In this document: one piece after another, positions 1 to 64,000 of the stretch
Layout of the letters: each line of letters begins with the position of its first letter
Numbering within the stretch: position 1 is the first letter of the stretch
Source of the DNA: Sulfurovum sp.
GTDB taxonomy: Bacteria > Campylobacterota > Campylobacteria > Campylobacterales > Sulfurovaceae
Direction: 5' to 3'
Assembly (NCBI GenBank): GCA_027049035.1
Contig: JALTVI010000066.1
Location: forward strand, 124,001-188,000
DNA: 64,000 nt
Program-made: the position numbers and the translations under genes
Notes under the pieces: generated by a model
Told to the model about the DNA's origin: nothing
Database searches by the model: none
The model's input: only the letters and a program-made list of their open reading frames with translations

Positions 1-196
1 CGTAGAACCTTCCGGTCGAGGGAAGTATCTGGTACTTGCCGTAGGCACCCGTTTTTTTATTCACAGCCGTATAGCTGGCATTGCGGGTCTCTACCTTAAC
101 AATCTTCTCTTTGATCTCGTCAAGCGAAGGATCACCACAACCGCTCAACCCTATCATGAAAAGTGCCCCCGCATATAACGTAAGATATTTTCTCAT
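1..196 (-). CDS. Lipoprotein, possible lytic transglycosylase (partial)
   Basis: The gene begins at the ATG at 196 on the minus strand and runs off the left edge, so only 65 codons are visible. The N-terminus is a lipoprotein signal with lipobox LSGC, predicting acylation at the Cys and a periplasmic location. The last visible residues, GAYGKYQILPST, resemble the SLT-type motif of soluble lytic transglycosylases, which cleave peptidoglycan glycan strands. Only the start of that domain can be seen, so the enzyme call is tentative; the lipoprotein call is firm. Confidence 0.55.
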   Translation of the reverse strand, partial: MRKYLTLYAGALFMIGLSGCGDPSLDEIKEKIVKVETRNASYTAVNKKTGAYGKYQILPSTGRFY

Positions 197-411
197 CCAG
201 TGCTACTCCCTTGTAGTGATAAACGGTTGCTAAAGAACAACTGCCCATTTTTGAATTATAGCACTTATCCAACCACTTGTGAATGGCATTTTAAAAATTG
301 TTTTCATATGTAAATGCCTAGTTTTACGTATGGAAGTATCTTACTGGTCTATAAAAATCCCTTTCGTTCAAATTTTGTTACAATAACGAAAGTGACATAA
401 GAGGTAAAAGA

Positions 412-447
412 ATGAAACTATATACATTGGGACAGTGCCATGATTGA
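412..447 (+). CDS. Short leader ORF overlapping the next start
   Basis: An 11-codon ORF (MKLYTLGQCHD) starts at an ATG at 412, preceded by a good AGAGG ribosome-binding site, and ends with TGA at 445-447. It overlaps the start codon of the following gene (ATG 440), whose own Shine-Dalgarno is poor. This could be a translationally coupled leader peptide. A chance ORF, or an error that separates the true N-terminus from the next gene, cannot be excluded. Confidence 0.35.
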   Translation: MKLYTLGQCHD

Positions 448-1174
448 AACACTACTTTATGTTGCCGGACTCGGTTTTATCGGCATATACACTCTTCTAC
501 CACTCTTGGTCTACAGCCAAAACAGACAACCCGAACGCTTTAGACTCGATTCGGTTCCCAAAGAGACCGTTATGGAAGAGACAGAGGAGCGTTTTCATGC
601 ATTGGCGGAGGAGATCGAAGCAAACGGGTTTGGCTATATCGCCGCTTCGGCTTTTTCAATGCAGCAGACCGCTACGCACTTTATGCTTTTTGGCAATGAA
701 GAGAAAAAACTCTATATCATGTTAACACAGGTCAGCAATCCCAATGTCCCTACAGAGATATTTCCCGAGGTCTCTCAACTCTTTGACGACGATACCGTTA
801 TCGATGTGCTAAACGCCTCTATGGATCCGGCGTATCCACCCTCACCGAGAAAAGTGATGTTCCGCTTTCCTGAAGCACAAAACGTTTCCGAACTTGTTGC
901 CATAACCGAAAAGATCATCGCATCCTACCTTGCTTCCAAAACAGCCGTTACCTTTCCCAAAGGCAGAGAGCTTGAGACCATCGCAAGGCTGCTCAACGAG
1001 GAGCAGGATGAACTCATCGCCAAAGGGTATTTCAAAAAAGAGGGTCATAACGGTATGCGCGGAGTGACCCTTAAAGGCGCCTATCTTATGACCTGGAAAC
1101 TGCTTTGGCCGATAAAACAGATACGGCAATCACGCAACAGGGCATTTGCTCAAAAGGTTTTGGCAGAGGCATAA
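440..1174 (+). CDS. Unknown membrane-anchored protein, 244 aa
   Basis: I do not recognise a family. The protein has one N-terminal hydrophobic segment (about residues 3-25) followed by a soluble, mixed alpha/beta region with acidic stretches, and it ends in a basic helix. It is probably an inner-membrane-anchored cytoplasmic or periplasmic protein. It is the first of three co-directional small genes (440-2028) that look like one operon. A TACAAT hexamer about 30 bases upstream of the leader ORF could be the -10 element. The start at 440 is used because the frame is closed immediately upstream. Confidence 0.6.
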   Translation: MIETLLYVAGLGFIGIYTLLPLLVYSQNRQPERFRLDSVPKETVMEETEERFHALAEEIEANGFGYIAASAFSMQQTATHFMLFGNEEKKLYIMLTQVSNPNVPTEIFPEVSQLFDDDTVIDVLNASMDPAYPPSPRKVMFRFPEAQNVSELVAITEKIIASYLASKTAVTFPKGRELETIARLLNEEQDELIAKGYFKKEGHNGMRGVTLKGAYLMTWKLLWPIKQIRQSRNRAFAQKVLAEA

Positions 1175-1198
1175 GAAAGAAGAGAGATCAAAGCTAAC

Positions 1199-1600
1199 AT
1201 GAAAATCAGAAAAGAAGCAAATACACTATCGGCATCAAAAAAAATGAATATCGTTATGTTTTCTGCTGCTCTCTCTTTTATGCTCTGCTCACTTGCGGTT
1301 TATCTCTACAGCAGCAAAACCTTAGGTACCGTGATGCTTGTGATAACACTTTTGTTTTCACTCAAAGTAGCAGATCAAGCATTCACCAAGATCAAACTTC
1401 ACTCTGACAGGATAGAGATAAGCTCTCTGTTTGAAAACAGGGTATTTCAAAAAAGATCCATACTCAAAAGCAGTTGGGAGAGTGGTGGTGGAGTACAGCT
1501 CTTTTTGACAGATGAGCGCCGGATCACGATTCCTGATCTGGGCAACGCACAAAGTGTCAGCAATGCTATTGGTGCATGGCTGAAGAGAAGCCGACAATGA
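1199..1600 (+). CDS. Small membrane protein with PH-like tail, 133 aa
   Basis: Residues about 18-60 hold two adjacent hydrophobic helices. They are followed by a beta-rich soluble tail (IKLHSDRIEISS onward) of the kind seen in bacterial PH-like membrane proteins. No specific function can be assigned. It lies 24 bases after the preceding gene, and its stop TGA overlaps the ATG of the next gene (ATGA, 1597-1600), so co-translation is likely. The likeness to a PH-like fold is an impression from the strand pattern only. Confidence 0.6.
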   Translation: MKIRKEANTLSASKKMNIVMFSAALSFMLCSLAVYLYSSKTLGTVMLVITLLFSLKVADQAFTKIKLHSDRIEISSLFENRVFQKRSILKSSWESGGGVQLFLTDERRITIPDLGNAQSVSNAIGAWLKRSRQ

Positions 1601-2028
1601 AACGCAACAGACTCAACCATTTCGCAGATGCGATCATAGGCATATTGAACGGTTGGCGGCTCATTGCGGATGCTGAAGCGTTCAACAAACGCGGAGCCGG
1701 TGTGTACAGCATCGATCTTTTGTGTGAAACAGTAACATTCAACGGCAAATCCATCACCGTTCCTCCCGTATTTTCCTACCTCTTTGAGTGGTTTGAGAAC
1801 GAAACGAAAAACAACACCAACCCAGAAGCCGTGCTCACCACTACCAAAGTGATCTTTACCGTAGGAGAAAAGTCTAAAAGCGATCCTTACTATTTGGAGT
1901 ACGGAGTGTTTGGTATTACACTCTACAAAAAACGTATACAGACCTACAAGCGCGAAACTGCGATAGAGGTCATACTCAAAACGAAGCATCGGGATTATTC
2001 AAAAAAAGGATATGGGGTTATCTTTTGA
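1597..2028 (+). CDS. Unknown protein, 143 aa
   Basis: I take the start as the ATG at 1597 (MKRNRLNHFADAI), which overlaps the previous stop by ATGA and has GAGAAG upstream. A longer frame from 1576 (MAEEKP) is also open but lies inside the previous gene. There is no signal peptide and no membrane helix. The sequence is a mixed alpha/beta protein rich in Lys and Thr with no motif I recognise. It is the last gene of the small rightward operon and converges on soxZ. Confidence 0.6.
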   Translation: MKRNRLNHFADAIIGILNGWRLIADAEAFNKRGAGVYSIDLLCETVTFNGKSITVPPVFSYLFEWFENETKNNTNPEAVLTTTKVIFTVGEKSKSDPYYLEYGVFGITLYKKRIQTYKRETAIEVILKTKHRDYSKKGYGVIF

Positions 2029-2073
2029 ATAGGCAAAGAGGCCTTAAGAAACCATTTGTCTATATCTTTTTTT

Positions 2074-2107
2074 TATAGCGTACGAGTCTGCTCTCTCATA
2101 CGCTATA
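2074..2107. repeat. 13-bp inverted repeat between convergent genes
   Basis: The arms TATAGCGTACGAG (2074-2086) and CTCATACGCTATA (2095-2107) pair with a single mismatch around an 8-base loop. The hairpin lies between the end of the rightward gene (2028) and the end of soxZ (2127). It may act as a shared transcription end point. A T-run lies before it on the plus strand and none follows it on either strand, so it is not a textbook intrinsic terminator. Confidence 0.55.
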
Positions 2108-2126
2108 ACAACCGTAGGCTGGAGTA

Positions 2127-2426
2127 TTATTTGATCTTCTTCGAAGCACTAACATGCGCCCCTGAAGTATCACTCCAAGCGATTTCCAGCACATCCCCCT
2201 TTTTGCCCCGGAACTTGAACTTGATCACTGGGTTCTTGGCAAGGAACTGGCTCGTGGAAAACTCGTATACTACTTTCTCTCCCACCTTGGCAACGATGTG
2301 GGTGATGAAATTCGCCTCCACCCCTTTCTTCTTTGCCTGCTTGTATGTCAGCATCTTGTGCTGAATGAGTACTTTGGCTTTGACAATGCCCTCTTTCTCT
2401 TTTGCTTTAATTATCATATTTTTCAT
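2127..2426 (-). CDS. soxZ: Thiosulfate oxidation carrier protein SoxZ
   Basis: This 99-residue protein matches SoxZ in length and in its immunoglobulin-like beta pattern. Motifs include VVYEFSTSQFLAKNPVIKFKF and the conserved C-terminal region around SDTSGA. SoxZ partners SoxY to form the periplasmic SoxYZ carrier that holds sulfur intermediates during thiosulfate oxidation. It has no signal peptide, as usual, because it is exported bound to SoxY. It starts at ATG 2426 with an AAGGA site that overlaps the soxY stop, three bases beyond the end of soxY. No soxXA, soxB or soxCD lies in the window. Confidence 0.9.
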   Translation of the reverse strand: MKNMIIKAKEKEGIVKAKVLIQHKMLTYKQAKKKGVEANFITHIVAKVGEKVVYEFSTSQFLAKNPVIKFKFRGKKGDVLEIAWSDTSGAHVSASKKIK

Positions 2427-2429
2427 CGT

Positions 2430-2882
2430 TTATCCTTCACAAGTTGCACCGGCAACTGTCACTGAAGTGTGTGCCGTATAGAATTTGCCGTCAAGCCCCT
2501 CAACAATTACGCTCAACACTGCCGGTTTGTCGCTTTGTCGCAGTTTGATCTTTAGATGATAATCGACAATACCGTCCTCGGGAACACTCCACACCCCTAC
2601 GGCACTTTCGGGATTGACATCCTGAAAAAATGCAACCGATTTGGCTTTGATGTTCGTCTGAATACGCACCGGCACAGCACCTGTAGCCACTTTTGGCGCC
2701 TTGATGTGCACATCGCTGCTCTCTATCGGCGTCACATCGCCATAGAGTGCCTTGACGGCTTCATCTACCGTTTTGGCTTTCCAGGTATCGGGTTTTTCGG
2801 CTCTGTAGTCTGTAGCCAATGCAGCTATAGGTAGCATAAGCGCCGCAACGGCGCTTAGTGTCAGGAATTTTCTTCTGTTCAT
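2430..2882 (-). CDS. soxY: Thiosulfate oxidation carrier protein SoxY
   Basis: SoxY is the sulfur-binding subunit of the periplasmic SoxYZ carrier, with intermediates attached to a C-terminal Cys. The N-terminus (MNRRKFLTLSAVAAL) is a twin-arginine signal with a cleavage region near ALA. The start at 2882 fits the AAAAGG site nine bases upstream better than the ATG at 2891. The carrier arm here ends GATCEG, so the single Cys is three residues from the end. The usual GGCGG is not conserved. soxZ follows after three bases. The degenerate tail may mark a paralogue with a specialised partner. Confidence 0.88.
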   Translation of the reverse strand: MNRRKFLTLSAVAALMLPIAALATDYRAEKPDTWKAKTVDEAVKALYGDVTPIESSDVHIKAPKVATGAVPVRIQTNIKAKSVAFFQDVNPESAVGVWSVPEDGIVDYHLKIKLRQSDKPAVLSVIVEGLDGKFYTAHTSVTVAGATCEG

Positions 2883-2966
2883 TGTATACATCCTTTTGGA
2901 AAGTTTTTAAGAACATATCTGTTCTAAAAGAATTGTAAATGACGAAAATTGGATTTTTTGGATTTT

Positions 2967-3437
2967 TCAGTTATGTGCGCGGGTTACAGCAATGTGAACA
3001 ATGGGTTTTTCTACACTTTTGGCATACTTCAGCACCTCGCCCGTACCGCCCGCCTTGTCGTTGTAGGTACCGTCCCAGAGTACCAGAAGCACATCGGCAC
3101 ACTCTACAAGAAAATGCCCGAGATTCGTATAGGGATCCTCTTGCCGTTGTGGGATCGTAAAAACGGCCTTTGCACTTTTTGCCAGCGTATGAAAGTGCTC
3201 TTTGTCCGCGATGCTCTCCAGATAACTCGCTTCATCCATAGGAAGCGGGACTTGCAGTTCTATGTTATCGTATTGCAAAGCGGCTTTGGCCACACACTGG
3301 TCCGCTCCGTCAGCCAGCGCGGAAAGCAATACGATATGCTCATACTCGCTTGAAACATTGGCAAAAAATGCCTCCAGCGCCGCTAAAAGCCTCTCATCCA
3401 TCACCACATCACGGTGTCCCGTAACGGCAATGGTCAT
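2967..3437 (-). CDS. SLOG-domain nucleotide-binding protein
   Basis: This 156-residue protein is almost entirely one Rossmann-like SLOG domain. It opens with AVTGHRD (4-10), followed by ALADGADQ (40-47) and a C-terminal VLLVLWDG...GGTGE segment that would bind a nucleotide. SLOG domains bind or process nucleotides and NAD derivatives. In Thoeris defence the ThsA SLOG domain senses the product of a TIR protein. Here the gene overlaps the upstream helical-protein gene by ATGA (3434-3437) and is the last gene of the TIR operon. There is no fused effector domain. The family call is fairly firm; the role as a signal sensor is inference from context. Confidence 0.7.
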   Translation of the reverse strand: MTIAVTGHRDVVMDERLLAALEAFFANVSSEYEHIVLLSALADGADQCVAKAALQYDNIELQVPLPMDEASYLESIADKEHFHTLAKSAKAVFTIPQRQEDPYTNLGHFLVECADVLLVLWDGTYNDKAGGTGEVLKYAKSVEKPIVHIAVTRAHN

Positions 3438-4645
3438 CGCAATCCCCTTGATAGCGTATAGGCGTCAAGCACTTCCAAAAAGGCTTTTACAGCATCGATG
3501 TTGTCTGGTAATTTCTCTGCGAACGCCTCTATGATATCGACAAAAAAGGCGCCCAACTGCCTTCTGGTCTGGTCTATGAGGTGCTGGCTGGGGTTCAGAC
3601 TCTCCAGCATATACTCCAGCTCCTGCTGTATTCCCCGCTTTCCAAGCAGCAGACCGAACTCCAGCTCGCTCATAGCGGCGTAGTATCGCTCCTCGGGCAC
3701 TGCGGACGCTTTGGCATTTGCTATGGCACCCTGCACCTCTTTATATATCTGTACCTCATCGGGTATTCCCTTCGGCACAGACTCCTTTGAAAAAATAATA
3801 TTGTAAAGACACACCACATAGGCAAGGTTGATACCCGTATAGTACCCCTGAGGATCCTCGGGCAGATAGAGTTTGCCGTAGCTCTGCATCAATGTCTCCA
3901 GCAGACCCTTCAGCGACGCCTTTGTCAAAGTTTCCGAAGCAAACCTCTCTCTTCGTATGTTCGAGACAGCCGCAGTCTTCAGGGCAAGTGTATGACAGGC
4001 ATCATCGCCTTTAATGGAATTGAGAATGTCGAAAGCTTCACGATACATCGGTGCCTTCAAAGAGGCGTAGATGTGCGCTTTTTTCGCCTTGATACCGTTG
4101 TCGTAGGTATCCAGAAGATGTGGAAAGATATGTTCATAGACAAAATCGTACGCACCTTTTTCATACATCACTTCAAGCAGTGCAATGAGAAAAGGCTGGG
4201 TACTCGACCGTTTGACAAAACTCTCCGAGATGCTTTTTCGTGCTTGCTCTATCTCCTCTACACTCCTTTGCTTTGCAAAGTCTATGAACGCACGCTGCGC
4301 CTCGTTCATCTTCTCCTCTTCGACCCACGGGAAAAGCAGCGCATCCCTCTCCTGTGCCTCTTTGAAGCGTTTTACGCCGCGCATCACCTCCTCTTTCTGC
4401 TTAAGCTCACCGCTCTGCCACACTTCAGGAGAAAGTCCCAGCTTCTCATTGACGGCAGCAATGAACGCACGCTTGTGTATCACCCCATCTTTGGTGCCGC
4501 CAAGCCAGTTGCTCATATTCGAACGGTACGCCTCCCAGGGCTCCTCTTCCATAAAGAGTCTAAAAAACGCCTCGTTGTTCTTAAAGTCTATCTTCTGCCT
4601 TTGCATCTCGTCTCTGATATACCGTAACAGAAATCTGTGCTGCAT
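3434..4645 (-). CDS. Unknown helical-repeat protein between TIR and SLOG genes
   Basis: The 403-residue protein appears all-helical. Residues 1-95 look like a small separate domain (containing EEEPWEAYRSNMSNWLGG). The rest consists of TPR-like helical pairs such as LKAPMYREAFDILNSI. There is no signal peptide or membrane segment. The ATG at 4645 overlaps the TIR gene stop by one base (TGATG); a GTG at 4648 would add one residue. Its end overlaps the SLOG gene. Its position between a TIR effector and a nucleotide sensor suggests a scaffold or adaptor. I cannot name a family; TPR-like proteins of the TRAF-binding type seen in predicted conflict systems are a possibility. Confidence 0.6.
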   Translation of the reverse strand: MQHRFLLRYIRDEMQRQKIDFKNNEAFFRLFMEEEPWEAYRSNMSNWLGGTKDGVIHKRAFIAAVNEKLGLSPEVWQSGELKQKEEVMRGVKRFKEAQERDALLFPWVEEEKMNEAQRAFIDFAKQRSVEEIEQARKSISESFVKRSSTQPFLIALLEVMYEKGAYDFVYEHIFPHLLDTYDNGIKAKKAHIYASLKAPMYREAFDILNSIKGDDACHTLALKTAAVSNIRRERFASETLTKASLKGLLETLMQSYGKLYLPEDPQGYYTGINLAYVVCLYNIIFSKESVPKGIPDEVQIYKEVQGAIANAKASAVPEERYYAAMSELEFGLLLGKRGIQQELEYMLESLNPSQHLIDQTRRQLGAFFVDIIEAFAEKLPDNIDAVKAFLEVLDAYTLSRGLR

Positions 4646-6342
4646 CACTTCTCTCCTGCGCTTAGTGCAGCAAGCGCTTTTTGCGTCTCTTTCAACGCGC
4701 TCTCGTAGGCTTGAGGATTCTCTTTTGCCAAGATCTCCCTGTATCGAAGCGCTTCCTCGTAAAGCGGCCTGGCCCTGGCCGGCTTGCCGCTTTTTGCATA
4801 GAGGTCTGCCAGATTTTGCAGCGAGGTAGCCAGTGCGGGAATGTTCCTTTTGGGATCGCGTGCAAGCATATCTCTTCGTATCTTTATGGCCTCTTCAAAG
4901 TAATGCCCGGCTTTTTCATTCTCCTTCAGCGTGCTGTAGAGTTCGCCAAGATTATGCATGGAGCAGGTAACATAAAAAGTGTACTTCTCAGGCTCTCTTT
5001 TTGCCAGATCTCTGCGCAGCGCAAAGGCTTTGAAGTGCATCTTCTCCGCTTCGCTTGGAAGGTCAAGCTGCTTGTAGAGTACTCCCAGATTGTTGTATGT
5101 CCACGCCAGGTCAAGGGTGTATCTATCAGGCTCTTTTCGTGCAAGCTCCTTTCGAAGCTTTAGCGCCTCGGCGTACGCTGTTTTCGCCTCATCGTAGCAC
5201 TTCAGGTTCCGGTACGCGATACCAAGCCTGTTGAGCACATTCGCCCGCTGCGCAGGTTCGAGGTCGTAGCCTTTCAGCTTCTCCAGCAGCGCAGCTGCCC
5301 TCTTCATCTGATGCTCCTGCATCAAAAAGAGTGCATAGTCGTACATATTCTCATAACTCTCATCCACCGCGACAGCCTTTTCATAAAAGCGCATCGCTTC
5401 GGCGTAGTCGTGCTTTTCAGCGTAAAGTTTGGCACGCAGCATATTCTTCCTGGCATAGACGGCATCTTCTGCAGCGGAGTTAGAGGATTCAAGCAGTGCG
5501 AGTGCCGCATCGACACCCTCTTTGTCATACAGTGCCTTTGCCCTTTTTGAGACAGGGGTATGCAGCAGACCGAACCACTTCAGTGTTTCTGCCTTGGCTC
5601 TTTTGGCATCTTTGAGAACTTTCAGCCTCTCGCCCAGCCTGTATACGCCATCTTCACTTGGCGGATTGTGGCGGAGCCTGTACTCGATGTGTGATATCTC
5701 TTTGTCGATCTCTGCCAGTTGGTTGTTGGATGCAATAGCGCTGTACTGCACATAGGTATACACCCCCAGTATCAGTACGAAAGCTGCCATCACTCCCCAA
5801 ACGGCGGCCCTCTTTCTCCTCTCTCTTTTCTCTCTTGCCCACAGTTCGGCAAACGGCACATCGAGAAGCGCGGCGATGACCTTCACTAACGCCTTTTGAC
5901 GCCCCTGTGAAACATCCACTGCAAGAGGCTCAAAGCCGCCTTCTTTCAACGCTTTGGGGCAGACCGTTTGCACCTCTCCCTCTTTGATCAGCGGGATGAT
6001 ATGTCCGTTTTTATGCATCTCTTTGAAAAAGCGTATCTCTTTATCAACCCAGGAGGAGTTCGCGGCAGCTTCGGAACAGATGACAATAAGCTTTTGGGAT
6101 GCCTTGAGGGCATCTTTCAGCGCGGGTGTCAATGCACCTCCTCCAGACAGCTCATCATCATCTCTGAATATGCTGCGTTTGAGATCTTTGGGAAGATGCG
6201 GGTACTTCTGCTGCAGCGCTCTTGGCACGATATAGCGCTCTATCTTTCGTTGCAGCCACGAAGCGAAAGCCTTGTCTTTGTGCGAATAGCTGATGAATGC
6301 TCTGTATCTGTATGTGCCGTCCATAGAACAGAGTATAGCCAA
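4645..6342 (-). CDS. TIR-domain protein with membrane helix and TPR array
   Basis: Domains in order: an N-terminal TIR domain (about 10-165, beginning YRYRAFISYSHKDKAF), a basic stretch, one transmembrane helix (about 180-200), then TPR repeats to the end (about 290-560). The TIR carries SSWVDKE (W98, E102), matching the Trp/Glu region that holds the catalytic Glu in NAD-cleaving TIR domains. A membrane-tethered TIR with a cytoplasmic NADase face and protein-binding repeats is expected. The start is uncertain: TTG at 6342 or ATG at 6324 (MDGTYRYR), neither with a clear ribosome site. The TIR and TPR calls are firm; NADase activity is inferred. Confidence 0.85.
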   Translation of the reverse strand: MAILCSMDGTYRYRAFISYSHKDKAFASWLQRKIERYIVPRALQQKYPHLPKDLKRSIFRDDDELSGGGALTPALKDALKASQKLIVICSEAAANSSWVDKEIRFFKEMHKNGHIIPLIKEGEVQTVCPKALKEGGFEPLAVDVSQGRQKALVKVIAALLDVPFAELWAREKRERRKRAAVWGVMAAFVLILGVYTYVQYSAIASNNQLAEIDKEISHIEYRLRHNPPSEDGVYRLGERLKVLKDAKRAKAETLKWFGLLHTPVSKRAKALYDKEGVDAALALLESSNSAAEDAVYARKNMLRAKLYAEKHDYAEAMRFYEKAVAVDESYENMYDYALFLMQEHQMKRAAALLEKLKGYDLEPAQRANVLNRLGIAYRNLKCYDEAKTAYAEALKLRKELARKEPDRYTLDLAWTYNNLGVLYKQLDLPSEAEKMHFKAFALRRDLAKREPEKYTFYVTCSMHNLGELYSTLKENEKAGHYFEEAIKIRRDMLARDPKRNIPALATSLQNLADLYAKSGKPARARPLYEEALRYREILAKENPQAYESALKETQKALAALSAGEK

Positions 6343-6348
6343 AAAAGT

Positions 6349-6606
6349 CTACTTGCCCGAAAAAGCCGTTAGCACTTCCAGCTCATAGATGGCATCCGTG
6401 ATACTCTCTACCCTCTCTTTGAAAATATCCTGCGCATCCCACAGTCCTTTGTTGTAGAAGTATCCGCCTATCTCGTCAGCAAAAAACGCCAGCAGAAATT
6501 CGGCATCAAACTGCCCTATCTCCTGTGAAAGCTCATTTTCAAAATAGTGCTTGATCTTCTCTGTCAGAACACCCTTTTCTTCTTCGGTAAATGTAATGAG
6601 TGACAC
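6349..6606 (-). CDS. DUF2164 family protein
   Basis: The 85-residue protein matches DUF2164 in length and motifs: a helical start (TEEEKGVLTEKIKHYFENEL), the segment EIGQFDAEFLLAFFADEIGGY, then YNKGLWDAQ. The family has no known function. It lies 18 bases downstream of the YjbR-like gene, and the TIR gene begins just after its stop, so it may be co-transcribed with the TIR operon. A functional link to that operon is not evident. Confidence 0.8.
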   Translation of the reverse strand: MSLITFTEEEKGVLTEKIKHYFENELSQEIGQFDAEFLLAFFADEIGGYFYNKGLWDAQDIFKERVESITDAIYELEVLTAFSGK

Positions 6607-6624
6607 CTTTTTATCCTCCTCTAT

Positions 6625-6975
6625 TCAGCCCAGCGCCTCGCGCTTCCTCTTTGGTAAACTCTTATAGACAAGTACATAGGAGTGGTCTATCAGCTCCCTG
6701 ACCGTCTCATCGTCCACATCACTCTCTTCAAGTATCACCGTGTTCCAGTGTTTTTTGTTCATATGATACCCGGTATTCACTCCCTCATAGATACTGCGAA
6801 GCTCAAGTGCATAAATGGGGTCGCATTTGAGATTGATTCTAAGTGGATGTGTATCGACAACCAGCGCGAACATCTTCTCTGCAATGCGGTAGACACGCAC
6901 CTTATCATCAAAAGGATAGTCGAATGCAGCACCCTTTTTGCCAAGCAGATAGGCATCAAGCATTTCAAATGTCAT
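6625..6975 (-). CDS. YjbR/MmcQ family protein
   Basis: The protein is 116 residues with the YjbR (CyaY-like fold) pattern: an early PFDDKVRVYRIAEKMFALV strand region, the central LRINLKCDP, GYHMNKKHWNTVIL, and a C-terminal helix LIDHSYVLVYKSLPKRKR. Members are small cytoplasmic proteins, sometimes described as DNA-binding, without a defined reaction. It precedes the DUF2164 gene in a leftward series. Assignment is by motif pattern and length. Confidence 0.85.
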   Translation of the reverse strand: MTFEMLDAYLLGKKGAAFDYPFDDKVRVYRIAEKMFALVVDTHPLRINLKCDPIYALELRSIYEGVNTGYHMNKKHWNTVILEESDVDDETVRELIDHSYVLVYKSLPKRKREALG

Positions 6976-7027
6976 ACACTTCCTCCCTTCAAGGGCTCTG
7001 TCGATAGACTCTCAAAACACAAAACCA

Positions 7028-7816
7028 TTACCTCATCCTTTGCATCTGATTGCGATAGTAGGCGTGAAACTGCTTCGCCACACGGCCGCTTCGTATGCCT
7101 TTTTGTGTCGCAAATCGCAGCGACTCTTTATGTATCTTCTCCCTCTCGGCACCCATATCACCAAAATAGTGCTCCACCATATTTAGATAGGTTTCCTGGT
7201 CCACTGAGTAGAAAGAGAGTGAAAGACCGAACCTGTCAGAGAGCGACATCTTCTCTTCGACCGCATCGCTTTGATGGATCTCTCCGTTGATGATCTCACG
7301 GCTTTGGTTGTCGCTCATTCTTTCGGGAAGCAGATGTCTTCTGTTGGATGTCGCGTACACCAGTATGTTCTTTGGCGGGGACTCGATCGTACCCTCCAGT
7401 GTGCTCTTCAGCGCTTTGTAGCTGGCATCCCCCTCCTCAAAGGAGAGGTCGTCGCAGAAGATGATGAACTTGTACGCCAGCTCCCTGATATCGTCGCAGA
7501 TATCCAGCAGATGTACCAGGTCATCCTTGGGAATCTCTATGACACGAAGCCCCTCTTTGTGATACTTTGCCAAAAGCCCTTTGATAATGGACGACTTCCC
7601 CATTCCCCTTGCACCCCAGAGGAGTACATGGTTGGCCTCCTCTCCAGCGAGAAACTGTTCGGTATTGCGGCATACCGCTTCCACCTGCCGCTCTATGCCT
7701 ATGAGTGACTCAAGAGAGATGAAGTCTATATCTTTTACGGGCTTGAGGTACGCCCTGTTCGTACGCCATACGGCCGCAAGGTATTGTGACCACTCTATTG
7801 TGCTGCTGTTCATCAT
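7028..7816 (-). CDS. DUF815-type AAA+ ATPase
   Basis: The protein has a P-loop GARGMGKSS (68-76) and a Walker B region KFIIFCDDLSF (about 116-126). These are followed by a sensor-like YATSNRRHLLPERM segment characteristic of DUF815 ATPases. The N-terminal 65 residues are helical. The family is widespread and its substrate is unknown. A start one codon later (7813) is equally possible. It sits 13 bases after the transglutaminase-like gene on the same strand, so co-transcription is likely. Confidence 0.85.
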   Translation of the reverse strand: MMNSSTIEWSQYLAAVWRTNRAYLKPVKDIDFISLESLIGIERQVEAVCRNTEQFLAGEEANHVLLWGARGMGKSSIIKGLLAKYHKEGLRVIEIPKDDLVHLLDICDDIRELAYKFIIFCDDLSFEEGDASYKALKSTLEGTIESPPKNILVYATSNRRHLLPERMSDNQSREIINGEIHQSDAVEEKMSLSDRFGLSLSFYSVDQETYLNMVEHYFGDMGAEREKIHKESLRFATQKGIRSGRVAKQFHAYYRNQMQRMR

Positions 7817-7829
7817 TTTTTCCCTTTCT

Positions 7830-8411
7830 TTAGCTCTTTGACTGGATATCCGGAAAGTTGCATATCATCTCATCGTAACTTTTGTGTGTTCGCAGCGCTT
7901 CAACGACGACATCCAGCGGTTTGGGAAGATTTTCAGGCAGGTCGAACTCATTTTCTCCGACTTCAAAAGCGAGCTTCTCATACGGCGGGTCAAACTGCGC
8001 ATCCACCCCCTCATTGTTGCCGCGCGCATCTACCCTGTACCAGCCATACTCTTTCAAATAGACCCAGTTAAGCCCGTGCAGACAGTAGATGTCGGGTTTG
8101 TACTCCGAACAGCTCAGGCGCTGGTAGGCAAATCCTGCCGGAATGCCGTTGGCACGCAGCAGTGCGGCAAGCAGATGACTCTTGGCGTAGCACCATCCTG
8201 TACGGTGTTCCAAAACCTCAGAGGCTTTACAGGTGGTGATGTTGTCTTTGGCATCACCGCTGTGGCGTATCTCATCGCGCACGAATGCAAAACAGCGTCT
8301 GGCAATGGCGACATCATCCCTCAATCCCTCCGACAGACGCTTCGCCTCTGCCGCCACTGCAGGGTGGTCGTAGTCGACTATGGGAGTGGCTTTCAGGTAT
8401 GGTTCAAACAC
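7830..8411 (-). CDS. Transglutaminase-like cysteine protease-fold protein
   Basis: The core motifs of the transglutaminase-like fold are present in order: Cys74 in TGWCYAKSHLLAALLRANG, His112 in CLHGLNWV, and Asp128 in YRVDARG, a complete Cys-His-Asp triad. There is no signal peptide, so it should be cytoplasmic. At 193 residues it is the size of stand-alone bacterial members, which act as peptidases or amidases on unknown substrates. It lies upstream of the DUF815 ATPase in the same leftward run. Confidence 0.85.
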   Translation of the reverse strand: MFEPYLKATPIVDYDHPAVAAEAKRLSEGLRDDVAIARRCFAFVRDEIRHSGDAKDNITTCKASEVLEHRTGWCYAKSHLLAALLRANGIPAGFAYQRLSCSEYKPDIYCLHGLNWVYLKEYGWYRVDARGNNEGVDAQFDPPYEKLAFEVGENEFDLPENLPKPLDVVVEALRTHKSYDEMICNFPDIQSKS

Positions 8412-8448
8412 GATATGTTCCTTTCATATTTAAGACAATATATCCCTC

Positions 8449-9177
8449 TCAGTAGAGAAAAGGTATCAGCTTCGCCACCCGCTTTTTGTACTCACGGTAT
8501 GCCTCCCCGAAATGGCGCTCAAGGTCACGCTCTTCGTAGTAGAGCCCTATGAGAATGTAGAGGCTCAGTCCCGCACTCAGCAGCAGGTGCCCGTACCCCA
8601 TCGCCGGTGTCGCCCAGAGTCCGATGAGTACACCCAACTGAATGGGGTGGCGGATAAACCGGTAGAACAGCTTCACCTGAAACGGGATCTCTTTGGCAGA
8701 TACCCCGCGCAGGTAGTGCCACCCCTGCTGCAGACCGAAGAGTTCGAAGTGGTTGATGACAAAGGTCGCCACGGTCGAAAAGAGCCAGGCTGCGACAAAA
8801 AGCACACTCAGCACACTGCCCCACACCGTTCCTCTCAAATCCCACAGGTACCCATCAAAGGGATGGAAGAAGAGGATGATAAGCCAAAGCAGTGCACCCG
8901 AGAGCCAGATATAGGTCGAGCGTTCTATGCTCTCAGGCAGCCTGCCAAAGAGTTTGCGTTTGATACTTTTGCGCGCCATCAGCGTGTGCTGCAGCCCAAA
9001 GAGAACAATGAGCAGCAGGTCGACTGCAACCGCACCAACAGTAATATCTCCGGCACCCCGGTCGATATGCCAAGGCATAATATCCCATGGAGAGATGTAG
9101 AGAATGAACGCGATCTGCCCCGACATCGCAAAGAGATAGGAGAAAACAGCGTAAAGAAAAACGGCTACTCTTTTCAT
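8449..9177 (-). CDS. mddA: Probable methanethiol S-methyltransferase (MddA-like)
   Basis: The 242-residue integral membrane protein has about six hydrophobic segments and the isoprenylcysteine-methyltransferase/NnrU fold signature: FIRHPIQLGVLIGLWATP, then YEERDLERHFGEAYREY. The segments FGLQHTLMARKSIKRK and PESIERSTYIW are typical of MddA, which methylates methanethiol to dimethyl sulfide using S-adenosylmethionine. The match is by motif and length (MddA is usually 240-270 aa). NnrU or another membrane methyltransferase of the same fold is the alternative. It lies 6 bases downstream of a periplasmic thioredoxin gene. Confidence 0.65.
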   Translation of the reverse strand: MKRVAVFLYAVFSYLFAMSGQIAFILYISPWDIMPWHIDRGAGDITVGAVAVDLLLIVLFGLQHTLMARKSIKRKLFGRLPESIERSTYIWLSGALLWLIILFFHPFDGYLWDLRGTVWGSVLSVLFVAAWLFSTVATFVINHFELFGLQQGWHYLRGVSAKEIPFQVKLFYRFIRHPIQLGVLIGLWATPAMGYGHLLLSAGLSLYILIGLYYEERDLERHFGEAYREYKKRVAKLIPFLY

Positions 9178-9183
9178 ATTTCG

Positions 9184-10011
9184 CTACTTCCCCTGCTTTA
9201 GATAGTGCAAAAAGTCTTCCCTTGCCACGTACCCTGTAAACTGTGCCAGCACAGCATCGTTTTTAGGGTCAACGATGTAGAGAATGGGCGTAAAGCGTGT
9301 CTTGCCAAGCGCTTTGGGGAAGCTGTCCTTGTCGATGTTGAGCATCACCGGCACGAAACGCTGCTTTATCTTCGCATCGACAGCATCCTGCGAGAGGATG
9401 CGGTTCTCAAGCTTTCGGCACCACGGACAGTAGCTTGTCGTCATAAAGACAAGCATCGGTTTGCCCGCTTTGAGCGCCTTTGCTTTGGCTGTGGCATACG
9501 CCTGCGTATACCCCATCACTTTGGCGAAATTCTCGTGCGTAACACTTTTTTTCGTCTCAGAGAGCTTCTTGTTATCCTCCTGCCACTGCAGCTTGAACTT
9601 CTCCAGCATCTCTTCGACCGCATCGGCCAGCTCGTCATCCACATCGCCGATATCTTTCATATCCGGAGCGATGAGGCGCGTATCGCTGTAGGTAATGCCA
9701 AAGACCGGCTGTGATGAGCCCTCTCTTGTGACATACTCCCCCACTTCAAGATCGACCTTGAGCCCCACACACTCATCCAGAGAGACATCGCTGATGACAA
9801 AGGCAAGCACGCGGGAGGTGTGCTTCGAGATATCCACACCCATTTCGCGTGAAACGTTTTTCATCATCTCCAGAATCGCCGGCGTAAACCGTTTTGTCTT
9901 GGCTGCATTGTTGACGACAATGGGGTCGTAGCTCGTTACGCCGCTGAGCACGAAAAAGCTCTGGGCACTCAGCCAGAGAGGAACGAACATCAAAAGAAGA
10001 AGTCTTTTCAC
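9184..10011 (-). CDS. Periplasmic thioredoxin-fold protein (CPWC)
   Basis: A signal peptide (MKRLLLLMFVPLWLSAQS) is followed by a large N-terminal region of unknown type (about 20-160). A thioredoxin-like domain then carries the active site YCPWCRK (Cys195, Cys198) and a cis-Pro region TRFTPILYIVD. This is the form of periplasmic thiol-disulfide proteins of the SoxW/DsbD-gamma kind. The substrate is unknown. The gene heads the long leftward run and is divergent from the aldo/keto reductase gene. Confidence 0.8.
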   Translation of the reverse strand: MKRLLLLMFVPLWLSAQSFFVLSGVTSYDPIVVNNAAKTKRFTPAILEMMKNVSREMGVDISKHTSRVLAFVISDVSLDECVGLKVDLEVGEYVTREGSSQPVFGITYSDTRLIAPDMKDIGDVDDELADAVEEMLEKFKLQWQEDNKKLSETKKSVTHENFAKVMGYTQAYATAKAKALKAGKPMLVFMTTSYCPWCRKLENRILSQDAVDAKIKQRFVPVMLNIDKDSFPKALGKTRFTPILYIVDPKNDAVLAQFTGYVAREDFLHYLKQGK

Positions 10012-10037
10012 GGGGAATCCTTGAATCGTTTGTGAAG

Positions 10038-10064
10038 ATTATAACGAACTTTCTCTGCTATAAT
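10038..10064. promoter_or_regulatory. Divergent -10 elements
   Basis: Two TATAAT hexamers face away from each other. The one at 10059-10064 on the plus strand would serve the aldo/keto reductase (ATG 10094, with TAAGGAT upstream). The other, read on the minus strand at 10043-10038, would serve the thioredoxin gene (ATG 10011). Both are perfect matches to the sigma-70 -10 consensus; -35 elements are weak, as is usual in Campylobacterota. Confidence 0.6.
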
Positions 10065-10093
10065 ATTTCAAAACAGACGTTAAGGATACAAAA

Positions 10094-11119
10094 ATGGACT
10101 ATCGCTACATAGGACGCACGGGATTGCGCGTTTCACCTATCTGTATGGGGACAATGACCTTCGGTACGCAGTGCGACAAGCAGGAGGCGTTCCGCATTAT
10201 AGACAAGGCTTATGCGCATGGTGTGAACTTTTACGACACGGCTGAGCTATACCCCGTCCCGCCAGATGCGAAACTGGCAGGCCTCACCGAAAGCTGGGTG
10301 GGGGAGTGGCTGCAGACCAAACCGCGTGAGAGTATCATTCTTGCCACAAAAGTGGCGGGTGCGGCAAGCGGCTGGTTCGTACCGCCCATCCGTCACGGGC
10401 TGACCGCCATCGACCGTTTCCACATCGAAAGAGCTGTCGAGGGGAGCCTCAAACGTCTCAGGACCGACTACATCGACCTTTATCAGATGCACTGGCCAGA
10501 TACCGTCGTGCCCATAGAGGAGTCGCTCGAAGCCTTCGACCGGCTTGTGCGTGCAGGGAAAGTACGCTACATTGGTACCTCCAACGACAGCGCCTACGGT
10601 ACAGCCAAGGCGCTAACGGTCTCAAAGTATGAAAAGTTCGCCCGTTTCGAGTCGATTCAGAACAACTTCTCCCTGCTCAACCGGCGTTTTCTCGATGAAC
10701 TCGCTACACTGTGCCAAAAGGAACAGGTTTCACTGCTGCCCTACTCGCCCCTTGCCGGCGGCGTGCTCAGCGGAAAGTACAACCAGACACGCAAACCCGA
10801 AGAGGCCAACGGACGCTTCGCTGCTTATCTCAAGTCACCCAACCAGCGCCAGCGCGCCATGGCCAAACGCTTCATGAACGACAAGACGCTCGCTTCGACA
10901 CAGCAGTACCTCAAGATCGCCGCAGATGCCGGACTTCATCCGGTCACACTTGCCACAGCGTGGTCAAAACAGTTCGATTTCGTTGCCTCCACCATTATCG
11001 GTGCGACACACGCCGACCAGCTTGACGCTTCGCTTGCCGCAATGGATATGAAGCTGAGTGACGACGTACTGCGCGCCTGCGACAGGGTACACGAAGCGAT
11101 CCTCTACCCCATGGGGTGA
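10094..11119 (+). CDS. Aldo/keto reductase
   Basis: This is a 341-residue TIM-barrel NADPH-dependent aldo/keto reductase. It has the N-terminal FYDTAELYP motif (catalytic Asp48 and Tyr53), Lys86 in LATKV, the active-site His in YQMHWPD, and the C-terminal NADPH-binding region ATIIGATHADQL. It most resembles the Tas/YajO-type subfamily. The physiological carbonyl substrate is unknown. It starts at ATG 10094 with a good TAAGGAT site and stands alone, converging on the DUF2237 gene with one base between the stops. Confidence 0.92.
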   Translation: MDYRYIGRTGLRVSPICMGTMTFGTQCDKQEAFRIIDKAYAHGVNFYDTAELYPVPPDAKLAGLTESWVGEWLQTKPRESIILATKVAGAASGWFVPPIRHGLTAIDRFHIERAVEGSLKRLRTDYIDLYQMHWPDTVVPIEESLEAFDRLVRAGKVRYIGTSNDSAYGTAKALTVSKYEKFARFESIQNNFSLLNRRFLDELATLCQKEQVSLLPYSPLAGGVLSGKYNQTRKPEEANGRFAAYLKSPNQRQRAMAKRFMNDKTLASTQQYLKIAADAGLHPVTLATAWSKQFDFVASTIIGATHADQLDASLAAMDMKLSDDVLRACDRVHEAILYPMG

Positions 11120-11120
11120 G

Positions 11121-11492
11121 TCAGAGGTCTATCGCATACCCTTTGAGGGTGCCAAGGTCGATAAGCTCCAACATCCTCTCGTGTGTTGCGTGAATGAAGA
11201 TGTGCGGCGCCATGCCGTCTTTATGCGCCTGCACGAAACGCGGACCGCTCAGACACCAGCTCTGTCCTGGTTTCACACCGGCGAAGTTGAACTCCGGTCG
11301 TGGTGTGGAGAGGTCGTTACCCACCCGCTTCGAGTACTCCAGAAACTCCTTTGTCGCATAGATGCAGACTGCATGCACCCCAGGATTGTCCGGCCCGGAG
11401 TAGCAGGTGCCGTCACGGTAGAAACCCGTCAGCGGTTTCAGAGAGCAGGGCTCAAGCGGCTCTCCCAGTACATTTTTGGGTTCTTCCATCAC
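11121..11492 (-). CDS. DUF2237 family protein
   Basis: The 123-residue protein is a clear DUF2237 member: KNVLGEPLEPCS near the start, TGFYRDGTCYSGPDNPG, then GNDLSTPRPEFNFAGVKPG and WCLSGPRFVQA. The conserved Cys residues may be functional, but no reaction is known. Its ATG overlaps the end of the upstream gene (11489-11492), so the two are probably translated together. Confidence 0.88.
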   Translation of the reverse strand: MMEEPKNVLGEPLEPCSLKPLTGFYRDGTCYSGPDNPGVHAVCIYATKEFLEYSKRVGNDLSTPRPEFNFAGVKPGQSWCLSGPRFVQAHKDGMAPHIFIHATHERMLELIDLGTLKGYAIDL

Positions 11493-12157
11493 TTCTCCTT
11501 TGCCGGCGGGCAGACGAAGTGGCGCATATCGATGCCGCCCAGCGTCTCACTCCACCCTATGTAGATATGCTGGTCGCCGCAGTCGACATCCAGAAAACAG
11601 TTGCCAAAGTAGTGTGTCAACAGTTCGCCTATCGACTCCGCTTTTGACAGTGCCGCCACCCAGACGAAACCGATAGGCTTGAGTGAGGGTACCTCCTTGC
11701 TGCTTCGCATCAGATCGCGCAGCTTCGTCTCTATCTCACAGAGACTCTCACAGCCATACTCACCTGCTTCCACCACCGCTTTGAAACTGCCGTTGTCGAG
11801 CACTTTCTTCCACTTGTCCGCCGGGCGTTTTGGTGCATACTTGTAGCTGTCACTCTCTTTGGCGATACAGAGTGCACCCACCTGCTTGAAAGCATTGGGT
11901 GCCTCCTCTACAAGCTCTTGTAGTCTTTCGAAACTGTATTCACTTTGGGTAAAACCCTCATCGTCAAGCACACCCTCTCTTGCCAGCACGGAAGCCGTCG
12001 CTTCATCGACCCTGCTTTTGTGATGTACGACAGCTACGGGAAAGTGCGCCTTCCAGTGCAGATGCGAATCGACATCGAGCAGCTTTAAAAACGCTTCTGT
12101 TTCAAATGCATCCAGGTCGTGTACGGATTTTTCAATATGTGCGATGATCTCCTGCAT
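11489..12157 (-). CDS. Unknown cytoplasmic protein, 222 aa
   Basis: I do not recognise this family. The protein has no signal or membrane segment and is predicted alpha/beta. It contains a His-rich stretch (DVDSHLHWKAHFPVAVVHHKSR) and ends CPPAKEK. Its stop overlaps the DUF2237 start by four bases (ATGA), implying a joint function. The start at ATG 12157 has an AGGAG site immediately upstream. The region upstream holds an unusual inverted repeat. Confidence 0.6.
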   Translation of the reverse strand: MQEIIAHIEKSVHDLDAFETEAFLKLLDVDSHLHWKAHFPVAVVHHKSRVDEATASVLAREGVLDDEGFTQSEYSFERLQELVEEAPNAFKQVGALCIAKESDSYKYAPKRPADKWKKVLDNGSFKAVVEAGEYGCESLCEIETKLRDLMRSSKEVPSLKPIGFVWVAALSKAESIGELLTHYFGNCFLDVDCGDQHIYIGWSETLGGIDMRHFVCPPAKEK

Positions 12158-12206
12158 CCGTGCTCCTTTTTACTCTATTCAACTGTCTGATTGTTTCTTT
12201 ATCAAG

Positions 12207-12289
12207 GTTTCACTCGATGGCGACAAAGATGCACCCAAACCCGTAGGGCGGCTCTGCCGTTTGCATCTGCCAGAGCTATCGAGTGAAAC
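12207..12289. repeat. 83-bp nested inverted repeat (structured element)
   Basis: Perfect 12-bp arms GTTTCACTCGAT (12207-12218) and ATCGAGTGAAAC (12278-12289) enclose a second perfect 7-bp pair, AGATGCA (12227-12233) and TGCATCT (12262-12268). Inside these lies a CGGC-TCT-GCCG hairpin. The whole could fold into one long stem. It sits between cca and the 222-aa gene on a leftward transcript. It could be a palindromic repeat, a short inverted-repeat mobile element or a structured RNA. No attC core sites (RYYYAAC/GTTRRRY) were found at its ends. The rest of 12158-12389 shows no gene. Confidence 0.7.
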
Positions 12290-12389
12290 TGACACTTTAT
12301 TATTAATAATTATGACATATGCGCTTTGGAACAACTTAAGCTGCATCGTTTGTCTGGTAAATCTGTTAAGCGTGTATCGCTACCGCTCA

Positions 12390-13889
12390 TCAGAGGTAGT
12401 GTTCTCTCACATACGCCAGTGCCGCCTCTTTGTCCTCAAAATCACCATCCATCTGTTTGTCATAAAGTGCATCGAGTATGCTTTTGAATTTTGGTGAGGG
12501 TTCCAGGCCCAGTGCAATGAGGTCACGCCCCTGCACCAGAGGCTTCAGCGGTCTGTTACACACCGAAAGCTGTTTCGCCCGCTCAAGCAGCCACTCGCCT
12601 GCTGGGTACTCTCCCCGCTTCGCCTCAGGCGTGGTGCGCCCCAAAAAATCAGCCTTTGCCACCAATATCAGCTCTTCTATATTTACCTTGGTCGCCAGCC
12701 GCCTGATGGCCCCTGCCTTGGCACCCTGCCTGTAGAACTGCGAAGGCTTGAGATGATGTTCCACCAACGGCAGAATGCTTTCGATGAAGTCATGCTCATT
12801 GGTCAGACGGTAGAGGAAAGTACGTGTCGGTTCGATGCCGGCTTTTTCGTGGCGAAGCGATCGAATGCGAGCATTCGAATGAGGAATGAGGAATGAGGAA
12901 TGAGGAATTGTGGTATGTGTTTCTTGCGAAACACTTTTATTAAGCTCTTGCCAGTTTATAACTTTTCCATCTTCGTATTCTATGGTGGTGGTAAGGGGTT
13001 TGCCAAAGTCATGGCCGAGTTCGGCAAAAAGCAGCTTCAATCTCTCCTTCTCCTCCCTGCTCACTACTCCTTGCTCACTACTCACCATTTCCGCCATCAC
13101 ATCGACGCTCATCATCGTATGCACCCACACATCCCCTTCCGGGTGCCATTTGGGATCCTGCGGTACCCCTATGAGTGCGTGCAGTTCGGGAAAGTAGCGT
13201 GCCGTAATGCCCCACTTTCGCATCAGTTTGAACCCGACAGAGGGTTTGGGGGCTTTGAGCAGCAGCTTTTTCCACTCTTCATACACCCGCTCTTTTGGCA
13301 GCTCCTCAAGCATCCCTTCTGCTACCATCTTTTGACACAACACTGCTGTCTCTTCGGCCACTTCGAAATCAAAGCGTGCGGCAAACTGCACGGCACGGTA
13401 GACGCGCAGAGGGTCTTCCACAAAGGTAGCATCGTCGATATGACGCAAGATACCAAACTGAATGTCGTTGAGGCCGCCGTAGGGGTCGAGAATCTCTTGT
13501 GTCAGCAGGTCGTAGCCTATGGCATTGACGGTAAAGTCCCGCCGCTTTGCCGCAGTGGCGAAGGCCAGCCCCCCGTCAGGCACAACCTCGAAGCCCTGGT
13601 GCCCCTTTGCTGTTTTCTTTTCGGTACGGGGAAAAGCGAAATCGTACACTTCTTCCCCCGTATGCAGCTTCAGTACACCAAAACTCCTTCCCACCGCCGA
13701 CACTTTGCCAAAGCATGCAAGCAGCGTTTCAAGCTGCGAAACCTCCTGCAGGCCGTAGACTTCAATGTCAAAATCTTTTGGCTTACTGCCCATCACCATA
13801 TCACGCACCGCCCCGCCGACAAGTACGGCTCTGCCGCCTGCGGCATCTATCGCTTTGGCAGCCTCTTCAAGCAGCGGTGGCAGTTGCAT
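12390..13889 (-). CDS. cca: CCA tRNA nucleotidyltransferase / HD domain protein
   Basis: The N-terminal nucleotidyltransferase domain has VLVGGAVRDMVMGSKPKDFDIEVYG with the catalytic DxD. The tRNA-binding helical region follows (HIDDATFVEDPLRVYRAVQFAARF), then an HD domain (GHDFGKP) and VEHHLKP. The enzyme adds or repairs the 3' CCA of tRNAs. At 499 residues it is longer than usual. Two segments encoded by 7-bp repeat arrays (around 12877-12904 and 13057-13084) are inserted in frame. The larger one lies between the HD residues and RIRSLRHEKAG and adds roughly 30 residues. The reading frame remains open. Confidence 0.9.
   Translation of the reverse strand: MQLPPLLEEAAKAIDAAGGRAVLVGGAVRDMVMGSKPKDFDIEVYGLQEVSQLETLLACFGKVSAVGRSFGVLKLHTGEEVYDFAFPRTEKKTAKGHQGFEVVPDGGLAFATAAKRRDFTVNAIGYDLLTQEILDPYGGLNDIQFGILRHIDDATFVEDPLRVYRAVQFAARFDFEVAEETAVLCQKMVAEGMLEELPKERVYEEWKKLLLKAPKPSVGFKLMRKWGITARYFPELHALIGVPQDPKWHPEGDVWVHTMMSVDVMAEMVSSEQGVVSREEKERLKLLFAELGHDFGKPLTTTIEYEDGKVINWQELNKSVSQETHTTIPHSSFLIPHSNARIRSLRHEKAGIEPTRTFLYRLTNEHDFIESILPLVEHHLKPSQFYRQGAKAGAIRRLATKVNIEELILVAKADFLGRTTPEAKRGEYPAGEWLLERAKQLSVCNRPLKPLVQGRDLIALGLEPSPKFKSILDALYDKQMDGDFEDKEAALAYVREHYL
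12877..12904. repeat. Heptamer array (GAATGAG)x4 inside cca
   Basis: Four perfect tandem copies of GAATGAG lie on the plus strand. They directly adjoin a perfect palindrome TCGAATGC-GA-GCATTCGA (12861-12878). On the cca strand they encode the peptide PHSSFLIPH. A second hairpin, GTGTTTC-TTGC-GAAACAC, follows shortly after. The total insertion preserves the cca frame. Confidence 0.85.
13057..13084. repeat. Degenerate heptamer array inside cca
   Basis: Four 7-base units (CTGCTCA, CTACTCC, TTGCTCA, CTACTCA) are in tandem, and together they read as a 14-bp direct repeat. In cca they encode part of VSSEQGVVSREE, upstream of the HD motif. The pattern resembles the other 7-bp arrays in the window but has diverged. 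Confidence 0.65.
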
Positions 13890-13895
13890 GATGGT

Positions 13896-14423
13896 CTATC
13901 GTCCGTAGTAGGAGATAATGGAGGCTTTGCCAATGGTATGCGCGTTGATCATAAACCCCGCCACCGGCGCTTTCGTTTTGGGTGTTATGTCAAGTTTGGG
14001 CACATCGAGCGCATATACGGTAAAGACGTAGCGGTGCGGCTTGTCGCCTTTTGGCGGACAGGCACCGCCAAAGCCCTCTATACCGTAGTCGTTTGACACT
14101 TCTACCACACCCTTTGGCATCATCTTGCCAGACGCGCCGGCCGGAAGCTTGTTAACATCGGCGGGAATATTGACGACCACCCAGTGCCACCAGCCGCTGC
14201 CCGTGGGTGCATCGGGGTCGTACACTGTCACGGCAAAACTCTTCGTGCCCTTTGGTGCATCTTTCCAGCTGAGTTCGGGGGACACATTCTGCCCGTTGCA
14301 CCCAAAGCCCTTGAACTCCTGCGTTTTGGTCAGCTGCCCTTTGATATCGCTGCTTGTAAGGGTAAAGTTGCCCGCTACGGCCATCACACCGGAGAGTACC
14401 AAAGAGGTCAAAATACGTTTCAT
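13896..14423 (-). CDS. YbhB/YbcL-type PEBP family protein, secreted
   Basis: This is a phosphatidylethanolamine-binding-protein-like domain with YDPDAPTGSGWWHWVVVNIP, the ligand-pocket signature, and the later FGGACPPKGDKPHRYVFTVYALD. The start at 14423 (MKRILTSLVLSGVMAVAG) is chosen because an AAGGAG site lies just upstream and it gives a clear signal peptide; the frame is open further upstream to 14510. Bacterial members are periplasmic or cytoplasmic proteins without a defined enzyme activity. It lies downstream of the HAD phosphatase gene on the same strand. Confidence 0.9.
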   Translation of the reverse strand: MKRILTSLVLSGVMAVAGNFTLTSSDIKGQLTKTQEFKGFGCNGQNVSPELSWKDAPKGTKSFAVTVYDPDAPTGSGWWHWVVVNIPADVNKLPAGASGKMMPKGVVEVSNDYGIEGFGGACPPKGDKPHRYVFTVYALDVPKLDITPKTKAPVAGFMINAHTIGKASIISYYGR

Positions 14424-14488
14424 TACAACTCCTTTTTCTGTTTTTCCACAATTATAGCCAAAAAGCATACTGGGACTTTGCACTGAAA

Positions 14489-15253
14489 TTATACAGAGGT
14501 CTCCAGCCACTCGGGAAGCTGCGCGACGCTCTCAAGCACCCCGTCAGGGGTTATGCCTCTTTCAAGGTCACCCTCGCGGTACTTGCCGGTTTTTACCAGC
14601 ACTGCTCTCATCCCAGCATCCTGCGCGCCTTTGATATCCGACTCGATATCATCACCCACCATCAGCACCTCACTTGGTTCAAGCCCCATCGAAGAGGCGG
14701 CAAGCGTAAAGAAGTCTCTGCTTGGTTTGCCAATGAGTGTCGCCTCTACTCCCGCAGCAAACTCCAGCGCGGCGATGAATCCGCCCGCATCCATCGAAAG
14801 CGCACCGTCATCATCTTTGAAGTAGCGGTTCTTCGCAGCTGCGACAAGCTTCGCGCCGTTTTGCAGCGCACGGAACGCACCATTCAACCGTGCGTAGGTG
14901 AAGTTTGTATGTGCATCGCCTACCACGACAAAATCGGGATTTTCCGAACGCAGTTCGTCGAAGTAGCGCTCCGCTTCGTCTGTGAGCACCGTATAGACAG
15001 TGCCCTCCCGCTCCCTGACACAGGACTTGGTCGCATCAAGGGCGGTAAAGAGGCTTTCAGGCGCGATGGCAAAGCCCATTTGGCTTAGGTTTTCATAAAT
15101 GGTTGGGGGAGTGGTGCGTGTGGTATTGGTCAGAAAGCGCATCGGGTAGCGCGCCATAAGTGTAGCAATCGTCCGGGGTGCACCCTCTATGGGTGTATCG
15201 CCCACATAGAGTACCCCGCCAATGTCAAAAAGCAGCCCTTTGATTCCATCCAT
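14489..15253 (-). CDS. HAD family (NagD/LHPP-type) phosphatase
   Basis: The nucleophile motif is LFDIGGVLY (Asp10), followed by FLTNTTRTT (motif II), Lys in LIGKPSRDFF and the acidic motif MVGDDIESDIKGAQDAGM. This is the HAD IIA arrangement seen in NagD and LHPP proteins. Motif I reads DIGG instead of the usual DxDG, as in LHPP-like members (DISG), which tolerate loss of the second Asp. The substrate is unknown; a small phosphate ester or phosphoramide is likely. Confidence 0.85.
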   Translation of the reverse strand: MDGIKGLLFDIGGVLYVGDTPIEGAPRTIATLMARYPMRFLTNTTRTTPPTIYENLSQMGFAIAPESLFTALDATKSCVREREGTVYTVLTDEAERYFDELRSENPDFVVVGDAHTNFTYARLNGAFRALQNGAKLVAAAKNRYFKDDDGALSMDAGGFIAALEFAAGVEATLIGKPSRDFFTLAASSMGLEPSEVLMVGDDIESDIKGAQDAGMRAVLVKTGKYREGDLERGITPDGVLESVAQLPEWLETSV

Positions 15254-15301
15254 GGCAGACTCCTTTTTATGCGTTGTTCTTATGGGCTATTATAGCACAG
15301 G

Positions 15302-16537
15302 TTAATCCTGCTTGGCAAAACGGTGCAGAATCTCCTCGAGCGCCTCGACTGCAACATCCGGCGGCATATGCCCGTGGGTGTAGTGGTACTCCTCATCGAA
15401 GCTTACCTTCATCAGCTTCGCCATCGGTGAGTGCCACGCCATGTCGTAGGCTCCGTTGTAGAGGGCATTGGAGTAGATGAGCACCGCATCGTGTCCTCCC
15501 ATATTCATAATGCAGAAGACTTCGGGGTTGAATGCCACCACCTCATCGGCAATGCCTTCGGCTTTCAAAATGGCAGAGACGGCCACATCGGCCTGGTTGA
15601 TGGCAATATGCCCCAGTTTCGGCTGCGCCAGCGCATTGACGTCACCTACGGCATAAATGTTGTCGAATGAGACGTGCTTCATCGTCTTGTCTGTAGGCAC
15701 CCACCCTTTGTCATCCCCAAGACCGCTCTGGGCAATGAATACAGGTGCCTTGTAGGGAGGAATGATGATTGCAAGATCGCACGGCAGGCTCGATCCGTCC
15801 GCAAAGTGTACGGCATCTTTGGTGATCTCCACAAGCTCTTTTGCCGTATGCAGGGCAATGTTTTTCTCTTCCATCAGTTTTGCAACCGGCGCACGTGCAT
15901 TGTCGCCTACATCCTCGAAGAAGATCTCCGACGGTGAGAATACATCGATACTGCTTACCTCTCTCTTGCCGGATTTTCGCAGTCTATGGTCGAGCATGAA
16001 CATCACTTCACCGATTGGCCCTTCGCACGGTGCTTTCAGCGGCGGTGCATCCACCTCTGTACCAAACTCGCTCTTTGCCGCACCGGTGACGATCTTGCCG
16101 CTCTCAAAGGTTTTCAGACGTTCGTGAAGCCGTACCGCCTCCCTGTCGTCACAGACAGAGTAGCCGTATTCTCGGTACCCTTTTATCGCATCGTAATCCT
16201 TGACCGCCCCGCTTGCGATAATGAGGTAGTCATAGGGGAGTTCTTTCCCCGAATCAAGCACTACCTTCTGTACATCGGCATCGATACGCACCACTTCACC
16301 CTGTTCGTATGCCGCATTGTGCTTGCGAAACTGCGGCGGTGTTTCGATGTGCACCGCTTCAACCGGTTTCTCCTCCAGCGCCACTTCCGGCAGTGCCGGA
16401 CGCTCCAGTGAGTAGTCGTTTCTGTCCACCACTGTCACTTCAAAGCGGTAATGGTATTCACTCAAACGGTAGAGTGCCCGCAATCCGCCAAAGCCTGAAC
16501 CGATGATCACCACTTTTTTCAATGCTGTCTGTCCCAT
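15302..16537 (-). CDS. sqr: Sulfide:quinone oxidoreductase-like flavoprotein
   Basis: The 411-residue FAD protein has a dinucleotide site VVIIGSGFGGLRAL (9-22) and the second site IYAVGDVNALAQPKLGH (about 294-310). Three Cys residues, C129 (SVCDD), C171 (APCEGP) and C342 (VFCIMNMGG), are spaced like the redox triad of sulfide:quinone oxidoreductases, which oxidise sulfide to polysulfide at the membrane and reduce quinone. This supports SQR over a plain NADH dehydrogenase or FCC. Which SQR type cannot be told by eye. It fits the sulfur metabolism suggested by soxYZ. Confidence 0.75.
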   Translation of the reverse strand: MGQTALKKVVIIGSGFGGLRALYRLSEYHYRFEVTVVDRNDYSLERPALPEVALEEKPVEAVHIETPPQFRKHNAAYEQGEVVRIDADVQKVVLDSGKELPYDYLIIASGAVKDYDAIKGYREYGYSVCDDREAVRLHERLKTFESGKIVTGAAKSEFGTEVDAPPLKAPCEGPIGEVMFMLDHRLRKSGKREVSSIDVFSPSEIFFEDVGDNARAPVAKLMEEKNIALHTAKELVEITKDAVHFADGSSLPCDLAIIIPPYKAPVFIAQSGLGDDKGWVPTDKTMKHVSFDNIYAVGDVNALAQPKLGHIAINQADVAVSAILKAEGIADEVVAFNPEVFCIMNMGGHDAVLIYSNALYNGAYDMAWHSPMAKLMKVSFDEEYHYTHGHMPPDVAVEALEEILHRFAKQD

Positions 16538-16624
16538 ATGCTGTCCTTTATATCTTTATATGCAAAGAGTATAGCACTTTTGGGCAAACCGTCAATGTTA
16601 CCTGACTAACATTTTAGAACACAC

Positions 16625-18583
16625 CTATACATACAGCCACTTCTGCAAATCTTCTCTCAAATGCTCTGCATTAGCGCTTCGAAGATAATACTGTTCACCG
16701 TTTTTCAACTCCACCTTCACCACCGGCTTCCAAAATCGAAACATCGTCCCCAGTGTACGGCGCCACGTGCGCTCTTTTGCAGGGACTACGGCTATAGAGG
16801 TGATTTGTGCTTTCGGGATGACTGCCACCCTGTTACCTGTGGCGATGAGATAGTCATCCGTAACGATAATACGCGCATAGTATCGCCATAGCGTCACATA
16901 GAGCCAGAAGAACCACAACAGATACACAAATGCATCAAGTACCGTGGCGATATAGCTGTAGGGCACTTCAAGCGTCAGGAGCCAGTACGGGTCTCCCATG
17001 ATCCACTTGGAGAGCAGATACTTGATCCATTCAAAGCCAACTGAAGCGATGATGATCGTTGCCGTCAGGATCAAAAAACCCATGAAGCGGCTGCTGAGCC
17101 TGCGCTGAAAACGGATGTCGCGCTGGGTAAGACGGATACCCTGTCTGCGAAGCTGCCAGCCATACAGCCCCACGTAGCCCATAATGAAAAAGAGCAGTAC
17201 GGTCAGTGACAGCACGCCCATCTCCATAGGAAAATAGTAGTACTCACGCGCGATGTAGCGGTAGCGGTTCTGCGGTGTAAAGGTTTCGGTGACGGTCTTT
17301 TGGAACGCTTCAGGGGTGATGGACTTGAAGATATCATACGAAGTCTTGTCGGTAATATTGTGCTCTTTTCTCAGGTAGTCCGCCATATCCACAAGCCCCA
17401 TCAGCGTATCGCTGTCGTGCTCTATGGAGGTGTAGTAGCGCTTCTCGTACTGCGCCATCGCTTTTTGAATGTCGGCCGGCTCCATCTTCCTGCTGTCTTT
17501 TGCAATCATCGCTTCGGCCTGGGCGATGTTCTGCGAAAAGACATCGGCAAGCCCGTCAAAGCCAATGAGCGCAGCACCCGCATTCTTGTCTGTAAAACCG
17601 CTCTCATTGACACTGTAGGTCTTGCCCTCTTTGTTGCGGAGTTGCTGCTGAAGCCGCTGGGCCAGCGAATAGGTGTAGATGTCGAGTATCAGGTACTTTT
17701 TATAGTCATCCAGTACATACTTCGCACCCACATAGGCGTAGTTCTCCGGCATTCCTTCATAGTAACGCTCGTAGGGTTTGCCGTTGAGTTTCGGGGTGTA
17801 ATGCGGCTTTTCAACCTTTAAAGAGCCGGTTTTGTTCACCTTGCCAAAACGCTTTTCTATGAAACTGCGCATTTTTTGTACATCGAAGTTCCCTGCAATG
17901 ATCAGCTTCATATTCGCCGGATAGTAGTAGGCGTTGTAGCGCGCCATCACCTCATCGAGGGTAAAGCGTTTGTTGTTCTCCTGTGCAAGATAGCGGTCTG
18001 GAAGCTCTTTCTCTTTTGGAATGGAAAACTCGTCTTTGAAGAAATTCTCAGCCGGCGGCCCAATGAAATCGAAGAAGTGCATGAGCGCCCAAAGCGGCCG
18101 GTAGTACCAGTGCGGCTCACCGATCTCCGTCTGCAGTGCCTTGCGCTCTATCTCAAGATCTTCATCGGTGACATTCTTGTCAAAGAGCATCTGCGCAAAG
18201 GTCTCTGCCACCCAGTAGGACTTTTCAGCCGGTACCGTCGCTACATACCCCGTCTCGTAGCGTTTCGTGTAGCCGTTGACGTTCGTGCCGCCCTCCTCTT
18301 TGATATAGTCAAGATAGTCATGGTGCGGCACGCGTCTGTCGCGAAAAACCAGATGCTCCACCAGGTGCGAAATACCGTAGTTTTTGTCGGTTTCGTTATC
18401 GTAGCCCACATTAACGCGCAGCTCTATCTGCGTCTTCTCTGCCTTGGGGTCTGCCAGCAGATAGACCTGCATTCCATTATTGAGTTTGAAGTATTCGATC
18501 TTTTTGAAAGGGTCGTTTCCTTCTGCCGCCTGTAGCGATAAAGCAATACATACGCACACTACATATAACCACAATTGTTTCAT
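16625..18583 (-). CDS. M16 family zinc protease with membrane C-terminus
   Basis: A signal peptide (about 1-20) precedes an M16 peptidase domain with the inverted zinc motif HLVEH (73-77) and an acidic third-ligand region downstream. The M16 core ends near residue 440. The remaining 210 residues hold several transmembrane helices (for example FPMEMGVLSLTVLLFFIMGY) and a terminal PH-like region (IIVTDDYLIATGNRVAVIPKA). A single M16 half anchored in the inner membrane is less usual than the tandem pitrilysin form. The substrate is unknown. Confidence 0.85.
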   Translation of the reverse strand: MKQLWLYVVCVCIALSLQAAEGNDPFKKIEYFKLNNGMQVYLLADPKAEKTQIELRVNVGYDNETDKNYGISHLVEHLVFRDRRVPHHDYLDYIKEEGGTNVNGYTKRYETGYVATVPAEKSYWVAETFAQMLFDKNVTDEDLEIERKALQTEIGEPHWYYRPLWALMHFFDFIGPPAENFFKDEFSIPKEKELPDRYLAQENNKRFTLDEVMARYNAYYYPANMKLIIAGNFDVQKMRSFIEKRFGKVNKTGSLKVEKPHYTPKLNGKPYERYYEGMPENYAYVGAKYVLDDYKKYLILDIYTYSLAQRLQQQLRNKEGKTYSVNESGFTDKNAGAALIGFDGLADVFSQNIAQAEAMIAKDSRKMEPADIQKAMAQYEKRYYTSIEHDSDTLMGLVDMADYLRKEHNITDKTSYDIFKSITPEAFQKTVTETFTPQNRYRYIAREYYYFPMEMGVLSLTVLLFFIMGYVGLYGWQLRRQGIRLTQRDIRFQRRLSSRFMGFLILTATIIIASVGFEWIKYLLSKWIMGDPYWLLTLEVPYSYIATVLDAFVYLLWFFWLYVTLWRYYARIIVTDDYLIATGNRVAVIPKAQITSIAVVPAKERTWRRTLGTMFRFWKPVVKVELKNGEQYYLRSANAEHLREDLQKWLYV

Positions 18584-18621
18584 TCTTTTCCTTCATCGTA
18601 TATATTCATCAGTCCACACTC

Positions 18622-19107
18622 TCACTTCAACAATGCCATAATGCCGAATATGACTACTGCCACAACCAATACAGTTACTTCAACAATGGCAAGCCATTTG
18701 ATATACTTGTAGCCGACAATTACATCTTTACAGCTTTTACCCTTTGTGATTTTGTATTCTACCACTATTGCATACAAAGCTATGAGAACGATCAAAAGCA
18801 CAAAAATATTCTTGGAAGTTCTTAATGGATTCGACGATTCCATCAGATGATATCCAAGTACATAACTTGAAATAAGGGATATAACAATAGCGAACACCAT
18901 ATTTTTTCGCATCGTTCTCATTTGCGGCTTTTGGTAGAGCTCCAATGTGCAAGCCTCTTCTTCCTCCATTTTTTTGCGTAAAGTTTCAGGGTATAGTATT
19001 CTCATATATTTTAATAGATATGGCAAAATCAGAACTGCACCGATAAGCACCCAACTGTAGGGGTTTGTAATTAAATATTTTAACTGTTCCATTTTATAGC
19101 TTTCCAT
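18622..19107 (-). CDS. Unknown membrane protein, four helices
   Basis: The 161-residue protein has four hydrophobic segments (about 16-33, 68-87, 95-113, 136-157) with a cytoplasmic charged loop (LRKKMEEEEACTLEL). No family is recognised. The DNA is noticeably more AT-rich than the neighbours. A start at MEQLKYL (19092) is also possible. It lies between the TPM lipoprotein and M16 protease genes on the same strand and may belong to that transcript. Confidence 0.6.
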   Translation of the reverse strand: MESYKMEQLKYLITNPYSWVLIGAVLILPYLLKYMRILYPETLRKKMEEEEACTLELYQKPQMRTMRKNMVFAIVISLISSYVLGYHLMESSNPLRTSKNIFVLLIVLIALYAIVVEYKITKGKSCKDVIVGYKYIKWLAIVEVTVLVVAVVIFGIMALLK

Positions 19108-19174
19108 CTTCTTCAGTTATATTATGGTGCCTGTAGCATACATAGTTATTACTTTTTTTTTGCCATACATTTGC

Positions 19175-20611
19175 CTACGGGGCGATCCCCTGCCGTATCT
19201 CGTAACGCACTTCGACATTCGGATTCAAAATTGCATCGAAGTTGTGTGTCTCCTTGCCGTCAAGATAGTAGTGCTCCAACACAACGGTTGCCACCTCTCC
19301 GCTTGGCACACTGTTGAGGTAGTCTATCAGCTCACGAATGGTCACCTTCATTTTGCGGTTTCCCTCTGCGCCAAAACCATAAATTTTATCACCGCCCGCA
19401 AGTCCCAGGCGCACATTGGCAGGTCCGCCCGGAAGCGCATACCGTATCCAGCAATGTTTGTCCTCTTTTCTGTCGCCGGGGTGATAGTAGCCGTTACAGC
19501 TATATTTCCAGCGATACTTCTCCCACTCCGGATCTTTTTTTGTGAACGTGAAAGGATAACCATTGCCATCGAAGTAATACCCGTCAAAGGCGTATGCATA
19601 GTATTTTCCCTCTTTCTGCAATCGCTTATCAATATCGAAATGAAATGCCATCTGCGCATTAAATCGCAACACCTGTGCCATCGTAGCGATATCGAGCTTC
19701 CATTTGCCCTGCTCTTTTTTGAAAAAATAGGGTGCATATTTGCGGTACTTGTCATAAGGGAGTGCCGCAAGAACGGCGTGTTGGTTTTTTGTATCATAAA
19801 GCGTTTCATAGTGCGCTTTGCACGGGGCGATATTGTGCACTTCGTGGTCTTGGTTGATGTCCGTCACCGTCCATTTGGCGAAAAAAGCTTTGGTCGCATC
19901 GGTGTAGATATCCAGGTTGGGATTTTTGTTATGTGCTTTAAGCACCTTCAAATAACGTTCCATCACATCCTTCGGTGTATCGGAAGCCTTGGCAGATACG
20001 GCCTCACCCTGCTTCGCATTGGGGTCGGCAATACCAATATGCGCCTTTGTCTTCGCCCCGCCGCCTATGGATTTGCTCTTCATAGGCGCTACAAACTCCT
20101 TGCCTGCCGCCGCTTCGGTGGCACGATCGTGCACCAGTTCGGTCGCCATATAGACCCCGTCAGCAATCTTGTAGTCTCTAAAATAGGGCACGAAGCCTTT
20201 ACGCTCAATGTAGGAGACAAACGCATCGGTAAAAACCGGCTCCAGTGCCTGTGACACTTCCAGACGCACCTTGTCCTGCACCGTGTTGATTACCAGCAGC
20301 AGCGCTTTACCGCTTTTACTGCGGCTCTCCTGCTGCAGTTTGGCAAACTCTTTGTTGGCAAAGGTGTCGATATCTTCGTCTGAAACAGTGGTGACGACAC
20401 GAAAGTCGATGTCGTAGTCCCTTAACAGCCCCTCGTTGTACTCACGGTACATCTTCATCACCTTTGGTTTGTCAAGCAGCACATAGGCATCATCGATGAT
20501 GACATTTTTCTGTGCCGCAGCCTTCTCCTGCAGTGTCTGCTCCTTCTTCTCACAGCCGCCAAGCAGTATCAGCGACAAAAGCGCAGCCGCTACCATCAAT
20601 ATTTGTCTCAT
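19175..20611 (-). CDS. Lipoprotein with TPM-like domain
   Basis: The N-terminus is a lipoprotein signal with lipobox LLGGC. A TPM-type domain follows (about 40-155; VLLDKPKVMKMYREYNEGLL, ...LLLVINTVQDKVRLEVSQALEPVFTD). The central region is of unknown fold, and a PDZ-like segment sits near the end (RLGLAGGDKIYGFGAEGNRKM). TPM proteins commonly pair with LemA, and here the lemA-like gene lies directly upstream with no gap. A role in membrane protein maintenance is inferred from that pairing. Confidence 0.7.
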   Translation of the reverse strand: MRQILMVAAALLSLILLGGCEKKEQTLQEKAAAQKNVIIDDAYVLLDKPKVMKMYREYNEGLLRDYDIDFRVVTTVSDEDIDTFANKEFAKLQQESRSKSGKALLLVINTVQDKVRLEVSQALEPVFTDAFVSYIERKGFVPYFRDYKIADGVYMATELVHDRATEAAAGKEFVAPMKSKSIGGGAKTKAHIGIADPNAKQGEAVSAKASDTPKDVMERYLKVLKAHNKNPNLDIYTDATKAFFAKWTVTDINQDHEVHNIAPCKAHYETLYDTKNQHAVLAALPYDKYRKYAPYFFKKEQGKWKLDIATMAQVLRFNAQMAFHFDIDKRLQKEGKYYAYAFDGYYFDGNGYPFTFTKKDPEWEKYRWKYSCNGYYHPGDRKEDKHCWIRYALPGGPANVRLGLAGGDKIYGFGAEGNRKMKVTIRELIDYLNSVPSGEVATVVLEHYYLDGKETHNFDAILNPNVEVRYEIRQGIAP

Positions 20612-21217
20612 CTACAGCTCCAGTTTCAGTTTCAGTTTTTTGTGTACAGCTTTGTCCGCCTCGAAGTAAGCCTTTGGCTTGAATCCGCCCAGTGCAGCGA
20701 CAATGTTTGCAGGAATATGACGCAGGTAGGCGTTGTACTCTCCCACCGCCTCATTGAACTGCATACGGGTAATATTGATACGGTTCTCCGCCCCCTCTAT
20801 CTGTGACTGAAGCTGCAGAAACTGCTCAGAAGAGCGAAGATCAGGGTAGTTTTCCGCCACGGCAAAAAGTCTTCCCGTTGCCGCATTCATCTGCTTTTGC
20901 AGTGCCGTAAGCTTTTGGACTTTCATTTCACCGTTGTCCGCACTATGAAGCAGACTGCCCGCTTCCGCTCTGAGTGCAGCGATCTTTTCGAACACCTCTT
21001 TCTCATGCGCAGCATACCGTTTGACCACACTGACCAGATTGGGCAGCAGGTCCACTTTGCGCTGCATTGTACTCTCCACCTGAGACCATGCCGTTTTAAC
21101 CCGTTCCTCTTTGGTTACAATACTGTTGTAACTCAGCGCGAACCACCCCACTATCACCAAAAAGAGTACGCCCGTAAAAAGCAGCAGATACCCCGTAACA
21201 CCCTTTTTCGTTTCCAT
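20612..21217 (-). CDS. lemA: LemA family protein
   Basis: One N-terminal membrane helix (about 9-29) precedes a long helical bundle with the LemA signature: YNSIVTKEERVKTAWSQVES, VDLLPNLVSVVKRYA, and RRMQFNE-like region TRMQFNEAVGEYN. At 201 residues it is family-typical. Its orientation (short N-out, coiled-coil domain exposed) is conserved, but the molecular function is not known. The gene sits immediately before the TPM lipoprotein gene and 9 bases after the coiled-coil membrane protein, so the three are likely one operon. Confidence 0.92.
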   Translation of the reverse strand: METKKGVTGYLLLFTGVLFLVIVGWFALSYNSIVTKEERVKTAWSQVESTMQRKVDLLPNLVSVVKRYAAHEKEVFEKIAALRAEAGSLLHSADNGEMKVQKLTALQKQMNAATGRLFAVAENYPDLRSSEQFLQLQSQIEGAENRINITRMQFNEAVGEYNAYLRHIPANIVAALGGFKPKAYFEADKAVHKKLKLKLEL

Positions 21218-21226
21218 TCCATTCTC

Positions 21227-21880
21227 CTATTCACAATTTGGCAGAGTACCTGCCAGAGATGCCAAAGCATAAGGGAATTTTCCCTTCTCATAACGGCAGA
21301 CTGCTTTGAGTGCGGCATAGTGCTCCTGCAGCTCTCCAAGCGACGCTTCCGTCTCTTCCAAAATACGCATCGCTTCAGCTTTTCCCGTTGTTCCGATATG
21401 CACCGAAGTAGCGTTTGTGTCATCTCTCTGCGCCAGTACCTTCTCGACACGCTCTGAAAGTCTCTCTTTTCGCACTTCAAGGTCGGCTATCATCTCACCA
21501 ATGGCCCGCATCTGCTCCTGGTGTCTCCAGAGACGATTGAAAAAGTGGTGAACAAGCAGGTAAAAGAGAAGAAAGCCGACCACCCCCGCAGCAAGAAGCA
21601 AAAAGCCAAATGTACTGCCCGCACCGACACCTGCACGCGTAGTGTTGAGAGTCTGCGCCACATTCTCCACATCACCCGAAGCATCCGTCATACCTGTCTG
21701 TATGGCAATAAAAAGCAGTATTGCCATAAGCAAAACGACGCCTGCAATTTCCAGTGAGAACGATCGACGCTTTGGCAGCGCTTCGACACTGTTGTGCACC
21801 GAATCTTTCAGCTGCTGCGCCTCTTTCTCTCCCAATATCCCTTTTGCCTTGAGTGCGGCAATGCGTGCTTCATAGTTCAC
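21227..21880 (-). CDS. Coiled-coil membrane protein, GTG start
   Basis: The protein opens with a SHOCT-like segment (EARIAALKAKGILGEKEAQQLKDS). It continues with two membrane helices (about 41-62 and 94-116) and a heptad-rich coiled coil (about 120-195). The start is GTG 21880 with GGGAG seven bases upstream, overlapping the DUF2089 gene end by 11 bases, which implies translational coupling. No named family. It probably works with the LemA/TPM proteins that follow. Confidence 0.65.
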   Translation of the reverse strand: MNYEARIAALKAKGILGEKEAQQLKDSVHNSVEALPKRRSFSLEIAGVVLLMAILLFIAIQTGMTDASGDVENVAQTLNTTRAGVGAGSTFGFLLLAAGVVGFLLFYLLVHHFFNRLWRHQEQMRAIGEMIADLEVRKERLSERVEKVLAQRDDTNATSVHIGTTGKAEAMRILEETEASLGELQEHYAALKAVCRYEKGKFPYALASLAGTLPNCE

Positions 21881-22229
21881 CGTTGATCTCCCGTATCAAT
21901 CTAATGCCCTCTTTTGCCTCTATCTTTCCCTCTTCTATATTGGAGAATATTTGCTCAATGCGTACCTCATCCTCTTTCTGCTTCGCTTCAAGTGAGGCTG
22001 AGAGCTCCCCAAGGCGCTTTTTGAGTGTGGGGTAGCTGATCTCAAGTGCGGCGGCCATCTCCTTGAGGCTGCCTCCATGGAGTATCAGTGCCTCGGCCAG
22101 CTTTCGCTCCCGAACACTCAGCCTTGCAAGACGGGGAAAGTAGAACTTTCCACCGTATTCCGTTTTGCAGGTGGGGCAGGAGAGTGCCGTAATCTCAAGG
22201 CCCTCTTCACAGATTGGACAGTGCGTCAA
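21870..22229 (-). CDS. DUF2089 zinc-ribbon/HTH regulator
   Basis: Four Cys (C4, C7, C18, C21) form a zinc ribbon. A helix-turn-helix like region (RLARLSVRERKLAEALILHGGSLKEMAAALEISYPTLKKRL, positions about 34-73) and an acidic helical tail complete the DUF2089 architecture. The start is TTG 22229 with AAGGA seven bases upstream. It heads the LemA operon, directly behind a near-consensus promoter, and may regulate that operon. Confidence 0.82.
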   Translation of the reverse strand: MTHCPICEEGLEITALSCPTCKTEYGGKFYFPRLARLSVRERKLAEALILHGGSLKEMAAALEISYPTLKKRLGELSASLEAKQKEDEVRIEQIFSNIEEGKIEAKEGIRLIREINGEL

Positions 22230-22257
22230 GACATATCCTTTTTAATTATTTTAAAAA

Positions 22258-22286
22258 ATTGTATCTTATTTTTTAATTATTGTCAA
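22258..22286 (-). promoter_or_regulatory. Sigma-70 promoter of the DUF2089-LemA operon
   Basis: Read on the minus strand, TTGACA (22286-22281) and TACAAT (22263-22258) are separated by exactly 17 bases, in an AT-rich stretch. The TTG start of the DUF2089 gene lies 29 bases downstream of the -10. This is the closest match to a full consensus promoter that I found in the window. Confidence 0.75.
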
Positions 22287-22337
22287 ATATACGAGTTAAT
22301 TTTAGGGAAATGTGGAGAATATTGAGAAGCACTGTCA

Positions 22338-23783
22338 CTACCCGCAGTACTTCTCGACGAGGCTCTCGATGACCTTGACATCGAGCGGTTTCGTGGCATA
22401 GTCATCCATCCCCTCACCGATGTATTTCTCACGGTCACCGGCAAGGGCGTTGGCGGTCAGTGCAATGATGGGTACATGGGCAAGATTGTTCTCTTTTTCG
22501 TACTCCAAAATTTTGTGTGTTGCCTCCACACCGCCCATCACCGGCATCTGCACATCCATAAATATCATATCGTAGCGGTTGGCCTTGCACGCTTCAAGCG
22601 CCTCTTCACCGTTGCTGGCAAGGGTCACGTTGAGGCCAAGCTTCTCCAGGACGATACGGATAAGTTTCTGATTGATAGGGTTGTCTTCGGCAACCAGAAT
22701 CTCAAGCGGTTTTGCCTCGGCCTCGGAAGCCTCTACGGTTTCCGTTTCCACAACCTCAGGCTCGACTGCGGCATACTCTTCTGCCGGTGTTTCTAATGCG
22801 GCTGGCTGCTCTGATTCTTTGAGTGCGACGGTAAAGTAGAATGTCGCCCCCTTGCCCACTTCACTCTCTACGGCAAGCTCTCCGCCCATAGAGCGGACAA
22901 TCTTCTGTGAAATCGTCAATCCAAGCCCGGTACCGCCCGCTTTGCGTGTGGTACTGGCACTCGCCTGTGCATAGGCGTCGAATATCTTACTCTGCTGCTC
23001 CTTGCTAAGCCCGATACCCGAATCTTTCACGGCAATCTTCAGAACGACTCTGCCATCTCTGTTCTCGACAAACTTCGCACTCACATCGATGCTTCCGCCG
23101 GGTTCGGTAAACTTGATGGCATTACTGACAAGGTTGGTGATAACCTGAGAAAGACGCGTGGGATCGCCCTTGACCTCGCCTGGTATCTTCGGGTCTATAG
23201 TAAGTGTCTGTACGATATGCTTCTCGTCAAAGCGCGGCCTGAAAAGCTCCACGGAAGACTCTATCTTCCTGACCACATCGAAAGGAATGCACTCAAGCTC
23301 CATCTTTCCGGAGTTGAGCTTGGAAATTTCCAGAATATCGTTGACAATAACACGCAGATTGTCCGAACTGTCACGGATGAGTGCGACAAACTCTTTTTGC
23401 TCGGCGTTGAGTTCCGTACCTTCAAGCACCTCCGTCAGCCCTATGATGCCGTTAAGCGGTGTACGGATTTCATGCGACATACTTGCCAAGAAGAGTTCGG
23501 TCATCTTCTTTTCGTGCTCAAGCTTTTCAGCCTTTTCGGAAGCTGCCCTGAACTTCTTCTCAAGCAGACGGTAGGCTTCACTCTCTTCATCGGAGGGTTT
23601 TTCGGCTACTTCAAGCGTGGCACTGCGCTTTTTTTTCCCCATCAGCGCGGCAAAGGGAGCTGTAAGCAGGAATGCCGCTACACCCAATACGCCGGACTCA
23701 GGCCAACTCAGTGAAAGATAGATGTGGCCGGCAGCTGCAGCAAGCAATGCCGGAAGAGACAGAAAAAGCATTTTTTTGGACAT
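22338..23783 (-). CDS. Hybrid sensor histidine kinase/response regulator
   Basis: The protein has two N-terminal membrane helices with almost no periplasmic loop, then a coiled coil and a HisKA domain with the phospho-acceptor in SMSHEIRTPLNGIIG. A HATPase domain follows (NLVSNAIKFT, DSGIGLSKEQ, GGTGLGLTISQ), then an acidic linker and a receiver domain (LVAEDNPINQKL, FMDVQMPVMGG). The start at 23783 is chosen for its GGGGAGT site; the frame is open to 23834. It probably senses a membrane or cytoplasmic signal. No separate response regulator lies nearby. Confidence 0.92.
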   Translation of the reverse strand: MSKKMLFLSLPALLAAAAGHIYLSLSWPESGVLGVAAFLLTAPFAALMGKKKRSATLEVAEKPSDEESEAYRLLEKKFRAASEKAEKLEHEKKMTELFLASMSHEIRTPLNGIIGLTEVLEGTELNAEQKEFVALIRDSSDNLRVIVNDILEISKLNSGKMELECIPFDVVRKIESSVELFRPRFDEKHIVQTLTIDPKIPGEVKGDPTRLSQVITNLVSNAIKFTEPGGSIDVSAKFVENRDGRVVLKIAVKDSGIGLSKEQQSKIFDAYAQASASTTRKAGGTGLGLTISQKIVRSMGGELAVESEVGKGATFYFTVALKESEQPAALETPAEEYAAVEPEVVETETVEASEAEAKPLEILVAEDNPINQKLIRIVLEKLGLNVTLASNGEEALEACKANRYDMIFMDVQMPVMGGVEATHKILEYEKENNLAHVPIIALTANALAGDREKYIGEGMDDYATKPLDVKVIESLVEKYCG

Positions 23784-23879
23784 AGATACTCCCCTTGTCG
23801 GTACGATGTACCTTGTTGAGATAATTCTACCCAAAAAAACGTTTTTTTACAAAAAATATTTTCACATCATAGTAAAACA

Positions 23880-24212
23880 TTATACGATGAGCTTTAGCAT
23901 CTGCACATACTGCTGCGGTATCTCAAACGCTTTCCCCTCAAGGTAAGTTGCTGCAACGGTGTTGATCCAGGCACGTGAGGTGTGGATGCCGTAGGCTTTG
24001 AGGTAGTGTCTGCCACCCTCTTGCGTCAGTTCATAGCGATCCACCTCGACCCGCAGCGGCTCCTTCTCGCCTTCGAGCATCACTTCCATCATCACTTTCT
24101 TGCTCTTTGAGTCAAGCTCCAGCTTCAGCATCTTTCCATACTCCTTCATGTAACTGTTCAGTGCCGCTTTTGCACTTTTTGAGAGTGCCGCGTCTTTCAT
24201 TCTGCCAAACAT
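23880..24212 (-). CDS. Unknown small protein downstream of EcsC gene
   Basis: The 110-residue protein begins with a basic helix (MKDAALSKSAKAALNSYMKEYGKMLK). Beta strands follow (LELDSKSKKVMMEVMLEGEKEPL) and then a helical end. There is no signal or membrane segment and no known family. It follows the EcsC gene by 11 bases on the same strand and is likely co-transcribed. The basic amphipathic N-terminus could bind membranes, but that is a guess. Confidence 0.6.
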   Translation of the reverse strand: MFGRMKDAALSKSAKAALNSYMKEYGKMLKLELDSKSKKVMMEVMLEGEKEPLRVEVDRYELTQEGGRHYLKAYGIHTSRAWINTVAATYLEGKAFEIPQQYVQMLKLIV

Positions 24213-24223
24213 CTTCTCAACCC

Positions 24224-25063
24224 CTACACTTCTGCCGGCAAAGCGTTGTAAAGTGCGGCGATCTTCTCTTCACCATACTTCCTCTCCAGCCGTTTGACGA
24301 TAAAGTGCCCCTCGGCCATCTGCTGAAAGTGGTCGATAAAGAGTACGTTTATCGCCGCACCGCCCGCAGCACCCACCAGCGGTACCGCCTGCGCAGCGAC
24401 CTTTTCAGAGACCACAATGCCAAAGCGTGACGCGATCGTGTTGATGAAACGGATCAGTACAGGCATCTGCCCTCTTTGCAGTGCATCCTGGATCGCCTTG
24501 GCGCTCATTTTCGATACGCTCTGCAGTGCGGCCCTCATCTCGTACGCAAGTGTGGCACGCACCGCAAAGTAGGCACTTTCGCTTGCATCGTCCTCACTGT
24601 TTTTGCTACTCCCCAGCGAAAAGACTTCCAGACAGGCAAGCCGTGTCTGCATTTGGCTTAGGTCGTGTCCCTGCGAACGCGCCACATCGGCAATGCTTCG
24701 CAGCATAATGGTCGTCGATATGGGAAGCTCCACCGCCAGTGCCGCCATACCGAAAAAACCGCCCACCGCACCGCTGCCGCCAACAAGCAGTTTGTGCTGA
24801 AGATTGGCAGGCGTATCGGTCGGTGTTACCTCATCGAGGCTGCCTATGGCGACATCGAGCGCCTTGCCAAGCGCTTTGGAGGTCACACGGTTGACAGTCT
24901 CGGAGTCTATCTTGTCTATGGCGAACTCAATGGGCTTGCCGATGTAGCCAGCGACTTTCATGGCAAAGCCGGGGTTTTCCAGTATCGCTTTGGCACGTTT
25001 GAGGTCGGCAAGCTCTTGGGGTGTCAAATCATGCTCGCTGTAAGCGCTTGGTAGCTGCTGCAT
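24224..25063 (-). CDS. EcsC family protein
   Basis: This is an EcsC-type protein with the Gly-rich hydrophobic core GGSGAVGGFFGMAALAVELP, then TTIMLRSIADVARSQG and LACLEVFSLG, and a C-terminal AVPLVGAAGGAAINVLFIDHF. I favour the ATG at 25063 (MQQLPSAYSEHD), which has GAGAG upstream. A TTG at 25087 would overlap the methyltransferase gene by 14 bases. EcsC proteins are peripheral or embedded membrane proteins without a settled function. Confidence 0.85.
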   Translation of the reverse strand: MQQLPSAYSEHDLTPQELADLKRAKAILENPGFAMKVAGYIGKPIEFAIDKIDSETVNRVTSKALGKALDVAIGSLDEVTPTDTPANLQHKLLVGGSGAVGGFFGMAALAVELPISTTIMLRSIADVARSQGHDLSQMQTRLACLEVFSLGSSKNSEDDASESAYFAVRATLAYEMRAALQSVSKMSAKAIQDALQRGQMPVLIRFINTIASRFGIVVSEKVAAQAVPLVGAAGGAAINVLFIDHFQQMAEGHFIVKRLERKYGEEKIAALYNALPAEV

Positions 25064-25073
25064 CTTCGCTCTC

Positions 25074-25754
25074 TCAGTTTCGGACAATGCGCATCATCTT
25101 GTCACCACCCTTTTGAAACTCATATCCGCTCTTTTCGATGGTAACACTGTATCCTTTGGACTCCAAATGCTTCATAACGGGCTCAACATGGGGTGAGGGT
25201 TCGTTCTCCAGCGTCAGCAGCGGAAAGATGCGCACCTCATCGGCCACCCTCAGCATCTCCTCGATAGCGGCTTTGTGAAACGCTTCATCCAAGTGGTCGC
25301 TGTACAAAAAAAGCAGATGGGAGCTAAGCGCCAGATCGAAACTGCCATCTTCAAACGGAAGATTGGGAAGCTCCGCAGCGATGTAGCGCCCCTCCTCCAG
25401 GCCGTCCTCATAATCCATCAAAAACTCCATCATCGCTTCGATGCGCATATGCTCAAGCGACTCCAGATCGGGAATGTTCTTCCAGACAAACTTGTCGGCA
25501 TTGGCCTTCACCTGCGCCATCACATCCTCGGCCACCTCGTCGATGCGCTGCATGATCTCCTTTTTGCTGTAGGCATAGAGCGGATCGATGGAGACCACCT
25601 GCCCGTCGTCGTAGTCCACTTCGGTATTGAAGCTGCTCGGTCCGTCACCGCAACCAAGAATGCGCTTGCCTGTCACATCCTCTTTGGTAAGATTGAACAT
25701 CTGCATATACTCTTTCTTGCTGCGCCCCCATGGGATGATGTTTTCAAGTTTCAT
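25074..25754 (-). CDS. SAM-dependent methyltransferase-like protein
   Basis: A class I methyltransferase-like core is visible: KRILGCGDGPSSFNTEV (motif I), VVSIDPLYAYS (acidic end of strand 2), then LPNLPFEDGSFDLALSSHLLFLY (motifs III-IV) and a C-terminal VEPVMKHLESKGYSV. The substrate is unknown. It starts at ATG 25754 with AAAGG upstream. Its end overlaps or adjoins the EcsC gene. There is no signal peptide. Confidence 0.8.
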   Translation of the reverse strand: MKLENIIPWGRSKKEYMQMFNLTKEDVTGKRILGCGDGPSSFNTEVDYDDGQVVSIDPLYAYSKKEIMQRIDEVAEDVMAQVKANADKFVWKNIPDLESLEHMRIEAMMEFLMDYEDGLEEGRYIAAELPNLPFEDGSFDLALSSHLLFLYSDHLDEAFHKAAIEEMLRVADEVRIFPLLTLENEPSPHVEPVMKHLESKGYSVTIEKSGYEFQKGGDKMMRIVRN

Positions 25755-25775
25755 TTTTTACCTTTCTATTTATCA

Positions 25776-26027
25776 TTACACTGCTTTTTGAGTTTTCAAA
25801 CGATATTTCTCATACAGCTTCTCTTTCAACTTATCTTTATAGGTACTTGAAAGATTGTTCTGGGTACTTTCATATTTTCCAAAGAGTGATTTGCCAAGCT
25901 CATAAGAGATACATTCCGTTTCTTTCTCTCTTCTTACGAAGTGAAGCTGTCTGTTGAACACTTCTATTTTCGTTTTAAATATATTAAGTCTCTTTTTCAA
26001 TGCTTGAAATAGTCTTACCGCAATCAT
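25776..26027 (-). CDS. Small basic unknown protein, 83 aa
   Basis: The protein is Lys/Arg-rich and predicted helical, with no recognised family. The DNA is more AT-rich than that of its neighbours. The start at ATG 26027 has only a weak GGA upstream. It lies 21 bases before the methyltransferase gene, so it may be a real small gene on that transcript. A spurious ORF is possible, which the low confidence reflects. The 180 bases between it and the AraC gene contain nothing else I can identify. Confidence 0.45.
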   Translation of the reverse strand: MIAVRLFQALKKRLNIFKTKIEVFNRQLHFVRREKETECISYELGKSLFGKYESTQNNLSSTYKDKLKEKLYEKYRLKTQKAV

Positions 26028-26207
26028 TTTTCATTCCACAGTCTTGATTTTTATGCCATAGCGTATAACATATAGTTGAAAATGTCAAGTAATGGATGAG
26101 TATCACTTTTAGGGTGTTCTTTTCACCTTGAATTTATGGTGAGGTAGTTACACTTTTCAAAAAAAGAGTATGGCACCGATGTATCCTCTAACAAGCCGGA
26201 GTCTTCT

Positions 26208-27059
26208 ATGACTGTAACCATTCCCAACTACCAGATAGAACGAAATGAACCTACGCTCATCGAAATAAACGAACATCTCTATGTCGAGCGGATGCATACC
26301 AAAGCACACAGGGTGCTCGTACGCAATACGATGCATGGGCTCACGCTGATCGAATCGGGTCACAAAAAGGTGGAAATAAATGGCGATACGGTTACCATTG
26401 GCGCACAGCAAGCCGTACTCTTCGCACAGGGGAACTATTTCAGCAACCAAAACTCCCCAGACTACCGGGCACTCAGCTTCTTCTTTGACGATGTGTTCCT
26501 GCACGATTTTCTCAAGCGATACAGCATCGATATACACACGCCGCCAAAACAGATAAGCATTGTCGGTTATGAAGCGTGCGGCAACATACAGCGTCTTCTG
26601 GACTCGATGACAGAGACCCATAGCAAAAAAACACCCATGCAGACAATACTGCTTTCCCAACAGTTCGAACTGCTGCTTCTGGAACTTCTCCAGCACTTTC
26701 CGGATGCGACAAAAGCCTTTTTCAGTCACATTGGCGCTACTTCAAAAGAGCGGATGCGCTTCATTCTCGAAGCCAATCTCAACATCATAGGGAGTGTCGA
26801 ACAGATGCAGAAACTGCTTCGCATGAGCCCTTCTCAGTTTCACAAAGCGTTTCAAAAACAGTTTGGCACCTCTCCCAAAACGTGGCTGGATGCACAGCGG
26901 ATGCAGAAAGCCACTTTTTTGCTGCTGCACAGCGACAAAAGCATTGCCCAGATCGCAGCCGAATGCGGCTACAGTACCTCGTCTTGGTTCATCGCCCGCT
27001 TCAAAGAACACTATAAATCAACGCCAAAATCATATAGGGAAGAAAACCGATATAAATAG
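26208..27059 (+). CDS. AraC family transcriptional regulator
   Basis: An N-terminal cupin-like sensor domain (about 1-170; LTLIESGHKKVEINGDTVTI) is followed by two helix-turn-helix units at the C-terminus: SVEQMQKLLRMSPSQFHKAFQKQFGTSPKTWL and SIAQIAAECGYSTSSWFIARFKEHYKSTPKSYR, here cited by position about 200-280. This is the standard AraC/XylS form. It starts at ATG 26208 with CCGGAG upstream. It may control the rightward genes that follow (27119 on), but no operator was identified. Confidence 0.9.
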   Translation: MTVTIPNYQIERNEPTLIEINEHLYVERMHTKAHRVLVRNTMHGLTLIESGHKKVEINGDTVTIGAQQAVLFAQGNYFSNQNSPDYRALSFFFDDVFLHDFLKRYSIDIHTPPKQISIVGYEACGNIQRLLDSMTETHSKKTPMQTILLSQQFELLLLELLQHFPDATKAFFSHIGATSKERMRFILEANLNIIGSVEQMQKLLRMSPSQFHKAFQKQFGTSPKTWLDAQRMQKATFLLLHSDKSIAQIAAECGYSTSSWFIARFKEHYKSTPKSYREENRYK

Positions 27060-27118
27060 CCTCTTTTCTTATACTGTTGGCAAACGTAAACGACTATACT
27101 TGCAGTAAAAAAAGGATA

Positions 27119-27718
27119 ATGATGTACGCCAAAGATTCCAAAGAGCTCATCCCTACGCTGGAGCGTGCCGGTGCGGGCATTTCAAAACCCAAACGCCTCT
27201 TTGCCATCTATGTGCTGTTTCCACTGCTGAACAGAACGATCTCATGGGAGCGTGCGTGGGATGTGTATGACAGGGAGGGAGAGAAGATTCTCAGGCTCGC
27301 CTCCGCGCTTGAGCACGAAGCGCTTTTCAAACGGGTGCTGGTGCCAAAACTCTTCGGCCTTGAAGACAATTCACGCTACTACTCCGTAGCGATGGTCATC
27401 CGCCATCTTCTCACCGTAGGCGAAGCGCTGCAAAAACGCATTCCTCCACTCTCTCAGGGGAAAAAGCTTGACGGGCACGTGGCCATAGAGGATGTCAAAC
27501 CCTACACCCAGATCGATGAAACGATCGTCGAACAGTTCGCCGATTTTCTCCAAAGCTACCGCAACGATATGGAAAAGAACCTTGGCGACATACACATAGA
27601 CAACACTTCCGAACACCCCTGGTTTGGCGCTTTCAACCCAAAACAGTGGTCCATCCTTGGCATGGTACACCAGATCGTCCACAGACGGCAGATAGAGGCG
27701 ATCATCGAAAGGCTTTAA
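27119..27718 (+). CDS. DinB-like four-helix protein
   Basis: The protein appears all-helical. It has His residues placed as in DinB/YfiT-like metal-binding bundles: VIRHLLTVGEAL near the middle and HQIVHRRQIEAII at the C-terminus. The start is ATG 27119 (or the next ATG at 27122) after an AAAGGA site. DinB-fold proteins include thiol transferases and hydrolases; nothing in the sequence fixes the activity. It lies between the AraC regulator and the nitroreductase gene on the same strand. Confidence 0.6.
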   Translation: MMYAKDSKELIPTLERAGAGISKPKRLFAIYVLFPLLNRTISWERAWDVYDREGEKILRLASALEHEALFKRVLVPKLFGLEDNSRYYSVAMVIRHLLTVGEALQKRIPPLSQGKKLDGHVAIEDVKPYTQIDETIVEQFADFLQSYRNDMEKNLGDIHIDNTSEHPWFGAFNPKQWSILGMVHQIVHRRQIEAIIERL

Positions 27719-27763
27719 CCTCTTTTGGGTTATCCTTTCACAGTTAGCATAAAAGGAGCCCCA

Positions 27764-28396
27764 ATGTTTGAAAACAGATTCACAGAGGCGATGCACTTCC
27801 GACACGCCTGCAAACTCTTTGACGAAAACAAAAAGATCCCTGAAGAGAAGCTGCGCTACATCCTCGAAGCCGGACGCACCTCCCCCTCTTCGTTCGGGAT
27901 GGAGCCGTGGAAGTTTCTTGTCATCCGCAATGATGCACTCAAAGAAAAACTCCAGCCACTGTGCTGGAACCAGCCGCAGATCACCACCTGCTCCGACCTT
28001 GTCATCATCCTTGCCGCCATCGAGAGCGTACGCCCCCAAAGCGGCATTCCCCAGAAGCGTTTTGCCAGACGCCCCCTGCCTCCTGAGAAGATAGAAGCCT
28101 ACATCGACCTCTACGGCAACTTCCTTGCCGACACGCTCTCAACCGATGAGAAGACCTACTGCTGGACGGCAAGACAGACCTACATTGCCCTGGCCAATAT
28201 GATGACCGTAGCAGCGTATGAGAAGATAGACTCCTGCCCCATCGAGGGGTTCGAAAAGGAGAATGTGGAATCACTGCTTGAGATCGATACGAAGCAGTAC
28301 CAGATAGCTGTCATGGTAGCGTTTGGCTACCGTGTCAACCCGCAGAGTGAGCAGATACGGCTGCCGTTTGAAGAAGTCGTTGAGTTCATCGATTGA
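27764..28396 (+). CDS. NAD(P)H-dependent nitroreductase family protein
   Basis: The flavoprotein shows the nitroreductase pattern: HFRHACKLFDENKKIPEEKL, then AGRTSPSSFGMEPWKFLVI (FMN-binding), WTARQTYIALANMMTVAAYE, and a C-terminal VMVAFGYRVNPQ. The start at 27764 (MFENRF) is set by the AAAAGGAG site directly upstream. It is probably a cytoplasmic oxygen-insensitive nitro- or quinone reductase with an unknown natural substrate. Its stop overlaps a possible TTG start of the next gene. Confidence 0.88.
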   Translation: MFENRFTEAMHFRHACKLFDENKKIPEEKLRYILEAGRTSPSSFGMEPWKFLVIRNDALKEKLQPLCWNQPQITTCSDLVIILAAIESVRPQSGIPQKRFARRPLPPEKIEAYIDLYGNFLADTLSTDEKTYCWTARQTYIALANMMTVAAYEKIDSCPIEGFEKENVESLLEIDTKQYQIAVMVAFGYRVNPQSEQIRLPFEEVVEFID

Positions 28397-28425
28397 CGGG
28401 CAATAAGAATGAAACGGAAACCGTA

Positions 28426-28770
28426 ATGACCCCGACAGAAAGAGAAGCATTCAAGCAGATCATAGAAAAGCAAATAGAGAGTCTTGGAAACGAAATTGAA
28501 GAGATCCGATCGGCCATCTATCCAAACAGAGGAGAGGGCACCTCGGACAAGGTTGCACACATCAGTTTCAAACAGGAGCAGAGCATCCATTTTCAGAGAT
28601 ACGAAGAGGCGACCAAACGCCTCAACAGGCTCAAACATGCCTACTTAAAGGTCGATACCCCCGAATACGGTATATGCAAAGAGTGTGAGGAGGAGATCCC
28701 GCTGGAAAGACTGAAGCTGGTACCAGAGTCGATCTATTGTGTTGCGTGTATGAACGAACTCGGGTTGTAG
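28426..28770 (+). CDS. DksA/TraR family zinc-finger protein
   Basis: A helical coiled-coil N-terminal half (REAFKQIIEKQIESLGNEIE) is followed by a C4 zinc finger (CKECEEEIPLERLKLVPESI and CVAC), as in DksA/TraR proteins, which act in the secondary channel of RNA polymerase. I place the start at ATG 28426, though its ribosome site is weak. A TTG at 28393 overlapping the nitroreductase stop would add 11 residues. The coiled-coil tip lacks an obvious DxxDxA motif, so a DksA-like effect is uncertain. Confidence 0.82.
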   Translation: MTPTEREAFKQIIEKQIESLGNEIEEIRSAIYPNRGEGTSDKVAHISFKQEQSIHFQRYEEATKRLNRLKHAYLKVDTPEYGICKECEEEIPLERLKLVPESIYCVACMNELGL

Positions 28771-28772
28771 CA

Positions 28773-29174
28773 CTACGGTTTGACAGTCTTCTTTCCCTTT
28801 TTGATCCATCCGTTCTCTATGCCGCCTTTGAGTTCGTATATCTTCTTGAACCCCATTTGGTCAAGCCCTTCGGCAAGCACTTTGGATCGGTTGGCGTGGG
28901 CGCAGTAGATGACAAAAGGCTGGTTCTTGTCTTTGACGATGCGTCCGAGGTTGTAGAACCAGTCGGCAAGGTCTGGCTGTCCGTTGGGGGTGAAGAACAT
29001 CATCTTGTGCGCCCCCTTGATAATACCTGTCTGCTTCCACTCCATCGGGGTACGGATGTCGATAACAGGCACCCCTTTGGCCTGCAGTTTAACAAGCTCG
29101 TCCGCGTCGATGCGTTTGACTTCGGCAAAGAGTGCGGCGCTTAGCAGCAGCGCACCTAAAAGTATTTTATTCAT
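28773..29174 (-). CDS. Periplasmic rhodanese-like protein
   Basis: A signal peptide (MNKILLGALLLSAALFAEV) precedes one rhodanese domain: VIDIRTPMEWKQTGIIKGAH and the active-site loop CAHANRS with the catalytic Cys. The start at 29174 follows AAGGAG; the frame extends to 29204. Single-domain periplasmic rhodaneses carry or transfer sulfane sulfur, which fits the sulfur-oxidising setting. It converges on the DksA-like gene with two bases between the stops. Confidence 0.88.
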   Translation of the reverse strand: MNKILLGALLLSAALFAEVKRIDADELVKLQAKGVPVIDIRTPMEWKQTGIIKGAHKMMFFTPNGQPDLADWFYNLGRIVKDKNQPFVIYCAHANRSKVLAEGLDQMGFKKIYELKGGIENGWIKKGKKTVKP

Positions 29175-29219
29175 AATCTCTCTCCTTGAGATGGTTTTGC
29201 GCATTCTAACGCAGAAACG

Positions 29220-29833
29220 TTAACGGCGTACTGCCGTCCACTCGGTGCGCACAAGAAGCCTCTCACCTTCCCACACTTCACCGACAAAACGGTCACCCGC
29301 TTTGTAGTTGTCGACCCCCTTTGGTGTACCGCTCATGATGATGTCACCGTCTTCGAGCGTCATAAAGCCTTTGATCTCTTCAAGCATCACATCCGGCTTG
29401 TAGATCATCAGTGCATAGTCGGCAAACTGCACCAGCGTATCGTTGCGGTAGAGTTTCATCGAAAGCGCTTCGATGTTCCCGCCAAAGGGCACAAAGCCGC
29501 TCAATACCGCAGAGCCGTCAAACGCCTTTGCCCGCTCCCACGGCAGTCCTTTGCGTTTGAGTTCGTTCTGTATGTCGGCATGCGTCAGGTCCAGCCCGAA
29601 GCCTACACCGGCAATGGCACCTTTTTCAACAAGAAAACATATCTCCCCCTCAAAACGTGTCGTCTCGCCAAAGTAACGGAGTGTGTCGCTTACTGCAGAG
29701 TTTGGTTTGTTGAAAACCACCATCTGTGAGGGAATCTCGTTTCCAAGCTCGTAAATGTGCTCGACATAGTTGCGTCCGATACAGACAATTTTGGAGGGGC
29801 TTACGCTCTGCCGTCAAAATCCACACTGTACAT
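29220..29833 (-). pseudogene. Fumarylacetoacetase-family hydrolase, frameshifted
   Basis: The N-terminus starts at ATG 29833 (MYSVDFDGRA) with an AAGG site and then hits TAA at 29803-29801. Shifting frame by one base at that point restores SPSKIVCIGRNYVEH and the rest of a small FAH-family protein (MVVFNKPNSAV, EGEICFLVEKGAI, DYALMIYKPDVML, IIMSGTPKGVD) down to 29220. The full span is 614 bases, consistent with loss of one base near 29801-29807. The downstream part alone has an internal ATG at 29723. It may be a true pseudogene, a phase-variable site or a sequencing error. Confidence 0.8.
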
Positions 29834-29933
29834 TGGCATCCTTTTTTGCCAAAATCATACCCAACTTCACTTGAGAGATATCAAGCCCGGAAGAGAAAGA
29901 AGCGGCTATAATGCGTGTAAAAAAGGAGATACT

Positions 29934-30275
29934 GTGCAGACAGCCTCATTCTACAAGGACCTGAACTTCAGTGACGAAAGTGTCGTCATCACGCCGATGC
30001 TCGATAGCGGTTTTGGAAAAGAGATACGCATCGCGTTCAAAAAGGGTCAGGTGATGAAAGCGCACAAAACGAAGTTTCCCATTACGGTCATGACACTCAG
30101 AGGCAGCATCGATTTTGGTGTCGGTGAGAAGTCGGTCATACTGAACGAGGGAGATGTCATCGCCCTGGAGGGCAATGTGGTGCATGAGCTTGAAGCGCTT
30201 GAGGAGTCTGTCGTGAGACTGAGTCTGCACAAAGGCGACAGCGTCGACAGGGTAAAGGGTGTACTGAAACTCTAG
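29934..30275 (+). CDS. Small cupin-domain protein, GTG start
   Basis: This is a single cupin barrel of 113 residues: FKKGQVMKAHKTKFPITVMTLRG (motif 1 region), GEKSVILNEGDVIALEGNVVHEL (motif 2 with the metal-binding His). The start is GTG 29934 (VQTASFYKDL) after an AAGGAG site; upstream codons in frame are not gene-like. It is probably cytoplasmic; the ligand is unknown. It ends within four bases of the convergent accD stop. Confidence 0.8.
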   Translation: MQTASFYKDLNFSDESVVITPMLDSGFGKEIRIAFKKGQVMKAHKTKFPITVMTLRGSIDFGVGEKSVILNEGDVIALEGNVVHELEALEESVVRLSLHKGDSVDRVKGVLKL

Positions 30276-31120
30276 CTTGCCTTCTTGTCCATCAGACGCA
30301 GCAGGTCTGCCAGAGTCTTGTGCATGTCACTGCGGTTGACGATCATATCGATAAGACCGTGCTCAAGCAGGAATTCCGAACGCTGGAAACCTTCTGGCAG
30401 GTCGACACCCACCGTCTGCTTGATGACACGCTGCCCTGCAAACCCGATGAGTGCGCCGGGCTCTGCCATAATGATGTCACCCAGCATCGCAAATGACGCC
30501 GAAACCCCACCCATTGTCGGATCGGTCAGTACGGAGATGTAAGGCAGTCCCTTGTCGCTCAGGCGCTTGAGGGCTGCGGAAGTTTTGCTCATCTGCAGCA
30601 GTGAGTAGGTACTCTCCTGCATTCTCGCTCCCCCTGACGCGGAGACGATAATGACACCGCACTCCTTTTCGATGGCGCGGTTGACCGCACGGACAATCTT
30701 TTCCCCCTCGACCGAACCGAGGCTTCCGCCCATAAAGGCGAAGTCGAACACCACAAGCTCTGCAGGAATGCCGTCGATCGTACAGCTGCCGCTGACAACC
30801 GAAGAGGTCTTGCCCGTTTTGGCTTTGGCCTCTTCCAGACGCTTCTTGTAGGACTTCTTGTCCGTGAATTTGAGCGGATCGACCGGTGCAAGTGAAGCGT
30901 CATGCTCTTCGAAGCTTCCCTCATCCGCAATGGAGGCGATACGTTTGTCCGCACTGATACGGAAGTGGTGGTTACACTTGGGACAGACATTCTGCTTGGC
31001 TTCTACCTCTTTGTAGTACATCAGGGAGGTACACTTCGGACACTTGATCCACTGGTTTTGCTGTTCCTCTTTGGGCTTCTCTTTGCCGAACAGGCTGCTG
31101 AACATACTTCCAAATTCCAT
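30272..31120 (-). CDS. accD: Acetyl-CoA carboxylase carboxyltransferase beta subunit
   Basis: The N-terminal C4 zinc finger (C27, C30, C46, C49) and the crotonase-like carboxyltransferase core (FAFMGGSLGSVEGEKIVRAV, VSASGGARMQE, TDPTMGGVSASFAMLGD, GFAGQRVI) identify AccD. With AccA it transfers carboxyl from carboxybiotin to acetyl-CoA, the first step of fatty-acid synthesis. The 282-residue length is typical. Its ATG overlaps the upstream gene's stop by one base (TAATG). Confidence 0.96.
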   Translation of the reverse strand: MEFGSMFSSLFGKEKPKEEQQNQWIKCPKCTSLMYYKEVEAKQNVCPKCNHHFRISADKRIASIADEGSFEEHDASLAPVDPLKFTDKKSYKKRLEEAKAKTGKTSSVVSGSCTIDGIPAELVVFDFAFMGGSLGSVEGEKIVRAVNRAIEKECGVIIVSASGGARMQESTYSLLQMSKTSAALKRLSDKGLPYISVLTDPTMGGVSASFAMLGDIIMAEPGALIGFAGQRVIKQTVGVDLPEGFQRSEFLLEHGLIDMIVNRSDMHKTLADLLRLMDKKAS

Positions 31121-31866
31121 TACACTTCCTCTTGCATCCGCCTGGCTTCGACGATAATATTCTCGATCGTCTCCACCACGCTTTTTTCTTTCGATACTAT
31201 AACATAATCTTGCTCAACCACCACTTCAAGCCCCTCGCAAAGCGCCAGACCCGCGGCAAAATCGTAAATGCGAAACGCTCCTGCAAAGAGCACGAACTTC
31301 ACGCTGTGCGCGTAGGCAAGCGAAAGCGCAATGGCACCTGGAGCACGGAACTTAAGCCCCGAAGCGTCAAGCTGTGCGACAAGCTGTGGATTGGCATAGG
31401 CTTTCTCAAAAAGCCCTATCTCCGCATCGGAAACATGCCTAACTTCGTGTAACTGTGGATTGAAGAGTTTTCCCTGTTTCAGGGGTAATCCGGGCGTTTT
31501 GATGAAGATGTCACCGTTGGCAAGGTTGCAGACAATGGCGGCATCAAGGACACCGTCGGCATTGACGCGCGCGACAGAGGTTCCGTAGTAGGGAAAGTGT
31601 GAAAGCGCGTTGGCAGAGCCGTCGATGGGGTCGATGATGATGTGCGCCTCTCCCTCACCGATAATACCCGACTCTTCGGACTCGATGAATCCAAAAGAGG
31701 AGAGATGCTTGACAAAGACCGATTCGGCAAAGAGGTCCAGACGCGAACTCACATCTCCGCCCGCACCCACATCGGTCTTCTCGAACCACGACGCGTCAAA
31801 TCCCGCTTCTATCGCCTTGCTAATCTCTTCATTGGCACGAATACAGGCTTCAACAAACGGATCCAA
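31120..31866 (-). CDS. Inositol monophosphatase family protein
   Basis: The protein has the metal-binding motif DPIDGSANALSHFPYYGTSV with an upstream ESEESG segment, and it ends with the second acidic motif region IYDFAAGLALCEGL. This family hydrolyses inositol phosphate, fructose bisphosphate, or the sulfur-pathway nucleotide PAP (CysQ); the substrate cannot be told from the sequence. It is translationally coupled to accD. The gltB terminator lies just upstream. Confidence 0.85.
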   Translation of the reverse strand: MDPFVEACIRANEEISKAIEAGFDASWFEKTDVGAGGDVSSRLDLFAESVFVKHLSSFGFIESEESGIIGEGEAHIIIDPIDGSANALSHFPYYGTSVARVNADGVLDAAIVCNLANGDIFIKTPGLPLKQGKLFNPQLHEVRHVSDAEIGLFEKAYANPQLVAQLDASGLKFRAPGAIALSLAYAHSVKFVLFAGAFRIYDFAAGLALCEGLEVVVEQDYVIVSKEKSVVETIENIIVEARRMQEEV

Positions 31867-31884
31867 CGCTTATCCTTCACATCA

Positions 31885-31912
31885 ATAAAAAGGCTTTTCA
31901 GAATGAAAAGCC
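31885..31912 (-). terminator. Rho-independent terminator after gltB
   Basis: On the minus strand GGCTTTTC-ATTCT-GAAAAGCC forms a perfect 8-bp stem followed by TTTTTATT. It lies about 60 bases after the gltB stop, beyond the heptamer array, and before the inositol-phosphatase gene. Confidence 0.8.
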
Positions 31913-31920
31913 AACCAAAA

Positions 31921-31969
31921 CTCTTCACTCTTCACTATTCACTCTTCACTATCATCGCAAAGCGATGAT
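31921..31969. repeat. Heptamer array (CTCTTCA)x4 plus hairpin after gltB
   Basis: Four 7-base units (CTCTTCA, CTCTTCA, CTATTCA, CTCTTCA) occupy 31921-31948. They adjoin a perfect 8-bp hairpin ATCATCGC-AAA-GCGATGAT (31951-31969), which begins two bases after the gltB stop. Read along gltB the units are AGTGAAG-like. The hairpin-plus-heptamer layout matches the insertion inside cca. Confidence 0.85.
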
Positions 31970-31971
31970 AA

Positions 31972-34900
31972 TCATTCCCCTTTTTTGTTCATCTCAAGCG
32001 TCGGACGTGCACCGCGCGGTACGACCATCCAGAACTTGCGTACAGCCGTTCTCGCGTTGTCGAGAATCTCCTGCGCTTTCTTGCTGCCTGTCTTTTCGAC
32101 ATAGTCTCTAAGCAGACGCTTGAGTTCGAACATTTCGAAGTCCCACTCGTCCGTATCGATACGGATCGCTTCGACCAGTTCGGGGTTGAGCTTTTCATAA
32201 AAGGTGTTCTCTTCATCGTAGACAAACGCCTTACCGCCGGTCATACCCGCACCGAAGTTCACACCGGTGTTGCCGAGAATCACGACCGTACCGCCGGTCA
32301 TATATTCACAAGGGTGGTCTCCTGTCCCCTCGACAACCGCCGTAGCGCCGGAATTACGTACCGCAAAACGCTCACCTACCATACCGCTGATGTAGAGCGT
32401 TCCGCCTGTAGCACCGTAAAGGCAGGTGTTGCCGCCCAGTGCAAAGTTAGGCCCTGACTTGCTTGAAGTGATGACGATGCGTCCGCCGTTCATCCCTTTA
32501 CCGATATAGTCGTTCCCTGCACCTCTGAGGTTGATGGTCACACCCTCGGCAAGGAATGCGCCAAGCGACTGACCCGCCACACCGCTAAGGTTGATGGTGA
32601 TGGTGTCATCCGGAAGTCCTTTGTTCCCGTGACGTGCCGCGATCTCACCGGAGATGCGTGTACCGAAACTTCGGTTGAGGTTGCTGATGGCACGCTCGAT
32701 GACCACAGGCTTGCTCGGGTCTTCGATGGTAGGCATGAGCTCCTTGACAATCTCTTTTTCGTACTCGTTCTTGTCGAACGGCTCGTTAAACGGTACCTGA
32801 CATGTATCGATGCCATCCACTTTCTCAAGCAGCTGCTCGAAGTCGAACTTCTTGGCAAACTCGTCATCAATCACTTTAAGCAGTTCCGTCTTGCCGACGA
32901 TCTCCTCAAGGCTTCTGTATCCAAGCTGCGCGAGGATTTCACGCACCTCTTCGGCCAGCAGGGTGAAGTAGTTGATGACCTTCTGGACATTTCCTTTGAA
33001 GCGTGCTCTCAGATGAGGATCCTGAGTCGCGACCCCCACACCACAGGTGTTGAGGTGGCAGACACGCAGCATCATACATCCCACGATGACCAGTGCACCG
33101 GTACCGAACGCGTACTCCTCCGCACCGAAGATTGCCGCTTTGACGACATCGAGTGCCGTCTTGAGGCCACCGTCAGTCTCTACGGTAACAAGCTGTCTCA
33201 GGTTGTTGGCTTTAAGCGCATTGTGCGCCTCTACCAGTCCAAGCTCCCACGGGTTACCTGCAAAGCGGATGGAGCCGATAGGTGCCGCACCCGTACCACC
33301 ATCTCCACCGGAGATGATGATCTTGTCCGCATAGGCTTTTGCCACACCCGCTGCAATGGTACCTACACCAGCCGTGGAGACCAGCTTGACCGCCACTTTG
33401 GCGTTAGGATTGATCTGCTTCATATCGAAGATCAGCTGTGCAAGGTCCTCGATGGAGTAGATGTCGTGATGCGGCGGCGGTGAAATGAGTGTCACGCCGG
33501 GCTTGGTGTAACGCAGCTTCGCGATGAGTGGAGAGACCTTGCTTCCGGGAAGCTGTCCACCTTCACCCGGTTTCGCACCCTGCGCCACTTTGATCTGAAT
33601 CTCTTCGGCAGAGCGCAGATACTCCGGTGTCACACCGAAACGCCCGGAAGCGATCTGCTTGATCTTGGAGTTTTTGATGGTACCGTAACGCGCAGGGTCT
33701 TCTCCACCCTCACCGGAGTTGGATTTTCCGCCAAGGGTGTTGAGTGCTTCGGCAAGCACCTCGTGCGCCTCTTGCGAAATAGATCCCATAGACATCGCAG
33801 CAGAGGAGAAGCGTTTGAAGATCTCCTCGACAGGCTCGACCTCGTCGATGCTGATTGGCTCTCTGGCAGAGTTGAGCTCATAGAAGTCACGGATGAACTT
33901 CTTGTCACGCTTGTCGATCATCTCGGAGAGTTTTTTGTAATCCTCTTTACTGCCTGTCTCGGCCGCTTTCTGAATGGCGGAGATGACCGGTCTTGAGAAG
34001 TCGTGATACTCTTCGCCTCTTTTGTACTTGTAGAATCCGCCTTTGTAGAGCGCATTCTTCTTCCCTTCGAACTCGTCGGTATAGGCACGGTCGTGGTAGG
34101 TGTTGAGGCGCTGGTCGATATCTTCGTATCCCAGTCCTTTAAGCAGCCCGGCAGAGCCGTTGAAACATTCGCTTACAACCTCATCACTCAGACCGATCAC
34201 ATCGAAGAGTTTGGAGTTTCTGTAAGAAGAGATCGTCGAAATACCCATCTTGGACATGATCTTTAGCAGTCCGGCACCCATAGCACGTCTGACGCGTCTG
34301 AGTGTCAACGGCATATCGTCTGTTTCATCTTTCATCAGCTGCTCGACAGTATAGTAGAGCAGGTACGGATAGACCGCCGCCGCGCCGTAACCGATCATAC
34401 AGGCTGCAGAGTGAGGGTCGAAGACCTCACCCGTTGCCGCCACGATGCTGACAAGGTGTCTGAGTTTCTGCTCAAGCAGCACCTGGCTGAGGCGTCCGAT
34501 CACCATGACCATAGGAATGACTTTGGTCTCCACAGAGAGGTTTCTGTCATCGAGGATGATCGTTCTGATGCCGTTGTCACGGACATCGGCCACGATCTTC
34601 TCTACAAGCGTATCCAGGCTCTTTTTAAGATCATGCGTGTAGGTCGTATCGTACGAAGCCACTTTGTAAGCAGGGTCGTACTTCTCGTTTCCTTCGGTAC
34701 CGAACTCCTGCAAGATGGCGAACTTTTCCGCAGACATCACCGGCAGAACAGTCTTGAGACGCTTTGCATGTTCCGCATCGTCGGAGAGGACGTTACGGAT
34801 CTCACCGAAACCTGTGTTGAGGCTCGTAACGGTCTTTTCACGGATCGGGTCGATCGGCGGGTTGGTAACCTGTGCGAACTTCTGCTTGAAGAAGTCGGTG

Positions 34901-36390
34901 AAGTTGCGCTGGTGTGTGGAGAATGCCGCAATCGGCGTATCGTCACCCATCGCACCGGTGGTCTCTTTGCCCTCGAGTACCATCGGCTTGATCACTTCAC
35001 GCATTACTTCGAGTGTGAAGTTGAAGTAACGCTGCTTGGCCTCCATCTCTTTATGGTCGGTGGAGACTGTATCTACCTTTGTATTGGGGACATACTCCTG
35101 CAGGTAGCTCATATTCTCGCCAAGCCACTTGTTGTACGGGTGCATCGATTTAATATAATCGTCGATATCTTTGGACTTGAGTACCTTGCCGTACTTGAGG
35201 TCGACACCCATCATTTCGCCAGACTGCAGACGGCCACGCTCGACGATCTGATCTTCTGGAACCTGGAGGACACCGTACTCTGAAGAGATCAGCAGACGGT
35301 TGTCGGTAGTAACGATGTATTTCGAAGGTCTCAGACCGTTTCTGTCAAGCACACAGCCGATGTAGCGGCCATCTGTCATACTTACCGCCGCAGGACCGTC
35401 CCAAGGCTCGAAGCAGGTACTGGCATACTCGTAGAAGGCTCTGAGTTCACTGTCCATCTGCGGCGCATTGTGCCACGGTGCAGGAATGAGCGAACGCGCC
35501 GCCTTGAAGAAATCGACACCGTTGATGCGCAGGAACTCCATGAAGTTGTCAAGGCTTGCAGAGTCACTCATACCGTCCTGAATCACATCGGTCAGACGCT
35601 TCATCTCTTCATCTGTAAAGACTGTGGATTTGACTGCCGCCATTTTGGCCTTGACATTGAAGCGGTTTGCCGTTACGGAGTTGATCTCACCGTTGTGTGC
35701 GATCATCCTGAACGGCTGTGCCAGCTTCCACTCGGGCAGCGTGTTGGTGGAGAAACGCTGGTGGAAGAGACAGAAAGAGATCTCGAACTTCTCATCTGCA
35801 AGGTCCTGGTAAAACTCCTTGATGTGCGTAGGCATCACAAGGCCCTTGTAGGAGATCACTTTGGATGAGAATGAGGGAATATAGAAGTCTTTGTCGTGTT
35901 TGAGCTCATGCTCGATCTCTTTGCGAGAAAGATAAAGCAGCGCATCAAAACGCTCGGAGGCAACCACGCCCTGCGGGGCGACAAATACCTGTTTGATGGT
36001 TGGAAGGGTTGAGAGCGCCTGCTCGCCAAGCGCATTGGTATCGACTGGCACGGTACGGGTATAGACCACTTCAAGGTCATTGTTCTTACAAACCTTTTCG
36101 ATGACGGCAAAGTCGTTTTCGTTGCGGGAGAAGACCATCGCTACGCCGTACTGCTCGGGAAGGTCCACACCATCCTCGGCAGCCTTCATTGCAAAGAAAC
36201 TCTTTGGCATGGAGAGCAGCAGTCCGGAGCCGTCTCCCGTTTTTCCGTCAGCGGCGATCGCTCCGCGGTGCATCATACGTGAAAGTGCGGTTACGGCATC
36301 TTCCAGATTCTGATGTGACGGGGTATTGTCGATGGAGCACAGCAGCCCGAATCCACAATTGTCTTTGAATGAAGTATAGAGATCTCTCAT
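31972..36390 (-). CDS. gltB: Glutamate synthase large (alpha) subunit
   Basis: At 1472 residues this is the full-length GOGAT large subunit. It has an N-terminal glutaminase domain with the nucleophile Cys12 exposed after removal of a short propeptide (NCGFGLLCSI), a central domain, an FMN-binding synthase domain with the 3Fe-4S cluster region (CHLNTCGVGVATQDPHLR), and the C-terminal beta-helix (GGTVVILGNTGVNFGAGMTGG). It makes glutamate from glutamine and 2-oxoglutarate. No gltD lies on either side. The start at 36390 is supported by the need for a short pro-segment before Cys12. Confidence 0.97.
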   Translation of the reverse strand: MRDLYTSFKDNCGFGLLCSIDNTPSHQNLEDAVTALSRMMHRGAIAADGKTGDGSGLLLSMPKSFFAMKAAEDGVDLPEQYGVAMVFSRNENDFAVIEKVCKNNDLEVVYTRTVPVDTNALGEQALSTLPTIKQVFVAPQGVVASERFDALLYLSRKEIEHELKHDKDFYIPSFSSKVISYKGLVMPTHIKEFYQDLADEKFEISFCLFHQRFSTNTLPEWKLAQPFRMIAHNGEINSVTANRFNVKAKMAAVKSTVFTDEEMKRLTDVIQDGMSDSASLDNFMEFLRINGVDFFKAARSLIPAPWHNAPQMDSELRAFYEYASTCFEPWDGPAAVSMTDGRYIGCVLDRNGLRPSKYIVTTDNRLLISSEYGVLQVPEDQIVERGRLQSGEMMGVDLKYGKVLKSKDIDDYIKSMHPYNKWLGENMSYLQEYVPNTKVDTVSTDHKEMEAKQRYFNFTLEVMREVIKPMVLEGKETTGAMGDDTPIAAFSTHQRNFTDFFKQKFAQVTNPPIDPIREKTVTSLNTGFGEIRNVLSDDAEHAKRLKTVLPVMSAEKFAILQEFGTEGNEKYDPAYKVASYDTTYTHDLKKSLDTLVEKIVADVRDNGIRTIILDDRNLSVETKVIPMVMVIGRLSQVLLEQKLRHLVSIVAATGEVFDPHSAACMIGYGAAAVYPYLLYYTVEQLMKDETDDMPLTLRRVRRAMGAGLLKIMSKMGISTISSYRNSKLFDVIGLSDEVVSECFNGSAGLLKGLGYEDIDQRLNTYHDRAYTDEFEGKKNALYKGGFYKYKRGEEYHDFSRPVISAIQKAAETGSKEDYKKLSEMIDKRDKKFIRDFYELNSAREPISIDEVEPVEEIFKRFSSAAMSMGSISQEAHEVLAEALNTLGGKSNSGEGGEDPARYGTIKNSKIKQIASGRFGVTPEYLRSAEEIQIKVAQGAKPGEGGQLPGSKVSPLIAKLRYTKPGVTLISPPPHHDIYSIEDLAQLIFDMKQINPNAKVAVKLVSTAGVGTIAAGVAKAYADKIIISGGDGGTGAAPIGSIRFAGNPWELGLVEAHNALKANNLRQLVTVETDGGLKTALDVVKAAIFGAEEYAFGTGALVIVGCMMLRVCHLNTCGVGVATQDPHLRARFKGNVQKVINYFTLLAEEVREILAQLGYRSLEEIVGKTELLKVIDDEFAKKFDFEQLLEKVDGIDTCQVPFNEPFDKNEYEKEIVKELMPTIEDPSKPVVIERAISNLNRSFGTRISGEIAARHGNKGLPDDTITINLSGVAGQSLGAFLAEGVTINLRGAGNDYIGKGMNGGRIVITSSKSGPNFALGGNTCLYGATGGTLYISGMVGERFAVRNSGATAVVEGTGDHPCEYMTGGTVVILGNTGVNFGAGMTGGKAFVYDEENTFYEKLNPELVEAIRIDTDEWDFEMFELKRLLRDYVEKTGSKKAQEILDNARTAVRKFWMVVPRGARPTLEMNKKGE

Positions 36391-36451
36391 AGTCCAACCT
36401 TGAATTAAAATGAAAAAACGCCCTTGTATAAGCGTCCGAAATGGGGATGAT

Positions 36452-36457
36452 TATACT
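36452..36457 (-). promoter_or_regulatory. Putative -10 element of gltB
   Basis: TATAAT on the minus strand lies about 60 bases before the gltB ATG (36390). No clear -35 is present. The intervening sequence is the likely 5' leader and shows no riboswitch that I recognise. Confidence 0.5.
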
Positions 36458-36542
36458 TAAATATACGTTAGAACTCCTTTAACACCGTTTCAAGAAGCGC
36501 CCGCCTGCCCGAAGGCGCGACACTTTTTAACCCAAAACGCAC

Positions 36543-36548
36543 TATAAT
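36543..36548 (+). promoter_or_regulatory. Putative -10 element of recO
   Basis: A perfect TATAAT lies 33 bases before the presumed recO start at 36581. An AGAGGAG ribosome site at about 36567-36573 sits between them. Confidence 0.55.
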
Positions 36549-36580
36549 CGTTCCATCAAAAATCTCAGAGGAGCGTTGGC

Positions 36581-37198
36581 ATCAAAGGGTTCATTTTACG
36601 TGTACGAAAAGCGAAGAACGAAGACTCCATCGCCCTCGTTCTGACACGCAGCCATATTCGGACCTACTACCGTTTTTACGGTGCTCGGCACTCCATTTTG
36701 CAGCTTGGGAACCTCATCGATTTCGAAGTTGAGGGGGAGGATGGACGCTTTCTGCCGCGTCTACGCTCACTTTCGCATCTTGGCTTTGAGTGGATGTATG
36801 ACCGCAACCGGTTGATGCTCTGGCACAACTTCATCCAGAAGTTCGAACCTCACCTGAAGGATGCCGACGAACTTGACCCTTTCTATTTCGACCTGCTGCT
36901 CGATGCCGCAAAGCGGTGGCACCTCCAGAACCCAAAACGCATCGTCTGTGAAAGCTATATCAGGCTGCTCGATTTTGAAGGGCGTCTCTACCCCGAAGAG
37001 CACTGCTACATCTGCGAAGGGCGCATCGAAGAGGAGATTGCCCTGATGCAGGCGTTCAAACCGGCACATCCGTACTGCATCTACGCAGCTGCACTGCCGA
37101 CAAAGAAGATACTCGATTTTTTCAAAAGCAAAAAGACGGTCTTTCTTGAAGACCATGAGGTAGACATTCTTTTCGATACGGTGATGAAGGGCTTTTAG
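36581..37198 (+). CDS. recO: DNA repair protein RecO (non-canonical start)
   Basis: The product matches the short RecO of Campylobacterota: KGFILRVRKAKNEDSIALVL, then YYRFYGARHSILQLGNLIDF, LPRLRSLSHLGFEW, and a C-terminal FEGRL plus CYIC segment. RecO loads RecA with RecR in recombinational repair. Homology begins at codon 36581, which is ATC. No ATG, GTG or TTG exists in frame between the upstream stop (36545) and that codon. An AGAGGAG site lies seven to eight bases before the ATC. An internal ATG at 36791 would remove the N-terminal domain. Length from ATC is 205 residues. Confidence 0.85.
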   Translation: MKGFILRVRKAKNEDSIALVLTRSHIRTYYRFYGARHSILQLGNLIDFEVEGEDGRFLPRLRSLSHLGFEWMYDRNRLMLWHNFIQKFEPHLKDADELDPFYFDLLLDAAKRWHLQNPKRIVCESYIRLLDFEGRLYPEEHCYICEGRIEEEIALMQAFKPAHPYCIYAAALPTKKILDFFKSKKTVFLEDHEVDILFDTVMKGF

Positions 37199-37257
37199 CG
37201 TGGTTTTTAGGGAAGATTGGTTATGCTTTTCGCACACAACCGATAAAGGATTTAAAA

Positions 37258-37434
37258 ATGATCAAAACACTCTTTTTGGCAGCAGTTGCTGCACTGCTTT
37301 TTAGCGGATGTTCGGAGTTCAGTTTCCAGTCCTCCGACACACCGCCCGTAACCGAACACGACAAGGCTGTCTACCAGCAGAAGCAGGCGCTTCAGGAGCA
37401 GCAGGAGACGATGCTCGACACGTACAAGAACTAA
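37258..37434 (+). CDS. Small lipoprotein, 58 aa
   Basis: A lipoprotein signal with lipobox LFSGC (Cys18) precedes a short soluble tail rich in Gln and acidic residues that ends in DTYKN. The start ATG 37258 follows AAAGGAT. There is no recognised family; it is probably anchored in the outer or inner membrane facing the periplasm. A bidirectional terminator follows at once. Confidence 0.65.
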   Translation: MIKTLFLAAVAALLFSGCSEFSFQSSDTPPVTEHDKAVYQQKQALQEQQETMLDTYKN

Positions 37435-37438
37435 AAGC

Positions 37439-37458
37439 AAAAAGGCTTATGCCTTTTT
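37439..37458. terminator. Bidirectional terminator
   Basis: AAAAAGGC-TTAT-GCCTTTTT is a perfect hairpin with T-runs on both strands. It lies between the small lipoprotein gene and the convergent phnA gene, overlapping the last codons and stop of phnA. Confidence 0.75.
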
Positions 37459-37791
37459 GACAAACTCCTGCTTAAGCTTGATAGCGCCCACGCCGGGTAC
37501 TTTACAGTCGATGTTGTGCCCGTCACTTCCTTCAACCAGGCGAATCCCCTTGATCTTGGTACCGACTTTGATACCGCCGCTGCTTCCCTTGACCTTGAGG
37601 TCCTTGATGACCGTTACCGTATCGCCATCCTGAAGAATGTTTCCGTTGGCATCTTTGACGACCAATCCTGCTTCAGCCTCCTCGGCTTCGCTCTTGCTCC
37701 ACTCGTACGCACACTCGGGACAGATGTAGAGGTCGCCATCCTCATAGGTGTATTCGCTGCCGCACTTTGGACAATTTGGGATGTTTTCCAT
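37447..37791 (-). CDS. phnA: PhnA (YjdM) family zinc-ribbon protein
   Basis: Four Cys (C7, C10, C24, C27) form an N-terminal zinc ribbon. The PhnA domain follows: [47 protein letters not shown] and the end LKQEFVKKA. Despite the name, the family is not shown to degrade phosphonates and is common in bacteria without a phn operon. It is a single cytoplasmic gene starting at ATG 37791. Confidence 0.93.
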
Positions 37792-37857
37792 AAAATTTCC
37801 TTTGTAAAAGATTGTTGTGGGCGTATTTTACTCTTCTTTTTTTAAAGCGAAATGGCG

Positions 37858-39528
37858 TTAGAAGAGCATGATGAGCGATCCGGCGATGACCAGCAGCACA
37901 TTGGCAAAGGCGTAGGTGCCGGTATACCCCAGGGCGGGAACGGGGCTTTTGGCCTCTTTGATGACCACCGAAAGTGCCGCTCCGCTGGTCATGGCACCCG
38001 TGATGGCACCAAAGATCAGTGCAGGAGAAATACCCAACAGTTTTCTTCCGACAAAGTAGCCCACAAGGATGGGAATGATAGTCACACAGATGCCGGCAAC
38101 GACCAGTGTCAAACCGTTTTGCTGCAGAGTATCGAGTATGCCGCTGCCCGCACGCATCCCCACACCGGCCATGAAAAGCAGCAGCCCGAACTCCATCAAG
38201 AACCAGCGTGTCGCTTCGGGAAGCTGTCCGAATGTCGGCTTGATGCTGCGTCTGAACCCGATGAAGAGTCCCGAAACCAGCAGGCCGCCAGCCGAGCCAA
38301 GGCCAATGGAGACGCCGCCGATCTTGACGCTCAGCGTACCGATAAGCAGTCCCAGTGCGATACCGAACGAAAGCGTGATCATATCGGTCTCCACCCCTTC
38401 TCGCTCCACTTTTCCGATGAACTCTCCCATCGCCTCTATCTGGTGCGGCGTTCCAAGTACCGTAATGACATCATTTTTTTGGACAACAAGGCTGTCGTCA
38501 TACGCCAGTCGCTTGCCGTTACGGCGTATCTCTATGGGCATCACCCCAAAGCGGCGCTGTATGGCAAGTTCTCCAAGCGTATGTCCCACAGCATCTTCGT
38601 TCTCGACAATGATCTGCGCAGCGTCTTCGACATCCTCACTGGTCCAGTCAGGCACGATCTCCTCCGCAATCTTGGAGACCTTGTTTGCAAAATATTCTCG
38701 CGGGCCGAGCACTTCGACGATATCTCCCACCTTGAGCCCCTGTTCATCGACAGGGAAGAATCGCTCTTCACGCTTGACTTTGACAACCGAGCGTCTGTCC
38801 CAGTATTTTTCGCGCAGTTCATTCAGAGTGAGATTCTCCACCTCCGGACTGGTAATGCGGTAGGCACGTAGTACGACATTGTCAGGAAGCGGCACCGTAT
38901 CTTTCCCCTCTTCACTGAAACGCCTGGCCTCTTCAGGCAGGTTAATACCAAGCAGTTTGGGCAGATACTGAATGACCATAATGAGCCCGACAAGCCCGAA
39001 GATGTAGGTGACCGCATACCCCATCGACATATTCTTGACAAGCTGCTCTTTGGTAAACCCTTCAGGAACGGCAACGGAGCCGCCCTGTACGGCATCCTGC
39101 GCAGCCGCCAGTGTGGGTGAGGAGGTCAGGCCGCCGGAGAGCAGACCTGCCGCCATCCCTGGCGGCAGGGAGAGTAGGTAGGCCCACGCCGCAGCGACAA
39201 GGAAACCTGTCGTCGCCACCACAACGGCAAGGGCGAAGTACTTCAGGCCATCCTGCTTGAGCACCGCAACAAAGCCGGGACCCGCCTGATAGCCTACGGA
39301 GAAGATAAAGAGGGAAAATCCGATCATCTGGGCTGAACTTGAGATCTTGAAACCGAAGTATCCAAAGATCAGACCAGCAAAAAGCACGCCGGCAACCGAG
39401 CCGAGCGTGACGGAACCAAACCGGAGCTTCCCAATCAGATATCCAATGCCAAGCACCAGAAAGAAGGAGAAGTCCAGATGGGAGTGAAGAAAGGGAAGCA
39501 CCGCCTCTTCAGCATTTGCAGTCGTCAT
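37858..39528 (-). CDS. Aspartate/alanine-exchanger-family transporter
   Basis: The protein has two halves of about five membrane helices each. They are separated by a cytoplasmic region (about 215-370) with two TrkA-C-like domains (RAYRITSPEVENLTLNELRE; MPIEIRRNGKRLAYDDSL). The second half contains the typical GAITGAMTSGAALSVV. This is the AAE family (AspT/YidE/YbjL), which exchanges amino acids such as aspartate for alanine; others may carry different acids. The porin and periplasmic glutaminase genes lie directly upstream on the same strand, suggesting a glutamate or aspartate substrate. Confidence 0.85.
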   Translation of the reverse strand: MTTANAEEAVLPFLHSHLDFSFFLVLGIGYLIGKLRFGSVTLGSVAGVLFAGLIFGYFGFKISSSAQMIGFSLFIFSVGYQAGPGFVAVLKQDGLKYFALAVVVATTGFLVAAAWAYLLSLPPGMAAGLLSGGLTSSPTLAAAQDAVQGGSVAVPEGFTKEQLVKNMSMGYAVTYIFGLVGLIMVIQYLPKLLGINLPEEARRFSEEGKDTVPLPDNVVLRAYRITSPEVENLTLNELREKYWDRRSVVKVKREERFFPVDEQGLKVGDIVEVLGPREYFANKVSKIAEEIVPDWTSEDVEDAAQIIVENEDAVGHTLGELAIQRRFGVMPIEIRRNGKRLAYDDSLVVQKNDVITVLGTPHQIEAMGEFIGKVEREGVETDMITLSFGIALGLLIGTLSVKIGGVSIGLGSAGGLLVSGLFIGFRRSIKPTFGQLPEATRWFLMEFGLLLFMAGVGMRAGSGILDTLQQNGLTLVVAGICVTIIPILVGYFVGRKLLGISPALIFGAITGAMTSGAALSVVIKEAKSPVPALGYTGTYAFANVLLVIAGSLIMLF

Positions 39529-39549
39529 CGTTCCCCCTCTTTCTCAATA

Positions 39550-40992
39550 TTAAAACTTATATCCGCCAATGAGTCTAAGCGCGGAGATATCAGGCTGCTG
39601 GTCAAGATCTACAGACTCATAGGTACCGGTGAAGTAGAAGCCGCTTGGGTGGTTGTAGCTGACACGCAGACCGTACTGCTTCTGGTACTCCTGCCCTTCC
39701 CCGTTGAGTGAAGATTTGGAGTACTGTGGATCAAGGTCGAAGTAGGTATACCGCGCACCAATCCAGAGTCCGTCAATCCCCTGTTTGCCCAGGTCGTAAC
39801 CAAGTTGCGCTTTGTAGGAGTTGGCGTTACGCAGGCTCCCCGCTTCGAAGAAGTGGAAGATCATCCCGTTGGCAAAGTATGGGTAACCGCCCCATGCACC
39901 AAGGGTATCGCCCGTTCCGTCACCGTCGGTATAGAACGATGCGCCAAGGGCGATGTCGAATCCTGTCTCATGCTTGGCATTGAGACGTACGGAGTAGATA
40001 CTGTAGTCGATTGCACGGCCACCCAGAACATCTCTGTAGTACTCTTTCAGACCACCTACCCCCTGAAAGTCGATGAACTGCGCACCCATATCGTACGTGA
40101 AGCTCTCCGCCTTGCCAGTGTAGTCATACTGCGCGAAGAAAGTGTTGTAGTAGTCTTTCATGTAGTAGTCCCACACCTGAAAGTTGTGCTTGTCGTCACT
40201 GTACTGGAAAACACCCGTCCAGACACCCTCGTCGCCGGCTAATTTTTTGTAATCACCGTTTACGAAACTGGCATCGCTCATCGTATGCCACTCGGTACCG
40301 TTGGCACCGCTGTCCCATACACCGATCATCTTGTAGAAGTACCCGCCGGCGAACATGATATTCTCGAAACTCTTGTTCATATAGTAGGCACCCTGAAAGC
40401 TGTCTGCGAGCATATACCAGTCATCCGCGTCGACCATCGGCGTGACGATCTCTTTGGCACCCACCAGGAACTTGTGCGCACCATCTGGTGTCTCATACGC
40501 CACATAGGCTTCCTGAAGCGCAGCAAAGGATTTTCGCTCTACCGGGTCGAATACAAAGGTACGCTGCTCATAGAGCGGATCGTTGATGCCAAAATCGGTC
40601 GCACCCGAACCGGTGATCTTAAAAGTGAAACCGTTGTAGTTTGGTGAAGAGATGGAGACTTTCGGTATCAGATAGATACCGCGTGAGTCGGCATGCCCCT
40701 TGTTGACATTTGGATTGTTTGGAACGATTTTACCGTCTCCATCATAATGAGAAGGCGGATTGCTGTAATCGTAGTTGAGATACCCTGCACGGATATCACC
40801 GGAGACTTTCCAGCCATCCCCTATTACAATGCCTTCATCTTTCACATTTTCATGCGTGACCGTTTCGTAGGTATGGTCATCATCGGTTGTTGCATTGTTT
40901 GATGTTACAAGTTTTTCCGATGCCATAAGCAGCGAACTTGCAGATACAGCAAAAAGCAGCGCAACGGCTGCTTTGGAGTAAGCGACCTTCAT
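39550..40992 (-). CDS. OprD-like outer-membrane porin
   Basis: A signal peptide (cut near LLMAS) is followed by a beta-barrel-type sequence of alternating hydrophobic strands with aromatic girdles that ends in a C-terminal Phe (LRLIGGYKF), the outer-membrane sorting signal. Length and motifs (QEAYVAYETPDGAHKFLVGAKE, LGYDLGKQGIDGLWIGARYTYF) fit the OprD-type porins of Campylobacterota. It lies 9 bases after the glutaminase gene and 21 bases before the transporter gene. Confidence 0.82.
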   Translation of the reverse strand: MKVAYSKAAVALLFAVSASSLLMASEKLVTSNNATTDDDHTYETVTHENVKDEGIVIGDGWKVSGDIRAGYLNYDYSNPPSHYDGDGKIVPNNPNVNKGHADSRGIYLIPKVSISSPNYNGFTFKITGSGATDFGINDPLYEQRTFVFDPVERKSFAALQEAYVAYETPDGAHKFLVGAKEIVTPMVDADDWYMLADSFQGAYYMNKSFENIMFAGGYFYKMIGVWDSGANGTEWHTMSDASFVNGDYKKLAGDEGVWTGVFQYSDDKHNFQVWDYYMKDYYNTFFAQYDYTGKAESFTYDMGAQFIDFQGVGGLKEYYRDVLGGRAIDYSIYSVRLNAKHETGFDIALGASFYTDGDGTGDTLGAWGGYPYFANGMIFHFFEAGSLRNANSYKAQLGYDLGKQGIDGLWIGARYTYFDLDPQYSKSSLNGEGQEYQKQYGLRVSYNHPSGFYFTGTYESVDLDQQPDISALRLIGGYKF

Positions 40993-41001
40993 CCTTGCCC
41001 C

Positions 41002-42084
41002 CTACTGCGCCAGCGGGTTGAGACCCAGCTTGTCGATGATGTAGGCAGCGGCTTTCTGCCCTCTTACGGAGTTACCGTACTTGTCAAGCGGCGGAGAAAC
41101 CACACCGATACCAAGTTTGCCCGGAACGATAGCAAGGATTCCTCCGCCAACGCCGGACTTCGCAGGTGTTCCGGTCAGGTAGAGCCAGTCACCGGCATTG
41201 TCGTAAAGGCCTGCCGTTGCCATGATGGCAAGGATCTTCGGTACATATTTGCTGTCGATCACACGTTTGCCCGTTACGGGGTTGACACCGTGGTTGGCGA
41301 AGGTCGCACCCATCACCCCAAGGTCGTGCGAAGTGATGTTGACAGAGCACTGCTTGGTATAGACCGTTGTCGCCTCGAGCGGGTCGGAGCCCATTCTACC
41401 GTACGCATCGAGCAGTTTGGATATCGCCTGGTTGCGCTTGTTGTCGTTGACCTCAGAGTGGTACACCTTTTCGTTGAAGCCCAGTTTCTTTCCAGCAAAA
41501 GCATCCATATTCTGCTTGATCTTCGCCCAGCGCTCTTTGGAGTCTTTTGCCTCTACCCATGATGTGGACTGGATTGCACCCGCATTGACAAAGGGGTTGG
41601 AAGCACTTCCGCCGTGCAGTTCGATGGCGATGATGGAGTTGAACGGCAGCCCCGTCGCATTGACACCGATTTTCTCCTGCATAAACTTCTCACCCTTCTC
41701 CTGGATCACCTTCGCGGCAGTGAAGACCTTGGAGATGGACTGAATGGAGACTTCCGCTTTGGTATCGCCTATTTCGTATATTTTACCGTCCGGTGTGACA
41801 AGCGTAATACCGAAGATCTTCGAATCGACCTCTGCAAGCGCCTTGATGTAATCGGCATTCTTGCCGCCCTGATCGTTCTTGAACTTCTCATATGCCTCTT
41901 TGAGCACCGCATTGATGCGTGCTTCGGTAAGCGCACCCTGCTTTGTCTCCACCTTCGCTGTCGGTGCCGTTACCGGACCTTTGGCCTGGGCCGGGGTCGT
42001 TCCTACCAGTACCAGCGACGCACAGATAACGGAGAGTCCCATTATCCCTTTACGCAGCAGTGTCTGTTTTTCATTCCTCATCAC
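41002..42084 (-). CDS. glsA: Periplasmic glutaminase
   Basis: This is a beta-lactamase-fold glutaminase with the SxxK motif (S116, K119 in SIQSISKV), LPFNSIIAIELHGG, NPFVNAGAI and KSGVGGGILA. It hydrolyses glutamine to glutamate and ammonia. Unlike the usual cytoplasmic GlsA, it carries an N-terminal signal peptide (hydrophobic about 13-29, PAQA cleavage), so it should act in the periplasm. It is the first gene of a probable glutaminase-porin-transporter operon. Confidence 0.93.
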   Translation of the reverse strand: MMRNEKQTLLRKGIMGLSVICASLVLVGTTPAQAKGPVTAPTAKVETKQGALTEARINAVLKEAYEKFKNDQGGKNADYIKALAEVDSKIFGITLVTPDGKIYEIGDTKAEVSIQSISKVFTAAKVIQEKGEKFMQEKIGVNATGLPFNSIIAIELHGGSASNPFVNAGAIQSTSWVEAKDSKERWAKIKQNMDAFAGKKLGFNEKVYHSEVNDNKRNQAISKLLDAYGRMGSDPLEATTVYTKQCSVNITSHDLGVMGATFANHGVNPVTGKRVIDSKYVPKILAIMATAGLYDNAGDWLYLTGTPAKSGVGGGILAIVPGKLGIGVVSPPLDKYGNSVRGQKAAAYIIDKLGLNPLAQ

Positions 42085-42198
42085 TTCTCCTTTTGTGTAG
42101 TTGTTTGAACAGTGTCAGCACCGCCGATGCATAGCCGACAAACGTCCGTTAAAAGTATTGTAGCAAAAATCTGTCCAAATACAATAAAATTTGCCAAA

Positions 42199-42708
42199 CT
42201 AATGGACAAGCTTCAAGCGCCCAAGCAGACCGGCCGTGGTCGTGTACCCCGTTTCGGTGAATTTGAGTCTGCCATTGGCGTCAAAAATGAATGTCGTCGG
42301 GAATACCGTTACCTTGAAACGCTTCGCCAACTCACCTTGCGGGTCGTTGATGACGTTAAAATGCAGGTTGTGCGCTTTGAGGTACTGTGCCACTGCGGTA
42401 TCGTCTCCGGAGTTGACAGCCACGGTCACCACATTGTACTTTTCCGATACGGCATCGATGTTTGGCGCTTCAGTGCGGCACACAGGGCACCATGCTCCCC
42501 AAAAGTGCAGCAACAGCGGTTTGCCCACTTCATACCGCCAACCATTGCCGTCAATCAATTTTGCTTCCTTTAGCGTCAACACATCACTTTCAAGCTTCGG
42601 GGCACGCAGCCAGCTTATAATATTTGAAAATATAAAAACCACCAGAAGCAGGAGTGTCGCTTCTTTGGCAACCTTTCGCACCCTGAGCCACACCTTGTTT
42701 GTATCCAT
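42199..42708 (-). CDS. Membrane-anchored TlpA/ScsD-like thioredoxin
   Basis: One N-terminal membrane helix (about 17-33) anchors a periplasmic thioredoxin domain with WGAWCPVCR (C74, C77) and the cis-Pro region TVFPTTFIFD. The WCPVC site and length match ScsD/TlpA-type disulfide reductases, which keep periplasmic thiols reduced. A DsbD-like reductant is not in the window. It lies two bases downstream of the kinase-family gene. Confidence 0.88.
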   Translation of the reverse strand: MDTNKVWLRVRKVAKEATLLLLVVFIFSNIISWLRAPKLESDVLTLKEAKLIDGNGWRYEVGKPLLLHFWGAWCPVCRTEAPNIDAVSEKYNVVTVAVNSGDDTAVAQYLKAHNLHFNVINDPQGELAKRFKVTVFPTTFIFDANGRLKFTETGYTTTAGLLGRLKLVH

Positions 42709-42710
42709 TG

Positions 42711-43562
42711 CTACACCTTCAATGTATCAAGACAGTTCATCGTTCCAGCAAGATAGCTCTCACCGTAAATAGCCATATGAACTAGATAGTAATAGAGCTG
42801 ATAGAGCGGCACCCTGGTCTCATAAAAATCCCCACTCAGCGGATGTACCTGTGTGTACACTTCCCAGAAACGCTCCCCAAAAGTGTTGAACATCGCAATA
42901 AATGCCAACTCCACCTCCCTGTCGGCAAAATAGAGTGCAGGGTCGATCAGCACGGCACCCTTCATATTAAATAGTATGTTGCCGCTCCACAAGTCTCCGT
43001 GTATCAGAGAGGGGACGATCTTTCGCATGTCAATGCGCGTATAGAGCCTGCTGCAAAGTACTTCGATGCGCTCCATCTCCCGCTTTGGCAGCGCCCCGCT
43101 CTCATAACAGCGCTGCGCCATCGGCATGAGCCGCATCTGTGCCCAAAAGAGTGCCCAGTGGTACTGTGTCTGCTCGTTTCTCTGCTCGAAAGGGCCTATG
43201 GTCGTATCGTACCAGTAGCCGTACATATGCGCATCGTTGCCTACACTGTGCAGCTTCGCAAGCGTTTGGGCAGCCATCTCCTCCTGAAGCGTAACACTCA
43301 CCCTCTCCTCTTCAATATACTCCATAAGAAGATGGGTTCTGGAAACATCAAAAACCTGCGGGGAAGCAATGTCATATTTTTTAATATCCTCAAGCATATT
43401 CGCTTCTGTTGCAAGCCTGTCGGAGGGTTCGGAGGTTTTAAGAAGATATCGCCCTGTATGGGTCTCAAGGCGGTAGATGGGACCTATCTGTCCTTGTGTA
43501 AGAAAAGCTGCCCGTTGCACATCTTCATTCAAGATATCGGAAAAATAGGCTGTATCAACCAT
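42711..43562 (-). CDS. Fructosamine-kinase family protein
   Basis: The protein has a protein-kinase-like fold with the catalytic loop HGDLWSGNILF and a DPALYFADREVELAF Mg-binding segment, as in fructosamine-3-kinases that repair glycated amines. The start at 43562 (MVDTAYFSDILN) is set by AAGGTG upstream. The frame stays open to 43703 through a 7-bp repeat array that encodes GYWLLVI repeats, which is clearly not part of the family. Changes in repeat number would alter the leader region. Confidence 0.88.
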   Translation of the reverse strand: MVDTAYFSDILNEDVQRAAFLTQGQIGPIYRLETHTGRYLLKTSEPSDRLATEANMLEDIKKYDIASPQVFDVSRTHLLMEYIEEERVSVTLQEEMAAQTLAKLHSVGNDAHMYGYWYDTTIGPFEQRNEQTQYHWALFWAQMRLMPMAQRCYESGALPKREMERIEVLCSRLYTRIDMRKIVPSLIHGDLWSGNILFNMKGAVLIDPALYFADREVELAFIAMFNTFGERFWEVYTQVHPLSGDFYETRVPLYQLYYYLVHMAIYGESYLAGTMNCLDTLKV

Positions 43563-43615
43563 TTGCAGTACACCTTTTTCTTTACTGTTTATATGATCCG
43601 GAAATTCACCACGCG

Positions 43616-43676
43616 CCAATAACCAATAACCAATAACCAATAACCAATAACCAATAACCAATAACCAATAACCAAT
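43616..43676. repeat. Heptamer array (CCAATAA)x8
   Basis: Eight perfect tandem copies of CCAATAA plus a partial CCAAT lie 54-114 bases upstream of the fructosamine-kinase start (the reverse reading is TTGGTTA). The copies are identical, which suggests recent or continuing slippage. A palindromic repeat follows on the right. Confidence 0.95.
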
Positions 43677-43678
43677 GA

Positions 43679-43713
43679 AATCAAGATCCCGCATCAAGTG
43701 CAAGATGACAAAA
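43679..43713. repeat. Dispersed palindromic element (half-decayed copy)
   Basis: ATCAAGATCCCGCATCAAG begins a sequence nearly identical to those at 50220 and 63118. Here the right arm has drifted (TGCAAGATGAC), so the stem is weakened. Confidence 0.7.
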
Positions 43714-43718
43714 ACATT

Positions 43719-43739
43719 ACTCCCTACTCCCTGCTACCT
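43719..43739. repeat. Heptamer array (ACTCCCT)x2 plus variant
   Basis: ACTCCCT, ACTCCCT and GCTACCT are in tandem, starting six bases after the stop of the ribbon-helix-helix gene on the minus strand. Confidence 0.7.
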
Positions 43740-43744
43740 ATACA

Positions 43745-43963
43745 TTACCCTATATCAAGCCCATCCCAAAACTCATCATAATCAAGATTGGTCATCGACG
43801 CATCCTCTTCGATGCCCTTTTCAATGAGTTTCTGCTGCTCCTCTTCAAAGTAGCGCTGCAGCGCCTCTTCAAGCATCGTGTTGATATCCTTGTTCAACAG
43901 TTCGGAAAATGCCTGCAGGTTGTCGACTGTGTCAGGTTTGAGTTCAATAGTAAAATTATCCAT
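43745..43963 (-). CDS. Orphan ribbon-helix-helix antitoxin-like protein
   Basis: The protein has a short N-terminal strand (FTIELKPDTVDNL), then two helices (AFSELLNKDINTMLEEALQR) in the RHH pattern and an acidic tail ending DEFWDGLDIG that could bind a toxin. It is 72 residues, the size of CopG/VapB antitoxins. No toxin gene adjoins it; moxR ends directly upstream with no gap. It may be a remnant of a toxin-antitoxin pair or a regulator of moxR. Confidence 0.6.
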   Translation of the reverse strand: MDNFTIELKPDTVDNLQAFSELLNKDINTMLEEALQRYFEEEQQKLIEKGIEEDASMTNLDYDEFWDGLDIG

Positions 43964-44977
43964 TTATGCCCTCGCTCTGTTGATCATCTTTTCACGCTCG
44001 CTCGGCTCGTATCCTTTAGGAAGAGGCACCTGCTCCAGTATGATGTCGACGACATCGTCTATGGTACGTCCATTGAGCTCTGCATGTTCGCTGATGATCA
44101 TCCGGTGACGGAAGACATCATGTACCATCTCCTGAATATCCTCGATCTGCACCTGCGCTCTTCCCTTGAGCCAGGCATACGCCTGTGCACACTTCTGCAG
44201 CGCGATAGAGCCTCGCGGACTTACCCCAACGTTTATCATGACACCAAGCTGCTTGCTGTAGCGCAGTGGATATCGGGTGGCAAAAACAAGCTCCACAAGA
44301 TAGTGCCCAAGCGCATCGTCAATGGTCACCTTCGCAACCTCTTTCTGCGCTTCGAAGATCATCTCCTGGGGCAGACGCTTTTCAATCTGCTTTGGCGTAT
44401 AGCGTTCCTCCTGAAGCAGTTTGAGCATCTTGAACTCCGACTCCATATCGACATAGCCGATCTCCACATGCATCAGAAAACGGTCTTTCTGAGCCTCCGA
44501 TAGCGGATAGGTACCCTGCTGCTCGATGGGGTTCTGTGTCGCAAGCACAATGAAGAGCTGGGGCAGCTTGATGGTCCGCCCCGCTACAGTCACCTGCTTC
44601 TCCTCCATCGCTTCAAGCATCGCTGACTGCACTTTCGCAGGGGCGCGGTTGATCTCGTCTGCCAATATGATATTTCCAAATATGGGACCTTTATGAAACT
44701 GAAAGACCCGCTTGCCATCCTCTTCGTAGAGCCGCTCCTCCCCGATAATATCGGTAGGAGAGAGGTCCGGCGTGAACTGGATACGGGAAAACTTCGCTTC
44801 GATGTTGTCCGCCATCGAACGGACGATACGTGTTTTCGCAAGCCCGGGCAGTCCCTCAACCAGCAGGTTGCCGTCTGCCAGAAGCCCGATGATAAAACGC
44901 TCGACAATATGCTCCTGCCCGATCACCGTTTCGTTCATATGCCGCTGCAGCAGTAAAATGCTCTCTCTTGCCGTCAT
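43964..44977 (-). CDS. MoxR family AAA+ ATPase
   Basis: Walker A is EGLPGLAKTR (41-50), Walker B NIILADEINRAP, sensor 1 VLATQNPIEQQGTYPL and the arginine-finger region SEAQKDRF; the lid domain has GVSPRGSIALQKCAQAYAWLKGR. This is a MoxR chaperone-like ATPase, which usually acts with DUF58 and von Willebrand factor A proteins. No such genes follow; the next gene is the RHH protein. It is divergent from the thioredoxin gene. Confidence 0.92.
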   Translation of the reverse strand: MTARESILLLQRHMNETVIGQEHIVERFIIGLLADGNLLVEGLPGLAKTRIVRSMADNIEAKFSRIQFTPDLSPTDIIGEERLYEEDGKRVFQFHKGPIFGNIILADEINRAPAKVQSAMLEAMEEKQVTVAGRTIKLPQLFIVLATQNPIEQQGTYPLSEAQKDRFLMHVEIGYVDMESEFKMLKLLQEERYTPKQIEKRLPQEMIFEAQKEVAKVTIDDALGHYLVELVFATRYPLRYSKQLGVMINVGVSPRGSIALQKCAQAYAWLKGRAQVQIEDIQEMVHDVFRHRMIISEHAELNGRTIDDVVDIILEQVPLPKGYEPSEREKMINRARA

Positions 44978-45022
44978 ACGCTACCCCTCTTTCTTATTTG
45001 AAATATTGTAACATACTTTACT

Positions 45023-45376
45023 ATGGAATTGACAGACAAAAATTACGAAACAATCATCAAGAACAACGACAAGCCCGTTCTTGTCGACTTCTACTCCCCT
45101 ACCTGCGGGCCATGCCAAATGCTGCGCCAGCTTATAGATGAGAGGCTTGCCGCATACGCTGAAGAGAACGGTGTAGTGGTCGCAACCTGCGACATCAGCA
45201 AAAACAGTAAACTGGCAGATGCTTTCAAAGTACGCTCGGTACCTTTCACCATCGCTGTGATGCCTGACGGAAAGCTCAAATACCCGGAAATCGGGCTCAA
45301 GAATGAAACCTACTACTTCGAACTTATCGACAAACTGGCAGGGAAAGGATCGTTCTTCAGCCGACTCTTTACATAA
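45023..45376 (+). CDS. Thioredoxin
   Basis: This is a 117-residue thioredoxin with active site YSPTCGPCQML (C28, C31) and cis-Pro segment VRSVPFTIAVM. There is no signal peptide, so it is cytoplasmic. It lacks the usual WCGPC Trp (Thr27 instead) and has a short C-terminal extension (GKGSFFSRLFT). It is a single gene divergent from moxR. It may be a secondary thioredoxin and not the main TrxA. Confidence 0.88.
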   Translation: MELTDKNYETIIKNNDKPVLVDFYSPTCGPCQMLRQLIDERLAAYAEENGVVVATCDISKNSKLADAFKVRSVPFTIAVMPDGKLKYPEIGLKNETYYFELIDKLAGKGSFFSRLFT

Positions 45377-45433
45377 AGAGCTGAGTCTATCTCTTATTCT
45401 CGGGGCGCTGACCGGCATATCAGTCCAGTTTAC

Positions 45434-45889
45434 CTACAGCTTTTCAAACATTTCATCAACCAAATCTTGGGAAATTCTATATCCGCGCGAGCGTGCATCC
45501 TCCAGGAATGCCTTGGCTTCCTCTGAAGTAAGATACGACTTTTTGATATTCAGATATACCACACCCAGTAGCCCCAGTATGTCAATCCCCTCCTGCAAGG
45601 CTATCTTTCGTCCTTTTTTCTCATCGATGATAAGCGGCATCTCCAACTCCAGTGCCAATACTATCGCTTCACTCTCTCCGGTATCAAGCAGCATCATAAG
45701 CGTATCGAGTTTATCACAGGGCTGCACCTCTTTTACTTTCATAAACTCGGGCAGAGTGATCTCTTGTTTGACCGATATCTCATCATACACCGCTTTAGGG
45801 ATGATCACTTCCGAAAAGAGGTTTGACAGCAGTTCCAGCCGCTCCAGATCGAAAAGAATAATCAGTGTAGTACTGTCACTGATAATCAT
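45434..45889 (-). CDS. DUF3368 PIN-like toxin
   Basis: A PIN-like fold is seen: MIISDSTTLIILFDLERLELL at the N-terminus with Asp5, GESEAIVLALELEMPLIIDEKKGRKIA with further acidic residues in the middle, and GLLGVVYLNIKKSYLT. This is the DUF3368 pattern, which typically pairs with UPF0175 antitoxins. Its ATG overlaps the antitoxin stop by four bases (45886-45889). RNase activity is inferred from the family. Confidence 0.82.
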   Translation of the reverse strand: MIISDSTTLIILFDLERLELLSNLFSEVIIPKAVYDEISVKQEITLPEFMKVKEVQPCDKLDTLMMLLDTGESEAIVLALELEMPLIIDEKKGRKIALQEGIDILGLLGVVYLNIKKSYLTSEEAKAFLEDARSRGYRISQDLVDEMFEKL

Positions 45890-46209
45890 AAAAAGTGCTC
45901 CACACCCTTCATGTCATCTTCGAAATCGTACGCTACAACATCTATGCCCATCGCAGAGAGCAGTTTCATCACTTGCTCTTTGGGTATCTCCAGTGCCTGT
46001 GCTACCTGACCAAGACTCAAGAGCCCTTTTTGGTAGGCATCTATCATCAAAGAGGTCTTAAGCCCTTCAGTAATGATACTGTCATGAAAGGAGAGTGCCA
46101 GCCCTATGGGTTTGGAGCGCTTGGTAATCATGGCATATTCATCCGCTTCAAGAGAACGTGTCAATATAGCGGGATTGACCTGCAGATCTTTGATACCTAT
46201 GGTTTTCAT
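45886..46209 (-). CDS. UPF0175 family antitoxin
   Basis: The protein starts at 46209 (MKTIGIKDLQVNPAILTRSL, a Phd-like beginning) and continues with the helical UPF0175 segment (DAYQKGLLSLGQVAQALEIPKEQVMKLL), ending EHFL. An AAAGGT site precedes the start; the frame runs on to 46260 without support. It is expected to neutralise the DUF3368 toxin and repress its own promoter. Confidence 0.82.
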   Translation of the reverse strand: MKTIGIKDLQVNPAILTRSLEADEYAMITKRSKPIGLALSFHDSIITEGLKTSLMIDAYQKGLLSLGQVAQALEIPKEQVMKLLSAMGIDVVAYDFEDDMKGVEHFL

Positions 46210-46239
46210 GCAATTACCTTTATACTTACTTTTGATAGT

Positions 46240-46245
46240 ATTATA
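46240..46245 (-). promoter_or_regulatory. -10 element of the UPF0175/DUF3368 operon
   Basis: TATAATACTAT on the minus strand lies 30 bases before the antitoxin start. The same 11 bases occur before ccdA (about 48744-48754). Confidence 0.6.
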
Positions 46246-46300
46246 GCATAAAATTAGCATTTAGCTATGCAATGAGTATCACAACACTCAACGCTCAGCG

Positions 46301-48172
46301 CTATCTCCCAAAGAGATAGATCAGGTCAGGGAAAAGTACGATGATCAGCAGTGCAACCATCTGAAGCGCAATAAAGGGAATGACCCCTCTATAGATGGCA
46401 CCGGTGGTTACCTTGTCACCCGCTGCTCCTTTGAGGTAGAAGAGTGCGAAGCCAAAAGGCGGTGTGAGGAAGCTTGCCTGCAGGTTCATCGCAATGAGTA
46501 TGGCAAACCATACCGGGTCGATACCAAAGCTGGCAACAATGGGCACGAGAATAGGTACGACCACAAAGGCGATCTCGATAAAGTCAATGAAGAAGCCCAG
46601 CAGAAAGATCACCGCCATGGCAATCAGGATGAACATCCACTTGTCGCCGATCTCTCCGGTAAAGAAGTGCAGCGCCATCTCTCCACCGCCAAGTTCGTTA
46701 AATACCAGTGAAAAGGCGGTTGCCCCAATGAGGATCATAAAGATCATCGCTGTAAGCTTTACCGTCTCCACCGCCGCGTAACGCAGCAGCTCGAAGTTCA
46801 TTACCCTGTTATAGGTTGCCAGTGCCATACCGCCAAGCACACCGATGGCCGCCGATTCCGTAGGGGAAGCGATGCCCGCGAAGATGGATCCCAGCACCGC
46901 ACCAATAAGCAGCAGCGGCGGCACGATGGCTTTGAGTGCCTCTTTGAGTACGACAGGATAAGGATCATCAGAGACGATGGCAGGTGCGGCGTCACGCTTC
47001 AGCCATGCGAAACCAAGGATATAGAGAATATAGAGCAATATAAGCAGCAGACCCGGTACTACCGCTGCCTTGAAGAGATCACCCACACTCAAGTGCATCT
47101 GGTCTCCCAGAACGATAAGCACAATGGAGGGAGGGATGAGCTGCCCCAGCGTACCGCTTGCAGCGATCGATCCGCTGGCAAGAGATGAGGAGTACCCCTG
47201 CTTGAGCATCAGCGGCAGTGCGATAAGGCTCATCATCACCACTGAAGCACCTACAATCCCCGTACTTGCCGCCAGAATGGCACCTACCAGCACCACGGAG
47301 ACCGCAAGGCCGCCCCGCACCGGTCCAAAAAGTTTGCCCATCGAATGCAGCAGCGCTTCGGCCATTTTCGACTTCTCAAGGATCAGTCCCATGAAGATAA
47401 AGAGTGGCACCGCCATCAGAGTTACATTGCCCATAATGCCGTAGGTACGGTAGGGCAGCATCTCCAGCACATGCAGCCCCACCTCATCGGAGATGAGCGC
47501 AAAGAAGAGTGCCACACCGCCAAAGACGAACGCCACCTGAAAACCGCCAAGCAGCAAAAAGAGTGCCAGCGCAAACATCAAAAAGACAGGGTCTACCCAG
47601 AATGCCATACGGTTAAACCACGCGGCATAAACCAGACCGCCAAGCAGTGCGACGACACCAAGCACGCGCCAGAGCACTCCCCTGTTCTCAAGCTGATGAT
47701 AGGCTTTGAGCACTTCACTGAGAGCCTGCACCATCAAGAGCACAAACGAAAGCACCAGCATCCCCTTTATGAACCAGCGCGCACCAAGTCCGCCCGGATC
47801 GGGTGAGACCTCATGCTGCAGGTAGCTCTGAAGCGCCATATCGTAGGCATCTACAGTAAAAAGCGCGGCAAAGGGCAGCAGCAACAGCAGCATAGAGAGA
47901 ATCTGTACGACCATCTTCGTATCGTTCGAATAGTGCTCGAAAAAAATATCTACCCGTACATGTTTGCCGTGTTTGAGCGCATAACTGAGCCCCAGCAGAA
48001 AGACCATGTCGTACAGATGCCACTCCACCTCCTGCAGGGCAATCGACCCCGCAGAGAAGAGGTAGCGCATCATCGCATCGTAGGCGACAAGCAAAGAGAG
48101 TGCGACAACCAGTACCGCAGCAAGGAGCCCTGCGTATTTGCTGACACGGTCAAGATAGTAGGAGAGCTGCAT
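46301..48172 (-). CDS. dctQM: Fused TRAP transporter permease (DctQ-DctM)
   Basis: Residues about 1-170 form the small DctQ subunit (four helices; DAMMRYLFSAGSIALQEVEWH). The rest is the large DctM subunit with about 12 helices (GIVGASVVMMSLIALPLMLKQGYSSSLASGSIAASGTLG, cited by position near 305-345). TRAP permeases use a periplasmic binding protein and a sodium gradient to import organic acids. No binding-protein gene (dctP) is near. The ATG follows the ccdB stop directly (TAA then ATG) with AGGA upstream. Confidence 0.92.
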   Translation of the reverse strand: MQLSYYLDRVSKYAGLLAAVLVVALSLLVAYDAMMRYLFSAGSIALQEVEWHLYDMVFLLGLSYALKHGKHVRVDIFFEHYSNDTKMVVQILSMLLLLLPFAALFTVDAYDMALQSYLQHEVSPDPGGLGARWFIKGMLVLSFVLLMVQALSEVLKAYHQLENRGVLWRVLGVVALLGGLVYAAWFNRMAFWVDPVFLMFALALFLLLGGFQVAFVFGGVALFFALISDEVGLHVLEMLPYRTYGIMGNVTLMAVPLFIFMGLILEKSKMAEALLHSMGKLFGPVRGGLAVSVVLVGAILAASTGIVGASVVMMSLIALPLMLKQGYSSSLASGSIAASGTLGQLIPPSIVLIVLGDQMHLSVGDLFKAAVVPGLLLILLYILYILGFAWLKRDAAPAIVSDDPYPVVLKEALKAIVPPLLLIGAVLGSIFAGIASPTESAAIGVLGGMALATYNRVMNFELLRYAAVETVKLTAMIFMILIGATAFSLVFNELGGGEMALHFFTGEIGDKWMFILIAMAVIFLLGFFIDFIEIAFVVVPILVPIVASFGIDPVWFAILIAMNLQASFLTPPFGFALFYLKGAAGDKVTTGAIYRGVIPFIALQMVALLIIVLFPDLIYLFGR

Positions 48173-48478
48173 TTAAAATCCTGTTATGAGAAAATCGACG
48201 GCATTGATGAACTCACCGGAACGATGAGAGAGGTTGCACACCTCTTTGCCCACCATACTGCGGTACATCGTTAACATTTCCGGCGTATAGGCAAGAAAAA
48301 TACTCTTTTCAATCACTATTTCCGGGGTTAGTTTGGGAATAGGCTTGCGTTTTCTTACAAGCGGAATCACCAACATACTTTCAAAACGGTTGTGTATAGG
48401 GTGTTGTATATTGAGTAAATAAGGATAGACTCTTCTACTCTCCTCATGGAGGTTTTCATACACTGAAAACTGCTGCAC
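48173..48478 (-). CDS. ccdB: CcdB-type toxin
   Basis: The protein matches CcdB: QQFSVYENLHEESRRVYPYLLNIQ at the start (20 of these are diagnostic), LVIPLVRKRKPIPKLTPEI in the middle, and a C-terminal GEFINAVDFLITGF. CcdB poisons DNA gyrase. It starts at GTG 48478, one base after the ccdA stop, with the ribosome site inside ccdA. The last residues end in GF instead of the F plasmid WGI, so gyrase poisoning should be treated as inferred. Confidence 0.85.
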   Translation of the reverse strand: MQQFSVYENLHEESRRVYPYLLNIQHPIHNRFESMLVIPLVRKRKPIPKLTPEIVIEKSIFLAYTPEMLTMYRSMVGKEVCNLSHRSGEFINAVDFLITGF

Positions 48479-48479
48479 C

Positions 48480-48722
48480 CTACTTCCTTATACGCATTGC
48501 AAGGGTTCCATTTTTACGAATGTACTCGTTGTACTCCTCTACCGCATCCCGGGTTTCCTCAAGCCACTGCTTCTCCTTCTCTTTTCGGATCAGCGCTTCA
48601 AGACTCGCTTCAAGTGTTGCAGAGAGGTTGATACCGTACGCTTTTGCCTGTCTTAAAAGATCGCTATTAATAGAGAGATTGGTTGCTTTTTTGGGTGCAT
48701 CGATACTGTATACATGACTCAT
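48480..48722 (-). CDS. ccdA: CcdA-type antitoxin
   Basis: The protein is 80 residues with an N-terminal RHH DNA-binding domain (KKATNLSINSDLLRQAKAYG) and a C-terminal toxin-binding helix (EETRDAVEEYNEYIRKNG), the CcdA layout. It starts at ATG 48722 after AAGGAG. It presumably binds CcdB and represses the operon promoter just upstream (TATAATACTAT). Confidence 0.87.
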   Translation of the reverse strand: MSHVYSIDAPKKATNLSINSDLLRQAKAYGINLSATLEASLEALIRKEKEKQWLEETRDAVEEYNEYIRKNGTLAMRIRK

Positions 48723-48748
48723 GCGTACTCCTTATGCGTATTCATAGT

Positions 48749-48754
48749 ATTATA
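48749..48754 (-). promoter_or_regulatory. -10 element of ccdAB
   Basis: TATAAT on the minus strand lies 27 bases before the ccdA start, in the context TATAATACTATG. Confidence 0.55.
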
Positions 48755-48782
48755 ACCTATCTTCTCCCAGATTGCAATGCCG

Positions 48783-49577
48783 TTATTTCCAATAAGTATC
48801 CAGCCGCACATGCCACCCTTTTCGCCATCGTTTTTCACCACGTGCAGGCGGGGAGTTTTTGATGCGTCTGTCAAGCATTGCCTTGGCAGCATCGGAAAAG
48901 GCTCTGTATTTGTTCGGGTTCGTCTCATCGAAGTGTTCAAGCACCTGCAGCAGCCCCCACCCCAGCCCTTTGTAGCGTTCGCTTTTGAGTGTCCCCTCAC
49001 CTTTGAAATTGGTGTAGTCGATGAGGATGTAGAGCCCCCGCTCATCGATAGTGCCGTCTTTTTTGTAGAGCATGTGCATAAAACGGCGTTTGATGACCGC
49101 GGCTTTTTGAGGGTCGTCGATGTTCGCAATCATCTGCGGCAAAGCATCGGCCGTACGCTGCGCCATAAAGGCTGCCTGCTGGGGCATGGTACGCTTCAGG
49201 AACGAAAAGAGTTCCCGGTATTTTTTCGTTTTGGCATTTTTGGCTTTGAAGAACACCTCTTTTGTCTGCCATGGCAGGTCTGTCTGCGGCGTCAGCCACC
49301 TTGGCATCTTCACGCCTTTTTGCTGCATAAAGGCTACCACCATAGGAAAGACCTCTCTAAAACGCTCCGTATGCCCCTTGGGAAACCAGATGAAGTGGCC
49401 GATACCCACGGAGGCGAAATCCTCCCCCTTGTTCCACCACACAAGGTACTTGTCTTTTCCCGCACCCTCGTTCTGCCATATCTTTTTGGCGATGTAGGCC
49501 GCCTGTTTTTGGGAAATATTCAGCTGCGCACCTGCAAGCCACACAGAAATAAGAAGTAGACCCAATACCGTTTTCAT
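48783..49577 (-). CDS. Unknown periplasmic protein, 264 aa
   Basis: A signal peptide (MKTVLGLLLISVWLAGAQL) is followed by a soluble region with conserved-looking motifs: AAYIAKKIWQNEGAGKDKYL, SVGIGHFIWFPKGH, and GLGWGLLQVLEHF. The NEG...GIGHF spacing loosely recalls lysozyme-like folds with a catalytic Glu, but this is only a suggestion. The gene stands alone, upstream of ccdA on the same strand and divergent from the META-domain gene. Confidence 0.65.
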   Translation of the reverse strand: MKTVLGLLLISVWLAGAQLNISQKQAAYIAKKIWQNEGAGKDKYLVWWNKGEDFASVGIGHFIWFPKGHTERFREVFPMVVAFMQQKGVKMPRWLTPQTDLPWQTKEVFFKAKNAKTKKYRELFSFLKRTMPQQAAFMAQRTADALPQMIANIDDPQKAAVIKRRFMHMLYKKDGTIDERGLYILIDYTNFKGEGTLKSERYKGLGWGLLQVLEHFDETNPNKYRAFSDAAKAMLDRRIKNSPPARGEKRWRKGWHVRLDTYWK

Positions 49578-49652
49578 ATACGCTCCGTTAACCGATATTT
49601 TGTATAGTTTCAGCGATTATACACACTCTACCCCAAAAATGGAGAATGCCTC

Positions 49653-50075
49653 ATGAAACGTACCATCGTTTACGCCATAACCCTCTTGACTCTCTTTGCC
49701 CAAACGACCAATGCCGCTCCGGCAGACCTGAACGAACTTCAGGGTGACTGGCACCTGCGTGAACTCGACGGTTACGAAGTACGCAAAGCACGCGCCATTT
49801 TGGACTTCGAACCCTCCAAAATGGTCATCGACGGCTTCGATGCCTGCAACCGCATCAACGGCAAACTGATCAAAAAAGCCGACGGCACCTACACCAGCCG
49901 ACTTCGCACCACCCGTATGGCTTGCCGAGGCAACCTCTTCAGCTTCGTCAGCCAACGCCTGCACCAGGCCATCGACGAAGGCTTCACCGTTGAAAAGGCC
50001 ACACGCCACGGCATTGACGGCATACTGCTCAAAAGCAAATCACATGAACTCTTTTTCAAGCGAATGGGAGAATAA
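49653..50075 (+). CDS. Secreted META/HslJ-like domain protein
   Basis: A signal peptide (MKRTIVYAITLLTLFAQTTNA) precedes one META domain: LQGDWHLRELDGYEV, FDACNRINGKLIKK, and TRMACRG. This is the pattern of HslJ-like outer-membrane or periplasmic proteins linked with stress resistance. The gene stands alone, starting at ATG 49653. A perfect 8-copy heptamer array begins at the base after its stop. Confidence 0.82.
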   Translation: MKRTIVYAITLLTLFAQTTNAAPADLNELQGDWHLRELDGYEVRKARAILDFEPSKMVIDGFDACNRINGKLIKKADGTYTSRLRTTRMACRGNLFSFVSQRLHQAIDEGFTVEKATRHGIDGILLKSKSHELFFKRMGE

Positions 50076-50131
50076 GAAGGTAGAAGGTAGAAGGTAGAAG
50101 GTAGAAGGTAGAAGGTAGAAGGTAGAAGGTA
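50076..50131. repeat. Heptamer array (GAAGGTA)x8
   Basis: Eight perfect tandem copies of GAAGGTA (56 bases) begin immediately after the TAA of the META-domain gene. Confidence 0.95.
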
Positions 50132-50167
50132 GAAATTTTTCATGGTTGGATTAAAGTGAAGCTTAAA
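50132..50167. repeat. Conserved 36-bp block following heptamers (copy A)
   Basis: The block begins GAAATTTTTCATGGTTGG and ends AAGCTTAAA. It matches blocks at 61953-61987 and 62940-62975, each of which also directly follows a heptamer array. Confidence 0.8.
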
Positions 50168-50170
50168 CTT

Positions 50171-50253
50171 CGTCATTCCTGGCTTGACCAGGAATCTTTG
50201 TATTCATCACCCAAACAACATCAAGATCCCGCATCAAGTGCGGGACGACAGAT
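50171..50253. repeat. Pair of dispersed palindromic repeats
   Basis: The first is CGTCATTCCTGG-CTTGA-CCAGGAAT (stem 50175-50182 with 50188-50195). The second is TCCCGCA-TCAAG-TGCGGGA (50227-50245). The same two elements, in the same order, occur at 63070-63092 and 63118-63146. They resemble small intergenic palindromic repeats common in proteobacteria. Confidence 0.8.
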
Positions 50254-50280
50254 ATTACAACACTTCTGAAAAAATATTAA

Positions 50281-50614
50281 ATCAAACACAAACAAGTATT
50301 TCGTATAAGTTTGCGTTGGGTTTGGGCAATCCGTCGTGAGTGGAACGAATAATGAGTAATGAGCAACAGGTTTATTGAATTTTGTTCGAGTTGTATGTAG
50401 ATTTGAGGGTTGTTGCGCTGGAGCTTGCTGGGTAGCAAGTGACTAAGCAAACTCCCTCAAAGATGCATGCAAATCAAACAAAAACATAGCTTTCGTGTAA
50501 GTTTGCGTTAGATTTGGGCGATCGTCGTGAGTGGAGCGAAGGAGCTTACTAAAGAATAAGTGACTGAGCGAAACGAAGAGGATCGCTCAAAGATGACGTA
50601 AAATTACACGAAAG
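50281..50614. other. Degenerate tandem structured repeat (possible ncRNA)
   Basis: Two related units occur here. In the right unit, CTTTCGTGTAA (50490-50500) pairs with TTACACGAAAG (50604-50614). Inside it, TTTGGGCGATC (50513-50523) pairs with GATCGCTCAAA (50581-50591), and a CTTACT..AATAAG hairpin forms the tip. In the left unit, TTTGAGGG (50402-50409) pairs with CCCTCAAA (50454-50461), with a CTTGCT-GGGT-AGCAAG tip. A truncated third copy (about 50297-50349) is interrupted by TAATGAG heptamers (50350-50363). The right arm overlaps the murF stop codon. No ORF is credible here. Confidence 0.6.
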
Positions 50615-52061
50615 AGGGGGCGTCGTTGGCGAAGAGGATCAGATCCCCCACCCTCGTCTGCTCCACCAGCATCTGTTCCATCTCCGCTTTGGAGGCAAGC
50701 TTCACCAGCTTTTCAGGGTCGACATGTGCTTTGAAGATCGCATAGTTCAAATCCCCCGTCACCACAACGACATCAAAAACTTCGTTGGCACGTTTGGCAA
50801 CCTGTTCATTCAGGGCGTCGTCCACCTCTACCAATCCGGGAGTGATTACGACTTTTCTGCCGGGATATGTTGCTGACAGATCGAAACTTGCCATCATGCC
50901 GTCGATGTTGCCATTGAAGCTATCATCGAGGATCACCTTGCCGCCGGCATCGATACGCTGCAGGCGGTGGTCGACCGGCTTGAGGGTCGAAAGTCCCTTT
51001 CGTATCTCTTCGTCACTCAAACCCATCGCTTTTGCAACAAGTACGGCTGCTGCAAGATTCATCGCGTTGAACGCACCAAGGATGTTTGCCGTGTAACGGG
51101 TACCGTTGAGGGTGAAGCTGGTCCCCTCCAGGGTCGCTTCCACATCGCTGATGATAAATTCGGGCATCGGCAGCTCGGGGTGTCCCTGCGCTACTTCCCC
51201 AGTGCCGTAAATATGCACCTTTTCATTTTCAGGTTTGACCATCGCGCTTTCGTGCACCCACGCCTCTTTCAGACGTTTGGTCTGCATGATCTCCATTTTG
51301 GTGTTGCGGATATTCTCCATGGTCTTGAAGTACTCGATATGTGCGGGGCCTATCTTTCCTACCACCACGTAGTGCGGATTGACAAAGGTGGCAATTTCGG
51401 CGATGTCACCCTCCCCTCTGGCACCCATCTCGACGACGTAGACTTCCGTATCTTCAGAGAGCTCATCGTTGATATCTTTCATCACGCCGCCAAGCGTGTT
51501 GACCGAACGCGGTGTAGCGTAGGTATTGTAGCGGCTGGAGAGCAGGTGGGCTACGAAATTCTTGATGCTGGTTTTGCCGTAGCTTGCCGTAATCCCCACC
51601 ACGGTAAGATTCTGCATTCCCTCGATTTTCGCCTGCGCCTTGCGCTTGAAGCCGTTGAAGAGCATCTTCTCTATGAATACGGAGACCCCGTAGGCAAGGA
51701 AGATGGGGATGAGCACACCGTGATGCCCCCACGCCAGCGCGAAGAGCAGTCCAAAGAGCAGCAGTGCCGCATAGAAGCGCTTGACGCGTCCTGTCCATAC
51801 CAGCGGTTTATCAAGCCCGCGGTACCATGCATAGAGCATTCCCAGATAAGCAATGACCACGACGAAGGCATAGTCGCTGACGTAATCGACCAGCATATAG
51901 ATGCCGTAGGGGATCAGAAAATAGACAAAATGCCACCAGGGTTTGGTGTGGTGAAACGCCACGCGCTCGAGCTTGTAGCTGTACCACTGCAGGTTGGTAA
52001 TGGCGTAGTAGCCCATGGCGACAAGAAAGACAAAATAGAAAGCGAGGTTAAGCAGCTGCAT
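50604..52061 (-). CDS. murF: UDP-MurNAc-tripeptide D-Ala-D-Ala ligase
   Basis: An N-terminal membrane region (about 1-130, several helices) precedes a Mur ligase domain with P-loop GITASYGKTSIKN, EMGARGEGDIAEIA, GAFNAMNLAAAVLVAKAMG and the C-terminal LDDSFNGNIDGMMA. MurF adds D-Ala-D-Ala to the peptidoglycan precursor. The membrane-anchored form of about 485 residues is typical of Campylobacterota. Its start overlaps the hydrolase stop (TGATG); a hydrolase-murF pair is also known in Helicobacter. The ddl that adjoins it there is not seen here. Confidence 0.92.
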   Translation of the reverse strand: MQLLNLAFYFVFLVAMGYYAITNLQWYSYKLERVAFHHTKPWWHFVYFLIPYGIYMLVDYVSDYAFVVVIAYLGMLYAWYRGLDKPLVWTGRVKRFYAALLLFGLLFALAWGHHGVLIPIFLAYGVSVFIEKMLFNGFKRKAQAKIEGMQNLTVVGITASYGKTSIKNFVAHLLSSRYNTYATPRSVNTLGGVMKDINDELSEDTEVYVVEMGARGEGDIAEIATFVNPHYVVVGKIGPAHIEYFKTMENIRNTKMEIMQTKRLKEAWVHESAMVKPENEKVHIYGTGEVAQGHPELPMPEFIISDVEATLEGTSFTLNGTRYTANILGAFNAMNLAAAVLVAKAMGLSDEEIRKGLSTLKPVDHRLQRIDAGGKVILDDSFNGNIDGMMASFDLSATYPGRKVVITPGLVEVDDALNEQVAKRANEVFDVVVVTGDLNYAIFKAHVDPEKLVKLASKAEMEQMLVEQTRVGDLILFANDAPSFV

Positions 52062-52789
52062 CAGTGGGTATCCTTACATTGGTCTGAGATAGTCTGCGCA
52101 ATGAACGGCGCATGGTTGAGGAAGAAGAAGTGGTCTCCCTCCAGCGGGTAGAGCCTGCTATTAGAGATATGTGTTTCAATCTTCTCCGCAGTCCACAGCG
52201 GTGTGGCGGTATCGGCCTTGCCCCAGAAAAGCAGCGCCTTTCCCGTAACCTTGGAAAAGTTGTGCTCGAAATCTTCGTTGACGACGTTTTTGAAAGTCTC
52301 GTACATCTCGTGGCTCATCCCCTCGACATCTTTGGAGGCGAAGAGTCTGGAGAGCTTACCGAACCCAAGCGGTCTGAGTATTTTTGTAAGCGCAATCTTC
52401 GCACGCACGCCAAAGGGCTTTGGCACCAGAATGCCCGAACTTGAAAGCAGTACCAGACAGGGCGGGTTGAGCAGTGTCGCCACCTTTCCGCCAAAGGAGT
52501 GCCCCATAATCACCCCTGGTTTTGCGCCAAGTGCCTCAAGAAAGAGCCGTACGATTTGGGCGTAATCCTCTGTCTGAAGTACCGTATCGTTGCTGCTTTT
52601 GCCAAAACCGGGCATGTCAAGGTAGATGTGTTTGAATTTGGGCAGCGTTTTGCCGAATGCCTGCTTCATGATCTCCTTGTTGCTTCCCCATCCGTGAAGT
52701 ACCAGCAATACCGCTTCCTGGGCAGGATTGACAAGTTCATAGGAGAGTGTATAGGTATGTCCGTTGTAGGTTACGTCTTTGGATGCCAT
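52061..52789 (-). CDS. Alpha/beta hydrolase
   Basis: The nucleophile elbow is MGHSFGGKVA (Ser), with LVLHGWGSNKE forming the oxyanion hole region and EGDHFFFLNH giving the catalytic His; an acid is present in the FWGKADTATPL segment. It is 242 residues and cytoplasmic. The substrate is unknown. It is translationally coupled to murF by a one-base overlap, so a cell-envelope role is plausible. Confidence 0.9.
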   Translation of the reverse strand: MASKDVTYNGHTYTLSYELVNPAQEAVLLVLHGWGSNKEIMKQAFGKTLPKFKHIYLDMPGFGKSSNDTVLQTEDYAQIVRLFLEALGAKPGVIMGHSFGGKVATLLNPPCLVLLSSSGILVPKPFGVRAKIALTKILRPLGFGKLSRLFASKDVEGMSHEMYETFKNVVNEDFEHNFSKVTGKALLFWGKADTATPLWTAEKIETHISNSRLYPLEGDHFFFLNHAPFIAQTISDQCKDTH

Positions 52790-52839
52790 CGTTCACCATT
52801 GTATTAAGTTACTGTATTTTACCATATTCCAAAGAGGTT

Positions 52840-53259
52840 TCATTTAACTGCTGAAAGAAATGCCAGCAGCTCTTTGGGATTCATCACCGAAACTTTCGAA
52901 TTTAAAAAGCCTGACCTATCTCGTGTCACGATTAGATCTGCCCCGCTGTGGTATGCAGCGCTGTAAAGTACACTGTCTTCGTAATCTTTGTCATTTGCTT
53001 CCAATGCATCCTCCAAAACACCTCTTGTAACACCGGCAACCTCAAAGAGTTTTAAAAGGGAGGCTACGATCTCTGTTGTTTCCTTTTTACCCTTTGACTT
53101 GCTGACCAGATAGTGGATTGTCGTCAGTGTTGTGGCGCACAGTATCCCCACAATACGCCCCTCTTCTACCATCCCAAACAGTATTTCGGCCTCATCACTA
53201 AAAGGTTCACGGTCCAGAAGAAGGTCAAGCACGATATTCGTATCAAAAACAACTCTCAC
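52840..53259 (-). CDS. PIN-domain toxin
   Basis: The PIN motifs are clear: VVFDTNIVLDLLLDREPF (first Asp), TTIHYLVSKSKG, ANDKDYEDSVLYSAAYHSGADLIVTRD with the acidic triad. This is the PIN ribonuclease-toxin form (VapC-like, COG2402/PIN_3 style). Its start overlaps the antitoxin stop by four bases (53256-53259). Confidence 0.88.
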   Translation of the reverse strand: MRVVFDTNIVLDLLLDREPFSDEAEILFGMVEEGRIVGILCATTLTTIHYLVSKSKGKKETTEIVASLLKLFEVAGVTRGVLEDALEANDKDYEDSVLYSAAYHSGADLIVTRDRSGFLNSKVSVMNPKELLAFLSAVK

Positions 53260-53510
53260 AGATACTTCTCTTCCAAATAGTCATGATAATCAGAAATTGT
53301 CACATCCTTTTCTTTCAGCACTCCTTTAAGGGATTGGGTAAGAGGCCGCGTTACTTTGGCAGATACCCTATCCTGAATATCTGACTCCTCCTTAAGCAGC
53401 TTCAGAAAGTTATTCACTACCCGGGAAACAGATAGTTGATGCCCTTTGGCATACTTCTTGACATGGTCGATCAGATCATCTTCAATATAAAGTGTGAGTT
53501 TCGTAGACAT
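53256..53510 (-). CDS. DUF6364-like antitoxin
   Basis: The N-terminal strand and helix (STKLTLYIEDDLIDHVKKYA) are typical of RHH-type antitoxins. The C-terminal acidic region (SDYHDYLEEKYL) would bind the PIN toxin. The start at 53510 fits the AAGGA site; an ATG at 53516 lies too close to it. The operon has its own operator-like palindrome upstream. Confidence 0.8.
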   Translation of the reverse strand: MSTKLTLYIEDDLIDHVKKYAKGHQLSVSRVVNNFLKLLKEESDIQDRVSAKVTRPLTQSLKGVLKEKDVTISDYHDYLEEKYL

Positions 53511-53522
53511 GTGCATCCTTAT

Positions 53523-53553
53523 TGACGTATTGAATCTCTTTTATTATACGTCA
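53523..53553 (-). promoter_or_regulatory. Promoter and palindromic operator of PIN toxin-antitoxin operon
   Basis: TGACGTAT (53523-53530) and ATACGTCA (53546-53553) are perfect inverted 8-mers. The right one overlaps a TATAAT (-10, minus strand 53548-53543). The antitoxin starts 33 bases downstream. Antitoxin binding here would block the promoter. Confidence 0.65.
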
Positions 53554-53633
53554 TTTAAACGCTAAAGTCAATATTATGTTCACTTTACGATATACTATAC
53601 ATCCATCACTTTTCTAAATATGAAGGGACTACT

Positions 53634-55346
53634 ATGAACAACTACCAACGAATCCACCCCAGAAAACCTGAAGGCATCGAAAAAAAACGTGCCTTTCTCA
53701 TCGGTTCGGGCATCGCCTCTCTGGCAGCAGCAGAATACCTGATGCGTGACGGTTATATGCAAGGTGAACAGATCACCATTTTCGAACACGACGGCGTTGC
53801 CGGCGGTGCGCTTGACGGTGCCGGTACGCCCGAAGAGGGCTTTGTCGCACGCGGCGGCAGGGAGATGGAAGCACACTACGAGTGTCTGTGGGATCTCTAT
53901 GGGCAGATCCCCTCCATCGAAGAGGAGGGACGCACGGTACTTGACGAGTTCAGGGAACTCAACGAGATAGACCCAAACTTCTCCAAGGTACGTGTTATCT
54001 ACAACCGCGGCGAGAAGCACCGCCGAACCGATCTCGGACTGCACGAAAAGCATACCCACGAACTGACAAAACTGCTGCTGGCAAAAGAGGAAGATCTCGG
54101 TACACAGACGGTGGACGACTACTTCGACGGCTCCTTTTTCGAAACGGACATGTGGCTCTACTGGCGCAGCATGTTCGCTTTTGAGACATGGCACAGCGTC
54201 GTGGAGATGAAACGCTATATGCAGCGCTTCATTCACCTTGTACCGGGCATGAGTACCATGCGCGGGCTTGTCTTTACCAAATACAACCAGTACGAGTCGC
54301 TTGTACTTCCGCTGAAAAAACATCTGGAGTCCAAAGGGGTGAAATTCGTCTTCAACACCGTTGTCACCGACCTTGACATCGACATCACAGACGAAGAAAA
54401 AACCGTTACGGCTATCCATCTTGAAAGCGACGGCAAGGAAGAGGTCATCGAAACGACCAGAGATGATCTTGTCTTCTTTACTAACGGCTCCATGACCGAA
54501 AATAGCTCTCTTGGTACTATGGACACTGCTCCGGAGCTTGACAGAAGCGAGGGAGCGGTATGGCACCTGTGGAAAAAAATTTCAGAAAAAGATGAAGCGT
54601 TCGGAAAGCCTGAAGTCTTCTGCAGCGACATCGACAAGACCAAGTGGGAGTCCTTTACCATCACGGCAAAAGGTGGCAAGCTGCGCGCACTGCTTGAAGA
54701 TTTCGCTGAACGCAAGTTCCTGCCCCACCGTACCGCAACAGGCGGTATCATCACCGTCAAGGACTCAAGCTGGCTCATGAGTGTCACTGTCAACCGCCAG
54801 CCGCAGTTCAAAAATCAGCCTGAAGACACGACCGTCGCCTGGGCCTATGCCCTCTTCCCCGACAACAAGGGGGATTTCATCGACAAGAAGATGAGCGAAT
54901 GTTCAGGCAGAGAGCTGCTGCAGGAGCTGCTCTACCACCTTGGTATCGATGCGGACGACATGCAGCCCTACATCGACGAGTGCATTGTTATTCCCGCCAT
55001 GATGCCCTACATCACCAGCCAGTTCATGCCACGCCTCAAGGGTGACAGACCCGAGGTCATCCCGCAGGGCAGTACCAACCTCGCTTTCCTGGGACAGTTC
55101 TGCGAGATCGAGAACGACTGTGTCTTCACCGTAGAGTACTCCGTCCGCTCTGCCATCATGGCAGTCTACGGACTGCTCAACTTGGAGAAGCCTGTACCAG
55201 AGATCTACCCAAGCCTTTACGACATTCGCGTACTGGCAAAGGCAGTCAAAACGATGAAACCGGAAGATGAAGGGATTTTCAGCAAGATTGTCGAATATGT
55301 ACTCAAAAAGAAGCTTGAGAACACGACCTTTGAGGAACTGCTGTAA
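53634..55346 (+). CDS. ohyA: Oleate hydratase
   Basis: The 570-residue FAD protein has the MCRA/oleate hydratase features: an N-terminal FAD site FLIGSGIASLAAAEYLMRDG, FEHDGVAGGALDG, the catalytic-loop GGREMEAHYECLWDL, FETWHSVVEMKRYMQRFIH, FFTNGSMTENSSLG and the C-terminal GQFCEIENDCVFTVEYSVR. It adds water across the cis-9 double bond of oleic and related fatty acids, a detoxification or membrane-modifying reaction. It starts at ATG 53634. Two small genes follow in the same direction. Confidence 0.95.
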   Translation: MNNYQRIHPRKPEGIEKKRAFLIGSGIASLAAAEYLMRDGYMQGEQITIFEHDGVAGGALDGAGTPEEGFVARGGREMEAHYECLWDLYGQIPSIEEEGRTVLDEFRELNEIDPNFSKVRVIYNRGEKHRRTDLGLHEKHTHELTKLLLAKEEDLGTQTVDDYFDGSFFETDMWLYWRSMFAFETWHSVVEMKRYMQRFIHLVPGMSTMRGLVFTKYNQYESLVLPLKKHLESKGVKFVFNTVVTDLDIDITDEEKTVTAIHLESDGKEEVIETTRDDLVFFTNGSMTENSSLGTMDTAPELDRSEGAVWHLWKKISEKDEAFGKPEVFCSDIDKTKWESFTITAKGGKLRALLEDFAERKFLPHRTATGGIITVKDSSWLMSVTVNRQPQFKNQPEDTTVAWAYALFPDNKGDFIDKKMSECSGRELLQELLYHLGIDADDMQPYIDECIVIPAMMPYITSQFMPRLKGDRPEVIPQGSTNLAFLGQFCEIENDCVFTVEYSVRSAIMAVYGLLNLEKPVPEIYPSLYDIRVLAKAVKTMKPEDEGIFSKIVEYVLKKKLENTTFEELL

Positions 55347-55390
55347 CCAAAATATGACTCACAATTGAATACTTAAAAAGGAAGAGAACC

Positions 55391-55924
55391 ATGGCACATA
55401 TTGACCTACCTGAATTTGAACAGATGAGCCCTGCTATACAGGAAAAAGCACGTCCCATCCTGGAAAAGACCGGCAAGCTTGGAGAGATCTTCAAGCTGCT
55501 GGCCATTGACGAAAAGATTTACATGGCAACCGACGGCATGGTACAAAAATATCTGCTTGACGAAACAACGCTCAGCTACGATATCAAAGAGGCTATTGCC
55601 CTTCTCATCTCCAAAGAGAACGGCTGCAAAATGTGTGTGGATGTCCACAAAAGTATCGCCAAGATGCTGGGGCTCAGTGACCCCCAGATAGAAGAGATTC
55701 TCCAGGGAGTTGAAGCGATGCATGCTGATGCAAAAGAGAAAGCGCTGCTGAACTTCTGCATTCGTGCGGCACAGAAAGACAACTACAAGATTATGAAAGA
55801 GGATATCGACGCACTCAAGGAGATGGGGTGGAGTGACGTGCAGATCATCGAAGCGGTCGCCATCACCGGTTACTTCAACTACATCAATACCCTCTCAAAT
55901 GTCTTCGGACTAGGAGAGTCGTAA
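55391..55924 (+). CDS. Carboxymuconolactone decarboxylase/AhpD-like protein
   Basis: This is an AhpD-like helical fold with the active-site motif ENGCKMCVDVHKSIA (C79, C82, H86), the CxxC...H site of peroxidase-coupled disulfide reductases. The second half is LNFCIRAAQKDNYKIMKEDIDAL. It starts at ATG 55391 after AAGGAAGAG, 44 bases past ohyA, and overlaps the next gene by one base. A redox role alongside oleate hydratase is inferred only from position. Confidence 0.88.
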   Translation: MAHIDLPEFEQMSPAIQEKARPILEKTGKLGEIFKLLAIDEKIYMATDGMVQKYLLDETTLSYDIKEAIALLISKENGCKMCVDVHKSIAKMLGLSDPQIEEILQGVEAMHADAKEKALLNFCIRAAQKDNYKIMKEDIDALKEMGWSDVQIIEAVAITGYFNYINTLSNVFGLGES

Positions 55925-56370
55925 TGCGCAAGTACCTTCTTTGTCTGATACTGACACTTACCGCTATGCATGCCGAAACCTACAAGGCTGTCTTTGACTG
56001 CAGTTCCGATGACGCTTCCTACATCAAAAGCCGCATGTGGCTGATAGGCAAGACCATCGATATGATTGAAAAACAGGGCGACAAAGCCGACTTTGTACTG
56101 ACACTGCACGGCAAGTGCGTACCGATGGTCTCAAAGCTGTACGATGAAGTTGTCGATGATGAGGATGAAGAGGATATCAAGCAGGCACAGAGCTACCTCA
56201 AGACACTTGCCCAAAAACGCGGTGTCAAGGTGATCGCCTGCGCCATGTCACTGGAGTTCAATGACATAGCACAAAAAGAGGTGCTGCCCTTTGTGAAGAT
56301 CTCCCCCAACAGCTTCATCGACACGATCCATTACCAAAACAGAGGCTATGCATTAATGACGTTCAAATAG
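55924..56370 (+). CDS. Periplasmic DsrE-like protein
   Basis: A signal peptide (MRKYLLCLILTLTAMHAE) precedes a DsrE/F-like domain: YKAVFDCSSDDASYIKSR, IEKQGDKADFVLTLHGKCV and LAQKRGVKVIACAMSLE, where the Cys in IACAMS occupies the usual sulfur-carrier position. It starts at ATG 55924, overlapping the previous stop (TAATG). DsrE-like proteins handle sulfane sulfur; here the secreted form suggests periplasmic sulfur transfer. Confidence 0.8.
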   Translation: MRKYLLCLILTLTAMHAETYKAVFDCSSDDASYIKSRMWLIGKTIDMIEKQGDKADFVLTLHGKCVPMVSKLYDEVVDDEDEEDIKQAQSYLKTLAQKRGVKVIACAMSLEFNDIAQKEVLPFVKISPNSFIDTIHYQNRGYALMTFK

Positions 56371-56374
56371 TGAA

Positions 56375-57265
56375 CTACTTGAAATCGCGCATCTCCATCA
56401 GTTGCAGTTGCCATGTCGCCTCACCCGGGACCAGCTTGTACTCCAACTGCCGCTTTCCGCCTGTCGGGCAGCAGTTGGGATCGTTGTCTCTGTAGATTGG
56501 AAAGCTGCGAACAAGGGTATGGCCGACAATGGCAAAATCGTCATGCCCCATATAGCCTTTGGCTGCCTTTTTGTTCTGCTCCAGCGGCGGCAGGTAAATT
56601 TCTGAAAGTGATGCTTTGTTGTTGGCACTGTAGGCAACCAGTGAGCCGTAGGAGCCGCTACCTGCCGAAGTGACATAAATATAGATCTCCGGCGAGCCAT
56701 CATTGTTCAGGTCGGCGATCTCCGCGCCCGTTACCATACCGTCTATTGTCTGTTTGATGACATCGTTTCGCTCACTGAGTCCGGACGGCGTGATAATAAG
56801 CGTGTTCTCCGAACCCTCATTGGTCGCCTGTACGTGAAAGGTAATGTCCTCAAGCGTAAAGGTTTTGTCAAATGCGTATTTTGTTCCAGATGCACCCGAA
56901 ACATTTTTATCGGCACTCCTCAATATGCAGTCGGGAAGCTGGTACTTCTCTATGAGTTCTTTGATACGCGACTGATACGCATCAACCATACACGCCTTTT
57001 CATCACCCGCTTTCCAGCAGTCGTTGCGACCCTTGATCCAGCCGCGCTGCTCCGCTTTAAGCAGCTGTTTGTCGCTTGCTACGGCTATCGCCTTCTTGTA
57101 TAGATCGGCAAGTTCCCTGTCAAGGTCCATCAGCCTGTCAGACCGGCAGATGATCCCCTCCGCAGAGTCTCTCTTGACTTTGCCGCAGTCGAAACTTGGG
57201 TGGTTGGCAAATGCTGTAATCGTTGCCAGCATACTGCCGGCAATCAAAAGTCTTTTGGTTTGCAT
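56375..57265 (-). CDS. LprI/DUF1311-domain secreted protein
   Basis: A signal peptide is followed by a Cys-rich LprI-type domain (about 23-112): FDCGKVKRDSAEGIICRSDR, LADLYKKAIAV, QRGWIKGRNDCW. The C-terminal half is beta-rich with a FG-GAP/PliI-like segment (IADLNNDGSPEIYIYVTSAG). LprI proteins can inhibit lysozyme, so a role in protecting the cell wall is plausible. It is a single gene that converges on the DsrE-like gene. Confidence 0.8.
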   Translation of the reverse strand: MQTKRLLIAGSMLATITAFANHPSFDCGKVKRDSAEGIICRSDRLMDLDRELADLYKKAIAVASDKQLLKAEQRGWIKGRNDCWKAGDEKACMVDAYQSRIKELIEKYQLPDCILRSADKNVSGASGTKYAFDKTFTLEDITFHVQATNEGSENTLIITPSGLSERNDVIKQTIDGMVTGAEIADLNNDGSPEIYIYVTSAGSGSYGSLVAYSANNKASLSEIYLPPLEQNKKAAKGYMGHDDFAIVGHTLVRSFPIYRDNDPNCCPTGGKRQLEYKLVPGEATWQLQLMEMRDFK

Positions 57266-57367
57266 AGGTGCATCCTTTCAGTGTGTTCCCCTATCATACC
57301 AGATTCTGCCGCTGCTGTACATAGCATTTGCCGACACACTTTGAAAATAAGATGATAACTTCTACGT

Positions 57368-58312
57368 TCACTCCGCCTCTGAAATAACATAGTGCCCGTC
57401 AACAACCTCCACCTTCGGCGGTACCTCTTCGGCTTCAAAGTAGTCATACCCCTCCTTGAGCTCCATCCAGAAGTCGTACCAGCGGCTCTCACTGTAGGCA
57501 TCCATTACCTCATCTTCCATCATGAACGGAAAGATATGTACCGGCACATAGGTCTGTCCATTACGCAAAGCGGCGAAAACAAGCCCGTAGATCTTCTCTA
57601 TCTTTGCATCGGTCATTGCATAACATCCTATGGAGACACAGTTGCCGTGTACCATTAAAAATGAGCCGGTACGGTGGTGTGCACGGTCGTAGGCATTGGG
57701 GTACCCCAGGTTGAAGGCAAGGTGGAATTTGCTGTGGGGGTTGAGCTGCTTTTTATAGACGCGGTAGAAGCCCTCAGGTGCCTGCCTGTCCCCTTCTCTC
57801 AGCTTGGGTCCAAGATGTCCCGAGTAGGCACAGATGGCATAGTCTTTGAGGTGTACGTAGCGCTCCTCTTTCTTCATCCACACTTCAAGAATCGCCTCTT
57901 TTTTGAAGATACGAATGTAAACGGCATCACCCTTTTTGAGCCCAAGTGTTTTAAGACGCTCTTTAAGTGAGACGAACTGATATTTTCGCCGTTCAAGATA
58001 CTCCTGCATCGCTACCTCCTGTGAAATACGCATCACCTCTTCAAGACTCATCGTCCGGTTCGTCTCTTCTCTCAAAAGATCTGTCAAAGAAAGCGAAACA
58101 TTCTGTTCCGGCAGCGGACTCGGTGTGCATGCCGAACCATTGCTCTCGTTCTGTTCAGACGGTATATTTTGGATTACAGGAGCTGTCTGCACCGTAACAG
58201 GCTTTGGGATTTGCAGCTGAGGTATATCGATAAAGAGGGGAAGAAATGAAAGAAGCAGCAGTGAAACGACAAGAAGATCGGCCAGGATCAGCCATCTTCT
58301 CGTCCACTTCAT
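57368..58312 (-). CDS. YafK-type L,D-transpeptidase family protein
   Basis: An N-terminal membrane anchor (about 8-28) and a Pro-rich linker lead to a catalytic domain with HGNCVSIGCYAMTDAKIEKI, the YafK form of the L,D-transpeptidase Cys motif. Members cleave or form peptidoglycan and lipoprotein crosslinks; in Campylobacterota related proteins shape the cell wall. It lies 9 bases after the other L,D-transpeptidase gene on the same strand. Confidence 0.85.
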   Translation of the reverse strand: MKWTRRWLILADLLVVSLLLLSFLPLFIDIPQLQIPKPVTVQTAPVIQNIPSEQNESNGSACTPSPLPEQNVSLSLTDLLREETNRTMSLEEVMRISQEVAMQEYLERRKYQFVSLKERLKTLGLKKGDAVYIRIFKKEAILEVWMKKEERYVHLKDYAICAYSGHLGPKLREGDRQAPEGFYRVYKKQLNPHSKFHLAFNLGYPNAYDRAHHRTGSFLMVHGNCVSIGCYAMTDAKIEKIYGLVFAALRNGQTYVPVHIFPFMMEDEVMDAYSESRWYDFWMELKEGYDYFEAEEVPPKVEVVDGHYVISEAE

Positions 58313-58321
58313 CCGTGCCCC

Positions 58322-59563
58322 TTATTTTTTGAGTTTTTGTATTCTGTCATATCCGTAGACATCGTTGAAGTAGTGAACCGTACCGTCATCCTCCACATAG
58401 GCTGTCAGATAAGCTGTATGAACAGGCAGCGGCTTCGTAATGGTAATGTAGTGGGTTTCCAAACTGTCATACTTCTCTTTTGCCTCATCCCAGGTCAGAT
58501 TCGTATAGTTCTCTATGACATGTTTGAGCATCTCGTTGGGACGTTCTAGGCGTACACATCCGTGACTGTAACAGCGCACTGCTCTTTTGAAAAGATGTTT
58601 CGTTTGTGTATCATGCATATAGACCGAATGGTTGTTGGGGAAAAGGAACTTCACACGCCCAAGATCATTGCGGTTCGATGGCGGCTGGATAAACTTGAAC
58701 GGTACCGGTCCCTTACCTCCGACATAGTTACGCGCCAGTGCAGGCTCAAATGTCTGTGCGGGCGATTTGAGGTTGTAGTCTTTGCGTATCACCAGTCCGT
58801 TCCGTTTCAGGTAACCCGGATCTTTCAATGTTTTTGGAATCACTTCGTTACGTGCAATGGAGTCCGGTACATTCCACTGCGGATTGACGACAATATACTT
58901 GAGGTTCTCTCCAAAGATCGGCGTCTGAAGACGCTTCTTGCCGACAATGACTTTCATACTGATCGCCGTTTTGCCGTCTTCTATGATACGCACGCGGAAC
59001 TCGGGAATGTTCACCAGCGCATAGTTTTTGCTGGTCAACGGCTTCATCAGCTTCACACGCTCAAGACTCAACCTCACCTTGCGCAGCTTCTCCGGGTCGA
59101 CACCGGGCTCTTTTTCAAGTGTTTTGTATGCAGCAAGCAGTCTTCCAAACTCCCTGTAGGCCGGCACATAAGGCTTGAGAATCTGCTCAATACTTCTACC
59201 CGCTTTCAACTGTGTTCTAATAGTGTTTGGATCTACTTTCTGCGTGTAAATCTCATAGGTACTTTTAAACTTGGGGGTCTTGCGCTCAGCCTGTGCCGCT
59301 TTGAAACCTGGAATGTCAATACAACTGTTGGCAAGGTGATTCGTATAGTCAACCAGCAGTTTGAACATCAGACGCGAATCTTCGCTCTGGCGCACTTTTT
59401 GGTAAAGTGCTTCATCACCGCAACGCGAAGCGTACTTATCATCCTGCAAAATCTGCAAAAATTCCTCTTTCTGACTGCTGTGCCACCCTTCACTGTCCGG
59501 CGTTCCCACACAGCCGCTCAGCAGCACTGCAAAGAGTGCCGCCCACACAAAACGTTTTGTCAT
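58322..59563 (-). CDS. YcbB-type L,D-transpeptidase lipoprotein
   Basis: The N-terminus (MTKRFVWAALFAVLLSGC) is a lipoprotein signal with lipobox LLSGC. A scaffold region follows, then the YkuD catalytic domain with NPQWNVPDSIARNEVIPK, MHDTQTKHLF and the active site RCYSHGCVRLERP. It makes 3-3 crosslinks in peptidoglycan. The start at 59563 is chosen for GGGGAAAG upstream and for the signal; the frame runs to 59623 but overlaps the upstream gene. Confidence 0.9.
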   Translation of the reverse strand: MTKRFVWAALFAVLLSGCVGTPDSEGWHSSQKEEFLQILQDDKYASRCGDEALYQKVRQSEDSRLMFKLLVDYTNHLANSCIDIPGFKAAQAERKTPKFKSTYEIYTQKVDPNTIRTQLKAGRSIEQILKPYVPAYREFGRLLAAYKTLEKEPGVDPEKLRKVRLSLERVKLMKPLTSKNYALVNIPEFRVRIIEDGKTAISMKVIVGKKRLQTPIFGENLKYIVVNPQWNVPDSIARNEVIPKTLKDPGYLKRNGLVIRKDYNLKSPAQTFEPALARNYVGGKGPVPFKFIQPPSNRNDLGRVKFLFPNNHSVYMHDTQTKHLFKRAVRCYSHGCVRLERPNEMLKHVIENYTNLTWDEAKEKYDSLETHYITITKPLPVHTAYLTAYVEDDGTVHYFNDVYGYDRIQKLKK

Positions 59564-60711
59564 ATTTCTTTCCCCTGTTTTTTTAGTTCCTGTGCACAGA
59601 CATAGGCGCTTGAAAAGGCCCACTGAAAGTTATAGCCTCCAAGCTGTCCCGTAACATCCATCACTTCACCGATAAAGTAGAGCCCCTCTGTCCTCAGGCT
59701 CTGCATTGTTTCGGCATCTATCTCATCGGTTGCCACACCGCCTCTGGTCACTTCAGCCTTGCTGTAGCCAAAGGTCCCTGCCGGTGCGAATGCATAACGG
59801 TGAAGTGTTTGAAGCTGCTGCAGTTCTCTTTCAGAGAGCGCACTCCCTGCCTTGTCTTCGATTGCAAATTGTACCAAAAATGCCTTAGCAACCCGCTTTG
59901 GGAGCGGCAGCAGCGAAGTAAGGCGCTTTTTGCTCCCCCGTATCTGCCCCCATGCAAAGCCCGGCAGAAAATCGATCTCAATTTTCCCTTTCTCCCAGTA
60001 GAGCGACGCATCAAGTACCGCAGGACCGCTGATACCCTTGTGTGCAAAAAGCAGCGAACCTTCACACCGCTTCTGTCCCACAGTAATGACCACATCAGTC
60101 GATATGCCGCTGAGTTCCTTGAAGAAAAACTGCTCCTTTTGCACCGTAAAGCCTACCAGTGCCGGTGCCGTTTTTGCTACAGTATGTCCAAAGTGTTCGG
60201 CAATCTCATAGCCGATACCGCTGGCACCCAGTTTCGGAAAACTCAATCCACCTGACGCAATCACAACATTGGGGGCGGTCAGCATACGTTTGTCAGTCCT
60301 GACATAAAACATATCACCCCTTTTACGCACCTCCATCACCCTTTCACGGTATAAAAAACGCTGTTTTCGGCTCTGCCTGAGCAATATCTCAAGCAGTTCC
60401 TGTGACGACTTCGGACAAAAGTACTGACGGGCTTTCCGAAGTACAGGCTGCAGCCCCTGCCGTCTCAACCACGACAGCAACGCTTTTTCATTGAACTGTT
60501 GGAGAATATGACCTATAAATGCTTTATCCCCACGATAATACGATGCATCCATCACCGCATTGGTAATATTGCATTTTCCGCCTCCTGAGATTCGTATTTT
60601 CTCTCCAGCCCTGGCATTCGCATCAACAATAACAGCATCTCCCGGAGGCAGCAGAGAGGCAAGCATCAGCGCTCCCGCACCACCCCCGACAATAATCGTT
60701 TTGTGTTTCAT
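59560..60711 (-). CDS. HI0933/YhiN-family FAD flavoprotein
   Basis: The FAD site TIIVGGGAGALMLASLLP starts the protein, followed by ARAGEKIRISGGGKCNITNA and the C-terminal TRGGVATDEIDAETMQS, GLYFIGEVMDVTGQLGGYNFQWAFSSA, all typical of HI0933. The reaction is unknown. The start at 60711 (MKHKTIIV) is preferred. No ribosome site is seen, and a TATAAT lies about 7 bases upstream, so a leaderless mRNA is possible. Its stop overlaps the transpeptidase start by ATGA. Confidence 0.9.
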   Translation of the reverse strand: MKHKTIIVGGGAGALMLASLLPPGDAVIVDANARAGEKIRISGGGKCNITNAVMDASYYRGDKAFIGHILQQFNEKALLSWLRRQGLQPVLRKARQYFCPKSSQELLEILLRQSRKQRFLYRERVMEVRKRGDMFYVRTDKRMLTAPNVVIASGGLSFPKLGASGIGYEIAEHFGHTVAKTAPALVGFTVQKEQFFFKELSGISTDVVITVGQKRCEGSLLFAHKGISGPAVLDASLYWEKGKIEIDFLPGFAWGQIRGSKKRLTSLLPLPKRVAKAFLVQFAIEDKAGSALSERELQQLQTLHRYAFAPAGTFGYSKAEVTRGGVATDEIDAETMQSLRTEGLYFIGEVMDVTGQLGGYNFQWAFSSAYVCAQELKKQGKEI

Positions 60712-60788
60712 GGCACGCATTATACCCAATGAAGACTACACGCCATCTACACAGATATTGCATACAATCTCTGACAAAGGAGTCAAGT

Positions 60789-61145
60789 ATGAAAAAAAAC
60801 GGATGGATACTACTGCTCTACATCGGCTTTCTCTCTACCTGCACCTCCGCTGCAGAGAGGTATGATACCAAAGCATTCCGTATTGTTACAAAGCTTTGCA
60901 GCCCCTGCCACGGCACGCCGTTCTATATGGCAAAACAGATCGATGAGGATGACTGGGAGTATTTTTTCAAGACACCTGGCGAACTTGAAAAGATACACAA
61001 AGGTAACACCAAAGCGCTTGCATCACTCAATAGCAGTCTCTTTCAGCAAAAGAAGAAGAGAATCCTGAAATATTTTATCAATAATTCAAAATTCTCCGGA
61101 AGTGTACATGGGTGCGACGCAAACTTCTGCGGAACCCACCATTGA
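60789..61145 (+). CDS. Small secreted c-type cytochrome-like protein
   Basis: A signal peptide (about 1-21) precedes one haem-binding motif CSPCH (C37, C40, H41). No clear distal Met is seen; the best candidate is in FYMAKQ. The C-terminus ends with CDANFCGTHH, a Cys/His cluster that could bind a metal or form a disulfide. The start at 60789 has AAAGGAG upstream. It may be a monohaem electron carrier in the periplasm; partners are not in the window. Confidence 0.72.
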   Translation: MKKNGWILLLYIGFLSTCTSAAERYDTKAFRIVTKLCSPCHGTPFYMAKQIDEDDWEYFFKTPGELEKIHKGNTKALASLNSSLFQQKKKRILKYFINNSKFSGSVHGCDANFCGTHH

Positions 61146-61193
61146 CATAAAACAGATATCTGCCCTGCAGTATGCAGAGATCATTATCAAACT

Positions 61194-61889
61194 ATGTTAA
61201 AATACTGTATGGGAATAAAACTATTACTTCTGCTGTCGGCACCGTTTCTGCTCCATGCCGCCAATCTATTTATTATCACCGACAAAAAGGGCAAAGTCGT
61301 CGAAGAGAAGCATCTTAAAAAGTGCAACAATGCCTGCCTGAACCAGGATGCAAGAGAGTATTCACTGCAGGCTATCTACGATGCGCTGCACCGCGAAGAG
61401 AACCTTGCAAGAGCAGCACAGATGGCACGGGAAGCGGCTGAACGCATCGCAAAGGCGAGTACTGCTGCCAAGAAAAAGGGAAAGACATACCACCTCACTT
61501 CTGCCGACCGCGAAGCGCTCCTTCGCTACGCCAAATATTTCAAGGGCGGCAAGTATGTCTGGGGCGGTACGACACCTGAGGGCTTCGACTGCTCAGGGTA
61601 CGTACAGTACCTTTTCAAAAAGAACGGTGTCAACCTCCCCCGCACCGCCTGGGCACAATCGAAAAAGGGGATACCTGTCGATCTTGACAACCTGCAAAAA
61701 GGCGACCTGCTCTTCTTCCTGACCGACAAAAAACGCGGCATTCCCGTCACCCATGTGGGTATCTACCTTGGCAACGGCAAGTTCATCCATGCCGCTTCCA
61801 AGAAACAGGGCATTATCATCTCTCCCATCACACACGGCCACTATCGTGACTGCTTCGTTTCAGCGAGGAGAGTGCTGAAAAGGGGTTAA
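61194..61889 (+). CDS. NlpC/P60 family peptidoglycan endopeptidase
   Basis: A signal peptide (MGIKLLLLLSAPFLLHA, from the second ATG at 61209) is followed by a short coiled coil (about 55-95) and an NlpC/P60 domain with FDCSGYVQYLF (Cys133), THVGIYLGNG (His187) and FIHAAS (His199). It cleaves peptidoglycan stem peptides in the periplasm. Neither candidate start has a clear ribosome site. The stop TAA lies inside the first unit of a GGGTTAA array. Confidence 0.9.
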   Translation: MLKYCMGIKLLLLLSAPFLLHAANLFIITDKKGKVVEEKHLKKCNNACLNQDAREYSLQAIYDALHREENLARAAQMAREAAERIAKASTAAKKKGKTYHLTSADREALLRYAKYFKGGKYVWGGTTPEGFDCSGYVQYLFKKNGVNLPRTAWAQSKKGIPVDLDNLQKGDLLFFLTDKKRGIPVTHVGIYLGNGKFIHAASKKQGIIISPITHGHYRDCFVSARRVLKRG

Positions 61890-61950
61890 GGGTTAAGTTA
61901 AGGGTTAAGGGTTAAGGGTTAAGGGTTAAGGGTTAAGGGTTAAGGGTTAA
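61883..61950. repeat. Heptamer array (GGGTTAA)x9 with one short unit
   Basis: Nine full copies of GGGTTAA and one 5-base GTTAA unit (third position) overlap and follow the stop of the NlpC/P60 gene; the TAA of the first unit is the stop codon. Confidence 0.95.
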
Positions 61951-61952
61951 GG

Positions 61953-61987
61953 GAATTTTGCATTGTTTGGTTAATGAAAAGCTTAAA
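61953..61987. repeat. Conserved 36-bp block (copy B)
   Basis: GAATTTTGCATTGTTTGG to AAGCTTAAA, directly after the GGGTTAA array, aligned with copies A and C. A GTGAGGA-TTCA-TCCTCAC hairpin follows at 61998-62015. The rest of 61890-62095 shows no gene. Confidence 0.78.
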
Positions 61988-62095
61988 GAGACAGGAAGTG
62001 AGGATTCATCCTCACCCACGTTGAAAATTAGTAGAAAATATCGATAACCACAGTAGCATTCACCAACCGGAATCAAAATCCAAAAAGAGGCTAAC

Positions 62096-62938
62096 ATGCA
62101 CATCAAACCCGACTGTATCACCTGCATAATGAACCAGACGCTGAAGGTCACCAAGCTGCTGCAGCTTGACGATACAACAAGCAAAACCCTGCTTGATGAA
62201 ACGGCAAAGATCCTGATCGAGAGTTCTCTTGCAATGACACCGCCGCAGATCGCGCAGCACACCTATGCCAAAATCGCCGAAATCACAGGCATCGATGACC
62301 CTGTTGCCAAAGCCAAGGAGGCGGCGACCAAAATCGCACTCAATGTTGATACCCCCTTTGTCAAGACACTGCACGATGCCGTCAAGTTTGCCGTTATCGG
62401 GAATGTCATCGATTTTGGTGCGCAGCAGGAGTTCGACCTCAACGAAGTCATCCGGAGCCACTTTCACCGGAAATTCGCCATAGATGATTTTGAGGCATTC
62501 GAAGAGTCCTTAAAGAAGGCAGAAAGTCTTGTTTACCTTGGTGACAACACCGGAGAGCACATCTTCGACCGGCTTCTCATCGAAAAGATCAAAGATGCCT
62601 ATGACATCGATGTCTACTATTTCGTACGCGGCAAACCCATCATCAACGACGTTACCGTTAAAGAGGCAAAGCTCTTGGAGGATGTCGCAACTATCGTGGA
62701 CACCGGTGTCCCCACACCCGGCTTCGACCTTGATTACGCCAACACATACGCCAAAGAGCTTTTTGAAAACGCAGACATCGTCCTCTCAAAAGGAATGGGC
62801 AACTACGAATCCCTCTACGACGTCTGTGACAGAACGGTTTTTTACCTTTTTATCGTCAAATGCAATGTCGTCTCCAATGCCATCGGACAGCCGGTGGGGG
62901 AGCTTGTGTTTGCGGAACACGGAAAGAGTGAGGAATGA
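62096..62938 (+). CDS. DUF89 (ARMT1-like) metal-dependent phosphatase
   Basis: The DUF89 features are present: N-terminal CITC (C7, C10), LVYLGDNTGEHIFDRLL with metal-binding Asp/Asn, DVTVKEA, VDTGVPTPGF and SKGMGNYESL. This family contains damage-control phosphatases acting on sugar or cofactor phosphates. It is 280 residues and cytoplasmic. The start is ATG 62096 after AAAGAGGC. The stop TGA lies inside a GAATGAG unit, and copy C of the 36-bp block follows. Confidence 0.87.
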   Translation: MHIKPDCITCIMNQTLKVTKLLQLDDTTSKTLLDETAKILIESSLAMTPPQIAQHTYAKIAEITGIDDPVAKAKEAATKIALNVDTPFVKTLHDAVKFAVIGNVIDFGAQQEFDLNEVIRSHFHRKFAIDDFEAFEESLKKAESLVYLGDNTGEHIFDRLLIEKIKDAYDIDVYYFVRGKPIINDVTVKEAKLLEDVATIVDTGVPTPGFDLDYANTYAKELFENADIVLSKGMGNYESLYDVCDRTVFYLFIVKCNVVSNAIGQPVGELVFAEHGKSEE

Positions 62939-62975
62939 GGAAATTTTGCATGGATTGGTTGAAGTCAACCTTAAA
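62926..62975. repeat. Two heptamers plus 36-bp block (copy C)
   Basis: GAGTGAG and GAATGAG (62926-62939) cover the DUF89 gene stop, followed at once by the block GAAATTTTGCATGGATTGG to CAACCTTAAA (62940-62975). Confidence 0.78.
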
Positions 62976-62976
62976 T

Positions 62977-63191
62977 AGCTAAGTGGGAACCGAATGCTTT
63001 AGCTTCAGCAACAAGTCATATTGGCAATCTAACGTTTGGCGGGGCTGAAGCCTCCGATTCCAAAACTCCGTCATTCCTACAAAAGTAGGAATCTTTGCGT
63101 GAATTAACCATTCGGCATCAAGACCCCGCATCAAGTACGTGATGACACATAAACTCACTCCCAAATATACGAAAACACCAATAACCAATCA
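62977..63191. repeat. Palindrome cluster between DUF89 gene and ruvA
   Basis: Four elements follow each other: AGCTAA/TTAGCT (62977-63004), GCTTCAGC/GCTGAAGC (63002-63051), ATTCCTAC-AAAA-GTAGGAAT (63073-63092) and a decayed copy of the ATCAAG..CCCGCATCAAG element (63118-63146). CCAATAA and CCAATCA heptamers (63178-63191) lie next to the ruvA stop. The whole 258-base gap between genes appears built from repeats. Confidence 0.7.
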
Positions 63192-63196
63192 CAAAC

Positions 63197-63757
63197 CTAC
63201 AATCTCTGCAGCTTCTTCAAGCCCTCTTTGACCAGTGTGGCAGTATCGCCGCTGCATCCTGCAAGGGCTTTCTGGATCGCATCTTTTTTGAAGCCGAGGC
63301 TCTCAAGGGCCATGGTAGCTTCGACCATCGACGCACCCACGCTCTCCCCTGCTCCCTCACCATCGACAATGAAGTCGGCAAGCTCCACCAGAATGCGGCT
63401 TGCCGCCTTGGGACCGATGCCCGGAACACGTTTTAGCATGCCGACATCTTTGGAGGTGACCACTTTGGCAAAGGTTTCGGGAGTGAAAGTCGAACAGACG
63501 GCCAGTGCCACTTTGGGACCTACACCGTTTATTTTGATGAGCGTATCGAACATCTTCTTTTCGTTACGCTCCATAAAGCCGTAAAGCGCATCGGTATCTT
63601 CACGGATGATACGCGTAGCAAAGAGCTTCACCCGCTTCTCTTTGATGGCGTTTGAGGTATTGATGGAGATGTGCACCTCATAGACCAGTCCGTTTACGTT
63701 CAGGTACACATAGGTGGGGTCCTTGTGCTCCACACTCCCTTCGATTCCGACTATCAT
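63197..63757 (-). CDS. ruvA: Holliday junction DNA helicase subunit RuvA
   Basis: The OB-fold start [21 protein letters not shown] is followed by the domain II HhH repeats [17 protein letters not shown] and [19 protein letters not shown] and a C-terminal domain III ([19 protein letters not shown]). RuvA targets RuvB to Holliday junctions. The start at 63757 follows AAAAGGAA; the frame continues to 63793 without support. Length 186, typical of Campylobacterota. It is divergent from murJ. Confidence 0.96.
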
Positions 63758-63892
63758 TGCGTTCCTTTTCGTTCGTTTTGGAAAGTATAGCACGACTTCT
63801 GCAGGTATAGCGCAAAAAATGTCATATTGTCATATTTCTGCCTCAAATCAACCTTTCGCTAAAATACGCAAAACCCAAACGAAAAGAGAACC

Positions 63893-64000
63893 ATGCGCCT
63901 ACGATCGATCTTTACCAACAGTTTCGGCATACTCCTCTCACGGGTAACGGGACTTGGACGTGATGTGCTTATGGCTTCCGCACTTGGTGCATCGGTCTGG
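63893..64000 (+). CDS. murJ: Lipid II flippase MurJ (partial)
   Basis: The visible 36 codons (MRLRSIFTNSFGILLSRVTG) match the MurJ/MviN N-terminus, with RVTGLGRDVLMASALGAS, the conserved first helix and loop. MurJ flips lipid II across the inner membrane. The start ATG 63893 follows AAAAGAG. A TAAAAT about 30 bases upstream may be the -10. The gene continues past the right edge. Confidence 0.92.
   Translation, partial: MRLRSIFTNSFGILLSRVTGLGRDVLMASALGASVW

Follow-up and report, generated by a model that had tools for sequence, protein, structure and literature searches.

The locus considered here raises the question of how the gene for a CCA-adding enzyme came to contain tandem seven-nucleotide repeats within its reading frame, and of what kind of sequence these repeats belong to. 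The window, i.e., the whole 64,000-nucleotide stretch of Sulfurovum sp. DNA that was analyzed, codes on its reverse strand (12390-13889, as for all features of the gene given below) for a 499-residue cca-type tRNA nucleotidyltransferase/poly(A) polymerase with a C-terminal HD domain. The protein matches the Pfam families PolyA_pol, PolyA_pol_RNAbd and HD, its top NCBIfam match is the CCA addition/repair protein (with a score under that family's cut-off), and the top Foldseek matches of its predicted structure are the CCA-adding enzymes 3h38 and 1miv. The closest named genes are those of Sulfurovum sp. MAGs, at 88-89% identity. In the context of the HD motif (13008-13013) the window protein reads GHDFGK, whereas every aligned relative has CHDFGK or CHDLGK. 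With a probability of roughly 0.8, we consider the larger insert of this enzyme to be a translated copy, in a disordered loop, of an interspersed non-coding repeat of the Sulfurovaceae (termed type A), placed in a turn on the surface of the HD domain.

Heptamer arrays and the insert in cca

The initial annotation described two heptamer arrays within cca, the larger of which was thought to add, with its flanking hairpins, about 30 residues between the HD motif and RIRSLRHEKAG while keeping the frame. Both arrays (12877-12908 and 13053-13083) stand out from shuffled sequence: the window contains four period-7 runs of at least 11 matches, versus none in 30 order-3 Markov shuffles. Array 1 comprises 4.6 copies of GAATGAG, all units being identical (100% matches by TRF); on the coding strand it reads (TTCCTCA)n and is translated as PHSSFLI. 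Array 2 is weaker, with a period of 14 (2 x 7; 2.2 copies, 94% matches by TRF) and without a leader, and occupies a second length-variable loop (residues ~269-279) that is ~10 residues longer in the window protein than in the shortest relatives. The frame is unbroken across the 499 codons, arrays included.

Alignment of orthologues sets the size of the larger insert: TTTIEYEDGKVINWQELNKSVSQETHTTIPHSSFLIPHSNARIRSLRHE, the stretch linking the HD motif to the R-I-R residues, is ~32 residues longer than the short turn found in relatives outside one clade. The insert proper (residues ~309-340, 12870-12965) includes a type A leader at 12899-12943, composed of AATAAAAG, a 7-bp hairpin (GTGTTTC-GCAA-GAAACAC, 12919-12936), CATACCACAA and the start of array 1. 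At the far end of the array lies an 8-bp terminal inverted repeat, TCGAATGC-TC-GCATTCGA (12861-12878). Both hairpins of the initial annotation are present (z = -3.6 for the single-strand fold), but they are not wholly part of the insert: the arm at 12861-12868 encodes part of the conserved R-I-R and is therefore host sequence, such that only its inverted copy at 12871-12878 belongs to the insert. The linker part KVINWQELN does not belong to the element, and this was counted against a copy of the element as the source. The flanks and empty sites of relatives are too diverged at the DNA level to fix the exact borders or a target-site duplication.

The AlphaFold2 model of the protein, built with 33 rows from its own locus, has a mean pLDDT of 90.7. 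The only segments of at least three residues that fall below a pLDDT of 50 in the 499-residue model are 272-277 and 319-336, which correspond to the two arrays. The larger insert lengthens the turn of a small beta-hairpin beside the HD motif and is predicted to form a disordered surface loop.

The dispersed type A element

The sequence in cca is one member of a dispersed family. A first covariance model (R1) was built from nine copies, none of them from cca and seven from one relative (G015). Modelling was begun with 3-nt-loop copies alone and enlarged by search, because mixed 3- and 4-nt loops made MAFFT shift the 5' arm by one column. The top R1 site in the window is the cca insert (36.7 bits, E = 4.8e-6; owing to a short calibration, this and the other covariance-model E-values are rough). 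A second, intergenic copy lies on the forward strand at 31884-31970, with its leader at 31884-31929 (model match from 31882), its array at 31920-31950 and an inverted repeat, TATCATCGC-AAA-GCGATGATA, at 31950-31970 (E = 0.0021 with R1, and 4.4e-5 with an enlarged model, R2, over 1.47 Mb). R2 was based on 29 copies, again with none from cca. In its leader stem 97.5% of the cells are paired and 36 cells are changed on both sides, compared to 78% and 11 in shuffles and at most 51% paired in slid controls, although the alignment was fitted to the structure and these counts therefore lean towards it. By R2, the genome contains 93 copies, including that in cca (E = 3.8e-8), which belongs to the same family as ~92 others.

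The type A leader consists of AATAAAAGC, a variable 7-bp stem, a loop of 3-6 nt and GCATACC(A/G)A(A/C)A, followed by CTATTCA-like units. The whole element thus consists of ~45 nt of leader, which contains a covarying 7-bp hairpin (AATAAAAGC...GCATACCA), and of a heptamer array whose end carries an inverted repeat. It occurs in 24 of 37 genomes of the genus (the present one included) and in none of the 23 genomes of other families in the set. Across 199 genomes sampled more widely from the order, most matches come from this genus and a sister genus, and four other genomes have one match each. An Rfam scan of 12100-14000 gave no known RNA family, its lone match being a chance one (score 23.8; gathering score 83). 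We found no description of such a hairpin-heptamer element in the open-licence papers that were searched, which is weak evidence of absence.

Most copies are intergenic, and their positions tend to be kept. Of 35 copies in relatives that could be located by their flanks in the sampled parts of this genome, 33 have a counterpart within 900 nt at the corresponding place, versus 38 of 123 random positions, in a sample partly selected around copies, a bias which the random control shares; most copies are therefore old and were inherited in place. Such retention could reflect function rather than passive persistence. A possible, though not probable, alternative is accordingly that type A is a functional cis-acting RNA or DNA structure kept at defined loci, and that the cca copy is retained for its structure and not for its peptide. 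The compensatory changes in the stem and the conserved positions are consistent with this, as are inverted repeats overlapping the start codon or ribosome site of the gene that follows. The cca element is also better conserved than its surroundings (94% identity between the window and L111, versus 86% for the whole gene), which exceeds the conservation expected of a neutral passenger and could be due to gene conversion or to constraint at the DNA level. On the other hand, orientation relative to genes shows no preference (both neighbors opposite in 41 cases, both the same in 32), copies within genes lack a start codon that they could control, and paired stems can be maintained by template switching alone (PMC8794818). 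The kept positions and the identity of the cca element nevertheless leave room for a nucleic-acid function as well as for homogenization by template switching or conversion. Two more specific roles were dropped. The reverse strand of the element offers a hairpin followed by TTTTATT, yet the lack of preference in gene orientation argues against a terminator or insulator; for the ACCA behind the hairpin as a mimic of the tRNA end, tied to the Cca enzyme, nothing supporting was found.

Less probable still is that the arrays are ordinary slipped heptamer microsatellites born de novo in cca, their likeness to sequences elsewhere being due to similar units throughout the genome. Heptamers are the commonest long class of simple repeats in many bacteria (cited in PMC4679880 and PMC4692102), and those of Calothrix/Nostoc, Xanthomonas (GGGAATC) and Beggiatoaceae (TAACTGA) are mostly intergenic, lie between the same genes and vary in length and sequence (PMC4692102, PMC4679880). 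Type A likewise has tandem seven-nucleotide units beyond chance, mostly between genes. In a 1.47-Mb sample from this genome and two relatives, partly selected around known copies, there are 126 period-7 arrays, whereas no other period between 4 and 15, multiples of 7 aside, reaches more than eight; 103 of these arrays lack G on one strand, compared to 31% of random heptamers. The leaderless array 2 may indeed be a plain microsatellite, and in L006 and L116 the site of array 1 carries other heptamers without a leader. For array 1 itself the explanation is disfavored, since R1, which covers the array start only, recognizes the leader hairpin with ATACCA, a part located beyond the array. In type A, a covarying hairpin leader opens the array and an inverted repeat with the host sequence often closes it; we found neither feature described for the heptanucleotide repeats in those two reports.

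Translated copies and the fate of the insert

Inspection of all 93 copies in the genome revealed five that are read in frame in identified genes: the one in cca, two in murD (one after the start codon and one internal), one in anmK and one in lnt. In G035, an additional in-frame copy occurs in a gene for an sdhA/frdA-like flavoprotein. At the murD, anmK and lnt sites, element-free relatives have short loops, and further relatives have different arrays, or palindromic repeats. Type A has two open sense frames out of three, and both are used, one in cca and lnt and the other in murD and anmK (for example, NKSVSQETHT in cca and KASQSDAY in murD), and there is therefore no single conserved peptide. 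The anmK copies of G000 and G002 differ by a compensatory pair, the stem GCATCGC/GCGATGC becoming GCATTGC/GCAATGC, and the peptide changes from ASPRDAYQ to ALRSNANQ while the stem stays paired. The loops that host type A also carry other in-frame dispersed palindromes in other Sulfurovum species, e.g., CTTCGACAGGCTCAG...CTGAGCCTGTCGAAG, as seen in L258 and L259 (anmK), L277 and L281 (lnt), and L211 and L217 (murD).

The history of the cca site was followed in an alignment of orthologues from 20 genomes and 35 named records. As the initial annotation had expected, the enzymes outside one Sulfurovum clade have a turn of 4-5 residues at this place (e.g., TTTVDDEGNIRSIGHE), and all insert-bearing rows fall within a single 13-row clade (support 100/95). 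Relatives that conserve the insert residues and lack the DNA repeat were looked for, and none was found in this alignment. Within the clade, the insert is degenerate in L004 and L005, is missing in L008, and is reduced in L117 to AATAAAAGTGTTTC, most of the element having been deleted in frame, and L006 and L116 carry different, leaderless heptamers. In L114 the array contains an additional 33 nt with the frame kept. Both one old gain followed by decay and loss, and several gains at one site, fit this distribution. According to our preferred reading, a translated type A copy, the element would have entered cca once in the ancestor of the clade, or more than once, and would have been tolerated owing to its two open sense frames out of three and to its location in a turn. 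Copies would then have decayed, switched heptamer or been lost in some lineages, with changes in the array arising by replication slippage. A strict tie between the number of elements in a genome and the presence of the insert was rejected: G001, G019 and G036 have 36-46 copies yet a short turn in Cca, and G014 has three copies yet a degenerate insert.

That the insert was recruited for a function of the protein, such as an extra contact with tRNA or regulation of the HD domain, seems very improbable. It is kept in several species of the clade and is well conserved between the closest two, but heptamer, stem and peptide all differ among species at the same site, most of it was deleted in L117 and none is present in L008, the segment is predicted to be disordered, and the same kind of insert is found in unrelated enzymes. 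The model and the in-frame losses instead suggest that the enzyme tolerates the loop, which is probably near-neutral for catalysis.

To our knowledge, few bacterial repeat families are translated in frame within housekeeping enzymes. In the present case, a single DNA element can be traced between genes and in at least four enzymes, together with element-free, degenerate and deleted forms, such that the relatives record how it emerges and decays as protein sequence. The cca copy illustrates how genome clutter can turn into part of a protein.

Terminal repeats, possible origins and related elements

A perfect inverted repeat of at least 7 bp is present at the array end in 39% of 97 copies, versus 1.3% of random windows from the same loci; in 39 copies that were not used to form the idea the values are 38.5% and 1.7%, i.e., an enrichment of ~20-30 fold. 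In cca, the 3' arm consists of R-I-R codons that element-free relatives also encode, and the 5' arm is therefore the new part. In murD, the PF and TVWI codons form the 3' arm of the repeat, and synonymous differences of the host recur in the 5' arm: the arm pair is CCTTTC/GAAAGG in G014, CCTTTT/AAAAGG in G015, and ACGGTTTGGAT with ATCCAAACCGT in G000. Upstream of murD, an array at the same place in three species has three different terminal repeats, with none in a fourth.

A host arm joined to its inverted copy is the pattern that short-range template switching during replication would produce. Quasipalindrome mutations create or complete a hairpin by copying neighboring sequence in inverted orientation (PMC8794818, PMC7202029); type A shares an arm that is the inverted copy of adjacent ancestral sequence, but its palindrome terminates a repeat array, as seen in roughly two fifths of the copies. 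The pattern could equally result from selection for a hairpin, although a purely regulatory cause is less likely given the copies within cca and murD. Where orthologous genes begin, the terminal repeats vary among species and may span the ribosome site or the start codon, as at L194:11058 (upstream of a gene starting MKTLILHGWG), L208:7085, L190:16775, L206:10536 and L040:16237; intergenic copies could therefore affect translation.

A more speculative proposal, which we hold to be rather doubtful, is that type A represents an undescribed class of interspersed element that is coupled to replication and needs no transposase: the hairpin leader would prime repeated copying of a seven-nucleotide template, and a snap-back copy of the host strand would end synthesis. 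If so, every copy would have a locus-specific palindrome, and copies arising within genes would be translated. The combination of array, covarying leader and host-templated palindrome makes the long-standing question of why repeats of seven nucleotides are so common in many bacteria testable in one genus. No transposition or insertion event of type A was observed. Mobilization as a non-autonomous IS200/IS605 or REP/RAYT element, with a Y1 transposase recognizing the leader hairpin, is hardly credible: small high-copy hairpins with a fixed flank do resemble REP and IS605 ends, but the presence of the transposase is independent of copy number (G019 has 36 copies and no Y1, G018 has five Y1 and no copies), and the stem sequence is variable, with no GTAG/CGTC tag at its foot.

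Type A shares with REP/RAYT systems its small size, high copy number and mostly extragenic location, whereas its consensus (AATAAAAGC-stem-GCATACC) has a variable stem in place of a conserved palindrome, and G020, like G019, has type A without a Y1_Tnp match, G020 being only 75% complete. Unlike in MITEs, the start (AATAAAAGC) and end of type A are unrelated and its terminal inverted repeat differs at every locus. Borg tandem repeats are found between genes and in ORFs, where they yield disordered segments (PMC9879509); in contrast to type A, however, they are perfect, reside on archaeal extrachromosomal elements and have no described hairpin leader. The initial annotation had also drawn a comparison with the Rickettsia palindromic elements, which are ~150 bp long, each encode a conserved peptide and lie in ORFs in about half of the cases (PMC10969869). 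The comparison holds for in-frame insertion of a repeat family in unrelated genes (cca, murD, anmK and lnt, and sdhA/frdA-like in G035) whose proteins tolerate it, but not for membership. Rather than a ~150-bp palindrome, type A is a leader of ~45 nt with a 7-bp hairpin, an array and a separate terminal hairpin; it has no conserved peptide, uses two frames, has 5 of 93 copies translated, is mostly intergenic, and belongs to another phylum, where it is restricted to the Sulfurovaceae. By this comparison the cca insert is an analogue of those elements and not one of them, being set apart by size, anatomy and host range.

Further repeats and arrangements were noted. Type A elements are frequent as 5'-5' pairs (e.g., L054:2495-/2536+ and G000:C72 61743-/61784+), and a third leader, TTCGGTTGCTCATTACTCATTACTC..., stands head to head with type A at L189:14990, L194:11058, L199:6448, L208:6478 and other sites. 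A second class of heptamer arrays, termed type B, which are long, perfect and joined to a conserved tail of ~35 nt (AATTTTGCATGGTTTGGTTGAAGTGAAGCTTAA-like), occurs in the window at 50075-50180 and 61883-61990 (+), directly after the stop codon of the upstream gene, and elsewhere at L033:4243, L093:14263, L094:6490, L099:977, L101:11043, L102:15870 and L110:15205. Palindromes of the ATCAAGATCCCGCATCAAGTGCGGGATGAC type adjoin heptamer arrays at 43678-43710 and 50174-50250 of the window. Downstream of cca, at 12206-12292, lies an imperfect inverted repeat, GGTTTCACTCGATGGC...GAGCTATCGAGTGAAAC, pieces of which recur beside type A copies (L110 ~18480, L246 ~5800) and which constitutes another dispersed repeat. 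Finally, a module of 33-36 nt, CCCCAAGGGCACTTGTC.CTTC.GTCGGGCGC, is found within heptamer arrays at L114:3001-4530 (cca, in frame) and in the L208:14875-14918 region, and the first variable loop of the L135 cca holds a palindrome related to this module.

Follow-up and report, generated by a model that had tools for sequence, protein, structure and literature searches.

The window, a 64,000-nucleotide stretch of a Sulfurovum sp. genome, contains a composite repeat attached to the end of a META-domain gene (PF03724; 49653-50075; features are on the forward strand unless stated otherwise). The TAA stop codon of the gene (50073-50075) is located at the left edge of an array of 8.6 GAAGGTA units with 100% purity (50075-50134). 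The array is followed by a 36-bp block (50132-50167) and a pair of CGTC-type palindromes (50171-50253, RNA fold z -3.45), the first of which is terminator-like. A preliminary description of the window had reported this composite of heptamer array, block and two palindromes, and its parts lie where they had been placed, within a base or two.

Two further copies of the block are present in the window. An NlpC/P60 gene (61194-61889) ends within the first unit of a (GGGTTAA)10 array with imperfect units on its left (61883-61953), which is followed by the second block copy (61952-61987). The ARMT1-like gene (62096-62938) has its TGA stop inside a short array of about two units, GAGTGAG GAATGAG GA (62926-62941), which leads into the third block copy (62940-62975). 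This is followed by a second palindromic module (ggaaccgaatgctttagcttc ... gaagcctccgattcc; 62976-63069), another CGTC-type palindrome pair (63070-63146) and a right-end motif, CCAATAACCAATCACAAACC, that adjoins the stop of the convergent gene (63170-63199, start approximate). A block pattern allowing up to three mismatches matches only the three block copies in the window, while 100 shuffles expect 0.00 matches. The blocks reported after the GGGTTAA array and the GAATGAG units are real, but calling them near-identical was too strong, as their pairwise identity is 78-81% (28-29 of 36 positions). The palindromes do recur at 63070-63146 in the same order as at 50171-50253, as had been claimed, but about 95 bp of the other palindromic module separates them from the block, and the block at 61952 has no CGTC palindromes after it. 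No Rfam matches were found in the window.

Heptamer arrays in the window also occur next to other elements. On the reverse strand, a GTGAAGA array after a large gene (31920-31950) is followed by a flush intrinsic terminator (31887-31919) in the place of the block. A GAATGAG array with a terminator-like hairpin (delimited as 12877-12936 or 12877-12957) forms an antisense insert within the gene of the CCA-adding enzyme (12390-13889, reverse strand). An array of 8.7 CCAATAA units adjoining a CGTC palindrome (43616-43676) belongs to the right-end type and carries no stop codon. The CCAATAA array is an expanded form of a dispersed 30-bp motif, CCAATAACCAATACACCAGTTACCAATAAC, which is built of roughly 7-bp steps and has about 50 copies per genome by extrapolation.

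The 36-bp block and its flush array

In the genome from which the window is taken (G000; 2.49 Mb in 92 contigs), 19 sites match a degenerate block pattern when up to three mismatches are allowed, compared to none for the reversed pattern. All 19 carry a 7-bp array flush on the left in the same orientation, and the heptamer varies by site. With a sequence-only block model, we find 27 copies in G000; over the 78 genomes of the genus it gives 100 matches in 15 genomes, and 99 of these matches have readable surroundings. The preliminary description had proposed such a profile, with an array expected to the left of each hit and a gene end beyond it. Both expectations are borne out: in 80 of the 99 blocks, an array of two or more units (score at least 7) meets the left side of the block at the same base, and a same-strand gene ends at 62 of these 80 arrays. 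Most of the 19 remaining blocks keep one worn unit (about one and a half units). A weak match in G028, located in coding-like DNA, is probably due to chance. The boundary between array and block is sharp, and the last two bases follow the heptamer.

The exact block pattern, searched over 84,980 species genomes, was found only in metagenome-assembled genomes named Sulfurovum, and no match was found in the IMG/VR viruses. A second, weaker model detects the block in another genus of the family (G130, loci L276/L284), again with a flush heptamer array, GTGGGTA. The four other family matches of this model lie within coding-like DNA and have no arrays.

Orthologous blocks differ in 7% of comparisons at well-conserved columns and in 42% at variable columns, the latter resembling neutral sites. 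This contrast indicates purifying selection on the conserved part of the block, although it is partly ascertained, as the copies were found with a model that rewards the conserved columns. Neither a consensus RNA structure nor covariation was found for the block, and single copies do not fold better than shuffled sequences. It does not have the conserved or covarying stem and U-tract of a structured RNA or an intrinsic terminator, and a hand-drawn stem was not supported on testing. A coding peptide was also considered and dropped, as stop codons break the frame in several copies read by eye. Because the block has no RNA fold, its function can only be inferred.

Most arrays of G000 have neighbors other than the block, a point absent from the preliminary description. 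An unselected 464-kb sample of G000, used for background counts of array periods and motifs, contains 30 arrays of period 7 with a score of 14 or more; no other period between 3 and 15 is represented by more than 2. Most of the sampled arrays have no block, and many are followed by an intrinsic terminator beginning with TTTTGGTATGC or similar, as at window position 31920. The array with a flush intrinsic terminator constitutes a second anchor type, with the same layout at many other gene ends. Two regions (L180 and L181; G000:C15:110001-130000 and G000:C85:30001-50000) contain local clusters of many arrays of other types (TTGAATG, GGTTCGG, CGTGATT), some of which face each other in inverted orientation.

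Gene ends and stop codons

The gene ends at the 62 arrays are ends of long same-strand ORFs. The stop codon is inside the array in 44 cases, always in its first 20 or so bases, and in the other 18 it precedes the array, mostly by no more than 10 nt. None of the 62 ORFs reads past the array. The preliminary description had not noted that the upstream gene usually takes its stop codon from the array. Arrays classed as stop-supplying contain a stop by definition, and the informative observations are the absence of read-through and a shuffle test of the units.

The arrays comprise 31 distinct heptamers (rotation classes), which are purine-rich, with 6% C on the gene strand. TAA, TAG or TGA is present on the array strand in 29 of the 31, compared to 20.2±2.2 in within-heptamer shuffles, none of which reaches 29 in 20,000 trials. 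On the opposite strand, only 8 of the 31 contain a stop. When each ortholog group is counted once, the result is similar, with a stop in 65 of 67 heptamers versus 47.4±3.2 in shuffles. Since 7 is not divisible by 3, a single stop in the unit suffices to close all three frames. The enrichment holds too in arrays that end no gene, so selection at gene ends may not be its sole cause, and another cause or common ancestry of the heptamers may contribute.

Cassettes are located between convergent genes in 35 cases and between co-oriented genes in 18 cases in one orientation and 13 in the other, while divergent contexts are nearly absent. In most of the 13, the distance from the array edge to a start codon is roughly 40-65 bp, which is about the expected position of the beginning of a promoter. 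At one locus (L056), the array and block constitute the entire spacer between two convergent genes.

It is possible that the block acts at the end of transcripts, as a terminator or another 3'-end element, and that the C-rich, G-poor antisense strand of the array serves as a loading site for Rho against read-through from the facing gene. Several observations point in this direction: the cassettes are found at the ends of genes and avoid divergent promoter regions, like arrays at other gene ends are followed by intrinsic terminators, the gene strand of the heptamers is poor in C, and the spacer of L056 consists of nothing but array and block. The block has neither a fold nor covariation, however, and the proposed rut site is deduced from base composition, with which it agrees. 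We regard this role as a tentative possibility, compatible with the origin of the cassette proposed below.

Insertion and heptamer replacement at orthologous sites

The ARMT1 site can be compared with its empty counterparts. In G103, G055 and G049, as well as in the outgroups G035 and G114, array and block are missing and the convergent genes adjoin, their stops being back to back or a few bases apart. G000 and G002 carry the composite of array, block, palindromic modules and CCAATAACCAAT right end between the ARMT1-like gene and its convergent neighbor, and the stop of each gene has been replaced. In G031, the site holds only an array of a different heptamer, GCACTGA, together with other DNA. 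The parsimonious reading of these sequences is that the composite was inserted in the ancestor of G000 and G002, which the preliminary description had not considered. The right-end motif is found up to 420 nt after 26 of 94 blocks, while the unselected 464 kb contain only 9 copies.

Comparison by eye with the empty sites reveals no target-site duplication at the ARMT1 site. The cassette is not delimited by the terminal inverted repeats and target-site duplications of a miniature inverted-repeat transposable element (MITE); its ends are of GAGTGAG type and CCAATAA type. It shares with MITEs the presence or absence at orthologous sites, observed at the ARMT1 site and, for a terminator-type cassette, in the loop of the CCA-adding enzyme. 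There, the antisense insert of array and hairpin is read through in frame, relatives have other heptamers, and G023, G017, G046 and G008 have a clean empty site. In a second loop of this enzyme (window 13053-13083), degenerate coding-strand heptamers (MVSSEQGVVSREE) are present in nearly all relatives, and the units are apparently altered such that no in-frame stop appears. Mobilization of the RAYT/IS200 kind was considered and rejected. G000 encodes two Y1 transposases, neither of which is flanked by the block; both have other repeats as flanks, and no transposase tied to the cassette was found. At L041, the repeats that flank a RAYT-like Y1 transposase gene belong to a different family, with copies of GGGGTCAGGTGATAATAATAAC.

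The same gene end can carry different heptamers. At the end of the TrmH-like gene (..SIMMYQF), the array consists of CAGTGAG in G000, CGTTGAG in G049, TAATGAG in G002, GGTTAAG in G055 and TTTAGCG in G112, with a lone GGGTAGC unit in G103 and G114. In G019, GTAGCAG is present without the block, and in more distant species the gene ends in FKH.. and has no array. The end of gdhA carries GTAGAAG in G000 and GATGATG in three relatives; other genomes have arrays with a decayed block, a terminator or nothing. The preliminary description had proposed a modular element in which the block persists and the 7-bp part changes. This is true between copies within one genome and, in the more telling comparison, at orthologous gene ends across species.

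A common heptamer is present in 30% of 47 orthologous pairs and in 4% of non-orthologous pairs between genomes, so the arrays are inherited but often changed. Over all orthologous pairs, heptamers diverge by a mean of about 0.32 per nt (about 0.24 between G000 and G002), and the divergence at 4-fold sites in the TrmH-like gene and gdhA is 0.29-0.55 among core species. As the heptamers diverge no more than synonymous sites do, neutral drift of a homogenized array would suffice, and active regeneration would not be needed to explain their change. Of the two alternatives left by the preliminary description, divergence is therefore favored over regeneration. Heptamers that have changed between orthologs differ at 3.2 of 7 in-register positions, compared to 4.1 in random pairs. 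They are only slightly closer than random pairs, which counts against the explanation that we favor.

Alternatively, the block might be the recognition or priming site of a host or element enzyme that writes new 7-nt units, so that heptamers change in jumps. Such a process would fit the exclusive period of 7, the sharp array-block boundary with its heptamer-following last two bases, and the position of the old common unit on the gene side and of new units on the block side (ARMT1 and TrmH-like sites of G000/G002; L001/L034). At the ARMT1 site, the gene-side unit is GAGTGAG in both genomes, while the block-side units are GAATGAG in G000 and CAGTGAG in G002. We nevertheless consider this process unlikely: the heptamers do not diverge above the neutral level, intermediate arrays with one-base variants exist (L116, L076, L092), the left-right asymmetry within arrays is weak (6 versus 1 arrays) with few imperfect arrays to judge from, and heptamer arrays also adjoin intrinsic terminators where no block is present.

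Origin of the cassette and relation to known repeats

Our results are probably best explained by an intergenic Sulfurovum cassette, dispersed and once mobile, that settles at the 3' ends of genes, with heptamers that drift and a block that is under selection. Read from the left, the cassette begins with the 7-bp tandem array and continues with the 36-bp block and palindromic modules, in many cases up to a right end of CCAATAA type. The units of the array may turn over by slippage, which would allow one mutated unit to spread through the whole array, and the heptamer would drift at about the neutral rate while the period of 7 is maintained. Where an array overran a gene end, stop-free heptamers would have been purged, since a stop in a 7-bp repeat recurs in three frames, so that about 21 nt of array are enough to end any frame entering from upstream. 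The least certain step of this scheme concerns the retention of the block, which may act where the transcript ends or bind a protein. Slippage fails to account for 7 as the sole period, and this counts against the proposed cassette.

In a bolder variant, the block would serve as a fixed anchor, next to which a dedicated process makes and renews 7-nt units of arbitrary sequence, giving a self-renewing, all-frame stop signal at gene ends; we regard this as quite improbable. Least of all do we expect that ordinary simple-sequence repeats happen to adjoin a MITE-like repeat to which they have no functional link. In favor of this idea, Xanthomonas and Nostoc are known to have heptameric repeats close to stop codons (PMC4692102), and most arrays in this genome have no block. 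Against it, the block is under selection, 80 of 99 blocks have the array flush on one and the same side and at one and the same base, and the association extends to another genus of the family (G130). The last two observations refute a chance association and leave this idea only as a link that goes back to a common origin of the inserted unit.

Many bacteria have an excess of heptamer repeats for which there is no accepted reason. The cassette offers a natural series of orthologous sites in which a slot fixed by the block is refilled with different heptamers, nearly all of them stop-bearing. With this series, it can be tested directly how 7-bp repeats arise, turn over and are constrained. The cassette also shows how conserved genes (such as gdhA, miaA, thiI and mutS2) can acquire new ends from an insertion with little apparent harm.

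Our literature search found no earlier description of a block-anchored, stop-supplying and species-variable array, while CGTC palindromes (PMC3733652) and heptamers near stop codons in other bacteria (PMC4692102) are already known. In general terms, the arrays are heptameric simple-sequence repeats, with perfect 7-bp tandem units in intergenic DNA. The G-rich repeats of Xanthomonas and Nostoc, GGGAATC and GGGGAYT, differ in that each genome has one heptamer family, no conserved block flanks them and a G-quadruplex has been proposed (PMC4692102). GGGAATC contains no stop codon, unlike most heptamers described here, and the latter do not form a G-quadruplex family with runs of at least three G, as most of them (GAATGAG, GAAGGTA, GAGTTAA) lack GGG. 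The TAACTGA direct repeats of marine Beggiatoaceae, whose all-frame stops were noted by MacGregor (PMC4679880), are likewise 7 bp long, carry stops in three frames and can overlap gene ends. They consist of one fixed heptamer, which is absent from our 31, point mostly towards start codons and have no block, and no replacement at orthologous sites has been reported for them.

CGTC-tagged REP palindromes have been described, with Sulfurovum NBC37-1 included (PMC3733652). Judged by sequence and hairpins, both palindrome pairs of the window (50171-50253 and 63070-63146) belong to this kind, which often occurs in pairs. REPs have been reported without a heptamer array or a 36-bp block (PMC3733652), and many cassettes have no REPs; the cassette as a whole is not flanked in G000 by the Y1 tyrosine transposase of a REP/RAYT system. 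MITEs and palindromic elements within genes (for example, Rickettsia palindromic elements; reviewed in PMC10969869) are small, dispersed, non-coding insertions like the cassette. They resemble it also in the related form that is read through in frame in the loop of the CCA-adding enzyme. In the cassette, by contrast, no terminal inverted repeats or transposase were found and the ends are heptamer arrays.

Follow-up and report, generated by a model that had tools for sequence, protein, structure and literature searches.

The DNA between a small ORF (49653-50075, + strand) and a murF-like gene of Sulfurovum contains three copies of one hairpin, which raises the question of what kind of element this is and in which molecule it folds. 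The locus lies in a 64-kb stretch that was analysed as a whole and is called here the window. The genome is of Sulfurovum type (Campylobacterota): nearly all loci that a protein search brought up belong to Sulfurovum or its relatives. A preliminary description had proposed that the repeat is under selection for folding, and that it may be an undescribed noncoding RNA or a palindromic mobile element.

Hairpin units beside the murF-like gene

The features of the locus are collected in Table 1. The architecture given earlier for the intact long unit was present in the sequence: an outer stem of 11 bp (CTTTCGTGTAA/TTACACGAAAG) and an inner stem of 11 bp with one G-T pair (TTTGGGCGATC/GATCGCTCAAA), beyond which there is a tip hairpin. 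The unit also has a 9-bp middle stem, which was absent from the preliminary description. The equivalent inner stem and the tip with altered bases in the short unit, as well as the interruption of a truncated third copy by TAATGAG heptamers, were found as described. The motifs GGAGCTT, AAGTGACT and TCAAAGATG are indeed common to the units, although several stretches that had been called single-stranded are purine-rich internal loops, in which tandem G-A pairs might stack (AGATTTG/CAAAGAT, GGAGC/GTGAC).

Table 1. Features of the hairpin array in the window
Feature	Position	Strand	Evidence
Intact long-class hairpin unit	50490-50614, 125 nt	+	R1 match 132.9 bits, positions 1-125; fold z -10.4
Arms of the long unit	50490-50500 and 50604-50614	+	Right arm is antisense of the last codons and stop of the murF-like gene
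Short-class hairpin unit	50379-50484, 106 nt	+	R2 match 105.1 bits, positions 1-105; fold z -6.3
Truncated older long-class copy	50299-50352	+	nhmmer match to right unit, E 1.5e-4; left arm ATTTCGTATAAG kept
Two TAATGAG heptamers, breaking up the truncated copy	50350-50363	+	Read directly in the sequence
Host gene, murF-like Mur ligase	50604-52061	-	ORF; Pfam Mur_ligase_M E 2.4e-25

In comparison with dinucleotide shuffles, the + strand of the long unit folded with -60.6 kcal/mol (z -10.4), and the opposite strand with -32.9 kcal/mol (z -4.2). The short unit folded with -45.8 kcal/mol (z -6.3), and the truncated copy by itself showed no folding above chance (z about 0). The stop codon of the murF-like gene (50604-50606) falls within the right arm of the hairpin. 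The long unit stands between this stop codon and the short unit, which is hence displaced. Past the array, at 50078-50133, there is a tandem 7-bp repeat, GAAGGTA; three relatives (G050, G053 and G069) carry 7-bp repeats of other sequence in the same murF-downstream region.

Distribution, covariation and placement of the family

By nucleotide search, relatives of the hairpin were detected in 48 of the 78 genus genomes. An alignment of 36 copies was followed by separate alignments of 22 long-class and 16 short-class sequences; both classes were folded and used for the covariance models R1 (long) and R2 (short). Each model matched 66 of the 78 genus genomes, with up to at least 13 (R1) or at least 15 (R2) matches per genome, and some complete genomes of the genus had no match to either. 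Because the models match their own seed sequences by construction, it is the genomes outside the seeds that count. R1 matched 83 of 150 genomes of the taxonomic family, in 8 of 11 genera, and R2 matched 26 of 200 genomes in the order and 58 of 298 in the phylum, Campylobacterota, elsewhere in which the relatives were weaker. Among 17 loci from the search of the order, mostly outside the genus, 14 had a host ORF stop nearby in the same orientation, and one further case, of ilvC type, was found outside these 17. Three loci from one other family of the order (L250, L253 and L325) gave weak matches with no abutting ORF stop, and may be chance matches or a structured sequence of another kind.

Hundreds of copies were found with the models. 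In the two seed alignments, 29 of 44 and 27 of 39 pairs had changed on both sides, as compared to a mean of 15.4 after shuffling in either case. The covariation scores of the two alignments were 0.453 versus 0.166 shuffled, and 0.554 versus 0.176 shuffled; none of 500 shuffles, which ignore the relatedness of the sequences, attained any of the observed values. Pairing was 95.6 and 96.3%, as compared to 36-50% when partners were slid by 1-3 columns, a control which favours the predicted structures, because they were derived from the same alignments. Covariation is strong in both classes, and the secondary structure is conserved and covarying, as would be expected of a functional noncoding RNA. 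The two outcomes that would have refuted the preliminary description, a lack of further copies and a lack of covariation, were thus not obtained.

Rfam 15 gave no match in the window at the gathering threshold, and at a permissive threshold the best match was a plant-type microRNA model, far under its cut-off. In the open-access papers searched, no description of the hairpin family was found, the closest being a survey of GTAG/CGTC palindromes (PMC3733652). With respect to these sources the word "undescribed" holds. The data support well a family of structured gene-end elements in Campylobacterota, which is apparently new to description.

The position of the copies relative to genes is regular. 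When a host ORF of at least 80 codons was required, 122 of 136 distinct copies had a stop codon at most 20 nt away, at offsets of -6 to +8, in an ORF running into the 3′ side of the element. Such a stop was found at the other boundary in only 4 of the 136 copies, and in 0 and 9 at control positions 300 nt away. The right-hand gene ran into the element in 133 of 141 placed copies, while the left-hand gene started away from it in 76 and ran into it in 35. Only one orientation relative to the host gene was observed. The 127 copies that could be assigned fell into 20 host-protein groups, one of them probably a spurious ORF; the host families number about 20 and are mostly housekeeping. Those named by Pfam are Mur ligase, EF-Ts, L19, EF-G, BipA, ketol-acid reductoisomerase, an AIR synthase-related domain, ribonucleotide reductase and GMP synthase; the remaining groups were recognised by eye only. 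Many of these are generally highly expressed genes.

Gene-specific arms and the strand under selection

The outer stem is gene-specific, repeating in inverted form the stop codon of its host and often the last codons as well; at murF, the coding end itself forms the right arm. The 11-nt outer arms were 79% Watson-Crick paired within a copy, as compared to 45% with permuted partners. A second pairing layer reaching the last codons scored at least 7 in 34 copies, where 4 were expected. One pair of the murF arm is G-C in the genome of the window (G000), G-U in its close relative G053 and A-U in another close relative, G023, with the rest nearly identical. After the same guaA stop, different arms were found in those species that have the element, and many species are without it. 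The arms might stem from a terminator that was already there and received an insertion in its loop, but this was not supported, because murF and guaA orthologues that are without the element showed no obvious matching post-stop stem, in a check made by eye and limited by divergence.

The + strand was the more stable one in all 136 copies (mean -51.7 versus -30.8 kcal/mol), and this strand is the complement of the host mRNA. In a strand-symmetric alignment of the arms, G-T was counted 88 times and A-C 12 times, and in the next stem 288 and 3 times, respectively. Given the column composition, the ratio of observed to expected pairs was 0.75-0.88 for G-T and 0.24-0.28 for A-C, which rules out that the C-rich composition of the mRNA alone causes the asymmetry. 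The observed to expected ratios, calculated in the same manner, were 0.87 for G-T, 0.25 for A-C, 0.20 for G-A and 0.19 for G-G in the core stems, and 0.57, 0.17, 0.28 and 0.21 in the outer arms; the alignments used for both of these tests had been fitted to models of the + strand in which G-U is a permitted pair, and the contrast may be inflated. Toleration of the wobble pair alone is the pattern of RNA, and by these pair counts the selected molecule looks RNA-like. These data, obtained with copies from many genomes, show together with the covariation that base pairing is under selection, as had been suggested from the window, and that the RNA-like molecule is the strand complementary to the mRNA of the host gene. 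A cruciform was rejected as the selected state by reasoning, because it would not favour one strand.

The proposal of a noncoding RNA is conjectural, since the strand that folds is the antisense one of the host gene and a scan upstream of it found no promoter signature. Strand-specific, RNA-like selection at gene ends suggests, as the explanation that we tentatively prefer while holding it at less than even confidence, a structured element which acts in antisense RNA entering gene ends. The negative promoter scan agrees less well with a dedicated gene for a small RNA than with an effect on antisense RNA that is stray or due to read-through. We infer the following mechanism. Transcription would enter the gene from downstream, either by read-through of a convergent gene or by stray antisense initiation, and the antisense RNA would fold at the gene boundary into the long hairpin, which could stop, stall or mark the transcript before it pairs with the abundant mRNA. 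As a hypothesis for the origin of the gene-specific outer stem, the hairpin could allow DNA synthesis to turn back on itself, so that the gene end is copied by template switching, after which selection would hold the arm matched to that end; copies pushed off the stop codon would lose this maintenance and decay. The more specific claim is somewhat doubtful: that the family is a class of cis-acting RNA elements in the antisense transcript of the host, kept by selection at the stops of a limited number of housekeeping genes, with an outer helix made of the last codons and their tracked inverted copy. It counts against the antisense reading that the promoter scan was negative, that some complete genomes of the genus are without the family, and that in 76 of the 141 copies the left-hand gene is directed away from the element, so that the folded strand has no gene to drive it there.

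Spread, possible message-level action and known repeats

The main rival of action in antisense RNA, which we consider possible but unlikely, is that of a non-autonomous mobile element: the hairpin would insert at stop codons, with + strand RNA or single-stranded DNA as the intermediate, and the intact copies would simply be the youngest. Its arms would arise when synthesis primed by the end of the coding strand copies the element, snaps back and copies the gene end, which leaves an inverted arm. Tandem arrays are in agreement with such insertion, and so is the neighbourhood of the murF stop, where close relatives carry different classes and where truncated, older copies farther out retain the inverted gene end. 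This switching of classes and the tandem arrays at one site fit repeated insertion equally well, and count against the antisense reading. Cores that are 92-94% alike also exist in different host genes with different arms, and there is a conserved single mismatch at the junction of arm and core. On the other hand, copies for different hosts within one genome are not close (at most 0.87 identity), the change at the murF arm pair looks like stepwise compensation in place, and the copies next to stops are better paired, the arms being paired at 73% in 11 displaced tandem copies and at 88% in the 125 others (permutation p <1e-4). A candidate partner enzyme is also not general: of the 78 genomes, 21 contain RVT_1 and 58 contain Y1 transposases (Y1_Tnp), and the carriers that lack Y1_Tnp include G012, G036 and G077. 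Some carriers have neither, so that an obligate partnership with a reverse transcriptase or a Y1 transposase is unsupported.

Mean core identity was 0.76-0.79 for the same host in different genomes, and 0.71-0.74 for different hosts in one genome; together with the poorer pairing of displaced copies and the class differences at murF, this indicates long maintenance as well as past spread. Hence, the part of the mobile-element proposal that stands is past spread, to which the arrays, the class switching at one site and the similar cores across host genes all point. As a description of the present copies it fits less well, because those close to stops look maintained in place, and their arms are specific to the locus and not fixed terminal repeats. 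With regard to the direct target-site duplications and empty sites that MITEs leave, orthologous ends with and without the element are too divergent to be compared, and the murF arrays in close relatives are compatible with insertion or deletion. In the murF 3′ flanks of five loci (L037-L040 and L078), long and short units alternate with stretches of TACTCAT-type heptamers in mosaic arrays, as if these had grown by repeated duplication. The tip motif of the hairpin was not found in viral contigs.

An element acting at the 3′ end of the mRNA itself, as a post-stop hairpin whose C- and U-rich loops would aid Rho-dependent termination or protect the end of the message, is improbable. It is kept as a rival because of the C-rich composition of the element in the mRNA sense (C 0.265, G 0.145, YC dinucleotides 0.135 per nt), a T-rich stretch that follows within the next 25 nt in 65 of 129 copies, as compared to 16-26 at control offsets, and published work in which Rho targets pyrimidine-rich RNA (PMC13323073). 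The mostly housekeeping hosts are consistent with it as well, and C also exceeds G in the flank, unlike in other genes of the window. However, the pairs which the mRNA would form as G-U are depleted to the same extent as mismatches, so that selection favours the other strand, and the mRNA strand is the one which folded less well in every one of the 136 copies.

A hairpin of template-strand DNA that acts against R-loop formation, by competition, directly beyond the stop of heavily transcribed genes would account for the orientation locked to transcription, the specificity for the template strand and the dispensable promoter, and pyrimidine-rich RNA would give weak hybrids, but it is very improbable, because single G-G and G-A mismatches, which in DNA are about as stable as G-T, are depleted like other mismatches.

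Palindromic small repeats are usually regarded as genomic litter or as generic terminators. The hairpin family departs from this view, as it is locked to the stops of a limited gene set in one orientation, folds on the anti-message strand and takes its outer stem from the host end. Should the antisense reading be correct, bacteria would have a dedicated gene-end structural device with antisense RNA as its target; should the mobile one be correct, there would be an element that copies the end of its target in inverted form.

Comparison with known systems gave partial likenesses. Intrinsic (Rho-independent) terminators share the hairpin directly after the stop and, in about half of the copies, T-rich sequence beyond it; their GC-rich stem followed by a T tract was not found, since the arms are AT-rich at the base and the T-rich stretch is present in 65/129 copies, and the family differs further in its conserved internal loops, in arms of about 45 positions each and in selection for folding on the anti-message strand. 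With MITEs and other small non-autonomous elements the family shares short repeated palindromes, tandem and truncated copies, and similar cores across loci, but it has a limited host set and no fixed terminal inverted repeats, the arms matching the host end of each locus and pairing at only 45% across copies. Integron attC sites are similar in being long imperfect post-stop palindromes with a folding asymmetry toward the bottom (template) strand; the hosts of the hairpin family are core genes in single copies, not cassettes, and its pairing is RNA-like. Integron attC sites carry R'/R'' core-site boxes at their ends, and no such boxes were seen by eye at the hairpin ends in the alignments.

The REP palindromes of the GTAG/CGTC survey are repeated outside genes, often near or overlapping gene ends, which is also the position of the hairpin family, and they are 20-40 bp long with a fixed tetranucleotide tag (PMC3733652). 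The units studied here are 105-125 nt long and stop-locked in a single orientation, their stems covary and their arms are specific to the locus; in the alignments their ends vary by locus and bear no constant tag, and the Y1 (RAYT-type) transposase associated with GTAG-type REPs is missing from some carriers. Sulfurovum sp. NBC37-1 is listed with both GTAG and CGTC palindromes (PMC3733652), and two short palindromes at 50174-50250 of the window, CGTCATTCCTGGCTTGACCAGGAATC and GATCCCGCATCAAGTGCGGGACGAC, resemble the CGTC-tagged repeats of that strain (PMC3733652). Another type of palindromic repeat (GTAGGTCGGGGTG..., TAGGGTGTTGT..., GTAGGGTGCGTAA...) was observed in other species, either after murF or within a broken guaA element, at five loci (L051, L055, L059, L307 and L313).
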